Positions 1-34,249 of a stretch of DNA of 34,249 nucleotides are shown here, piece by piece; within the stretch, counting starts at the first letter, position 1; every line of letters starts with the position of its first letter. Source of the stretch: a virus. Where the stretch lies: the IMG/VR virus record IMGVR_UViG_3300011113_000012, positions 1 to 34,249 of that record. One strand, written 5' to 3'. The translations under genes and the position numbers were made by a program. The notes below the pieces were generated by a model. The model searched no databases. It saw only the letters and a list, made by a program, of their open reading frames with translations, and was not told the origin of the DNA.

Positions 1-212
1 CGGTTGCTGACAAGGTTTCACCACCGCCTACTACCCCAATTACCAATTTGCCACAAGTTACAACGGCTCTTTATTCGGGGGCATTGCCAACATTTGTAAA
101 CCCTCCGCTAGACGAGGAATGGAGAGCGCCCCCACCACCGACCACACCGCCTGATTTCTTGCACCCAGAGCGCGAGGAAATCGCTAAAGAACGCGCAGAG
201 GCTGTTAAATGA
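1..212 (+). CDS. Two-TM holin-like membrane protein, C-terminal part (partial at window start)
   Basis: This is the last ~69 codons of the gene seen whole at 32894..33361; the frame starts at base 3. Only the cytoplasmic or periplasmic tail is present: a proline-rich stretch (VSPPPTTP, RAPPPPTTPPDF) followed by a charged end. It ends in ERAEAVK, against ERALK in the other copy, because of a 6-nt length difference. Its stop overlaps the Rz start (ATGA), so the two are translationally coupled. The holin-type role is inferred from the full copy and from its place just before the spanins. Confidence 0.8.
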   Translation, partial: VADKVSPPPTTPITNLPQVTTALYSGALPTFVNPPLDEEWRAPPPPTTPPDFLHPEREEIAKERAEAVK

Positions 213-664
213 ACCCGTGGCTCATTATTGGGGCTTTGGTGGCTCTCGGTAGTTTCTATTCCTACGGACACCATAAGGGGTGGGTAGAGCGAGACGCTGA
301 GATGCAATCAGAGATTGCCCAAAAGAATGAAGAGGCTCGGGTTAAAGAGCAAGAACTAACCAAACAGTTAAACGACAACTCCACTAAGTTACAGGAGGCA
401 AACAATGCCATATCTGAAAAGCAGACTTCTCTTGATCGCGCTATTAGGGCTGGTAGCCTGCGCCTCAAAACCACAAGTTGCGTACAAACCAGTTCAAGTC
501 CCACCTCTACCAACGGAAATAGCAACCAAGAGGGAAGTGAATCTGACAGACAGACTCTTGCAGCTATTGCAGAAATCATCGCCCAAGGTGACAGAAACAC
601 CGCCCAACTCAACCAGTGCATCTCAGCCTACGAAGCCGTAAGGAGTCAAGTCAATGGTAAATAG
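209..664 (+). CDS. Rz: Rz-like i-spanin
   Basis: This 151-aa protein is the probable inner-membrane spanin subunit, which links to the outer-membrane lipoprotein Rz1 and helps disrupt the outer membrane in the last lysis step. It has one N-terminal membrane anchor (about residues 4-20) and a long charged helix, about 25-90, likely coiled coil, as in Rz. The Rz1 gene lies inside it in another frame, which is the classic Rz/Rz1 arrangement. The start overlaps the upstream stop (ATGA) and the 3' end overlaps the endolysin start by 11 nt. The second copy at 33358 differs mainly after residue 88. Confidence 0.88.
   Translation: MNPWLIIGALVALGSFYSYGHHKGWVERDAEMQSEIAQKNEEARVKEQELTKQLNDNSTKLQEANNAISEKQTSLDRAIRAGSLRLKTTSCVQTSSSPTSTNGNSNQEGSESDRQTLAAIAEIIAQGDRNTAQLNQCISAYEAVRSQVNGK
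405..641 (+). CDS. Rz1: Rz1-like o-spanin lipoprotein, nested in Rz
   Basis: This 78-aa ORF lies wholly inside Rz in a different frame. It begins with a lipoprotein signal: basic KSR, hydrophobic LLLIALLGL, then lipobox LVAC with the modified cysteine at about residue 19. The mature part carries a short proline-rich segment (VQVPPLPTE), as Rz1 proteins do. An AGGAGG-like sequence (caggaggcaaac) sits a suitable distance before the ATG. The product should be an outer-membrane lipoprotein that pairs with Rz across the periplasm. Confidence 0.88.
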   Translation: MPYLKSRLLLIALLGLVACASKPQVAYKPVQVPPLPTEIATKREVNLTDRLLQLLQKSSPKVTETPPNSTSASQPTKP

Positions 665-1247
665 CGACCAACTCCAAAAACTGCACATTGACCCTAGTTT
701 GGTTCAAGTGCTAAACGACACCTTTCAAAAGTGGGGGATTTCCACTCCTAGACAACAAGCCGCCTTTATCGCGCAATGTGGGCATGAGTGTGGCAAGTTC
801 AAAATCTTGGAAGAAAACCTCAACTACGCAGCAGATCGGTTGATGAAGATATGGCCAAAACGATTCCCCACTTTGGAGTCTGCACAGCCCTACCACCGAA
901 ATCCCAAAGCCATAGCAAACAAGGTTTACGCCTCACGCATGGGAAACAGAGACGAGGCTAGTGGGGATGGGTGGCGTTTCCGAGGCTCTGGGTGGTTACA
1001 GTTAACGGGACACGATAATTTCTTTCACGCAGGCAAAGCGTGTGGGGTGGACTTTGTGATGAATCCTGACCTAGTAAGAACGCCTCAGTACGCGGCTATG
1101 ACCGCAGGGTGGTATTGGGCTACTCACAACTGCAATGCTTTGGCAGAAGCCCAAGATTGGATTGGGTTAACCAAGAAGATCAATGGTGGAATAATTGGTC
1201 TAGAAGACCGCGTAAAGCACACCAATGAGGCTCTGGCGGTCTTTTAG
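654..1247 (+). CDS. Endolysin, GH19 chitinase/lysozyme type
   Basis: This 197-aa peptidoglycan hydrolase belongs to the glycoside hydrolase 19 fold used by many phage endolysins. It shows the early catalytic segment FIAQCGHECGKF with the presumed acid Glu45, then ENLNYAADRL, and the core motif GWRFRGSGWLQLTGHDNF at about residues 106-123. There is no signal peptide or SAR anchor, so release should depend on a holin. It overlaps Rz by 11 nt. It is the last gene of the rightward late transcript, and its stop overlaps the convergent small gene at 1244. Confidence 0.9.
   Translation: MVNSDQLQKLHIDPSLVQVLNDTFQKWGISTPRQQAAFIAQCGHECGKFKILEENLNYAADRLMKIWPKRFPTLESAQPYHRNPKAIANKVYASRMGNRDEASGDGWRFRGSGWLQLTGHDNFFHAGKACGVDFVMNPDLVRTPQYAAMTAGWYWATHNCNALAEAQDWIGLTKKINGGIIGLEDRVKHTNEALAVF
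1204..1245 (+). terminator. Probable late-operon terminator inside the endolysin 3' end
   Basis: AAGACCGC (1204-1211) and GCGGTCTT (1236-1243) are perfect 8-bp inverted arms, extendable by a G-T and an A-T pair. They are followed by TTTT and then AGTCTTT. The 24-nt loop is long for an intrinsic terminator. Its position at the very end of the last late gene, facing the convergent operon, supports the role. Confidence 0.5.
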
Positions 1248-1348
1248 TCTTTATCTGCGCTAACTATCAGAATAGCGACTAGAACGCCTGCGCCTATCAA
1301 AGCACCAAGGATGAGGGTGACAATAATTGTCAGAATACTACTAAGCAT
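1244..1348 (-). CDS. Small single-TM protein (34 aa), last gene of the leftward operon
   Basis: This tiny gene is supported by a near-perfect Shine-Dalgarno (AAGGAG, 5 nt before the ATG), by an 8-nt ATGCTTAG overlap with the stop of the upstream 208-aa gene, and by its composition. Residues 5-30 are almost wholly hydrophobic (ILTIIVTLILGALIG and so on), and the protein ends in ADKD. It should be an inner-membrane protein. The stop codon overlaps the convergent endolysin stop. Function is unknown; small phage membrane proteins of this kind can act in superinfection exclusion or lysis control, but nothing here decides that. Confidence 0.72.
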   Translation of the reverse strand: MLSSILTIIVTLILGALIGAGVLVAILIVSADKD

Positions 1349-1967
1349 CTCGACTCCTTATATCGTAAAACCAATCATCTGAGGCAACCCACTTGCGTGA
1401 CCCGTCCACCGAGTAGGTCTGGGTGGCAACATTGAAATCAGGTGTTAGTGTTCCTGACACTAGACTTTGGTCATACCAGATGCACCGATTGTTGGGTTGG
1501 CAAGCAAACTGTCCGTTGTCGAGTTTAATGAAATTAAAGGATTTGTGTTCCTCTGCGGTCTCAGAAAAACCCGTATCAATATCGGTCTGGTCTGCACAAA
1601 AGTCCACAGTAAACATATAAGTCCCAAAGTGCCATTGGCGGTCTTTACCGAAGACCTTGACACTAAGATTCCTGAGTAAAACCTTTTCAATGATGGTAAA
1701 CCGATACCCAAGGCAATCCCACAACTGGAGAGCGTCTATGGGTAAGTCCCCACCATCTTTCCAACAATAAGCGTGGATAGGTAGTTTGTCGTACAAAGCC
1801 CCATAACGGGGTAAGAGAGACTCAATCCTAAACACTTGCCCACGGATGGCTTTGAGAGACACCCAGATACAGGGTTCTAACTCGCCATGACCCTTGTGAT
1901 GGTCATACAGGAATTCTTTGCGTATAAAGCATTTTAAAGGCGGTAGAGAGCCTACTAGATAACTCAT
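1341..1967 (-). CDS. Conserved-type phage protein of unknown function (208 aa)
   Basis: This soluble 208-aa protein is rich in aromatic residues and tryptophan. It has no membrane segment or signal peptide and no catalytic motif I can name. The N-terminus (VGSLPPLKCFIRKEF) and the segment PRYGALYDKLPIHAYCWK look like a conserved phage family, but I do not recognise a function. The start overlaps the stop of the 42-aa gene (ATGA) and its end overlaps the 34-aa gene, so it is translated as part of the leftward early operon. It is the largest unknown in that operon. Confidence 0.8.
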   Translation of the reverse strand: MSYLVGSLPPLKCFIRKEFLYDHHKGHGELEPCIWVSLKAIRGQVFRIESLLPRYGALYDKLPIHAYCWKDGGDLPIDALQLWDCLGYRFTIIEKVLLRNLSVKVFGKDRQWHFGTYMFTVDFCADQTDIDTGFSETAEEHKSFNFIKLDNGQFACQPNNRCIWYDQSLVSGTLTPDFNVATQTYSVDGSRKWVASDDWFYDIRSRDA

Positions 1968-2092
1968 TTAGCCCTAGCCCTAGCAAAAACATAGAAGTGG
2001 CGTACACGCACATCTCGTTTAGGTTCTATTCTTGGTGCTGACCAAAAATGAGGGTAATAGGTCTTCATAAAGTCTTTGTGAAAGGCGTTCAA
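1964..2092 (-). CDS. Small basic protein (42 aa), TTG start
   Basis: The ORF begins with TTG at 2092, overlapping the TGA of the upstream gene. An AAGGAG Shine-Dalgarno lies 8 nt before it. An internal ATG gives a 34-aa form. It ends in an ATGA overlap with the 208-aa gene. The product is basic and aromatic (PRIEPKRDVRVRHFY, ending ARARAK), which could suit nucleic-acid binding, but no family is recognised. The gapless coupling on both sides is the main support for it being real. Confidence 0.6.
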   Translation of the reverse strand: MNAFHKDFMKTYYPHFWSAPRIEPKRDVRVRHFYVFARARAK

Positions 2093-2289
2093 AAGTTTTT
2101 CTCCTTGAGGCGTTGTTCAATGGCAATGATTAAAGCTGCTAGGGGCATTGGGTCATGTAGGAACTTTCTTTGTTCCTCGTTTGTCAGCCCCACCCAAGGC
2201 TTTTTGTAGTCTTGAATATCGTCATCTTCTTCTGATCTGCGTCTAATTTCACGATAGATTCTTTCAAATTCCTCATCTTCTGGGGTCAT
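2089..2289 (-). CDS. Small acidic hypothetical protein (66 aa)
   Basis: This 66-aa, mostly helical protein has a charged N-terminus (EDEEFERIYREIRRRSEEDDD) and the C-terminal sequence IIAIEQRLKEKNF, a tail often seen in small phage proteins of recombination operons. The start overlaps the upstream stop as ATGA, and the stop overlaps the next gene's TTG. There is no cysteine cluster and no membrane segment. Function is unknown. Confidence 0.7.
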   Translation of the reverse strand: MTPEDEEFERIYREIRRRSEEDDDIQDYKKPWVGLTNEEQRKFLHDPMPLAALIIAIEQRLKEKNF

Positions 2290-2471
2290 TTTTGCCTCGT
2301 AAAAAGATCAAGTGCCACTTTTCTCCAAAGGTTTTTAGCCTCTCGGTGTTGGGCGCACATGGGACAGTTTTGGATGGTTTGTAAGATTTCTTGTTTAACA
2401 ATAAACTTTTTTACATCTTCTCTAAGCTGCTGGTGCTCGGGTAGATTAAAGATTTCTTTGGCAATGCTCAT
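2286..2471 (-). CDS. Small hypothetical protein (61 aa) with CPMC motif
   Basis: This 61-aa basic helical protein has a single CPMC pair near residue 36, followed by a histidine (CAQHRE). That could be half of a metal site completed by dimerisation, but this is not certain. It is coupled to its neighbours by ATGA overlaps at both ends in the leftward early operon. No function is assigned. Confidence 0.68.
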   Translation of the reverse strand: MSIAKEIFNLPEHQQLREDVKKFIVKQEILQTIQNCPMCAQHREAKNLWRKVALDLFTRQK

Positions 2472-2692
2472 GCTTGTCCCCTTGCTCTGATTCGTTCAGC
2501 AATGCTTTGTGAAGGGTGAGGCCAACCCACCGCCCACTCGTCTGCGATCTTGGCACAAGCCTCGCGCTCTTTCTCTGCTACCAGTTTTGCAAAGGCTAAA
2601 ACAAAATCTTTTGGTATTTTTATATTTGGAATATCTTGCACAGTTTTGTTCCATGCTTGACTAGCCAGTTCAATAATTTCATCTTGGGTCAC
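2468..2692 (-). CDS. Small hypothetical protein (74 aa), GTG start
   Basis: The preferred start is GTG at 2692. It overlaps the TGA of the winged-helix gene and has a GAGGG Shine-Dalgarno 8-9 nt upstream; the longer frame back to 2725 would overlap that gene by 37 nt with no benefit. The product begins MTQDEIIELASQAW and contains KEREACAKIADEWAVG and a terminal IRARG. This layout is common in small phage proteins next to recombination genes. Biochemical role unknown. Confidence 0.72.
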   Translation of the reverse strand: MTQDEIIELASQAWNKTVQDIPNIKIPKDFVLAFAKLVAEKEREACAKIADEWAVGWPHPSQSIAERIRARGQA

Positions 2693-3000
2693 AGCAATTC
2701 CCTCTGAATTGGGGTTATCTTCCACTCGCGTTCTAAGCGGTTAGATTTTGACTTAACCACATTCCCCGTCAAGCAGATTTCCCCCTCTCTCTCCAACTCA
2801 TGCAACCGCCTAGCGACTTGCATGGACTCCAGACCAGTATGGTGAGCAATACCATCTTTACCCAAACTTCCGTGGTCTTTGAGGCATTGGATGATTTTGG
2901 TGGCGTGGGCTTTGGCGAGGTCTTTGGCAGACCCCGCAGCCACCCAACTTGTCATTGGGTCGCTATTTCTTACTCTTGGGTGATCAAAACTGTATGTCAT
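2689..3000 (-). CDS. Winged-helix DNA-binding protein (103 aa)
   Basis: The ATG at 3000 is preferred over the one at 3063: it leaves a 17-nt overlap with the upstream gene, and the longer form adds an unlike basic segment. Residues about 35-80 read as a winged helix: ATKIIQCLKDHGSLGKDGIA, then the recognition-type helix SMQVARRLHELEREGEI and a wing (CLTGNVVKSKS). It is likely a sequence-specific DNA-binding protein that regulates phage or host promoters, or an accessory to replication or recombination. Other members of this broad phage group are uncharacterised. Confidence 0.7.
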   Translation of the reverse strand: MTYSFDHPRVRNSDPMTSWVAAGSAKDLAKAHATKIIQCLKDHGSLGKDGIAHHTGLESMQVARRLHELEREGEICLTGNVVKSKSNRLEREWKITPIQRELL

Positions 3001-3238
3001 CAAAAGAATCCTTAGATTCAGAGGTTTTAGGCTTTTTCTCATAGCAACGAAACCACCCGTCATATTCTTTGGATATGGGCATTGAATCCATTTTTACTTT
3101 AAATGTAAATTTTTGCAGATCAGTACCCTCGGGGCATTCCACAAACAATGTGCCGTGTTCAGCCCAAAAGGTTTTTTCTTCACCAGTAGCGGTTGTGTAG
3201 TTACGGGCAGGAAATTTAATTTCGTAAGATTTTTTCAT
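2984..3238 (-). CDS. Possible single-stranded-DNA-binding-like protein with SSB-type acidic tip (84 aa)
   Basis: The first ~68 residues alternate polar and hydrophobic residues with many aromatics (YEIKFPARNYTTATGEEKTF, YDGWFRCYEKK), which suits a small beta-barrel. The last ten residues are acidic and end DSFDDIQF, closely resembling the DDDIPF tip by which bacterial SSB recruits partner proteins. The gene sits directly after the YqaJ exonuclease and Erf annealase genes and is coupled to the former by ATGA. An SSB-like or SSB-mimic role is inferred from tip plus context. No OB-fold signature is proven. Confidence 0.5.
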   Translation of the reverse strand: MKKSYEIKFPARNYTTATGEEKTFWAEHGTLFVECPEGTDLQKFTFKVKMDSMPISKEYDGWFRCYEKKPKTSESKDSFDDIQF

Positions 3239-3864
3239 TTAATTGCTTTCAGATTAGTTAACTTGTTCACTTTGTCATCCAACTCCGCTAGGAACTGGAT
3301 AACCTCTTTCTCCAACATTGCTACATACTCAGGGTCAAACTCAACCCTTTTGACAAACAATTGAAGTTCTTGGGGTAGACGAGGGTCAAATGACACAAAC
3401 TCGCACCATTGGCGTTCACAGCACCGCATCTGCCATTGCATTTGGGTGATGTATTTGCCTGGCACAGTCTGGCTCAACAGCGTGTCAATGTGGGTGGCTG
3501 TGTTGGGGCACTTGATCTCCAACATACCGAAAAGCCCCACCAACCCGTCAGGAGACGCGCCAGACATTTCAATTGTCGGATGGGGTACAAACCCCACTTC
3601 CTCAACCATTACATCCGCATAAGCCTCAAAAGCCGATCTAGCCAAAGGCTCGGTCTCCGTTCCCCAAGTCATAGCTGCATTGGTAAACGAGTCACCTTGT
3701 TGACCAGTAAGCCGTTCACAGATCAATTGCGCCATGTAGTTGTCCCGACTAGCGGAGTAACCTGATTTGGTCTTGGCGATTACATCTGCCACCCGACTAG
3801 CGGTAACTCGACCGAGCCTGGCCTCAAACCATGCGCTCGACCTCTGTTCTATTTGTTCAGTCAT
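3235..3864 (-). CDS. YqaJ/lambda-Exo-like recombination exonuclease
   Basis: This 209-aa enzyme of the PD-(D/E)XK superfamily (YqaJ viral recombinase family) should resect linear double-stranded DNA and supply 3' single strands to the annealase. Visible features are the N-terminal QRSSAWFEARLGRVTASRV, the glutamate-containing MTWGTETEPLARSAFE, and the catalytic core SPDG (Asp106) followed by LEIKCP (Glu116, Lys118). Length and motif order are normal for the family. It is coupled to the Erf gene upstream and to the SSB-like gene downstream, a complete phage recombination cluster. Confidence 0.92.
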   Translation of the reverse strand: MTEQIEQRSSAWFEARLGRVTASRVADVIAKTKSGYSASRDNYMAQLICERLTGQQGDSFTNAAMTWGTETEPLARSAFEAYADVMVEEVGFVPHPTIEMSGASPDGLVGLFGMLEIKCPNTATHIDTLLSQTVPGKYITQMQWQMRCCERQWCEFVSFDPRLPQELQLFVKRVEFDPEYVAMLEKEVIQFLAELDDKVNKLTNLKAIK

Positions 3865-4415
3865 TTCAATTTCCTTTTCATTAAATCTTTAGCACCAGTA
3901 ACAGCCTCAAGCCATTCCTTATCCGTACCCGCAGACTTATAAGCCTCTTTAAAGCGCGTCTGGAGTTCCTCTAGCGTGGTGGACTCGCTAATTGAGGTGA
4001 TGTGGTCTTGCATCTGGTTGTGGTTAGCCTTTTGTTCTTTTGGCTTTGTAGCCGCGTTTCCGTCATCATCCTCTGGGGCTTGCGATGTGGCGGCCATCAA
4101 AGACGCACGACGAATGTAGGTCAAACACGACATAAACCCTTGGGGGTCGTGTTTAGGCGATGGAAAGAACAGTTTTCCGCAGTCGAGCCGTTCACCTGAT
4201 TCATGTAGAAAACTGGTCTCACAGATAACCCCGTCTGGGTGCTCTGTGGTTGTTTGGAATAGGAATATTCCATTGTCGTTTAAAGCCCCTATAACGCTGT
4301 CCACACAAGATGCTAGGTCAACATACTTGGAACGGAAATGAGGGTTTACAGCGTTCTTTAAAGCGGGTGCAAAGGCTTTCTGAGCCTTGACTAAAGCAGT
4401 AGCAATGTTTTTCAT
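3861..4415 (-). CDS. erf: Erf-family single-strand annealing protein
   Basis: This 184-aa protein carries the Erf signature blocks: KAFAPALKNAVNPHFRSKYVDL at about 14-34, DNGIFLFQT at 47-55, and DPQGFMSCLTYIRRASLMA followed by APEDDDGNAA. Erf proteins form rings that anneal complementary single strands. In P22, Erf circularises the terminally redundant genome. Here it precedes the YqaJ exonuclease, forming an exo/annealase pair. The C-terminal ~55 residues are helical and variable. An AGGA Shine-Dalgarno lies before the ATG. Confidence 0.9.
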   Translation of the reverse strand: MKNIATALVKAQKAFAPALKNAVNPHFRSKYVDLASCVDSVIGALNDNGIFLFQTTTEHPDGVICETSFLHESGERLDCGKLFFPSPKHDPQGFMSCLTYIRRASLMAATSQAPEDDDGNAATKPKEQKANHNQMQDHITSISESTTLEELQTRFKEAYKSAGTDKEWLEAVTGAKDLMKRKLK

Positions 4416-4553
4416 TTAATTTCCTGTAATAAGTAGGGCAAAGATAAGACCGCAGACAAAGCCAGAGAGCCAAAACAATACTTTGTCAACAAGTGTGGGG
4501 GCGGGGGTGTATGGGCCATCTAGCCCATGTTGGATGTATTTAGAGTGTTTCAT
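4416..4553 (-). CDS. Small C-terminally anchored membrane protein (45 aa)
   Basis: This short gene fills the gap between the 88-aa protein and Erf. Its ATG overlaps the upstream TGA (ATGA), with AGGA 6 nt before it, and it stops directly before the Erf ATG. The first half is soluble (MKHSKYIQHGLDGPYTPAP). The second half is a single membrane helix (VLFWLSGFVCGLIFALLIT) ending at the C-terminus, so it should be a tail-anchored inner-membrane protein. Function unknown; its early expression with recombination genes suggests a host-takeover or exclusion role, which is inference. Confidence 0.7.
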   Translation of the reverse strand: MKHSKYIQHGLDGPYTPAPTLVDKVLFWLSGFVCGLIFALLITGN

Positions 4554-4816
4554 GCGTAGTCCTGTTTAGCGTAGTAACGATCTAGAGCGACTGTGAGTTT
4601 GTTTTCCTCAAGTTCGATAAGACAAGCCTTTTCGTACTGGCGTTCTAAATCTTTTATAACTGAGTCGCGTAGCATCTCGGTGACTAACTGACCACCGATA
4701 TAAGCAAAGTGAAGACTCTGCGAGTAAGGGTCAAAAAAGCAATCGACTTCTGTGTGGTCGCATATACAAGTCATGCGTTCTAAGTCGGTGTGTTCGTCTG
4801 CGTAGTTTTTAATCAT
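4550..4816 (-). CDS. Hypothetical early protein (88 aa)
   Basis: This 88-aa acidic protein has a start well supported by AAGGA 6 nt before the ATG. It contains a C-x-C pair and a nearby H/C (MTCICDHTEVDC), a possible small metal site, and a helical C-terminal half (DLERQYEKACLIELEENKL). It overlaps the 45-aa gene by ATGA. No family recognised. It is the second gene from the leftward promoter, a position often held by host-takeover functions in lambdoid phages. Confidence 0.7.
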   Translation of the reverse strand: MIKNYADEHTDLERMTCICDHTEVDCFFDPYSQSLHFAYIGGQLVTEMLRDSVIKDLERQYEKACLIELEENKLTVALDRYYAKQDYA

Positions 4817-4831
4817 GGTGTTTCCTTAATG

Positions 4832-4851
4832 GGGCTTGCGCCCTATTTTTT
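4832..4851 (+). terminator. Intrinsic-terminator-like hairpin on the strand antisense to the early operon
   Basis: GGGC (4832-4835), loop TTGC, GCCC (4840-4843), then TA and TTTTTT. The T-run lies downstream only on the + strand, so it would stop rightward (antisense) transcription. On the - strand the hairpin lies between the 93-aa and 88-aa genes with an A-run before it, which is not a terminator layout. Confidence 0.5.
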
Positions 4852-5131
4852 AAGCAATGGTGGTTGGAAGAATTTGACATTGCAATTTTTTGCCGTAATT
4901 GCGTTCACAATATTCTTGAACTTCTTTATTTTTGCTAGCAATACCGCTATTAAGAAGATTGGTTTCTTTATTGAACACTTTTTGAGCAAGGTCAAAACGA
5001 GAAGCCCAACCCACTACACCCCATTGTTTACTCCACTCATACCATACAACTACGCAATGGCTGTATTTTTTAGTTTTGCTGTTGTGGGTAATAATTTCAC
5101 CATCTGGGCAAATTACAGTATGTTTGTTCAT
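4850..5131 (-). CDS. First gene of the leftward early operon, hypothetical (93 aa)
   Basis: This 93-aa protein is the first translated product from the strong leftward promoter, with AAGGAAA 5-6 nt before its ATG. It contains VICPDGEIITHNSK, a tryptophan-rich centre (VVVWYEWSKQWGVVGWASRFD), and a C-terminal charged helix (NKEVQEYCERNYGKK). There is no membrane segment. Lambda N occupies the corresponding position, but this is not an arginine-rich N-type protein. Function unknown. Confidence 0.72.
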   Translation of the reverse strand: MNKHTVICPDGEIITHNSKTKKYSHCVVVWYEWSKQWGVVGWASRFDLAQKVFNKETNLLNSGIASKNKEVQEYCERNYGKKLQCQILPTTIA

Positions 5132-5182
5132 TTGATTTCCTTAAAAGACCTTTTCGCGTGATTCGCTTACGGCATGGATAGA

Positions 5183-5210
5183 AGTATAAGCCAACTTATA
5201 ACCATGTCAA
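5183..5210 (-). promoter_or_regulatory. Strong sigma70-type leftward early promoter (pL-like)
   Basis: On the - strand the sequence reads TTGACA (5210-5205), a 16-nt spacer, then TATACT (5188-5183). The -35 is a perfect consensus and the -10 has one mismatch. Transcription should start near 5176 and read the whole leftward operon through a leader of about 45 nt. A perfect inverted repeat overlaps the -10 and spacer, so it is probably repressible. Confidence 0.82.
5185..5200. promoter_or_regulatory. Operator-like inverted repeat O1 in the leftward promoter
   Basis: TATAAG-CCAA-CTTATA is a perfect 6-4-6 inverted repeat lying between the -35 and -10 and covering most of the -10. A dimeric Cro-type repressor bound here would block the polymerase. 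A close relative occurs at 5243..5258 before cro. Confidence 0.68.
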
Positions 5211-5242
5211 CAATTATTTTGTAGGTAGTTTCCCTAGTGTTG

Positions 5243-5258
5243 TTTAAGCGCACTTATG
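5243..5258. promoter_or_regulatory. Operator-like inverted repeat O2 upstream of cro
   Basis: TTTAAG-CGCA-CTTATG has the same 6-4-6 form as O1 and shares 13 of 16 positions with it when both are read on the + strand, including the AAG and CTTAT half-site cores. It abuts TAAAAT (5259-5264), a possible -10 placed so that transcription would start at or next to the cro ATG. No good -35 or Shine-Dalgarno is seen, so cro may be leaderless. Confidence 0.58.
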
Positions 5259-5271
5259 TAAAATATCGGGC

Positions 5272-5424
5272 ATGACAAAAGAACATCTTATCCGTCTGGC
5301 AGGCTCACAGCGTGATCTTGCCGACATTCTTGGTATCAGCCAAGCTGCGGTTTCGCAATGGAAGACTGTTCCCAAGGCAAGGATGTGGCAGTTGTTAGTT
5401 CTTAAACCTGAGTGGTTTAAGTAA
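5272..5424 (+). CDS. cro: Cro-like helix-turn-helix repressor (50 aa)
   Basis: This 50-aa protein matches the small P22/lambda Cro form: SQRDLADILGISQAAVSQWK is a complete helix-turn-helix (about residues 12-31), and the end LLVLKPEWFK parallels the short C-terminal arm of Cro proteins. It should bind the nearby inverted repeats as a dimer and repress both divergent early promoters. There is no Shine-Dalgarno before the ATG. No CI-type repressor gene is present anywhere in the window, so this appears to be an orphan Cro. It is the first gene of the rightward early set. Confidence 0.85.
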   Translation: MTKEHLIRLAGSQRDLADILGISQAAVSQWKTVPKARMWQLLVLKPEWFK

Positions 5425-5434
5425 GATATATAAT
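5401..5434 (+). promoter_or_regulatory. Inverted repeat and candidate rightward promoter at the cro 3' end
   Basis: CTTAAACC-N5-GGTTTAAG (5401-5421) is a perfect 8-bp inverted repeat covering the last cro codons. Just after it, TATAAT (5429-5434) is an exact -10 consensus; no good -35 is present at 16-18 nt. There is no T-run, so this is not an obvious terminator. It could be a regulated promoter for the replication gene, or an mRNA hairpin. Confidence 0.4.
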
Positions 5435-5529
5435 GGAGGCTAGGCTACCCTTAGCGGGGGAAAAGGCGATTCGTTACCGCCCTGCCATAGTTTCCTTGAG
5501 AGTAACGACAACCGAGAACGTAAGGTTAT
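5435..5529 (+). other. Untranslated leader before the replication gene, with competing stems
   Basis: This ~95-nt stretch has no convincing gene. It holds GCTA/TAGC (5439-5442/5452-5455) and two mutually exclusive stems, GGCG/CGCC (5465-5468/5478-5481) and TCGTTAC/GTAACGA (5471-5477/5502-5508). A 38-codon frame from an ATG at 5433 exists but overlaps the next gene and has no ribosome binding site. It could be a regulated leader; nothing known is recognised. Confidence 0.35.
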
Positions 5530-6294
5530 ATGCACTACTACCAGTTTAATATTGGTGACTACAAGAGTCACACAGAGCATCTTTCCGAGATGGAAGATTT
5601 GACTTACAGGCGTTTGCTTGATTGGTACTATCTTCACGAAACCCCCATACCCCTTGATTTAACTGAAACTGCTAGGCAGATTCGTATGCGTTCGCATAGC
5701 GATTGCATTGCGTCTGTATTGCAAGAGTATTTCGAGCGCACAGATGATGGATGGGTAAATCATAGAGCCGACAAGGAAATAGCCAAGGTTGGGGACAAGT
5801 CTGAGAAGGCATCTGCTAGTGCCAAAGCCCGATGGAATAAGGCTAAAGATGCGAACGCATTGCCAACGCAATACGAAGGCAATGCTACACATAACACAAG
5901 ACACATAACCCAAGACACAGAACACATTATTAAAGAAGGTAAACCTTCTTTGTCGGGAACTGCGTTCCCACCTTGTCCACATACCGAGTTATTAAAACTT
6001 TGGGGAAAGCATTTAAGCCATTTAACTCAACCAAGAACATGGGAAGGGTCGCGCCAAGCCAACATGAGGCAAAGATGGGTGCAAGCTGCTAAACCCTCTG
6101 CATACTCGCCAGAGGGCTACAAAACAACCGAGGAAGGGCTGAAGTGGTGGGATTCGTTCTTTGGCTACATTGCCAACGACACTTCCTTGGCTAACGGGTT
6201 TGAGACCAAGGGCAGAACTTGGAGACCAGACTTAGAGTGGGTGGTTAACGCCACTAATTTTCAAAAAATCATTGATGGAAAGTATGCAAAATGA
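5530..6294 (+). CDS. DUF1376-type replication protein (254 aa)
   Basis: The N-terminal ~90 residues fit the DUF1376 (YdaU) domain: YYQFNIGDYKSHTEHLSEME, then DLTYRRLLDWYYLHETPIP and an LTETARQIRM helix. These proteins occupy the replication-initiator slot in many lambdoid phages. A low-complexity linker (KASASAKARWNKAKDAN) follows, then a C-terminal part resembling phage O-type C-termini (WDSFFGYIANDTSL, LEWVVNATNFQKIIDGKY), probably for helicase-loader contacts. It lies directly downstream of cro, as O does in lambda. Any origin inside the gene is not obvious by eye. Confidence 0.78.
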   Translation: MHYYQFNIGDYKSHTEHLSEMEDLTYRRLLDWYYLHETPIPLDLTETARQIRMRSHSDCIASVLQEYFERTDDGWVNHRADKEIAKVGDKSEKASASAKARWNKAKDANALPTQYEGNATHNTRHITQDTEHIIKEGKPSLSGTAFPPCPHTELLKLWGKHLSHLTQPRTWEGSRQANMRQRWVQAAKPSAYSPEGYKTTEEGLKWWDSFFGYIANDTSLANGFETKGRTWRPDLEWVVNATNFQKIIDGKYAK

Positions 6295-6521
6295 GTTTCG
6301 CTAAACCTACCCCTAAACAAGAATCTACCTTTGACGAAGAACAAAAACTTATGTGCTCTGCGCCTGGTTGCCCTAAGCGGTGGACTGTCCATTTGAGTGG
6401 TGACCGCCCTAAGTGTTCCGAGCACCAATGGGCTAAAGACCCTGCTGATTACCGCAGACCTATCGTTGCCAAGCCTGTGCCTCAGACTGTGCAGCAATGG
6501 TATGAGAAGGAAGACTTTTGA
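6291..6521 (+). CDS. Small zinc-ribbon-like protein (76 aa)
   Basis: This 76-aa protein has the candidate metal ligands Cys22, Cys27, Cys42 and His45 (MCSAPGCPKRW ... PKCSEHQW). They form a compact single zinc site of the kind seen in small phage proteins placed just after replication genes. The ATGA start overlaps the DUF1376 stop, so the two are translated together. It may help load the replicative helicase or bind DNA; this is inferred from position only. Confidence 0.7.
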   Translation: MSFAKPTPKQESTFDEEQKLMCSAPGCPKRWTVHLSGDRPKCSEHQWAKDPADYRRPIVAKPVPQTVQQWYEKEDF

Positions 6522-7537
6522 TGCGAATTTTAATCATCGAATCGTGCGAAAAGCGCATGACCGCTGACACAGTTACTTCGATTGTTCATGTCAAGAACTC
6601 TTTAATTTTGCGTGACCATCTTGGTTGTGATTTTGTTAGCCACGAATCAGAAGTAGCCAAAGCCTTGGAAAACAACTACGACAGAATTATTTGTGCGTAT
6701 TCCTCGCCATATATGAAATACAACAAATATTTAGAAATCCTACAAAAGAACACCAATGCCGATATGTACTGGCTAGTAAACGACCACGATATGGAAGATA
6801 ACATTCTTTTGCGTAAATGGCTTTTGGAAAGTAACAAGCCTTATCACATGATATGCAACAACCCCAGAGAGGGCTACCGCGGCTGGATTCTCCGCAAGAA
6901 AATGAACGGCTTAACGCTTAACGATTGGATACAGAACTGGCACACAGTCAACTTAAACACGCTTGTTTTTGACGAACAAATGTTTTTTACTACTGTGGAC
7001 ACGCCAAAAGAAGATGTGATTTATTACGGCACTTTCCGCAAGCACCGAATCAAAGACATGATGGACTACAACAATGTCAACATGGTTTTGAGTTCTTCTA
7101 CAAAGAACCACGCCAAATACAAAGACGCAGGCATACAGGCTCGGTTTATTGAAAAGATTATGTGGACTGAAAAAGAAGCCGACTTATTTGAGCCAGTAGG
7201 TCTAAGGCTCAAAGATTACAAATATTCCATTTACTTTGAAGATGAACACACACATTCCAACTATGCGTTTATGGCAAACCGCTTTTACGAATGTGTAATG
7301 AACAATGTGCTTATGTTTTACGACAGCCGTTGCCAGTTGGTGATTGACAGAAGTGGCTACGCAGTTGACCCATTTCAGATTGTCAAGAATGGCGAAGAAC
7401 TAAAACTAAAAATGGAAATGCTTAATTCCGATAAGCAGTCTTATCAACATTACCTATCAATACAGCAGTCAAACGCTGAAATTATTAAGTCAGAGAGAAA
7501 GCAAGTTCTTGAAACGATTAAAGGAATATTGCAATGA
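6521..7537 (+). CDS. Putative GT-B-fold glycosyltransferase in the early region (338 aa)
   Basis: The start is taken as ATG 6521 in a TGATG overlap; the preceding TTG is also open. The N-terminus (MRILIIESCEKR) looks like the first strand of a Rossmann domain. The C-terminal part holds YSIYFEDEHTHSNYAFMANRFYECVMNNVLMFYD at about residues 236-268, the donor-nucleotide-site style E-x7-E region of GT-B enzymes, with a typical 'small place becomes visible' helix. The target could be phage DNA, host surface glycan or protein; no base hydroxylase partner is seen. Codon use is more AT-rich than in its neighbours, suggesting separate acquisition. Confidence 0.55.
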   Translation: MRILIIESCEKRMTADTVTSIVHVKNSLILRDHLGCDFVSHESEVAKALENNYDRIICAYSSPYMKYNKYLEILQKNTNADMYWLVNDHDMEDNILLRKWLLESNKPYHMICNNPREGYRGWILRKKMNGLTLNDWIQNWHTVNLNTLVFDEQMFFTTVDTPKEDVIYYGTFRKHRIKDMMDYNNVNMVLSSSTKNHAKYKDAGIQARFIEKIMWTEKEADLFEPVGLRLKDYKYSIYFEDEHTHSNYAFMANRFYECVMNNVLMFYDSRCQLVIDRSGYAVDPFQIVKNGEELKLKMEMLNSDKQSYQHYLSIQQSNAEIIKSERKQVLETIKGILQ

Positions 7538-7785
7538 CAAAGACCCAAGCCCATGCCATCCTCGACCGCATCAAAAGAAAAGACAGAAACCCCGTGTCCT
7601 TGGCTGAAACAAATCAAGCCTTGGAACGGACAGGGGATTTATGTCGAGCATTTAGCGAATCACTATGCGCTATTGGCTATGAACCCAGCGACTATCGACC
7701 ACGCCAGACACATGAGCAAGCTGCTGAAGTCGGATTTTCCTACTCTAAATACCTTGATTGTCCAACGACTGAAAGTGCTACATGA
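7534..7785 (+). CDS. Small hypothetical protein (83 aa), coupled at both ends
   Basis: ATGA overlaps join it to the glycosyltransferase upstream and the 52-aa gene downstream, and AAGGAA lies 7 nt before the ATG. The N-terminus MTKTQAHAILDRIKR with a following LERTGDLCRAF resembles a small phage family with a 'TGDL' segment, whose function I do not know. A second long frame at 7553..7828 covers nearly the same bases, so either could be the main product. The couplings favour this one. Confidence 0.6.
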   Translation: MTKTQAHAILDRIKRKDRNPVSLAETNQALERTGDLCRAFSESLCAIGYEPSDYRPRQTHEQAAEVGFSYSKYLDCPTTESAT

Positions 7786-7828
7786 GCAAAGAAGAATTGA
7801 TAGAAATGCTGAAAATAGCAAACTGTGA
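7553..7828 (+). CDS. Alternative overlapping ORF (91 aa), +1 frame
   Basis: This frame reads WLKQIKPWNGQGIYVEHLA, then HYALLAMNPATIDHARHMSK and LIVQRLKVLHEQRR, a plausible amphipathic helical protein rather than antisense noise. It lacks a Shine-Dalgarno and runs 47 nt into the next gene. It may be a shadow of the 83-aa gene, a true overprinted gene, or the 3' part of a frameshifted product. It is listed because its composition is at least as protein-like as the frame that was chosen. Confidence 0.3.
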   Translation: MPSSTASKEKTETPCPWLKQIKPWNGQGIYVEHLANHYALLAMNPATIDHARHMSKLLKSDFPTLNTLIVQRLKVLHEQRRIDRNAENSKL

Positions 7829-7940
7829 CATAAACACCATTATTTTTGCTGTCAACGCTTGGGAGATGGGCGCGGAGTGGCAGAAAGAACAAGAACAATC
7901 TATAACCATAACCATTGGTAAAACCATACACCGCGAATGA
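7782..7940 (+). CDS. Small hypothetical protein (52 aa)
   Basis: ATGA overlaps link it to the 83-aa gene before it and the RusA gene after it. The product is helical with a central FAVNAWEMGAEWQKE segment, a pattern common in small phage proteins near ninB/rusA, and ends in a beta-like ITITIGKTIHRE. Function unknown. The tight coupling and conserved-looking core support it as real. Confidence 0.68.
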   Translation: MSKEELIEMLKIANCDINTIIFAVNAWEMGAEWQKEQEQSITITIGKTIHRE

Positions 7941-8359
7941 CACTAATCGTAACTTTTGAGGTCGAAGGTGACCCAGTACCCAAAGGTAGACCAAGGTTTG
8001 CCAGACGGGGGCAGTTTGTCCAAACCTACACCGATGCCAAAACAATTGACTACGAAACCCATGTAGCCATGAAAGCCCGTCAAGCAATAGGCGCATCAGA
8101 GCCACTACAAGGGGCTTTAACTGTGTTTTTATACCTCCGCTATACCATCCCCCCATCCTATTCAAAAAAGCGCAAGGAAGCCTGTTTACGGGGCATTGAA
8201 TATCCCAAGAAAATAGACATAGATAATGTTTACAAAAGCATTACAGACGCAATGAACGGAATTGTTTACACAGATGACAGCCAGATCGTAGAGGCGCACA
8301 TCACTAAGGTCTATGCCGAGACTGCTGGCGCAAATATCATGGTGCAAGAATGCGAGTAG
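7937..8359 (+). CDS. rusA: RusA-family Holliday-junction resolvase
   Basis: This 140-aa endonuclease cleaves four-way DNA junctions during phage recombination and before packaging. It carries the family pattern: N-terminal VEGDPVPKGRPRF, then KKIDIDNVYKSITDAMNG (acidic residues Asp94, Asp96, Asp104, with Lys100) and IVYTDDSQIVEAH (Asp113, Asp114). These are the carboxylates that bind metal in RusA. Length is normal. It is coupled by ATGA to the 52-aa gene and overlaps ninB by 10 nt, the usual lambdoid 'nin' neighbourhood. Confidence 0.92.
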   Translation: MTLIVTFEVEGDPVPKGRPRFARRGQFVQTYTDAKTIDYETHVAMKARQAIGASEPLQGALTVFLYLRYTIPPSYSKKRKEACLRGIEYPKKIDIDNVYKSITDAMNGIVYTDDSQIVEAHITKVYAETAGANIMVQECE

Positions 8360-8754
8360 AGTTAAACAAGGATAACGCGACTGCGGTGATGGGAACGCTG
8401 TGGCCTAAAGTCAAAGAAGCCCTAGCCTCTGGCAAGCAATTGACCTTGGAGATCAAGGATGCAAGCAAAAGTCGAGACCAAGAAAAACTCTATCACGAAC
8501 TAATTGGGCAAATAGCAAAACAGGCTCAACACATGGGTGCTAAATGGGATGCCGAAAGTTGGAAAAGACTGTTGGTAGATTCCTATTGCCGAGAAAAAGG
8601 GCTGAAAACAGGCGCGGTTATCCCTAATTTGGCAGGCGATGGCATTGTGCAGCTTGGAATGCAAACACGCAATTTCACCAAAGAGCAAGCCTCGGAATTT
8701 GTGGAATGGTTACACGCATGGGGTGCAGAACACGGGGTGACCTTTGAACAATAA
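8350..8754 (+). CDS. ninB: NinB-family recombination protein
   Basis: This 134-aa protein resembles NinB/Orf of lambda, a recombination mediator that binds SSB and single-stranded DNA. It has the family's central helices, DASKSRDQEKLYHELIGQIA, then AKWDAESWKRLLVDSY, and the C-terminal FTKEQASEFVEWLHAWGAEHGV. It overlaps RusA at its start and the Ref-like gene at its end. It should act with the Erf/YqaJ pair expressed from the other early promoter. Confidence 0.88.
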   Translation: MRVELNKDNATAVMGTLWPKVKEALASGKQLTLEIKDASKSRDQEKLYHELIGQIAKQAQHMGAKWDAESWKRLLVDSYCREKGLKTGAVIPNLAGDGIVQLGMQTRNFTKEQASEFVEWLHAWGAEHGVTFEQ

Positions 8755-9001
8755 ACCCACACTAGCAGAGCGCAAGCACTTAGCCCAGATCAAGGAAATG
8801 AACTGTGGGGTCTGTGACGCGAGTGGCCCGAGTGACGCACACCACATCGTCCAACATGAGCAATACCTTTGTATTCCCTTATGTAAAGACTGCCACCAAG
8901 GGGCGTTTAACGGGATACACGGACAGCAAAGAATATGGAAGGTTTATAAAAAAGATGAGATGAGTGTATTGAACGAAACCATAAGAACCTTGCTAAAATA
9001 A
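8744..9001 (+). CDS. Ref-like HNH nuclease family protein (85 aa), TTG start
   Basis: The TTG start at 8744 follows GGGGTGA and overlaps ninB by 11 nt. The protein has paired cysteines Cys21/Cys24, then DAHHIV (His33, His34), then IPLCKDCHQG (Cys47, Cys50, His51) and GIHGQQRIW. This is the HNH/zinc arrangement of the P1 Ref (RecA-dependent nuclease) group. P1 Ref cuts DNA within RecA filaments; this much shorter form keeps only the nuclease-like core. The promoter of the downstream RNA gene lies inside its last codons. Confidence 0.75.
   Translation: MNNKPTLAERKHLAQIKEMNCGVCDASGPSDAHHIVQHEQYLCIPLCKDCHQGAFNGIHGQQRIWKVYKKDEMSVLNETIRTLLK
8969..8999 (+). promoter_or_regulatory. Extended -10 promoter for the 9006..9245 RNA
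   Basis: TG-C-TAAAAT at 8991-8999 is an extended -10 element with one mismatch in the hexamer. TTGAAC at 8969-8974 is a fair -35 at a long 19-nt spacing, tolerable with an extended -10. Initiation 6-7 nt downstream falls at about 9006, where the first base-paired arm of the RNA begins. Confidence 0.6.
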
Positions 9002-9005
9002 TTAA

Positions 9006-9245
9006 ACACGCATGGAGATTTGGGTAGTCTTGAGGCCCTTTCGAGCGACTTGAGTCTCCAGCCGTGTTGGTATTACGAAATGTGGGTTAGCGCCATATCT
9101 TCCTCGTTTTGTGCAAATACAAAGGAAGTCAGACAATACTGCTTTATGTAAGCGTAATATCAACACCCACACGCATGGGGATTTTGTCCCTAGCCGTGTT
9201 GGTGTAAAGCAGTTGCCGACATTTGGGGGTTCGCCCCCTTTTTTT
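9006..9245 (+). ncRNA. Structured RNA gene (or late leader RNA) with two copies of one hairpin motif
   Basis: No credible ORF spans 9002..9255. Hairpin A (9005-9068) pairs AACACG with CGTGTT, then has a CA/GC internal loop, then a 12-bp helix from TGGAGA to TCTCCA. Hairpin B (9163-9205) pairs ACACC-C-ACACG with CGTGT-T-GGTGT, has the same CA/GC loop, then TGGGGA with TCCCTA. Upper-stem pairs differ but stay complementary (A9016-T9057 against G9179-C9189). ACTGCTTTA (9138-9146) pairs with TAAAGCAGT (9205-9213), and CTTCCT with AGGAAG (9099-9104/9123-9128). A strong terminator ends it. It occupies the place of the lambda pR' 6S leader, so it may be a late-operon antitermination leader or a trans-acting RNA. 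No known class recognised. Confidence 0.72.
9225..9245 (+). terminator. Strong intrinsic terminator of the structured RNA
   Basis: GGGGG (9225-9229), a TTCG tetraloop, CCCCC (9234-9238) and seven T residues (9239-9245) make a textbook intrinsic terminator. It lies 10 nt before the next gene's ATG, so late expression must pass or bypass it. Confidence 0.9.
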
Positions 9246-9255
9246 AAGGATATAT

Positions 9256-9624
9256 ATGGCTTACGAAAACCAAAAAGATGTTGCAGACTTCATAAGCACA
9301 TTACTCCACTCGGGAACTGTTACCCACTTCATGCACCTCTCAACCGATTCCTTTGCTGTTCACATGGCATTGGGTGGGTACTACACAGAAATCATTGAAT
9401 TAACAGATTCGTTTGCAGAAGCCTACTCAGGGTGCTACGAAAAGATTAAGAACTTCCCAGAGAACTTCCATAACGCTAAAGAGCCTGTGAAGTATTTGGA
9501 AAGCATTTCCGAGTATGTCAAAAAGAATCGTAAGGCGATGCCAGACGAGAGCCAATTGCAAAACATCATTGACGAGATAGCAGCTTTAATTGATTCGACC
9601 TTGTATAAACTGACACTCAAATGA
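9256..9624 (+). CDS. DUF5856-like protein (122 aa)
   Basis: The start is ATG 9256 with AAGGA a few nt before it; an upstream GTG in frame lies inside the terminator and is rejected. The protein is helical: VADFISTLLHSGTVTHFMHL, AVHMALGGYYTEIIELTDSF, then AEAYSGCYEKI. Histidines and acids are spaced as in a small four-helix, ferritin/Dps-like bundle (the DUF5856 group of phage proteins). Role in infection is unknown. It is the first gene after the RNA terminator and overlaps the next gene by 4 nt. Confidence 0.68.
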   Translation: MAYENQKDVADFISTLLHSGTVTHFMHLSTDSFAVHMALGGYYTEIIELTDSFAEAYSGCYEKIKNFPENFHNAKEPVKYLESISEYVKKNRKAMPDESQLQNIIDEIAALIDSTLYKLTLK

Positions 9625-10298
9625 TCAGAATCTTTGCAGGCTACGACCCTCGGGAAGCGATTGGGTATCATGTTTTTACTCAATCCTTGATTGAGCGCAC
9701 CTCAGAGGCGGTGGCGATTACACCTTTTTTTGGCAAGCAAAGAGACGGGTCGAACACCTTTATCTACCAAAGATTCCTAGTGCCTTACTTCACGGGGTTT
9801 AGGGGTAGGGCGATATTTATGGACGCAAGCGATATGCTGATGCTTGCCGACATTGCCGAACTGGACAAGTTATTTGACCCCACCAAGGCGGTACAAGTAG
9901 TTAAGCACAATTACTTTACCAAGCACAGAAGGAAATACATCGGCACAGCGATGGAGACCAAGAACGAGAACTATCCAAGAAAGAACTGGTCGAGCCTGAT
10001 ACTGTGGAACTGTGAGCATCCAGATAACAGGGTGCTAGACCCTGATTTTGTTGATGACCATACAGGCTCAGAACTGCACAGATTTGAATGGCTAAAAGAC
10101 GAGCAAATAGGTGAATTACCAGAAGAATGGAATGTATTGGTAGGTGAAGACGATCAAGACGCAAAGATCGCGCATTACACTTTAGGTATACCAGAGTTTG
10201 AGCATTACAAAAATTGCGCGTATTCTCAGGAATGGCACAAAACCAAGTCAAGGATGTTAAACGGGCTGATCAACATGAAGGAAAACGCTTATGCCTAG
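9621..10298 (+). CDS. GT8-like GT-A glycosyltransferase
   Basis: This 225-aa enzyme opens with MIRIFAGYDPREAIGY, the GT8-type nucleotide-sugar strand. It has the metal-binding DxxD segment RAIFMDASDML (Asp68, Asp71), then NYPRKNWSSLILWNC, and a C-terminal HYTLGIP (about 185-191) equivalent to the GT8 HxxG motif. It should transfer a sugar from a nucleotide donor, metal-dependent. The acceptor is unknown: host LPS, a virion protein or a small molecule. It is one of several glycan-type genes in this genome and is coupled to the following 52-aa gene by an 8-nt overlap. Confidence 0.8.
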   Translation: MIRIFAGYDPREAIGYHVFTQSLIERTSEAVAITPFFGKQRDGSNTFIYQRFLVPYFTGFRGRAIFMDASDMLMLADIAELDKLFDPTKAVQVVKHNYFTKHRRKYIGTAMETKNENYPRKNWSSLILWNCEHPDNRVLDPDFVDDHTGSELHRFEWLKDEQIGELPEEWNVLVGEDDQDAKIAHYTLGIPEFEHYKNCAYSQEWHKTKSRMLNGLINMKENAYA

Positions 10299-10449
10299 TA
10301 CGAGCGCAAAACAAGCCAGATTCATGCAAGCTGCGGCTCACAACCCTGAGTTCGCCAAGAAAGCCGACATTCCTGTTAAGGTTGCCAAAGAGTTTGTCAA
10401 GGCAGACAAGAAACAAGAGATGGCGAAAGCCCTAGCGAATCGTGGCTGA
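10291..10449 (+). CDS. Small conserved-type phage protein (52 aa)
   Basis: This 52-aa basic protein (STSAKQARFMQAAAHNPEFA, then VAKEFVKADK) matches a recurrent small phage family whose members begin with a 'KKQ-F-AAAHNP-FAKK' pattern and lie near terminase or structural genes. Function not established; it may bind DNA or be a minor virion component. It overlaps the glycosyltransferase stop by 8 nt and the next gene's GTG start by 8 nt. Confidence 0.72.
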   Translation: MPSTSAKQARFMQAAAHNPEFAKKADIPVKVAKEFVKADKKQEMAKALANRG

Positions 10450-11698
10450 TTACAGAGCACTAGCCCAAGCCCTAGACCCGTATGCAATGGATACAGGGGG
10501 CATCACGCCTGACACTTTGAAAGCATTAAAAACAATAAACAAGTCACCTAACCTTTTGGGGATGATTGCTGACATTGGGCGTGGTGGGCTAAGTAATTTG
10601 GAATCGTTGGTAAGGGGTGGCGTGGCGCAGTTTGGTGGAACGCCCGTAGACACGCTAAACACGATCAGAACGCCCTATCCTATGGAAGTGATGGGGGATG
10701 TGAACTACGCCCCTGATAAACAAGTCTATGGCGGCACAAAAGACATTCTGGGAATGATGCCCAAGCGGGTAACTCAAGCCAGACCCGAAACTGCGGGGAT
10801 GGAAGAACTCGGGACAGTCATGGGGCCTGGTCTTGCCAAGGGCGTTGCGCCAGCCGTAAAAGGATACGCAAGCCTATTGGGTAATGAAGTTAATGCGGGA
10901 ATGACGGGGCAACCCACCAGATCAATCATTGGGCAAATTACGCCCAAGCCATTGCAGCTTGATGTCTATCATGGAACACCGCACAAATTGTCTTCTACCG
11001 AAACAAACCCACTTGGTGAATTTGATGCGTCAAAAATAGGTAGTGGCGCAGGCGCACAGGCTTATGGATACGGAATTTACACATCTGAATCCCCACAATT
11101 TGCTGATTACTATGCGGTAAAGAAGGGACTGCCTGACCTTGAGGGCATAGCGTCACAAAACGGCATTGAACTTAGTAAAGATGCCAGAGTTGAGTTAATG
11201 AGGCAAGCCACTAGAGATAGTAATGGCAGACCAACTAAAGCAGACAATTACATAGACCCAATGGGCGCAGTCAAGAAATTACAGAATGCAAGCATTGAAG
11301 CCAGACAATTGCCTGCTGACAAACTGCAAAACACAATCCGTGAATTCCAAAACCAAAACAAAGCATATTTGTATAAGGCAGATTTGCCAGACGAGAAAAT
11401 ACCCCAAATGTTAGATTGGGAAACCCCTGTACCAGAGGAATTGAGAAAACGCATAAGCGAAGTAATGATGAAAGAGTTTGGCTCTGGGGCAACAGGCACA
11501 AGTGGCGAGAAACTTTACAAAGAGATACAAGCCGAATATAGACGCGCTGGTAGCGATAACCCCGCTAAAGACGCATCTGCCTTTTTGCAAAAGCAGGGAG
11601 TGCCAGGCATTACATACAAAGAGATAGATACGCGCAACTATGTGACTTTTCCTGATGAGGAAAAAAACATTAAAATCCTTGAACGACAAGATCGTTAA
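10442..11698 (+). CDS. Putative ADP-ribosyltransferase-like protein, possibly virion-delivered (418 aa)
   Basis: The GTG start overlaps the small gene upstream. Residues 1-165 are a flexible, hydrophobic-patched region (SPNLLGMIADIGRGGLSNLE, VAQFGGTPVD) like phage ejection-protein N-termini. Residues about 174-224 read LDVYHGTPHKL ... FDASKIGSGAGAQAYGYGIY ... FADYY, the start of the ART domain found in phage polyvalent proteins, with His177 and Tyr213 candidates for NAD binding. The C-terminus (GVPGITYKEIDTRNYVTF) fits the last strands. It should modify a host target. Catalysis and target are inferred, not shown. It sits just before terminase. Confidence 0.62.
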   Translation: MADYRALAQALDPYAMDTGGITPDTLKALKTINKSPNLLGMIADIGRGGLSNLESLVRGGVAQFGGTPVDTLNTIRTPYPMEVMGDVNYAPDKQVYGGTKDILGMMPKRVTQARPETAGMEELGTVMGPGLAKGVAPAVKGYASLLGNEVNAGMTGQPTRSIIGQITPKPLQLDVYHGTPHKLSSTETNPLGEFDASKIGSGAGAQAYGYGIYTSESPQFADYYAVKKGLPDLEGIASQNGIELSKDARVELMRQATRDSNGRPTKADNYIDPMGAVKKLQNASIEARQLPADKLQNTIREFQNQNKAYLYKADLPDEKIPQMLDWETPVPEELRKRISEVMMKEFGSGATGTSGEKLYKEIQAEYRRAGSDNPAKDASAFLQKQGVPGITYKEIDTRNYVTFPDEEKNIKILERQDR

Positions 11699-11715
11699 AA
11701 GAACACTAAATAGTT

Positions 11716-12030
11716 ATGTCAGAAACTAAAGTAGTTAAAAGTAGAAAGAAGGCAGGAGGGCGCACATCAGGAACGCCCAACAAGACCACACAACAGGCAA
11801 GGGAGGCGATTGCTTTGTTCGTTGATGGTAATGCACACAGATTAGCAGAGTGGCTAGATAAGGTCGCAGATGGCGTTCCAGAGGCAGATATAAAACCCAA
11901 CCCTGCAAAGGCATTTGAGTTATTCCAAAGCGTAGTGGAATACCATGTGCCTAAACTTGCTAGAACAGAAATAACGGGCGCGGATGAAGGCCCAATCGAA
12001 ATGGTGGTCAAGTGGGAAGGCGTGAAGTAA
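11716..12030 (+). CDS. Probable terminase small subunit (104 aa)
   Basis: This 104-aa protein has a basic, DNA-binding-type N-terminus (SRKKAGGRTSGTPNKTTQQAR), then helices EAIALFVDGNAHRLAEWLD and AFELFQSVVEYHVPKLART. This is the pattern of small phage proteins placed directly before the large terminase and usually called the small subunit. It would recognise the packaging site and stimulate the ATPase. Its end overlaps the TerL GTG start by 19 nt. The size is short for a classical TerS, so the call rests partly on position. Confidence 0.62.
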   Translation: MSETKVVKSRKKAGGRTSGTPNKTTQQAREAIALFVDGNAHRLAEWLDKVADGVPEADIKPNPAKAFELFQSVVEYHVPKLARTEITGADEGPIEMVVKWEGVK

Positions 12031-13331
12031 TCATTCCCTACTCTCCGAGAGAGGCATTCATGCCTTTTCACCAAAGGACGGAGAGATGGTCATGTTTGGT
12101 GGCACACCGAAGGGCGGGTAAGACAGTAGCAGCTATCAATGACCTGATACGCAGAGCATTGACCGAGGGTGGGGTAAGAGCACAGTACGCCTATATAGCC
12201 CCGTTCAGAAGTCAAGCCAAGTCGGTAGCGTGGGATTACCTAAAGTTCTATGCCCAACCCGTGAGTAAAAGTACCAATGAGAGCGACCTGACAGTCGAAC
12301 TGGTCAACGGGGCAAAGATCAGACTATTTGGCTCAGACAACGCAGATGCCATGCGTGGACTAGGATTTAACGGGGTATACCTAGACGAATACGGAGACTT
12401 TAAACCTAGCGTGTGGGGTAATGTGATACGCCCAACGCTGAGTGACAGACTCGGATGGGCTGTGTTTGGGGGTACTCCCAAGGGAAAGAATCAGTTTCAC
12501 GACATATACAGGGTTAGCCAGGCTACCCCAGATTGGTTTTTGCTACGCCTACCAGCCACAGTCTCAAAGATATTGGCAGACTCGGAACTGAGGGCAGCGC
12601 GTGAGCAATTGAGCCAAGACCAGTATGACCAAGAGTATGAGTGCTCGTTTGAGGCAGCTATCCTTGGGGCGTTCTACGGACAAGAGATGCGCCAAGTAGA
12701 CACCGAGGGCAGAATCAGAGACCTCAAGTTTGACCCAGATGCGCCAGTATTTACAGCGTGGGACTTAGGCTATCGAGATGACACCGCAATTTGGTGGTAT
12801 CAAGTAGTCAGGGGTGAGATTCATGTGATGGACTACTACGCGGTCTCAGGCGCATCCATCGAGGAAATAGCCAATGTTGTGAACTCTAAGGGCTATCGGT
12901 ACACCAAGCACTACCTACCCCATGACGCTAGAGCCAAGACCCTTGCATCGGGTGGCAAGTCAATCCTTGAACAACTTGCTAGTCACCTTGGAGGAATAGG
13001 CAAACTAGCCATAGTGCCTGAGATCGGGGTGCAAGATGGTATTCAAGCGGTGAGGATGATTCTCCCGAAGTGTTACTTTGACCCGATCTGTGATGAGGGG
13101 CTAGAGGCACTCAGACAGTACCAAAGAGAATATGATGAGGACAAGAAAACTTTTCGTCAAACTCCAAGGCATGATTGGTGTTCACACCCCGCAGATGCGT
13201 TTAGAATGCTTGCAGTCGCGTATCGACAAGACAAGTCAAACGAACCCCAACCCAAAGGGAAGACTTTACAGACGATTACGCTAGACGAATTGTGGGATTT
13301 TGAAATTAGCCATAAAGAGGAACGCATATGA
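12012..13331 (+). CDS. terL: Terminase large subunit
   Basis: This 439-aa packaging motor has ATPase plus nuclease domains. Walker A AHRRAGKT lies at 31-38, Walker B VYLDE at 122-126 and the coupling motif FGGTPKGKN at 152-160. The RNase-H-like nuclease shows TAWDLGYRDDT (Asp251), HDAR (Asp305) and SHPADAFR (Asp395). The GTG start at 12012 is kept because the YSPREAFMPFHQRTERW segment before Walker A is part of the fold; the ATG at 12060 would remove it. It is coupled to the 89-aa gene by ATGA. It drives DNA into the prohead and cuts the concatemer. Confidence 0.95.
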   Translation: MGRREVIIPYSPREAFMPFHQRTERWSCLVAHRRAGKTVAAINDLIRRALTEGGVRAQYAYIAPFRSQAKSVAWDYLKFYAQPVSKSTNESDLTVELVNGAKIRLFGSDNADAMRGLGFNGVYLDEYGDFKPSVWGNVIRPTLSDRLGWAVFGGTPKGKNQFHDIYRVSQATPDWFLLRLPATVSKILADSELRAAREQLSQDQYDQEYECSFEAAILGAFYGQEMRQVDTEGRIRDLKFDPDAPVFTAWDLGYRDDTAIWWYQVVRGEIHVMDYYAVSGASIEEIANVVNSKGYRYTKHYLPHDARAKTLASGGKSILEQLASHLGGIGKLAIVPEIGVQDGIQAVRMILPKCYFDPICDEGLEALRQYQREYDEDKKTFRQTPRHDWCSHPADAFRMLAVAYRQDKSNEPQPKGKTLQTITLDELWDFEISHKEERI

Positions 13332-13597
13332 GCCAACCAGTAGCAGAAGTAGGTGGATACAAGAACATCACAGCAACGGGGGCGGTCTCGACAGGGGCTT
13401 GTCAACTGATCGGGTTTTATGTGAACAACACAAGCGCAGGCACTTTGGTGCTAAAAGATGGCGGTTCAAGCGGAACTGTAATGTCTGGCACGATCACACC
13501 AGCAATCGGCTTTCACCGATACCCTGCCAATGTAGGAACAAGCCTTTATGCAACCATTGGTGGCACTTTGGATGTGACATTCTTCTACGCAGGCTGA
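13328..13597 (+). CDS. Small beta-rich virion-associated protein (89 aa)
   Basis: This 89-aa protein is rich in Gly, Thr, Ser and Ala with alternating beta-strand pattern (NITATGAVSTGACQLIGFYV, TLDVTFFYAG) and no charged helices. Proteins of this form are common between terminase and portal in podophages and are probably small head-associated or decoration proteins. It is ATGA-coupled to terL and lies directly before the portal gene. The exact place in the virion is unknown. Confidence 0.62.
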   Translation: MSQPVAEVGGYKNITATGAVSTGACQLIGFYVNNTSAGTLVLKDGGSSGTVMSGTITPAIGFHRYPANVGTSLYATIGGTLDVTFFYAG

Positions 13598-13598
13598 T

Positions 13599-15908
13599 AT
13601 GTACGAGAACGCCTACGATGATGGGGCTTATGAGGAAGATCAAGGCCCGTTCTGGCACGACCAACTAGACAAAGCTGCCAAGGTCTTTGATAAGTGGGAA
13701 AAACGCGGTAAGAAGGTAGTAAGACGCTACCGAGACGAGCGCGATGCCATTGAGATGCCAAGGATGAAATTTAACATCCTTTGGTCAAACATCTCTGTGC
13801 TGTTCCCTGCACTCTACGGACGCATGGCAAAGCCAGAGGTCTCTCGTAGATACAGCGATCAAGACCCCGTAGGACGATTAGCCTCTACGATGCTAGAGCG
13901 CGTCATTGAGTATGAAGTAACCCAATTTGGTGACTTTGACTCTTCTATGCAAGGCGTGGTGCAAGACCGACTATTGCCTGGTCGCGGTACAGCGTGGGTG
14001 CGCTATGAGCCAATCATTGTTGGCAGAGAAGCCCCAGAGACCACAGTTCCCAAGTTGGAACAAGACGAAGGCGTAGAGATTACCAACACAGAGGAAGTCG
14101 AGCGCGTAGATTCAGCGCACAGCCCTGTGGATTATGTCTATTGGACAGACTTTCTCCATTCACCAGCCCGAACATGGGATGAGGTGTGGTGGGTAAGCCG
14201 TTGGGTCTACATGACACCCGAAGAGGGCATCGAGCGTTTTGGTGATGTGTTCAAGAATGTCCCATTACAAGACCAGAATGACGATATAGATTCCAAGAAT
14301 CCAATGACCGCCAAAGCCACTTACGGCAAGAAGGCTAAAGTCGCTGAGATATGGAACAAACGCACAAAGAAGGTTTGTTGGGTTGCCAAGGGATACCCCC
14401 AAGCACTTGACGAGCGTGATGACCCTCTTGAATTAGAAGAGTTTTTCCCTTGTCCAAAGCCTTTATTGGCCACAACAACCAACGGGTCAATGATTCCAGT
14501 ACCCGATTATTGCGAATATGAAGACCAAGCCCAAGAACTAGACAACCTTACACAGCGCATTTACCTATTGGTGAAGGCTTGCAAGGCGGTCGGTGTGTTT
14601 AACGCTGAGTTCAAGGAACTTGGGCGGTTATTTACAGAGGGCGTAGACAACAAACTGTTCCCCGTGACCGCGTGGGCAGCTATGTCGGAGAAGGGTGGGC
14701 TAAAAGGCGCAATAGACATGATGGACACAAGTGCCATCATCAAGACCTTACAGCAACTTTATCAATCCCGTGAGGTTGTCAAGCAATCCATCTACGAAAT
14801 CTCTGGAATATCAGACATTCTTAGGGGTTCTACTAACGCAAACGAAACCCTTGGTGCTCAACAACTAAAAGCCAACTTTGGTAGCCTGAGATTGAGGGCT
14901 ACTCAGGGCGATGTGGCACGATTTGCTACTGATTTGTTCCGCATCAAGGCGCAGATCGTTTGTAAGTTCTACCCACCTGAGTTGATAGTAGAGATGTCTG
15001 GGGTGATGAACACTCCAGAGGGTCAGAATCCGCAACTGTTGCAAGCTGCGGTGCAGATGCTCTCAAACAGCACGATTCGTGACTTCCACATCCAAGTTGA
15101 GGCAGACACACTAGCCCAGATTGACGAACAAGCCGAAAAACAAAGCGCGGTTGAGGCAATTGAGGCTATTACAGGGTTTTTGCAAAACGGCTTACCTATG
15201 GTGCAACAAGCCCCAGAGATGTTGCCTTTGTTTGGTGAGATGCTCTTGTTTACAGTACGCAGATTCAGGGCTGGTCGCAGTCTGGAGTCGGCTATTGAGC
15301 AAGCCATGCAAGCCTTACAACAAAAAGCACAGATGGCGCAACAGCAACCGCCTCAACAAGACCCTGAGATGCTCAAGTTACAGGCTGAACAGCAAGCAGA
15401 GCAGATGCGTATGCAAGCCCAAGCGCAGACCGAGCAGATGAAGATGCAGGCACAGGCTCAACTTGAACAAGCCAAGGCTCAGTTAGAGATGCAGATGCAA
15501 CAAGCGAAAGCCCAAGCAGATATGCAGTTAGAGCAAATGAAAGAACAGTTTGCCCAACAAGTCGCTAACAACGAGTTACAAGTTAAGGCTCGGGAAATGC
15601 AAGGGCGTGAGGAATACGAGCGTTGGAAAGCCGAACTGGACGCTGCAACCAAGATCATGGTGGCAAGAATTGGTAGCAACCCTGGCGTTGACCTACCCGT
15701 TATTGAGGCAGCTTCCGCACAGATCACCAATGAACTCGGTGGGACTATTGTTCAAGCAATGGACAAGATGGCACTTATGCACGACCAAATGGCTAACCTA
15801 CACGGACAGACCATGCAAAACATTGGCGAGGCGATGCAGAAACTCAACGCGCCTAAGAAGGTTGTGAGGGGTGCTGATGGTCTAGTCATTGGAGTAGAAG
15901 TAGCATGA
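13599..15908 (+). CDS. Portal protein (P22-like size, 769 aa)
   Basis: The portal forms the dodecameric ring at the capsid vertex through which DNA passes. The N-terminal 500 residues hold portal-like segments (MPRMKFNILWSNISVLFPAL, GRGTAWVRYEP, VDYVYWTDFLHSPARTWDE, YEISGISDILRGSTNANETL). Residues about 570-690 are an uninterrupted Gln/Ala/Met-rich coiled coil (EQMRMQAQAQTEQMKMQAQA), matching the long barrel seen in P22 portal. Its length, a little above P22 gp1, supports a P22-type head. It follows terL and the small 89-aa gene. Confidence 0.87.
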   Translation: MYENAYDDGAYEEDQGPFWHDQLDKAAKVFDKWEKRGKKVVRRYRDERDAIEMPRMKFNILWSNISVLFPALYGRMAKPEVSRRYSDQDPVGRLASTMLERVIEYEVTQFGDFDSSMQGVVQDRLLPGRGTAWVRYEPIIVGREAPETTVPKLEQDEGVEITNTEEVERVDSAHSPVDYVYWTDFLHSPARTWDEVWWVSRWVYMTPEEGIERFGDVFKNVPLQDQNDDIDSKNPMTAKATYGKKAKVAEIWNKRTKKVCWVAKGYPQALDERDDPLELEEFFPCPKPLLATTTNGSMIPVPDYCEYEDQAQELDNLTQRIYLLVKACKAVGVFNAEFKELGRLFTEGVDNKLFPVTAWAAMSEKGGLKGAIDMMDTSAIIKTLQQLYQSREVVKQSIYEISGISDILRGSTNANETLGAQQLKANFGSLRLRATQGDVARFATDLFRIKAQIVCKFYPPELIVEMSGVMNTPEGQNPQLLQAAVQMLSNSTIRDFHIQVEADTLAQIDEQAEKQSAVEAIEAITGFLQNGLPMVQQAPEMLPLFGEMLLFTVRRFRAGRSLESAIEQAMQALQQKAQMAQQQPPQQDPEMLKLQAEQQAEQMRMQAQAQTEQMKMQAQAQLEQAKAQLEMQMQQAKAQADMQLEQMKEQFAQQVANNELQVKAREMQGREEYERWKAELDAATKIMVARIGSNPGVDLPVIEAASAQITNELGGTIVQAMDKMALMHDQMANLHGQTMQNIGEAMQKLNAPKKVVRGADGLVIGVEVA

Positions 15909-16615
15909 GCCTAGCCCTTGCTGATCGGGTAAGACAGACCTCTACCTCAACAGGAACGGGAACGATCACTCTAGACGGGTCGGTAGAGGGTTATCAGTCA
16001 TTTGAGATCATTGGTAACAACAACACGACCTATTACACGATTGCAGGCGGTGCTCAATGGGAAGTGGGGATTGGGACTTATTACGGGGGAACTCTAGCGA
16101 GAACTACTGTAATTTCCTCCTCCACAGGCTCAAAACTTGATCTTGCTACGGGTACAAAAGATGTATTTGTAACCTTGCCATCAAGCGTGGCGGTAACAAG
16201 TGGCACAGATGTAACTTTCACAAAGGTCACGACACCGACAGTCCAAGCCACTAACTCGGGCGGTTTGTCTCTGAAGAACTCCGCAGGCACAACACAGATC
16301 AGCATGGGTGGGGGCGGTGGTGACAACATCTCTCTAAATGTATCGACCAACCTAAACGGCACAAATGCCCAGATCGACATAAGCCCTACGGGTACGGGTC
16401 ATGTCCACATCAAGCCTAGCGGGTCAGGCTCAATCGAGATAGCCCCTACAAGCGTTGGAACGATCAACAACATGACGATAGGCGCAACCACCCCAAAGGA
16501 TGCGACCTTTCTCAACATAGCTGCAACAACAGGCACAGTATCAACAGCCCCAAGCGCAGCCAACGACATTGTTAACAAGACTTATGCGGACGGACTAGCC
16601 GCAAAGTGGGGCTAA
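15905..16615 (+). CDS. Head- or tail-associated fibre-like protein (236 aa)
   Basis: The N-terminal part begins LALADRVRQTSTSTGTGTIT and continues YYTIAGGAQWEVGIGTY, a module found in many phages at the base of fibres or decoration proteins. The rest is repetitive Gly/Ser/Thr-rich beta sequence (THVHIKPSGSG-like runs; TGTGHVHIKPSGSGSIEIAP). It ends KTYADGLAAKWG, a short C-terminal motif seen in phage fibre proteins. It overlaps the portal stop by 4 nt. Likely a minor head fibre; a role in adsorption is possible. Confidence 0.6.
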   Translation: MSLALADRVRQTSTSTGTGTITLDGSVEGYQSFEIIGNNNTTYYTIAGGAQWEVGIGTYYGGTLARTTVISSSTGSKLDLATGTKDVFVTLPSSVAVTSGTDVTFTKVTTPTVQATNSGGLSLKNSAGTTQISMGGGGGDNISLNVSTNLNGTNAQIDISPTGTGHVHIKPSGSGSIEIAPTSVGTINNMTIGATTPKDATFLNIAATTGTVSTAPSAANDIVNKTYADGLAAKWG

Positions 16616-16984
16616 ATGTTTGGCATAGCATCTTTTGCTGAACTGCCCTTTGCTGGTCTAACAGGCACAGCCCCTCCACCACCGCCACCGAGTGACATTC
16701 TTCTTGGTGGACACTTTGGCTTTGACGAGAAAAAGCGCAATGCTGAATGGGCTAAAGACCGCAAACTAGAGGCTCAGAGAAAACAGAAACTTAAAGAGGC
16801 GATCTTTGGTTTACCGCCAGAAGTGAGGGAAGAGATCACATCTGCACCCGAGCAAACCATAGATATTGCGGTCAGAAAACAAATTGATTATGATTCGCTA
16901 ATGCAAAAGGTCAAAACCTTAGAAAATAAGGTTAGACTTAAGCGAGATGAAGAAGACATTGCAATGATATTGGAGATGATGTGA
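16616..16984 (+). CDS. Virion-module hypothetical protein (122 aa)
   Basis: A short N-terminal hydrophobic and polyproline region (FAELPFAGLTGTAPPPPPP) leads into a helical, highly charged body (KRNAEWAKDRKLEAQRKQ, then QKVKTLENKVRLKRDEEDI). The coiled-coil end suggests an oligomeric assembly factor or a minor head protein. It directly follows the fibre-like gene, and its TGA overlaps the GTG of the next gene. Function not recognised. Confidence 0.55.
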   Translation: MFGIASFAELPFAGLTGTAPPPPPPSDILLGGHFGFDEKKRNAEWAKDRKLEAQRKQKLKEAIFGLPPEVREEITSAPEQTIDIAVRKQIDYDSLMQKVKTLENKVRLKRDEEDIAMILEMM

Positions 16985-17403
16985 GACAAACTTGGGTATT
17001 TCCATCTGACGGGTCAGAGCCTTACGAAAAGCACCTCGGCCCACCAAACGAGCGATATTCTGTGATGGGCGATATAGCCCCTTTTATGTCTCCTGACGGG
17101 GTGATGATTGAAGGTCGCGCCCAATGGCGAGAGCACCTAAAGCGCACAGACTCCATTGAGATGGGGCATTCTGATGTTAAGTATGCTCAACAAGAGTGGA
17201 ACAAAAAGAAGGCAGCTCACAACGAGCGTCTCAGAGGGCAAGTGGCGATGGTGCAAGAGTTTGACCGACCAGGCGCACCGATAGCACCCATGAAAATGTC
17301 CAATTTAAATGTAGAGATGGCGAATCGGTTGCATAATCGACCCATGCCAGAGCGCAAAGAAATGATTAAGTTGACTTTAGACCAAATGAAAAGGATGAGA
17401 TAA
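16981..17403 (+). CDS. Virion-module hypothetical protein (140 aa), GTG start
   Basis: This soluble 140-aa protein starts with GTG in a GTGA overlap. Segments such as QTWVFPSDGSEPYEKHLGPP, YSVMGDIAPFMSPDGVMIEG and RAQWREHLKRTDSIEMGHSD look like a conserved phage head-module family, with a basic helical C-terminus (MIKLTLDQMKRMR). It lies directly before the scaffold gene. Possible roles are assembly chaperone or head-tail factor; none is proven. Confidence 0.6.
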   Translation: MRQTWVFPSDGSEPYEKHLGPPNERYSVMGDIAPFMSPDGVMIEGRAQWREHLKRTDSIEMGHSDVKYAQQEWNKKKAAHNERLRGQVAMVQEFDRPGAPIAPMKMSNLNVEMANRLHNRPMPERKEMIKLTLDQMKRMR

Positions 17404-18444
17404 ATGGAAAACGAAGTTGTCGCACCCGACACGATTGACCCAACTCCCACCGAACCAGAAATTAAGACGGAAACTGCCGAAGTAAAGGCAGAGCCGAAAG
17501 CAGAGCCTCTCAGTCGAGCAGAGGTAATCCGCGAGGCACTCAAAAAAGACACCAAAGAGCCTAAAGAGGCTAGGGCAGAGAAAGCCCCCAAATTCCCTAC
17601 ACCTGAGAGACAGGAAAAGCCTGCTATCCAAGCCCCTGATATGCCAAAGTCTCTCAAGTTAGAGATGAAAGCACATTGGGAGAAAGCCCCTCCTGAGTTA
17701 CGCCAAGCAATAGCCCAAAGGGAGGCAGACTTTGAGCGTGGCATCAACACATACAAGAGTCGGGATGCCGAGGCAAAGGCGATTACAGACCTTTTCCAAC
17801 CCTACGAGTGGATGCTGAGAAACGAGAACGCAACGCCTGCAACGGCTATTGCGCCACTCTTACAGACCGCAGCACTCCTACGAACTGGAACACCACAACA
17901 GAAGTCTCAGGCTGTGGCACAGATGATTCAGCAGTTCCAAATACCGCTAGATCAGGTTGCATCCCACTTTAATGGGCAACCACAGCCACAAGATAATCAC
18001 TACAATCAACTCGCGCAACAAGTTCAACAACTGACTCAGCACATCACGCAAAGTCAGTATGAGGCGCAGAAACAGAATGAAAGCCGAGCACTCTCGGTAA
18101 TCCAGCAATTCGCGGCTGACCCTGCGAATGCACATTTCGAGGCAGTCCAAGACAGAATGCTGACGCTTCTCCAAGCACCGCACATTCTGGGGGACACGGG
18201 TCTTATGTCTGAGCGCGAGAAATTGCAATTAGCGTATGACACGGCCATTCGGTTAGACCCTGCGATTTCGCAACAGATGTTTGCTCAACAGCAACAAAAC
18301 TTGCAAGCACAGAGTCAAGCCCAGAGAGCAAAAGCTGCGGCAGTTCAGATCAAAGGCGCACCAAGCGCGGGTTTGACTACCGCATTAAATCAAACTGATC
18401 GCAGGGCTGTAATTGCTAACGCATTACGAACTGCAAACTATTAA
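17404..18444 (+). CDS. Putative scaffolding protein (346 aa)
   Basis: This 346-aa hydrophilic protein lies immediately before the coat gene, the normal scaffold position. It has an acidic, proline-rich disordered N-terminus (residues 1-90, repeated AEPKAEPL-type text), a helical middle (LKLEMKAHWEKAPPELRQAI), and a very Gln-rich C-terminal part with basic residues near the end. Scaffolds direct prohead assembly and leave before packaging. No protease gene is seen nearby, which agrees with P22-type scaffold release. Confidence 0.68.
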   Translation: MENEVVAPDTIDPTPTEPEIKTETAEVKAEPKAEPLSRAEVIREALKKDTKEPKEARAEKAPKFPTPERQEKPAIQAPDMPKSLKLEMKAHWEKAPPELRQAIAQREADFERGINTYKSRDAEAKAITDLFQPYEWMLRNENATPATAIAPLLQTAALLRTGTPQQKSQAVAQMIQQFQIPLDQVASHFNGQPQPQDNHYNQLAQQVQQLTQHITQSQYEAQKQNESRALSVIQQFAADPANAHFEAVQDRMLTLLQAPHILGDTGLMSEREKLQLAYDTAIRLDPAISQQMFAQQQQNLQAQSQAQRAKAAAVQIKGAPSAGLTTALNQTDRRAVIANALRTANY

Positions 18445-18455
18445 GGGGAATTCTT

Positions 18456-19436
18456 ATGGCATACGCCAATAGTAATTACTCAGATGTATTAGCAACCACC
18501 ATTGAGTCGCGTTCTGGCATCGTTGCCGACAACGTCACTAAAAACAATGCTTTGCTGACTCGTCTGAGAGAGAAAGGCCGTTACAAGCCTTTCACGGGTG
18601 GTTCGACTATTCTTCAAGAATTGTCATTCCAAGCAAACTCCACAGCCATGTATTACTCTGGTGCTGAAGTGTTGAACATATCCCCTGCGGATGTGATCAG
18701 CGCGGCTCAGTTCCCGATTAAACAAGCTGCCGTGGCAGTTACCATTAACGGACTTGAGATGTTGCAAAACTCAGGCGAAGAGCAGATCATTGATTTGTTT
18801 GATGCCCGTTTAGATGTAGCAGAGGCTTCTATTGAGAACTTGATCTCTACGGGTATTTACTCGGACGGAACAGCGAACAATGGTAAGCAGATCACAGGCT
18901 TGCAGGCAATGGTTGTCGCATCACCATCTACTGGTGTTGTTGGCGGTATTGATCGTGCTACTTGGTCTTTCTGGCAAAACCAGACCTTTGACTTCTCTAG
19001 CGACCTCGGTGTAAGCGCAAGCGCGTCTAACATTCAAACTGGTTTTAATCGTTTGTATGCCAAGACCTCTCGCGGTTCAGATGTTGTGGACTTGATCTTG
19101 TTGGATAACAACTTGTGGTCATTCTTCATGGCTTCTTTACAGAACATTCAGCGTTTCCCTGGCTCGAGCAAGATGGCCGAACTCGGCTTTGTTGCAAGCA
19201 AGTATATGAACGCAGATGTGGTTCTTGATGGTGGTATCGGTGGAAATATCCCCGCATCTACTGGTTATTTCCTTAACACGAAATACATCTTCTTCCGTCC
19301 ACACGCAAACCGCAACTTCGTCCCAATTGGCGATGAGCGCATGAGTACCAACCAAGACGCGATTGTGCGCTTGATTGGATGGGCGGGTAACATGACAGCC
19401 TCGGGACTCCAGTTCCAAGGCATTATGACGGAGTAA
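18456..19436 (+). CDS. Major capsid (coat) protein (326 aa)
   Basis: The gene has a strong AAGGGG Shine-Dalgarno 7-8 nt before the ATG, expected for the most abundant product. Composition and order are coat-like: ANSNYSDVLATTIESRSGIV, KPFTGGSTILQELSF, AAVAVTINGLEMLQNSGEEQ, and late ARANRNFVPIGDERMS-type text (HANRNFVPIGDERMSTNQDA). An HK97-type fold is inferred from family knowledge. It lies after the scaffold and before the beta-rich accessory gene. At 326 aa it is shorter than P22 coat (430), possibly lacking an inserted domain. Confidence 0.85.
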   Translation: MAYANSNYSDVLATTIESRSGIVADNVTKNNALLTRLREKGRYKPFTGGSTILQELSFQANSTAMYYSGAEVLNISPADVISAAQFPIKQAAVAVTINGLEMLQNSGEEQIIDLFDARLDVAEASIENLISTGIYSDGTANNGKQITGLQAMVVASPSTGVVGGIDRATWSFWQNQTFDFSSDLGVSASASNIQTGFNRLYAKTSRGSDVVDLILLDNNLWSFFMASLQNIQRFPGSSKMAELGFVASKYMNADVVLDGGIGGNIPASTGYFLNTKYIFFRPHANRNFVPIGDERMSTNQDAIVRLIGWAGNMTASGLQFQGIMTE

Positions 19437-19441
19437 AAATC

Positions 19442-19975
19442 ATGGCTGATTACATCACCGATGGCAAAATCGGCATTGACTTGACCGCAACCTATGCGTC
19501 AACCTCTGCTGGCTCTACTACGCTATTTCCTGTCACACCAGGCACTCGCGTAAACACCTCAAACAATGGTGTCTACATCTTTGCTCGTGCAGAGTCCACC
19601 ATTAGCCAGTTTGACGCTGTGATTATGAGCACATACGCAGATTCAGCGAGTTCTACTCCTGTTTTGCGTGCTGTGCCTGTCACAACGACAAACGCTGCGG
19701 CTCTTGGTTACAACATGGTTGGCTTTGCCCAAACCGCTATTGCCTCTTCCTACTATGGTTGGATTGGTATTAACGGCATATTGCAAGTTAACTTGTTGGT
19801 TGCTTGCCAACCTAAAGTGCCTTTGTATACCACTTCAACTGCGGGTAAATTGGACGATGCTACTGTGTCGGCTGGTTACATCCAAGGTATCGTGGCTAAT
19901 ACATCTGCCACTTCTGCATCTGCGCCATTCTGCGTAGTAAACAATGCAGGCTTGATGACTTCTAACCCAGTCTAA
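19442..19975 (+). CDS. Probable capsid-accessory/decoration protein (177 aa)
   Basis: This 177-aa protein is Ala/Ser/Thr-rich and beta-structured throughout (IDLTATYASTSAGSTTLFPV, YGWIGINGILQVNLLVACQP, APFCVVNNAGLMTSNPV). It is placed 5 nt after the coat gene, which is typical of decoration or cement proteins. No enzyme motifs. The stop is followed by a strong hairpin (19985..20013) likely to lower downstream expression relative to the coat genes. Confidence 0.62.
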   Translation: MADYITDGKIGIDLTATYASTSAGSTTLFPVTPGTRVNTSNNGVYIFARAESTISQFDAVIMSTYADSASSTPVLRAVPVTTTNAAALGYNMVGFAQTAIASSYYGWIGINGILQVNLLVACQPKVPLYTTSTAGKLDDATVSAGYIQGIVANTSATSASAPFCVVNNAGLMTSNPV

Positions 19976-19984
19976 AAGCGGATG

Positions 19985-20013
19985 CTCTCTCCCCAAAAAG
20001 GAGAGGGCTTTCT
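19985..20013 (+). terminator. Attenuator-type hairpin that also carries the next gene's Shine-Dalgarno
   Basis: CTCTCTCC (19985-19992) pairs with GGAGAGGG (20000-20007) around a CCAAAAA loop, followed by CTTTCT. The T-tract is weak, so termination is probably partial. The 3' arm contains AGGAGAGGG, the only Shine-Dalgarno for the ATG at 20015, so folding would hide it. Confidence 0.6.
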
Positions 20014-20014
20014 A

Positions 20015-21637
20015 ATGACATTTGTTCCCCTAAAGATTGTCGGTAAGTGTGTTGCTGACGATGAGACTTTGTTTCAAAACATGGAGAGTGCGGTAGCGCG
20101 TGGCTACCCCCAAGTAACGAAACAGGAATCCCCCAAAGACGGGATGATCATGCTAGTGGCGAGTGGCCCAAGCGTGGCGGGGCAGATAGATGTTATTAGA
20201 GAGATGTCCAAAACTACTCTAATCGTTGCAATTAAAGACGCACACGATTGGTTGATAGACAACGGGGTGATACCAGACTACGCCCTAGCAATAGACCCCC
20301 AAGAGCACCGAATATCGTTCTACAAGCCCAACACAGGGGTGGAATACATGATCGCCTCTCAATGCCACAAGGCTATGTTTGACAATCTTGAGGGGCAAAA
20401 GGTCACGATCTGGCATCCTTTTGTGATGCAAGGTCAAAACAGACCTAAAAACTCTATGTTGATCGGTGGTGGCACTACCTCGGGGCTACGGGCTATTTCC
20501 TTGTTCTATGTGCTTGGATGGAGAAAATTTGCCCTATTTGGGTTTGATTCCTGTCTAACAGGCGATAAATTGAGAATCAACGGCTCGGGTCTTAAAGATG
20601 GAGATCAATTGACCGAGATCAGAATAGAGCAAGACGGAGAGACTTTCTATTGCAATGCAGCTATGGCTTTGCAAGCCGAGCACTTCCAAACCTACTACGA
20701 TTACCTACCAGACGCGCAGTATTACGGGTTTGGGCATGGGTTGATTCAAGCGATCATCAAGAAAAGAGAGCAGAACGGAATTGAGTTGCAAGCCTTGATT
20801 GACAACAAACAAGAGCCAAACGATAGGGTTTCATTTATCCATTTTGGTGACAAGACTTCCGCTAGTTGGCGGTACAGAGCCAAGATCGTGAGCGAAGGGT
20901 GGGCAAGCCTTAATGATTTCTCTGCCGATACCCTCATATTTGCCAAACCACAAGCCAACGAACTGATGCACATGGCAAGAGCCAAGGCTAGGGGCGCGTG
21001 GGTGATCGTGGATTTTTGTGATGACCACTTTGATTGGGTTCACTACAAGGAAGCCTTACGGATTGCTGACGCTGTGACTTGTCCAACAGAGACAATGGCA
21101 AAGATCATCAAGGGGCATGGACGGGACGCTACTGTGATTGGTGACCCTTACGAGTACCCAGAAGAGAAACCGCACTACAACGGGTTAAACCTCCTTTGGT
21201 ATGGTCACGCAGTTAATAAGCACAGTTTAGAGCGCATATTGCCAGACCTAGAGGGCTATAACCTACAAGTGGTGTCCAACTTTGGCGGTGCTATTCCTTG
21301 GTCGCATGAGACCATGTTAGAAGAATTTGCGAGAGCAGATATTGTCTTAATGCCTGCAACAGCAGAATATAAGAGTCCCAACAGGACGATTGAGGCAATC
21401 CGACAAGGGTGTTTTGTGGTCAGCGAAAGAGACCTTGGAATACCCCATATTTATGTAGGCAACATCCTAGAAGGAATTAAATGGACACAGACACAGGACA
21501 TCAACACCCTAATATCAAAGGCGCAGAAGTTCGTGAGGGACGAATTTACGCCAAGAATACTGATCGACAAGTGGAAGACACTTACGAAACTGCGTACAAC
21601 CTCGGATGCGGTAAAAAGAAGTGGGACGGATGGATAA
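20015..21637 (+). CDS. DUF115/MptE-like plus glycosyltransferase fusion protein (540 aa)
   Basis: The ATG at 20015 is used; an in-frame ATG at 19982 lies before the hairpin. Residues about 40-260 are a DUF115-type domain: MIMLVASGPSVAG, LAIDPQEHR, MLIGGGTTSGLRAI and FALFGFDS, related to MptE and flagellin-glycosylation Maf proteins. Residues about 270-530 look like a GT-B glycosyltransferase: VIVDFCDDHFDW, CPTETMAKII, LNLLWYGHAVNK and the donor-site segment FARADIVLMPATAEYKSPNR. The target is probably a surface sugar or a virion protein. Its paralogue is at 22080. It overlaps the methyltransferase gene by 157 nt. Confidence 0.7.
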   Translation: MTFVPLKIVGKCVADDETLFQNMESAVARGYPQVTKQESPKDGMIMLVASGPSVAGQIDVIREMSKTTLIVAIKDAHDWLIDNGVIPDYALAIDPQEHRISFYKPNTGVEYMIASQCHKAMFDNLEGQKVTIWHPFVMQGQNRPKNSMLIGGGTTSGLRAISLFYVLGWRKFALFGFDSCLTGDKLRINGSGLKDGDQLTEIRIEQDGETFYCNAAMALQAEHFQTYYDYLPDAQYYGFGHGLIQAIIKKREQNGIELQALIDNKQEPNDRVSFIHFGDKTSASWRYRAKIVSEGWASLNDFSADTLIFAKPQANELMHMARAKARGAWVIVDFCDDHFDWVHYKEALRIADAVTCPTETMAKIIKGHGRDATVIGDPYEYPEEKPHYNGLNLLWYGHAVNKHSLERILPDLEGYNLQVVSNFGGAIPWSHETMLEEFARADIVLMPATAEYKSPNRTIEAIRQGCFVVSERDLGIPHIYVGNILEGIKWTQTQDINTLISKAQKFVRDEFTPRILIDKWKTLTKLRTTSDAVKRSGTDG

Positions 21638-22083
21638 ATGTTGATCTCCATTCAGATATTTCCGACATTAAGTGCGATCTCAGAAAACTAGAGATAGCCT
21701 CAGACAGCGCGGATGCGGTGGCAGCTATCCATGTGCTAGAGCACTTCTACGAGTGGGAAGTCGCTGATCTCTTGACAGAGTGGAAACGAGTCCTAAAGCC
21801 AGGCGGTAAGATGATTCTTGAACTTCCCTGTATGGATAAGGTGTTTGCGTATGTAACCAACTGCGTCCACAGCAAAGAGCCATTACAGCCCTTTATGACC
21901 ATGTGGGCGTTATATGGTGACCCCAAGCACAAGAGCGAGGCAATGTGCCACAAGTGGGGTTGGTTTCAGAATCCATTAAGAAATATGCTCGAATCGGTAG
22001 GCATGACAGAGATCAAGTTCTGTGAGCCAAACTACCATTTCCCATTTAGAGACATGAGGGTTGAATGCTTAAAGGCGTTATGA
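21481..22083 (+). CDS. SAM-dependent methyltransferase (class I)
   Basis: This 200-aa enzyme shows motif I YNLGCGKKK (NLGCG at 40-44), the acidic residue of VDLH (Asp55), HVLEHF at 84-89 and WKRVLKPGGKMILELP, all typical of type-11 SAM methyltransferases. It lies between two DUF115-type genes and may methylate a sugar that they add. The ATG at 21481 overlaps the upstream gene by 157 nt; a GTG at 21571 is an alternative, but motif I itself still falls inside the overlap, so at least about 43 nt is truly shared. Confidence 0.82.
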   Translation: MDTDTGHQHPNIKGAEVREGRIYAKNTDRQVEDTYETAYNLGCGKKKWDGWINVDLHSDISDIKCDLRKLEIASDSADAVAAIHVLEHFYEWEVADLLTEWKRVLKPGGKMILELPCMDKVFAYVTNCVHSKEPLQPFMTMWALYGDPKHKSEAMCHKWGWFQNPLRNMLESVGMTEIKFCEPNYHFPFRDMRVECLKAL

Positions 22084-22802
22084 GTAATGCCGAAAGGCAT
22101 GAGCAGATGGAGAAGTCGCTACACCTCCCATTGTTGAAAAAACGAGGAAAGTTCAATGATCGGTGGGTTTCAATCGTCTGTTATGGCCCATCCCTGCTAG
22201 AGACTTGGAAACACATCAAACGCCCAATCATCACAGTCTCAGGGGCGCACGACTTCCTAGTAGACAAGGGAATAACCCCTGATTGGCACATTGACTGTGA
22301 CCCCAGAGAACACAAGGCAAGGATGTTGAAAAAGCCCCAGAAGGCTACAAAGTACCTATTGGCATCGGTATGCCATCCAACCTATTTCGAGGCTTTAAAA
22401 AGGCATCAGGTCAAGATATGGCATCTTGTAAACGGGGATGACTTTGAGACTGTGGCGTGGGTAGCAGACAAACATCCAGAGGGGATGGAGAGCCTGATCG
22501 GTGGGGGTTCATCTGTTGGGATGAGGGCAATGAATGTGAGCGCAGCCCTCGGGTACAGAAAGTTCAACATCTACGGGATGGACAACAGTTTTACGGAAAG
22601 CAGACACGCGGGTGAGCACTTGGGCAAGGAACAGGAAAAAATCCTAGTCCAAGCGGGTGAGAGGACATTCCAAACTACTAAGCAGATGTGCCAAGCTGCG
22701 ATAGAGATGGAAAAGTTCTTGGAAACTCAAGACGCAGAGGTTATATTTCATGGTGATGGGCTAATGCAGGAAACTGCCAAAATTCTTAAACAAAGGACTT
22801 AA
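22080..22802 (+). CDS. DUF115/MptE-like protein, second copy (240 aa)
   Basis: The ATG at 22080 overlaps the methyltransferase stop as ATGA and is preferred over 22065. The protein follows the N-terminal half of the 20015 gene motif for motif: SIVCYGPSLLE, DCDPREHK, LLASVCHPTYFE, SLIGGGSSVGMRAMN, FNIYGMDNS and a late VIFHGDGLMQE. It lacks the C-terminal transferase domain. The two are clearly paralogues, diverged well beyond simple recent duplication. A phospho- or glycosyl-transfer role on an unusual sugar is inferred from DUF115 relatives. Confidence 0.74.
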   Translation: MSNAERHEQMEKSLHLPLLKKRGKFNDRWVSIVCYGPSLLETWKHIKRPIITVSGAHDFLVDKGITPDWHIDCDPREHKARMLKKPQKATKYLLASVCHPTYFEALKRHQVKIWHLVNGDDFETVAWVADKHPEGMESLIGGGSSVGMRAMNVSAALGYRKFNIYGMDNSFTESRHAGEHLGKEQEKILVQAGERTFQTTKQMCQAAIEMEKFLETQDAEVIFHGDGLMQETAKILKQRT

Positions 22803-22803
22803 T

Positions 22804-23385
22804 ATGCAAGACGCAAACTGGACAAATGATAGTTTTATGGAAGACAACCGAGGCAAGTTGGCGGTGTTTTTCCACTCAAAACAAGTGCAAAACAACTTCA
22901 AGACGATGACTGAAAAGCGTCCGATTTTTGAGGAAAAGATATTTTTGAAGAAATTAGTGCCTGGTGACTCGACTCTTGTAGTAGATCGCCCAATGCGTGA
23001 GCAAGACATTGATGACTTCCCAATCGAGTGGGCGCGTTTTGAGCAAAAGAAAGAGCAAAAGGTCTCTGGCACTCCGATTGAGGTGTGGTCAGCAATCAGC
23101 GACACTCAAAAGGCTGAGTTTAAAGCCCTAAACATCTTCACGATTGACCAGTTTGCACAACTTGCAGACAGCGTGGGCAACAAGATCATGGGTTTTAACG
23201 ACCTACGGGATAAGGCTCGGGCGTTTATAGCCGCAGCCAAAGATAGCGCAGTATTCGATAAAATTCGTGCTGAAACCGATGCCAAACTCGCACAACAAGA
23301 GGAAGAAATGGCACAATTGAGGGAATTGGTTAATCAGTTAACTGCTAAGAAATCTGGCAGACCGAAAAAAGAAATGGTGGAGTAA
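22804..23385 (+). CDS. Virion-module protein of unknown function (193 aa)
   Basis: This 193-aa protein has a beta-containing N-terminus (KLAVFFHSKQVQNNF, FLKKLVPGDSTLVVDRPM), a middle with KVSGTPIEVW, a helix-hairpin-like stretch (FKALNIFTIDQFAQLADSVG) and a C-terminal coiled coil (QQEEEMAQLRELVNQL) ending in basic GRPKKEMVE. Similar proteins occur between coat and tail-adaptor genes of podophages; function not established. It restarts the structural module after the glycan cassette. Confidence 0.62.
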   Translation: MQDANWTNDSFMEDNRGKLAVFFHSKQVQNNFKTMTEKRPIFEEKIFLKKLVPGDSTLVVDRPMREQDIDDFPIEWARFEQKKEQKVSGTPIEVWSAISDTQKAEFKALNIFTIDQFAQLADSVGNKIMGFNDLRDKARAFIAAAKDSAVFDKIRAETDAKLAQQEEEMAQLRELVNQLTAKKSGRPKKEMVE

Positions 23386-24303
23386 ATGTCCTATACCCTA
23401 TTAGAGTTGGTTGATCAGGTCTCAGGCGAACTTGGACTAACCCAACCGCCTCTAGTAATAGGGTCTACGAATAACCAAACTATCCAACTTCTAGCCCTTG
23501 CACAGCGTCTCGGAAAAGACCTTGTAAGGGACTTTGAATGGCAAAAGTTAGTAAAAGCCTATATTTGGCAAACCCAGAACGCGATCTCCACAACGGGAAC
23601 GATCACCGCAAACTCAACAGTTATCACTAACATCCCAAATACTGCTGGTCTGCAAGTTGGGAATGTGATCACGGGAACGGGACAAACCCCATACGCTGAG
23701 ATTTTGACGATTGACAGTAGCAGTCAAGTCACGCTAAACGCGCCTGTAACGACCTCTACCGCATCGGTCTCCATGACCTTTGCCAAACAGGATTACGACT
23801 TGCCTAGTGGCTACGACAGGATGATCTCAGACACCAACTGGGATAGAACAGACCATTGGCGCAACCTTGGAACGAAATCTAGCCAAGATTGGCAGTTCTT
23901 ACAGGGTGGCATTATCTCGATTGGCCCTCGTGAGCGTTATCGGATATACAACGGCAAATTCCGCATATTCCAAGCCCTTACAACTGTCTACAACTTTTCT
24001 TTTGAGTATGTGTCGAACTATTGGGTTTGCGCTGCGGGTTCGTCTGAAGGCACAAAAGCCCAATTTACAGCCGACACCGACACTTGTGTGTTCCCTGATG
24101 ACTTGATGATGGCAGGGCTAAAGTTTTACTTCTTGAAAGCCAAGAAACTTGATTACGGCATTGAATTGGGTGAATTCACACGGGCTTTGAGTTACAACAA
24201 GGCTCAAGATGTACCAGTTCCATCTATGTCTCTAGCACCAGTAGGCATGAACCAATTGGTCGGGCCTTGGTCTGTGCAAGACGGCAACTGGCCAAGCGTT
24301 TAA
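23386..24303 (+). CDS. Tail adaptor / head-completion protein (P22 gp4-like position, 305 aa)
   Basis: The N-terminal helical part (YTLLELVDQVSGELGLTQPP, LLALAQRLGKDLVRDFEWQK) and a central beta insertion (TTGTITANSTVITNIPNTAG) followed by DYDLPSGYDRMISDTNWDRT match the family of podophage tail-tube or adaptor proteins that dock under the portal. It closes the packaged head and connects to the tail hub encoded by the 24758 gene. It lies in the expected order after the head genes. Confidence 0.7.
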   Translation: MSYTLLELVDQVSGELGLTQPPLVIGSTNNQTIQLLALAQRLGKDLVRDFEWQKLVKAYIWQTQNAISTTGTITANSTVITNIPNTAGLQVGNVITGTGQTPYAEILTIDSSSQVTLNAPVTTSTASVSMTFAKQDYDLPSGYDRMISDTNWDRTDHWRNLGTKSSQDWQFLQGGIISIGPRERYRIYNGKFRIFQALTTVYNFSFEYVSNYWVCAAGSSEGTKAQFTADTDTCVFPDDLMMAGLKFYFLKAKKLDYGIELGEFTRALSYNKAQDVPVPSMSLAPVGMNQLVGPWSVQDGNWPSV

Positions 24304-24315
24304 CAAGGAGGCGTT

Positions 24316-24474
24316 ATGAAATTAGACGGACTTTATGCAAATATCCAAGCAAAGAGGGAGAGGATAGCCGCAGGCTCGGGCGAGAGGATGAGAAAGCCTG
24401 GCACAGAGGGCGCACCTACCGCTAAAGACTTTAAACAAGCTGCTAAGACTGCCAAACCTGAGAAGAAGAAATGA
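24316..24474 (+). CDS. Small basic phage protein (52 aa)
   Basis: AAGGAGG precedes the ATG by 6 nt, and the stop overlaps the next gene's ATG. The 52-aa product reads KLDGLYANIQAKRERIAAGS, then EGAPTAKDFKQAAKTAKP. This recurrent small podophage family is often near tail genes. Highly basic and probably disordered. Function unknown; possibly a DNA-associated minor virion protein. Too short for ordinary gene finding but well supported here. Confidence 0.78.
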   Translation: MKLDGLYANIQAKRERIAAGSGERMRKPGTEGAPTAKDFKQAAKTAKPEKKK

Positions 24475-24758
24475 GCGCGGCTTGGCAACGCAAAGAGGGT
24501 AAGAATCCCGAGGGCGGTTTAAACGCCAAGGGACGCGCCTCTGCAAAGGCAGAAGGCATGAACCTCAAGCCTCCTGTGCCAAGCGGAGATAACCCTCGCA
24601 GAGCGTCTTTTCTAGCCCGTATGGGCGCAATGCCTGGGCCGATGGAAAAGAACGGAGAACCCACCCGATTAGCACTTTCGCTAAAGGCATGGGGGGCTTC
24701 GTCTAAGGAAGATGCCAGAGCAAAAGCCAGAGCAATTTCTGAGAGAAATAAAAAATAA
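24471..24758 (+). CDS. DUF6321-like small basic protein (95 aa)
   Basis: This 95-aa protein begins SAAWQRKEGKNPEGGLNAKG and continues RASFLARMGAMPGPMEKNGE, a characteristic phage family (I believe DUF6321), very basic with Gly/Pro turns and helical ends. It is coupled to the 52-aa gene by ATGA and to the tail gene by a 1-nt overlap. Role unknown; its conserved pairing with tail genes suggests a virion or assembly role. Confidence 0.65.
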   Translation: MSAAWQRKEGKNPEGGLNAKGRASAKAEGMNLKPPVPSGDNPRRASFLARMGAMPGPMEKNGEPTRLALSLKAWGASSKEDARAKARAISERNKK

Positions 24759-26311
24759 TGCTCAAACAATACGCCAAATACGCTAAGTTAAAAACACAAA
24801 GCGCAACCACGATAACTGTGCCTGCCCCCATTGGTGGGTGGAATGCTCGGGATTCGCTAGGGTCAATGGCGATTGAGGATGCGGTGACGCTGACGAATTG
24901 GTGGCCTGGCACGAACTCGGTCATCCTGAGAAACGGCTACACAAAACACGCCACAGGCATGACGGGTCAAGTTGAGTCTGTAATGACCTACGCCTCGGGT
25001 TCGTCTGACAAACTGTTTGCTGCTGTGGGGCAGTATGTCTACAACATTACTACTGGTGGCGCGGTGGGTTCGCCTGATTTATCAAGCCTTACCAATGCCA
25101 AATGGCAGTCGGTGAACTTCACCAACACGGGCGGTTCATACCTGATGATGGTCAACGGGGCTGACAAACTACGCAGTTACGATGGCTCTGCTTGGCATAA
25201 AGACGGAGACGGGGCGGGGTACGACATTACTGGGGTAAATACCGCCCTGTGCTCAAACATCAACTTATTTAAAAACCGCATTTGGTTAATCCAAGACCAA
25301 ACGCTAAAAGCGTGGTATTTGCCGATTAACGCTATTGCTGGCGCAGCTACTGTTTTGGATATGTCTTCCCTAGTGCAGATGGGTGGCTACCTAGTGGCAG
25401 GCATGACATGGACGCTAGACGCTGGCTATGGCATGGATGACTATTTAGCGTTTATCACCTCTAAGGGCGAGGTTTTGGTGTGGAGGTTAACTGACCCCAC
25501 TACTCCCTCGGGAATCTCTTTAATCGGTGTTTATACAGTCGGTGCGCCTATTGGTTCGAGGTGTTGGGTTAAGTTTGGTGGTGACCTTTTGATCATCACT
25601 CAGGACGGGGTAGTGCCAATGTCAGGGGCTTTGCAAAGTTCTAGGTTAGACCCAAGGGTGTCGATTACCAACAAAATCCAATATGCCATGAGTGCGGCAA
25701 TATCAAACTATTCGACTAATTTCGGGTGGTGTTTGCTGTATTTCCCAAAAGAGAACCAATTGATTATGAATGTGCCTATCTCGACAGGCGCACAACAGCA
25801 GTATGTGATGAACAACATCACTAAGTCTTGGTGTAACTTCACGGGTTGGGCGGCTAATTGTTGGGTGCTATACAAAGATAACCCTTATTTTGGGGGTGAT
25901 GGGTATGTGGGGCAGGCGTGGAATACAAACGCAGACGCAGGGGCTGATATAGCCTCATTTGGTTTGCAATCGTTCCAAACTTACGGCAGAGCCAATCAAA
26001 AGCAATGCGAGATGATCAGGTATCACTTGTTTACAAATGGCGTTCCCTCTGTTTACGGGAATGTAAATGTGGACTACAACACGCTAGATGAGAGCGTCTC
26101 ACTAGACTTTACTGTTGAGACTTATGGGCTTTGGGATACATCTTTGTGGGACTTTGGTGTTTGGGGGGATGGATTAGTTCCAAACGCTACTTGGCAAGGG
26201 GTAACGGAAATAGGTTATTCGTTCGCACCCCTGATAAAAAGTGCCACCCAAGGAATACAATTGCAATGGGTCGCTAGTGACTTAGTGTTCGCTAGTGGCG
26301 GTACTCTCTAG
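24758..26311 (+). CDS. Tail hub / stabilisation-type protein (517 aa)
   Basis: The N-terminus (TTITVPAPIGGWNARDSLGS, LTNWWPGTNSVILRNGY) is typical of podophage proteins that form the tail nozzle or hub (gp10/gp12-like). The body consists of repeated beta blades with Gly-Trp/Tyr turns (YLMMVNGADKLRSYDGSAWH, NRIWLIQDQTLKAWYL), consistent with a propeller-like fold. It follows the adaptor gene and precedes the probable ejection proteins, as in P22-type tails. Confidence 0.72.
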   Translation: MLKQYAKYAKLKTQSATTITVPAPIGGWNARDSLGSMAIEDAVTLTNWWPGTNSVILRNGYTKHATGMTGQVESVMTYASGSSDKLFAAVGQYVYNITTGGAVGSPDLSSLTNAKWQSVNFTNTGGSYLMMVNGADKLRSYDGSAWHKDGDGAGYDITGVNTALCSNINLFKNRIWLIQDQTLKAWYLPINAIAGAATVLDMSSLVQMGGYLVAGMTWTLDAGYGMDDYLAFITSKGEVLVWRLTDPTTPSGISLIGVYTVGAPIGSRCWVKFGGDLLIITQDGVVPMSGALQSSRLDPRVSITNKIQYAMSAAISNYSTNFGWCLLYFPKENQLIMNVPISTGAQQQYVMNNITKSWCNFTGWAANCWVLYKDNPYFGGDGYVGQAWNTNADAGADIASFGLQSFQTYGRANQKQCEMIRYHLFTNGVPSVYGNVNVDYNTLDESVSLDFTVETYGLWDTSLWDFGVWGDGLVPNATWQGVTEIGYSFAPLIKSATQGIQLQWVASDLVFASGGTL

Positions 26312-26319
26312 GAGAAATT

Positions 26320-27240
26320 ATGGGTTGGCTCAACGAATTAACAAAAGTGATTGTGGGTAAACCCCCATCAGCCCCCGCAGCCCCAGACTATACGGGGGCA
26401 GCCGTGGCACAGGGCGCAGCTAACTTGGAAGCGGCTCGGGCTACGGCAATGCTGTCAAACCCCAATGTTTACTCTCCTTATGGCAACCAAACAGTTACCT
26501 ATAACGGGGATATTCCTACTGTTACGCAAACGCTAACCCCCGCAGCCCAAAAAACACTAGAGCAACAACAAGCACTAGGTTTCAAACTTACTGACTTGGC
26601 GGGTAAGGGGTTTTCTGCTGTTGATACATCAATGGGAACGCCTTTCTCGTTTGGTGGCCCAAGCGTCCAAACCTCGCTAGACACCTCTGGAGTAGCCAGA
26701 ATGCCTGTTAACGCAGGCACTACGGGTCAAGAAGCGATCATGTCTCGATTAGAGCCTAGCCTTGCTAAAAACAGAGTTAGCACAGAGACTCAATTGATCA
26801 ATCAGGGTTTGCGACCAGGCACAGAGGCGTATGACAACGCCATCAACTTACTTAGCCAACAAGAAAACGACCAAAGAACGCAAGCGGTTTTACAGGGTCT
26901 AGGGTTAGATATAAGCGCAAATAATCAAGGGTATAACCAAGCCTTGCAAAGCGGTCAGTTTGCCAATACTGCCCAACAACAAGCGTTGGCACAAGCCATT
27001 CAACAGCGTCAAATGCCTCTTAACGAGGTCAATGCGTTGGTGGAAGGCTCTCAGATACAGAATCCTCAGTTTGGGGCTTATCAAGGTTCTAATGTCGCGC
27101 CAGCACCGATTGCTAACGCTACTACGCTGCAAGGTCAATTTGACCAAAATACTTATAACCAGAATGTCGGTTCATATAACCAACAACTTGCGGGTCTGTA
27201 TTCGTTGGGTAGTTCAGCCGCAGGCGGTAAACGCGCTTAA
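26320..27240 (+). CDS. Probable internal/ejection virion protein (306 aa)
   Basis: AGGAG lies before the ATG. This 306-aa Ala/Gln/Asn-rich protein begins GWLNELTKVIVGKPPSAPAA and contains NPNVYSPYGNQTVTYNGDIP, a segment common in small podophage proteins next to ejection genes, and long Gln-rich helices (QQQALAQAIQQRQMPLNEVN). It is the first of three consecutive low-complexity proteins after the tail hub. By position it matches P22 gp7/gp20/gp16-type proteins that leave the virion with the DNA. Confidence 0.6.
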   Translation: MGWLNELTKVIVGKPPSAPAAPDYTGAAVAQGAANLEAARATAMLSNPNVYSPYGNQTVTYNGDIPTVTQTLTPAAQKTLEQQQALGFKLTDLAGKGFSAVDTSMGTPFSFGGPSVQTSLDTSGVARMPVNAGTTGQEAIMSRLEPSLAKNRVSTETQLINQGLRPGTEAYDNAINLLSQQENDQRTQAVLQGLGLDISANNQGYNQALQSGQFANTAQQQALAQAIQQRQMPLNEVNALVEGSQIQNPQFGAYQGSNVAPAPIANATTLQGQFDQNTYNQNVGSYNQQLAGLYSLGSSAAGGKRA

Positions 27241-27250
27241 AGGATAAGAA

Positions 27251-28585
27251 ATGCCTGACATTAACCTAAACCCTTTTACAGCAGAAAGCGCAGCTATACA
27301 GCGCAGATTGCAAATGGCTCAAGCACTTGGGCAACAAGCATTGCAACCTATGGAATTACCGCAACAAGCGGGGGTTCGCGCCTCTCCTTATGCGGGATTG
27401 GCAAAGATATTACAAGCGTATAACGCAGCGCAAGCAGAAAAGTCCGCAACTCAAGAATATAAAGATTTAGCGGAAAGATACCAAGCAGGCAACCGAGCCG
27501 AAATGGGTTCATTCTTGGAGGCTATGCAAGGCACTCCAGCCAAGGAATTGGCAGGCCCTGCACCCCAAGGCGCACCAACAGGCGTATCGCCCGAGGGAAT
27601 GCAAGGCGGTTACATACAGCCTGCTCAAGCCCCTGACAGACAAAGAGCAATGGCATTAGCCCTTGGCTCACAGAATCCAACCCTACAAGGTGCGGGTGGG
27701 GCTATGTTGAGTTCTATGATGACTCCAAAGTCACCTATCCAAGTGGCTGCGGGTGGAACTGTGCTTGACCCAACAACAATGCAACCTATCTACACCGCGC
27801 CTAGAGAGAGAACAGGCGAATTAGGTGTTTACGATGAGTATGTAAGACAGCAAAAAGCATCAGGCAAACAGCCTATGAGCATTGACCAATTCATTATTGA
27901 GCAAAAGAAAGCGTCTCGAAATGTTACTGTCAATCCTAGAGAAAGAATGCAATTTGACCCTGTACGGGGTGGCGTTGTTAATCTAGATACTGGTGAATTT
28001 AAGCCCGTTACTAGCCCAACTGGTGAGCCTATTGGTAGTCGTGAAAAGCCATTGACTTCTGGTGAAGTAAATAAAATTACTGACATTGATACTACTTTGG
28101 GGGCGCAAAAGAGACTCAAAGACACATTTGATGACAAATATGCTGGCTACAAATTACAAATGGGCGGTGAGTTAGCCAATGTAATAGGTAGTAAATTTGG
28201 TGGTGATAACCAAGCACAAGCAGAGTGGTGGGCATCTCATGCGGCTAACGACAACATTGCACGAAATGCTTTGTTTGGTGCGTCATTGACTGCGGGTGAG
28301 CAAAAGGCGTGGGAAAAGACATCTATTAACCCTGGCATGAGTCCCTCAATGATCAGAAACAGAATGGCAGAGCGCGAGGCTTTGATTGAGGCTAAACGCA
28401 ACACCACAGTAGAAAACTTGGGCAAGGCTGGTTACGATGTAAAAGGATTTAAAGAAAAATCAGACTTTTACAACCCATCTGTTAACACCCCACCAGTAAG
28501 TGCTTTAAAAGAAGGGCAAACCACCACCTTTGCTAATGGTCAGAAATGGACATTGCAAGGCGGTAAACCAGTTCAGGTGAAGTAA
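27251..28585 (+). CDS. Probable internal/ejection virion protein (444 aa)
   Basis: This 444-aa helical protein has an Ala/Gln-rich N-terminal half (AAIQRRLQMAQALGQQALQP, YAGLAKILQAYNAAQAEKSA), Pro/Gly-rich linkers, and a more ordered C-terminal half (YDEYVRQQKASGKQPMSIDQ, then AEWWASHAANDNIARNALFG). It ends in a small domain KEGQTTTFANGQKWTLQGGK, a beta hairpin seen at the ends of phage virion proteins. Second of three likely ejection proteins. Its stop overlaps the next start (TAATG). Confidence 0.58.
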   Translation: MPDINLNPFTAESAAIQRRLQMAQALGQQALQPMELPQQAGVRASPYAGLAKILQAYNAAQAEKSATQEYKDLAERYQAGNRAEMGSFLEAMQGTPAKELAGPAPQGAPTGVSPEGMQGGYIQPAQAPDRQRAMALALGSQNPTLQGAGGAMLSSMMTPKSPIQVAAGGTVLDPTTMQPIYTAPRERTGELGVYDEYVRQQKASGKQPMSIDQFIIEQKKASRNVTVNPRERMQFDPVRGGVVNLDTGEFKPVTSPTGEPIGSREKPLTSGEVNKITDIDTTLGAQKRLKDTFDDKYAGYKLQMGGELANVIGSKFGGDNQAQAEWWASHAANDNIARNALFGASLTAGEQKAWEKTSINPGMSPSMIRNRMAEREALIEAKRNTTVENLGKAGYDVKGFKEKSDFYNPSVNTPPVSALKEGQTTTFANGQKWTLQGGKPVQVK

Positions 28586-30210
28586 TGGATAAAAACCCTT
28601 GGGAAGTCGTTTCAGTCGCGCCAGCAACCACTCAGGCTAATCCTTGGGAGGTTGTTCAACAAGCCCCCCAACAACCTAAATACATGGGTTATGGGGAGAT
28701 GATGGGTCAGGCGGTACAAAACATTATTCCTAGTGCTACCAACATGGCAACAGGGCTATATCAAGCGGTAACCAACCCTGTTCAAACAGTTTCTGGGTTG
28801 TTGGATGTGGGTGCTGGCGCACTACAAAAAGCCTTGCCAAAGCCCGTTGTGGACTTTGTAAACCAATTTGAGAGCAACCCCGAGGCGGCTCAACGCGCTG
28901 CCAACGCAGCTACTGCGGTGGGTGGCGCAATGAAAGAGCGTTATGGCTCGGTTGAAGGCATCAAGAACACGATAGCGACCGACCCTGTGGGTGCTATGGG
29001 TGATTTGTCTACCTTATTGGGTGGTGGCGCAGCTTTAGCAGGGCGCATTCCTATGGCTGGCAAGGTAGCGTCTACGCTATCAACTGCATCGGATATAACA
29101 AACCCCATCACTTTGGCGGGAAAAGGCGTATCAAAGACTGCTGACATGGCAAGCGCACTTGTCCAAGGCGGTTTAGGCTTAAAAACAGGCGTAGGCACAG
29201 AGCCAATAGCCCAAGCGGTCAAAGCGGGTCGTGAAGGCAACCAAACATTTATAGAGAATATGCGTGGCACAGTTCCCATGATGCAAGTCTTGGATGATGC
29301 TAAATCTAACCTTGCCAAGATGAATTTGGACAAGCAAGCCGAATATCGGTCAGGCATGGTCAACATAAAAAACGACAAAACCCAACTAGATTTCACAGGC
29401 ATTGACCAAGCCATTGCTGACGCACAGAAATATTCGTCTTACAAGGGTAAGGTGGTCAATCAAGGCGCAGCCGATGTATTAGATGACATCAAAGCCAAGG
29501 TCGATGATTGGAAGAGTTCTGACCCTGCTCAGTACCATACCCCAGAGGGCATAGACAAGTTAAAACAGAGCATTTGGGAATCTATTGAGAAACTTCCTAG
29601 AGAGTCTAAAACGGCTTACTCGGCAGCTAAAGAGGTCTACGATTCTGTAAAGAAAGAAATCAGTAAGCAAGCCCCTGAGTATTCCAAAGTAATGTCGGAC
29701 TACTCTCAGTCTAGTGACAAGATCAAAGAAATTGAACGCGCTTTATCGTTGGGAGACAAAGCCTCTGCCGATACCGCAATGCGTAAATTGCAGTCTTTGA
29801 TGCGAAACAATGTCAACACCAACTATGGAAATAGATTGGACATGGCGAGAGAATTAGAAAGAGCAGGCGGTAATGAGATGATGCCTGCACTAGCGGGTCA
29901 GGCTATGAGCAGTAAATTGCCTAGGGGCTTACAAAGCGCGACAAACATTCCATCGTCTTACTTGGCGTATGGGGTTGGTGGCCCTGCGTTGGCTGCGGCT
30001 GACCTCATGGCATCTTCTCCCCGTTTGGTTGGTGAAGCGTCTTACAAGTATGGACAATTGGCTAATGCTTTAGGGCAAGCCACTCAACCCGTGACAAACC
30101 TAACAGGCAAAGTTCCTATGACAGCACAACAGGCTAGATTAGCGGCTTTATTGGCAGCTCAACAACCACCTCGGATTGAGTTAAACAATATGCTACCCAA
30201 CAGACCATAA
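28585..30210 (+). CDS. Probable internal/ejection virion protein (541 aa)
   Basis: The N-terminus has two NPWEVV repeats (residues 4-9 and about 20-25), a short motif found at the start of several phage internal proteins. The rest is helical, with hydrophobic Gly/Ala-rich runs (MGDLSTLLGGGAALAGRIPM, YLAYGVGGPALAAADLMASS) able to insert into membranes and a central charged coiled coil (about 220-420). A channel-forming role during DNA ejection is inferred. It is the largest and last of the three. Confidence 0.6.
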   Translation: MDKNPWEVVSVAPATTQANPWEVVQQAPQQPKYMGYGEMMGQAVQNIIPSATNMATGLYQAVTNPVQTVSGLLDVGAGALQKALPKPVVDFVNQFESNPEAAQRAANAATAVGGAMKERYGSVEGIKNTIATDPVGAMGDLSTLLGGGAALAGRIPMAGKVASTLSTASDITNPITLAGKGVSKTADMASALVQGGLGLKTGVGTEPIAQAVKAGREGNQTFIENMRGTVPMMQVLDDAKSNLAKMNLDKQAEYRSGMVNIKNDKTQLDFTGIDQAIADAQKYSSYKGKVVNQGAADVLDDIKAKVDDWKSSDPAQYHTPEGIDKLKQSIWESIEKLPRESKTAYSAAKEVYDSVKKEISKQAPEYSKVMSDYSQSSDKIKEIERALSLGDKASADTAMRKLQSLMRNNVNTNYGNRLDMARELERAGGNEMMPALAGQAMSSKLPRGLQSATNIPSSYLAYGVGGPALAAADLMASSPRLVGEASYKYGQLANALGQATQPVTNLTGKVPMTAQQARLAALLAAQQPPRIELNNMLPNRP

Positions 30211-30219
30211 GGAAAAACC

Positions 30220-31425
30220 ATGTCGTACAACGGAAGTGGAACATTTAACATCAACTCTACTGGTCAACCAGTAGTAGCAGGCACAGTCATCACAGCATCA
30301 GCGTTCAACTCTCTGACCAATGATCTGGCTACTGGTTTAACAACCGCCATCACCAAGGACGGACAGACCACTACAACGGCTCGGATTACATTTGCCCAAG
30401 GCATTACTTCTAGCCTGACTACGGACTCTTCTAGCGTCTCCACAGGCTCAATCATTACTGCGGGTGGTGTAGGTATAGCCAAGAATCTCTATGTAGGTGG
30501 TTTGTTGGATGTTGCAGGCGCAACAACATTCACCAATCCTGTGATCAACAACATCAAAATGGGTTACACCACCACCGCAACGGCTGCGGGGACAACCACA
30601 TTAACTGTGGCAAGTAACTATCGTCAGTTCTTTACTGGCACTTCTACACAAACTATCGTTCTTCCTGTTACTAGCACCTTGGTGACGGGTATTGCTTATG
30701 AGATTGAAAACAACTCAACTGGTCTGTTAACAGTCAATTCCTCTGGTGGTAACTTAATAGGAACAATCCCCGCAGGCGTTTGTGCTCATGCGGTCTGTAT
30801 TGGTACAACGCTAACAACAGCCGCAGATTGGGATTGGGATTACATCTCAACCACAACAATCACGGGTACGGGTGCTAATGTGTTGGCTACCAGCCCAACT
30901 TTAGTAACACCAGCATTAGGTACGCCCTCTGCTTTGGTGCTGACTAATGCAACTGGATTACCTGCGGGTCAACTTACAGGAACACAAACCATTCCAAAAA
31001 CAACATTGCCAACGGGGTCTGTGTTGCAAGTGGTAAATGGAACAACTACGACAACAGCCTCAACGTCATCCACATCTGTTATTGACACAAATTTAACTGC
31101 AACAATTACCCCAACAAGTTCAACTAGCAAAATATTGGTTTTAGTAAGCCAACGGGTTTATAAAAATCAGACTTGTTCAGGAGGAGCAAATATATATTTG
31201 CAACGCGGGGCAACCAATTTATTGACAGACCAAAGGGTTGGATTAAACGACACCACTTCTGTTGGTAATGACCAAACATGGTCATGTTGTTATTTAGATT
31301 CACCAGCAACCACTTCAGCAACTACTTATAAAACTCAATTTGCCAATCAAAGCGGAAATGGTACTGTGTATGTAAATCTTGATAGCAATCAAGCACAAAT
31401 TACTCTTATGGAGATAGCCGCATGA
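30220..31425 (+). CDS. Tail fibre / receptor-binding appendage protein (401 aa)
   Basis: AAGGA precedes the ATG. The N-terminus (NGSGTFNINSTGQPVVAGTV, ASAFNSLTNDLATGLTTAI) is a widespread podophage tail-appendage module. A Thr/Ser/Gly-rich shaft follows with TGTGANVLATSPTLVTPALG, and the C-terminal ~130 residues (from about TTASTSSTSVIDTNLTATIT) form a distinct beta domain, the likely receptor-binding tip, with several cysteines. It is followed by a fibre-assembly-type gene. No tailspike-hydrolase motifs were seen. Confidence 0.68.
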   Translation: MSYNGSGTFNINSTGQPVVAGTVITASAFNSLTNDLATGLTTAITKDGQTTTTARITFAQGITSSLTTDSSSVSTGSIITAGGVGIAKNLYVGGLLDVAGATTFTNPVINNIKMGYTTTATAAGTTTLTVASNYRQFFTGTSTQTIVLPVTSTLVTGIAYEIENNSTGLLTVNSSGGNLIGTIPAGVCAHAVCIGTTLTTAADWDWDYISTTTITGTGANVLATSPTLVTPALGTPSALVLTNATGLPAGQLTGTQTIPKTTLPTGSVLQVVNGTTTTTASTSSTSVIDTNLTATITPTSSTSKILVLVSQRVYKNQTCSGGANIYLQRGATNLLTDQRVGLNDTTSVGNDQTWSCCYLDSPATTSATTYKTQFANQSGNGTVYVNLDSNQAQITLMEIAA

Positions 31426-31688
31426 ACAAACATGATGCAATTTATAAAACTAATCCTACTGTCGTCACTATCCGTGGTAATGACGCGTTTGATGCAGAGG
31501 GCAACGCAGTCGCTTATGACGAGGCGTCAGTCCAAGCCTACATTGATGCTCATGCCTACATAGCCAAACGCCAAGCGGAATATCCTCCAATGACTGACTA
31601 TTTGGATGGCATAGCCAAAGGTAACCAAGCACAGATTGACAAATACATTGCAGACTGCCAAGCAGTTAAAGCAAAGTATCCTAAATAA
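31422..31688 (+). CDS. Tail-fibre-associated small protein (88 aa)
   Basis: This 88-aa protein has a C-terminal half reading YPPMTDYLDGIAKGNQAQID and AVKAKYPK, the 'YPs-DYLDG-vKGD-aQ-YidaC-aVKakYPK' pattern found in many phage tail proteins and fibre-assembly genes. It overlaps the fibre gene's stop by 4 nt and shares a TAATG with the next gene. It likely assists fibre folding or is part of the appendage. Confidence 0.66.
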   Translation: MNKHDAIYKTNPTVVTIRGNDAFDAEGNAVAYDEASVQAYIDAHAYIAKRQAEYPPMTDYLDGIAKGNQAQIDKYIADCQAVKAKYPK

Positions 31689-31885
31689 TGCTTGAGGACG
31701 CTGAAACCCAACTGGCAGTCCATGTCGCAATTTGCGATGAGAGGTATCGCAGGATAGACGAGTCTTTGTCTACGGGCGAAAAGCGCATGGCTAAGATTGA
31801 ATATCTGCTGTATGCGGTGATCTTGGTTGTGTTGCTAGGCCCTGGCGTGGCGGCAGAGTTTGTCAAGAAAATGATCGGAGTGTGA
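31688..31885 (+). CDS. Holin-like single-TM protein (65 aa)
   Basis: The N-terminal ~35 residues form a charged amphipathic helix (ICDERYRRIDESLSTGEKRM). One membrane segment follows (YLLYAVILVVLLGPGVAAEFV, about 39-59) with a short basic end (KKMIGV). This is the form of XhlA/haemolysin-type or small class III-like holin partners. It begins the run of membrane genes before the spanins. It may be the holin or its modulator. Confidence 0.6.
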   Translation: MLEDAETQLAVHVAICDERYRRIDESLSTGEKRMAKIEYLLYAVILVVLLGPGVAAEFVKKMIGV

Positions 31886-31886
31886 C

Positions 31887-32600
31887 ATTGACCCTTTCTC
31901 TCTTCTTATGTTGGCACAAGGGGCTGTCTCTGCTATCAAGCAGGGGTGCTCTATGTTGCACGAAGGGAGAATGCAGCTCGAGGGTGCTAAAAAAACCATT
32001 GAAGGCGTACAAGCCGACATTAAAGCAATTAAAGGCATCTGGGATTGGTTACTTGGGCTATTTGTTAGCAAGCCTGCAAAGCCTGTCGATACGCCCAAGC
32101 CTGTGGCGAAAGCGAAAGCCAAAAAAGATGAGTCCTACGAAGCCCTCGAACTGGAAACAATCAAGAATGTCGGAGTTCAACTTGGAAACTTCTTTGACAT
32201 ACAAGCCCAACTAAACAACTATTACGCCTCTTTGGAGGCTGAATCTAAGGAACGCTATGACCCAACTCAAAACACTTCTAAAAAGGCTATTGAACGCGCC
32301 TTGGTGGAACTCCAAATGGAAAATCTTGATGCACAAATTCGGGAACAAATGACTGTTTATGCGCCAGCAGAATTAAAGGCTATTTACAGTCGGTTTTTGA
32401 AGATGTATGCGAGGATTCAACAAGAACAGGAATGGGCTAGGACAGAAGAAGTAAGGAAAATGAGATTAGCGCGTTGGCAAAAGGAACAAGAAGAGATCAG
32501 GGCTATTGAGTTAACAAGTGGAGTGATTGGCGTGGTATTCATATCATTACTTTTTGGGTGGTTAATGTGGCAACTACGCGCCTTATCGGGTGGGTTTTAG
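31887..32600 (+). CDS. Membrane-anchored coiled-coil protein, possible ATT start (237 aa)
   Basis: The first ATG is at 31908, 27 nt after a GGAG. An ATT codon at 31887 lies 6 nt after that GGAG, in frame and 1 nt past the preceding stop, and would give DPFSLLMLAQGAVSAIKQGC, a common type of phage N-terminus. The product has an amphipathic N-terminal region, a Pro/Lys linker (about 65-85), a long charged helix, and a C-terminal membrane segment (VIGVVFISLLFGWLMWQL). If only ATG is used it is 230 aa. Function unknown; its position suggests lysis or membrane work. Confidence 0.62.
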   Translation: MDPFSLLMLAQGAVSAIKQGCSMLHEGRMQLEGAKKTIEGVQADIKAIKGIWDWLLGLFVSKPAKPVDTPKPVAKAKAKKDESYEALELETIKNVGVQLGNFFDIQAQLNNYYASLEAESKERYDPTQNTSKKAIERALVELQMENLDAQIREQMTVYAPAELKAIYSRFLKMYARIQQEQEWARTEEVRKMRLARWQKEQEEIRAIELTSGVIGVVFISLLFGWLMWQLRALSGGF

Positions 32601-32731
32601 GATGTGTAGCGTTGTGCATCATTGTTGCAACGACTTCCATTGCCTACATTGAGACCATGTATATGAAAGCCCAACTCAAGCGAGAAATCAAAGAATTGAG
32701 AAAACTTAAACAGGAACTCAAAGAAAAATGA
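32567..32731 (+). CDS. Small Rz-like single-TM coiled-coil protein (54 aa)
   Basis: This short frame starts with GTG at 32567 inside the end of the preceding gene and ends in an ATGA overlap with the lipoprotein gene. It has one N-terminal membrane segment (LIGWVLGCVALCIIVATTSIA) and a charged helical tail (KAQLKREIKELRKLKQELKE). This is a miniature i-spanin form, and the next gene is a lipoprotein. It could be a second spanin-like pair or a holin partner; unproven. Confidence 0.6.
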   Translation: MATTRLIGWVLGCVALCIIVATTSIAYIETMYMKAQLKREIKELRKLKQELKEK

Positions 32732-32949
32732 AATACTTATTGGTGATACTGCTATTGGTGGGATGCGAAGATAGATACCGATATTATTGCCAAGACCCAA
32801 AGAACTTCTCTGCTAAACGCTGTCAAAGACCTGATTGCCTATTTACCCAAGATTGTCCCGATTACCTTGTAGCACCAGTATTGGAGAAACCAATTGTCCA
32901 ACCCGCCCAAGTTTCATCCGAACCGATTGCTAACCCAAGAGGAAATTGA
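32728..32949 (+). CDS. Small lipoprotein (73 aa)
   Basis: This 73-aa protein starts with a lipoprotein signal, KYLLVILLLVGC, with lipobox LVGC and the acylated cysteine near residue 13. The mature part contains five further cysteines (YRYYCQDPKNF, RCQRPDCLFTQDCPDY), probably disulfide-linked in the periplasm, and a Pro/Val-rich tail. It is coupled to the 54-aa membrane gene and overlaps the next gene by 56 nt. Exact role unknown; lysis or exclusion are both possible. Confidence 0.66.
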   Translation: MKYLLVILLLVGCEDRYRYYCQDPKNFSAKRCQRPDCLFTQDCPDYLVAPVLEKPIVQPAQVSSEPIANPRGN

Positions 32950-33361
32950 AGTTCGCGTTTGGGCTTCCGTAGTCCTGATCGTGACTGTCATCCTTGCGGG
33001 TATTGTGATCTTTATGCTTTACAGCCTGGCATTTGTTGTTCAGCCTATTAAAAGCATGGCCCCGATTGACCAATCGTTTGCCAAGATGCTTAACGACATT
33101 GTGTTATTGATCGTTGGCGGTATCGGTGGGGTAATGTCTCGCAAGGGTGTCCAAGCGGTTGCTGACAAGGTTTCACCACCGCCTACTACCCCAATTACCA
33201 ATTTGCCACAAGTTACAACGGCTCTTTATTCGGGGGCATTGCCAACATTTGTAAACCCTCCGCTAGACGAGGAATGGAGAGCACCCCCACCACCTACTAC
33301 ACCGCCTGACTTCTTGCACCCAGAGCGCGAGGAAATCGCTAAAGAACGGGCACTCAAATGA
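32894..33361 (+). CDS. Two-TM holin-like protein (155 aa), TTG start
   Basis: TTG at 32894 is supported by GGAG 7 nt upstream. A short cytoplasmic N-terminus (RLLTQEEIEVRVW) is followed by a membrane segment (about 24-49, VVLIVTVILAGIVIFMLYSL), a linker with SMAPIDQSFAKMLNDIV, a second segment (about 67-82, IVLLIVGGIGGVMS), and a proline-rich soluble tail. Its place directly before Rz/Rz1/endolysin makes it the best holin candidate. The C-terminal part is repeated at window start. Confidence 0.66.
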   Translation: MSNPPKFHPNRLLTQEEIEVRVWASVVLIVTVILAGIVIFMLYSLAFVVQPIKSMAPIDQSFAKMLNDIVLLIVGGIGGVMSRKGVQAVADKVSPPPTTPITNLPQVTTALYSGALPTFVNPPLDEEWRAPPPPTTPPDFLHPEREEIAKERALK

Positions 33362-33816
33362 ATCCGTGGCTCATCATTGGGGCTTTGGTGGCTCTCGGTA
33401 GTTTCTATTCCTATGGACACCATAAAGGTTGGGTAGAGCGAGACGCTGAGATGCAGTCCGAGATCGCCCAAAAGAACGAAGAGGCTCGGGCTAAAGAGCA
33501 AGAACTAACAAAACAGTTAAACGACAACTCCACTAAGTTACAGGAGGCAAACAATGCCATATCTGAAAAGCAGACTTCTCTTGATCGCGCTATTAGGGCT
33601 GGTAGCCTGCGCCTCAAAACCACCGAGCGTTGTATACAACCCACCGAAAATACCCCCGTTGCCAACGGAAATAGCAACCAAGAGGGAAGTGAATCTGACA
33701 GACAGACTCTTGCAGCTATTGCAGAAATCATCGCCCAAGGGGACAGAAACACCGCCCAACTCAACGCCTGCATCTCAGCCTACGAAGCCGTAAGGAGTCA
33801 AGTCAATGGTAAATAG
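33358..33816 (+). CDS. Rz: Rz-like i-spanin, second haplotype (152 aa)
   Basis: Same gene as at 209..664, one codon longer. Residues 1-87 are nearly identical (a V/A change near residue 45). Residues 88-105 differ strongly (TERCIQPTENTPVANGN here, TSCVQTSSSPTSTNGN there), and QLNA replaces QLNQ near the end. The membrane anchor and charged helix are intact, so both versions look functional. The ATGA overlap with the two-TM gene is kept. Confidence 0.87.
   Translation: MNPWLIIGALVALGSFYSYGHHKGWVERDAEMQSEIAQKNEEARAKEQELTKQLNDNSTKLQEANNAISEKQTSLDRAIRAGSLRLKTTERCIQPTENTPVANGNSNQEGSESDRQTLAAIAEIIAQGDRNTAQLNACISAYEAVRSQVNGK
33554..33793 (+). CDS. Rz1: Rz1-like o-spanin lipoprotein, second haplotype (79 aa)
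   Basis: Nested in Rz as in the left copy. The signal peptide and lipobox (LLLIALLGLVAC) are unchanged. The proline-rich linker after the lipid anchor differs (PPSVVYNPPKIPPLPTE here, PQVAYKPVQVPPLPTE there), and the rest is almost the same. Both frames remain open through the diverged block, which is strong evidence that both spanins are selected in both haplotypes. Confidence 0.87.
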   Translation: MPYLKSRLLLIALLGLVACASKPPSVVYNPPKIPPLPTEIATKREVNLTDRLLQLLQKSSPKGTETPPNSTPASQPTKP

Positions 33817-34249
33817 CGACCAACTCCAAAAACTGCACATTGACCCTAGTTTGGTTCAAGTGCTAAACGACACCTTTCAGAAGTGGGGGATTTCCACTCC
33901 TAGACAACAAGCCGCCTTTATCGCCCAATGTGGGCATGAGTGTGGCAAGTTCAAAATCTTGGAAGAAAACCTCAACTACGCAGCAGATCGGTTGATGAAG
34001 ATATGGCCAAAACGATTTCCCACTTTGGAGTCTGCACAGCCCTACCACCGAAATCCCAAAGCCATAGCAAACAAGGTTTACGCCTCACGCATGGGAAACA
34101 GGGACGAGGCTAGTGGGGATGGATGGCGTTTCCGAGGCTCTGGGTGGTTACAGTTAACGGGACACGATAATTTCTTTCACGCAGGCAAAGCGTGTGGGGT
34201 GGACTTTGTGATGAATCCTGACCTAGTAAGAACGCCTCAGTACGCGGCT
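33806..34249 (+). CDS. Endolysin, second haplotype, cut by window end
   Basis: The first 148 codons of the GH19-type endolysin described at 654..1247. All visible base differences from the left copy are silent (for example tttcaaaag/tttcagaag, atcgcgcaa/atcgcccaa, cgattcccc/cgatttccc). The catalytic Glu45 region and GWRFRGSGWLQLTG are unchanged. Confidence 0.88.
   Translation, partial: MVNSDQLQKLHIDPSLVQVLNDTFQKWGISTPRQQAAFIAQCGHECGKFKILEENLNYAADRLMKIWPKRFPTLESAQPYHRNPKAIANKVYASRMGNRDEASGDGWRFRGSGWLQLTGHDNFFHAGKACGVDFVMNPDLVRTPQYAA

Follow-up and report, generated by a model that had tools for sequence, protein, structure and literature searches.

The window, by which we mean the whole 34,249-base virus record IMGVR_UViG_3300011113_000012, carries a compact early control region between two divergent gene arms (Table 1). 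The leftward arm contains an ERF annealing protein and a YqaJ-type exonuclease, whereas the right arm, on the plus strand, contains cro and the genes of an O-like DUF1376 protein, RusA, and NinB. The gap separating cro from the left ERF/YqaJ operon measures 140 bp (5132–5271). Such an arrangement corresponds to the lambda operon order recognized in the first-pass annotation. The late and lysis genes, including spanin, endolysin, terminase, portal, major head protein, and tail genes, are also located in the window, and a near-identity DNA search against named phages returned no match. The record had been regarded as a circle, and its ends (1–1097 and 33155–34249) do overlap by 1.1 kb; however, the overlap is inexact, at 95.4% identity, and the unique sequence amounts to approximately 33.15 kb. 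Ends that overlap in this way, rather than exactly, suggest that two close strains were probably merged in the contig. Two further proteins were observed outside the control region: the protein at 9223–9624, situated at the early-to-late junction, matches phrog_858, named "starvation-inducible transcriptional regulator", and the protein at 1341–1967 on the minus strand, in the far left operon, is covered along almost its entire length by a match to phrog_3704 (labelled ferredoxin).

Table 1. Features of the early control region and the adjoining genes in the window.
Feature	Position	Strand	Remarks
YqaJ-type exonuclease	3235–3864	−	PF09588; phrog_149; pL operon
ERF single-strand annealing protein	3861–4415	−	PF04404; phrog_2324; pL operon
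First pL-operon gene	4850–5131	−	93 aa; no family; unrelated ORFs in its place in most relatives
pL-like promoter	5183–5210	−	TTGACA (5210–5205), 16-nt spacer, TATACT (5188–5183)
OL dyad	5186–5199		ATAAG-CCAA-CTTAT; overlaps pL −10 and spacer
Central dyad	5222–5236		TAGGTAGTTTCCCTA; family consensus TAGGG-N5-CCCTA; centre ~43 nt upstream of cro ATG
OR dyad	5244–5257		TTAAG-CGCA-CTTAT; immediately upstream of pR −10
pR −10	5259–5264	+	TAAAAT; 7 nt before cro ATG
cro	5272–5424	+	50 aa; P22-type Cro; PF14549; phrog_409; PDB 1rzs
Divergent int-alpA RNA (RF02996) with pseudoknot	5437–5534	+	Between cro and O-like gene, up to its start codon
O-like replication/primosomal gene (DUF1376)	5530–6294	+	Second in pR operon; PF07120; phrog_6451, phrog_345

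The pL-like promoter agrees with the consensus at 11 of 12 positions and is the only match to TTGACA-N15–19-TATA[AC]T on either strand of the window. Its −35 element is situated 62 bp from the cro ATG, so that both the near-consensus promoter and the spacing of about 60 bp claimed in the first-pass annotation are borne out. OL and OR, which that annotation missed, are 16-nt direct repeats, GTATAAGCCAACTTAT and GTTTAAGCGCACTTAT, at a spacing of 58 bp; each repeat carries the dyad WTAAGN4CTTAW, one in pL and the other in pR. In the 34 kb, this dyad occurs at three sites, compared with a mean of 0.11 in shuffled sequences; two of the three are located in the gap between cro and pL, and the third (7431) lies within a coding gene. 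The operator core AAGN4CTT is common to P22, whose record reads TTAAGACTTCTTAA and ATTTAAGTGTTCTTTAAT. Divergent early promoters, shared operators, and cro as the first rightward gene are thus all present, as in a lambdoid control region. At pR, no −35 element is recognizable.

The Cro protein matches PF14549 (P22_Cro) with 43.5 bits (cut-off 30.2), and matches P22 Cro (1rzs) by sequence with an E-value of 3e-5. The AlphaFold2 model, with a pLDDT of 93.8, contains five helices in an all-alpha Cro fold, and the closest PDB folds are P22 Cro 1rzs and then N15 Cro, with a TM-score of about 0.8 by query length; the short length of the protein keeps the Foldseek E-values weak. The recognition helix SQAAVSQWK closely resembles SDAAVSQWK in P22. 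The earlier assignment to the P22/lambda type therefore holds. The dN/dS of cro has a median of 0.18 among 2,118 usable pairs, and 98.5% of the values fall below 0.5, a signature indicating that the gene is under purifying selection and is kept rather than decaying. That this small helix-turn-helix protein is no working Cro, but a remnant in decay or a toxin/antitoxin-type regulator resembling YdaS, is very improbable. PF15943 (YdaS_toxin) is indeed the second Pfam match, slightly below its cut-off, but P22_Cro exceeds it by 14.7 bits, and P22 and N15 Cro match the fold far better than YdaS. Furthermore, the strength of the purifying selection and the presence of operators in both early promoters argue against either version.

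With the window Cro as a query, 78 IMG/VR loci were recovered, and an alignment search found at least 548 IMG/VR stretches encoding relatives of this protein, of which 80 were retained. The comparison set consists of 93 distinct upstream regions, including that of the window; the records are often fragments, and exact end repeats exist in only six of the fetched relatives. The upstream gaps are mostly 110–180 bp long. An operator dyad matching at 8/10 positions or better is found in 89 of the 93 regions, compared with 15.6 in shuffles, and the best pL-side match reaches at least 9/12 in 87. In the commoner layout, counted from the cro ATG, OL starts at approximately −86, the central dyad at −50, and OR at −28. 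In the alternative layout, the central dyad is missing and the starts of OL and OR are separated by 37 bp. The half-sites vary with the recognition helix, IHQSAVSQ accompanying ATCAG or ATTAG and ISTQAISR accompanying TTAAT, in few independent cases. Cro helices were reportedly correlated with operators by Hall et al. in 2005. The gene adjacent to pL differs in most relatives while the promoter and the operator stay, and this exchange points to a recombination hotspot bordering the operator region.

The paired operators, together with the purifying selection on cro, support a Cro that represses both early promoters; the binding of Cro to the dyads and the resulting repression are what we infer from the arrangement of the sites. 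Several relatives possess a clear OL but a degenerate OR or none, and Cro autoregulation may consequently be weak there. The first-pass annotation had described Cro as a timing repressor. The operators and the selection favour the repressor part of this description, whereas the timing role is suggested by operator position and by analogy.

The pR −10 element ends 6–7 nt upstream of the ATG in 87 of the 93 regions. Simultaneously, a Shine–Dalgarno four-mer is found at none of the 93 cro genes, compared with 21 of 33 other genes in the window. A leaderless cro mRNA is predicted from these positions, with a precedent in the telomere phage PY54, where RACE showed the cro mRNA to lack a leader (PMC4488713). 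Between OL and OR, the central dyad is present in 60 of the 93 regions at a mostly constant position, with 67 sites compared with 5.5 in shuffles, and is placed where an activator could replace the −35 of pR. The same dyad, at a pR without a −35, would offer a place for a second repressor, and hence for cryptic lysogeny or a carrier state maintained by a host factor or by a non-canonical repressor such as the winged-helix protein at 2689–3063 (minus strand), the sole other helix-turn-helix candidate in the window. We consider such a state improbable. No phage gene family convincingly tracks the central dyad between 7 genomes with it and 14 without it. A host regulon was rejected, as 60 genomes from the family of the Comamonadaceae MAG carrying a relative contain only three sites in total, without enrichment. 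Integrase, resolvase, and S24 proteins, which also bear on this possibility, were not found in the searches described below, and no partition gene was noted among the PHROG matches of the window.

The PHROGs scan of the main window ORFs revealed no integrase, excisionase, or CI-like protein, and the Pfam search of the window revealed no integrase, S24, or resolvase domain, in agreement with the original claim that cI and integrase are absent from the window. The first-pass annotation had also proposed a search for cI in the gaps of relatives, and had pointed to a repressor elsewhere in the genome and to integrating relatives as the findings that would speak against it; all three were sought. 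No cI lies between pL and cro in any of the 93 distinct regions. Neither a tyrosine integrase nor Peptidase_S24 was found in 59 virus records, comprising the window, 13 related records, and 45 further records, so that no CI-type repressor was found in the window or the 58 related records; the two matches in the searches of the further records proved to be bacterial MAG genomes. In a spot check, the repressor and integrase loci fetched from these two MAG genomes share no sequence with the cro contigs. Among 14 records, the HTH_3 search matched Cro itself only, and no serine resolvase or serine integrase was detected. A repressor of a non-canonical, unknown type would escape these searches.

When 84,980 genomes of bacteria and archaea were scanned, no relative turned up in an integrated state. 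The same scan yielded three MAG contigs of 8.8–16.8 kb with a Cro of at least 54% identity over the full length; these contigs also bear early genes of this phage group and look like binned phage fragments. Chromosomal Cro-like matches of the Roseomonas type were rejected as integrated relatives because they are too distant, mostly at 36–54% identity. Matches in this range recur in Roseomonas and related Acetobacteraceae (L096–L165), frequently on contigs of large size, which suggests an element conserved in these bacteria.

The control region resembles the P22 and lambda immunity regions in its P22-type Cro, its two divergent promoters, pL and pR, whose shared operators have an AAGN4CTT core, and its recombination genes on the left and replication genes on the right. 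Unlike those regions, cI, rex, cII, and integrase were not found in the window, no N-like gene was recognized, each promoter possesses a single operator, the distance between OL and OR is only 58 bp, pR lacks a −35 element, and cro is predicted to be leaderless. In lambda, efficient lytic growth requires Cro, which exerts partial repression on both pL and pR (PMC2327240). PY54 immB resembles the window in its leaderless cro mRNA and few operators, but PY54 is temperate with CI, and its Cro binds at one site only and is believed not to shut down its own production (PMC4488713). A cro-like gene unaccompanied by an annotated CI has been seen before, the closest precedent being the virulent Streptococcus thermophilus phage DT1 (Moineauvirus), in which a cro-like gene lies upstream of replication genes with no annotated CI, as here. 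DT1 differs from the window in its Gram-positive host and its unrelated sequences, and in the DT1 stretch examined all genes lie on one strand, with no divergent pL recombination operon. The cro–ori region of DT1 was reportedly described by Lamothe et al. (2005), a study to which PMC3952083 and PMC6356513 refer.

The CI-less layout recurs with a second Cro family that is unrelated in sequence and is represented by ctXG6705 (MW202481, from Manatee Spring) and by 49 loci in IMG/VR. As in the window, ctXG6705 carries ERF and exonuclease genes leftward and an annotated cro with replication genes rightward, with no annotated cI or integrase, and its exonuclease is 56% identical to that of the window; across the family, the adjoining exonuclease is 53–58% identical. 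Integrase and S24 are absent from ten records of this family. In contrast to the window, pR in this family possesses a TTGACA element and cro possesses a Shine–Dalgarno sequence. Pseudanabaena phage Pam1 contains the same exonuclease module together with CI, Cro, CII, and integrase, and ct7QV12 contains it with a dicA-like repressor, cro, and integrase.

These comparisons bear directly on whether CI was ever present. It is conceivable, if rather unlikely, that the group never had CI, with Cro and its operators acquired alone or representing an ancestral one-repressor circuit. Such an origin would accord with the lack of any relative with cI in the gap among the 93 distinct regions and with the shared layout of two unrelated Cro families. 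It would also accord with the early cassette moving as a unit: in 21 long genomes, the ERF–exonuclease–cro–O cassette lies beside diverged or unrelated terminase and capsid modules. However, the PF14549-like matches in named phages are largely cro genes of temperate phages, including P22, CUS-3 (cI beside cro), and mEp235; the exonuclease module is accompanied by a full lysogeny switch in Pam1 and ct7QV12; and one operator at each divergent promoter is the expected remnant of an OL–OR deletion. It is therefore likely that the region derives from one in which CI was present. The most economical interpretation is that CI was lost more than once, in separate lineages, but no intermediate was found. 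Of the earlier view that this is a lytic phage that lost its lysogeny switch, the lack of a CI-type repressor and integrase in the 59 records stands, and the loss itself is what we infer.

Downstream of cro, most relatives possess a structured element before the next gene, at a position that we take to correspond to nutR in lambda. In the window, this element matches RF02996 over its full length with 32.7 bits, below the gathering score of 35.8, with an E-value of 1.7e-5 over 161 nt, a match that surfaced only with a small search space; at the gathering threshold, Rfam returned nothing for the window and 12 relatives. The gathering score is exceeded in two relatives (G016, 41.3; G001, 36.1). 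At an E-value of 0.001, 12 of 18 records match, compared with none of 14 control genomes. The CUAG, CGAAAAG, and CCUG elements are common to the window RNA and int-alpA RNA. Unlike RF02996, the RNA here occurs in integrase-free phages, where it separates cro from a replication gene, and contains a covarying pseudoknot, and most copies in the phage group score below the RF02996 cut-off. No int-alpA RNA was found in four records of the second Cro family.

The structure of the RNA was assessed on 45 sequences, in which 87% of the cells are paired, compared with at most 52% in slid controls, and 156 double-change cells occur, compared with 54.6 in shuffles; one of the 45 sequences served as the basis for drawing the structure, which biases these values in its favour. 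The covarying structure includes the pseudoknot, formed by the P3 loop with the strand preceding the next gene. Model R1, built with the window sequence included, scores 55.4 bits in the window, with no second copy. Minimum free energy folding of the window RNA by itself is no better than shuffles (z −0.50), and hence the case for the RNA rests on covariation. Furthermore, the P3 loop tends to complement a second copy nearer the start codon, with at least 5 bp in 66% of cases compared with 24% with shuffled loops, the pseudoknot and the ribosome site being divided by a crude 20-nt boundary that booked some pairings on the wrong side. As the loop complements both strands in many relatives, the RNA may act as a translational switch for the gene that follows it; from the position corresponding to nutR, an action in antitermination is the rival idea. 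Two other elements were observed after cro. In L007, L047, L052, L069, L072, and L188, a different structured-looking element (CGCUUGGCGG...CCGCCAAC...AGCCCUUUUUUU), ending with a terminator-like U run, replaces the int-alpA-like RNA. In the relatives L013, L016, L022, L035, L043, L045, and L184, a third recurring element (GCGUCUAGAGUGGCAUUUAGACG...GUGUGGUCUUGU) is preceded by a TATAAT-like sequence.

A two-layer switch without CI can be proposed tentatively, at somewhat less than even odds. In such a switch, Cro would act on the early transcription of both operons, and the RNA of the int-alpA family would act on translation of the replication gene. Pairing of the P3 loop with the pseudoknot strand would leave the ribosome site free, whereas pairing with the complementary copy at the ribosome-binding region would block it. 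If true, this would give the int-alpA RNA a testable role.

Taken together, the window is best explained, with a probability of roughly three in four, by a lytic phage of freshwater whose lambdoid early control region operates without CI, Cro repressing its own promoter pR as well as lowering pL. After infection, both pL, serving the recombination operon, and pR, serving cro and then the replication genes, would fire. Cro, translated from the predicted leaderless mRNA, would accumulate as a small repressor and occupy OL and OR, lowering early transcription, its own included, by steric exclusion. With no CI, CII, or integrase found, a recognizable lysogenic branch would be missing, and Cro would serve purely as an autoregulatory brake or timer.

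In lambda, Cro acts against CI and CII and also on early transcription, and the selection on Cro is consequently hard to separate there. In the present group, Cro and its operators are kept where neither CI nor integrase was found, which argues that the turn-down of early genes is sufficient to retain Cro and suggests that even a strictly lytic virus benefits from such a brake by itself. This large and abundant group of freshwater phages therefore offers a natural CI-free lambdoid circuit, with variants in operator number, spacing, and recognition helix.
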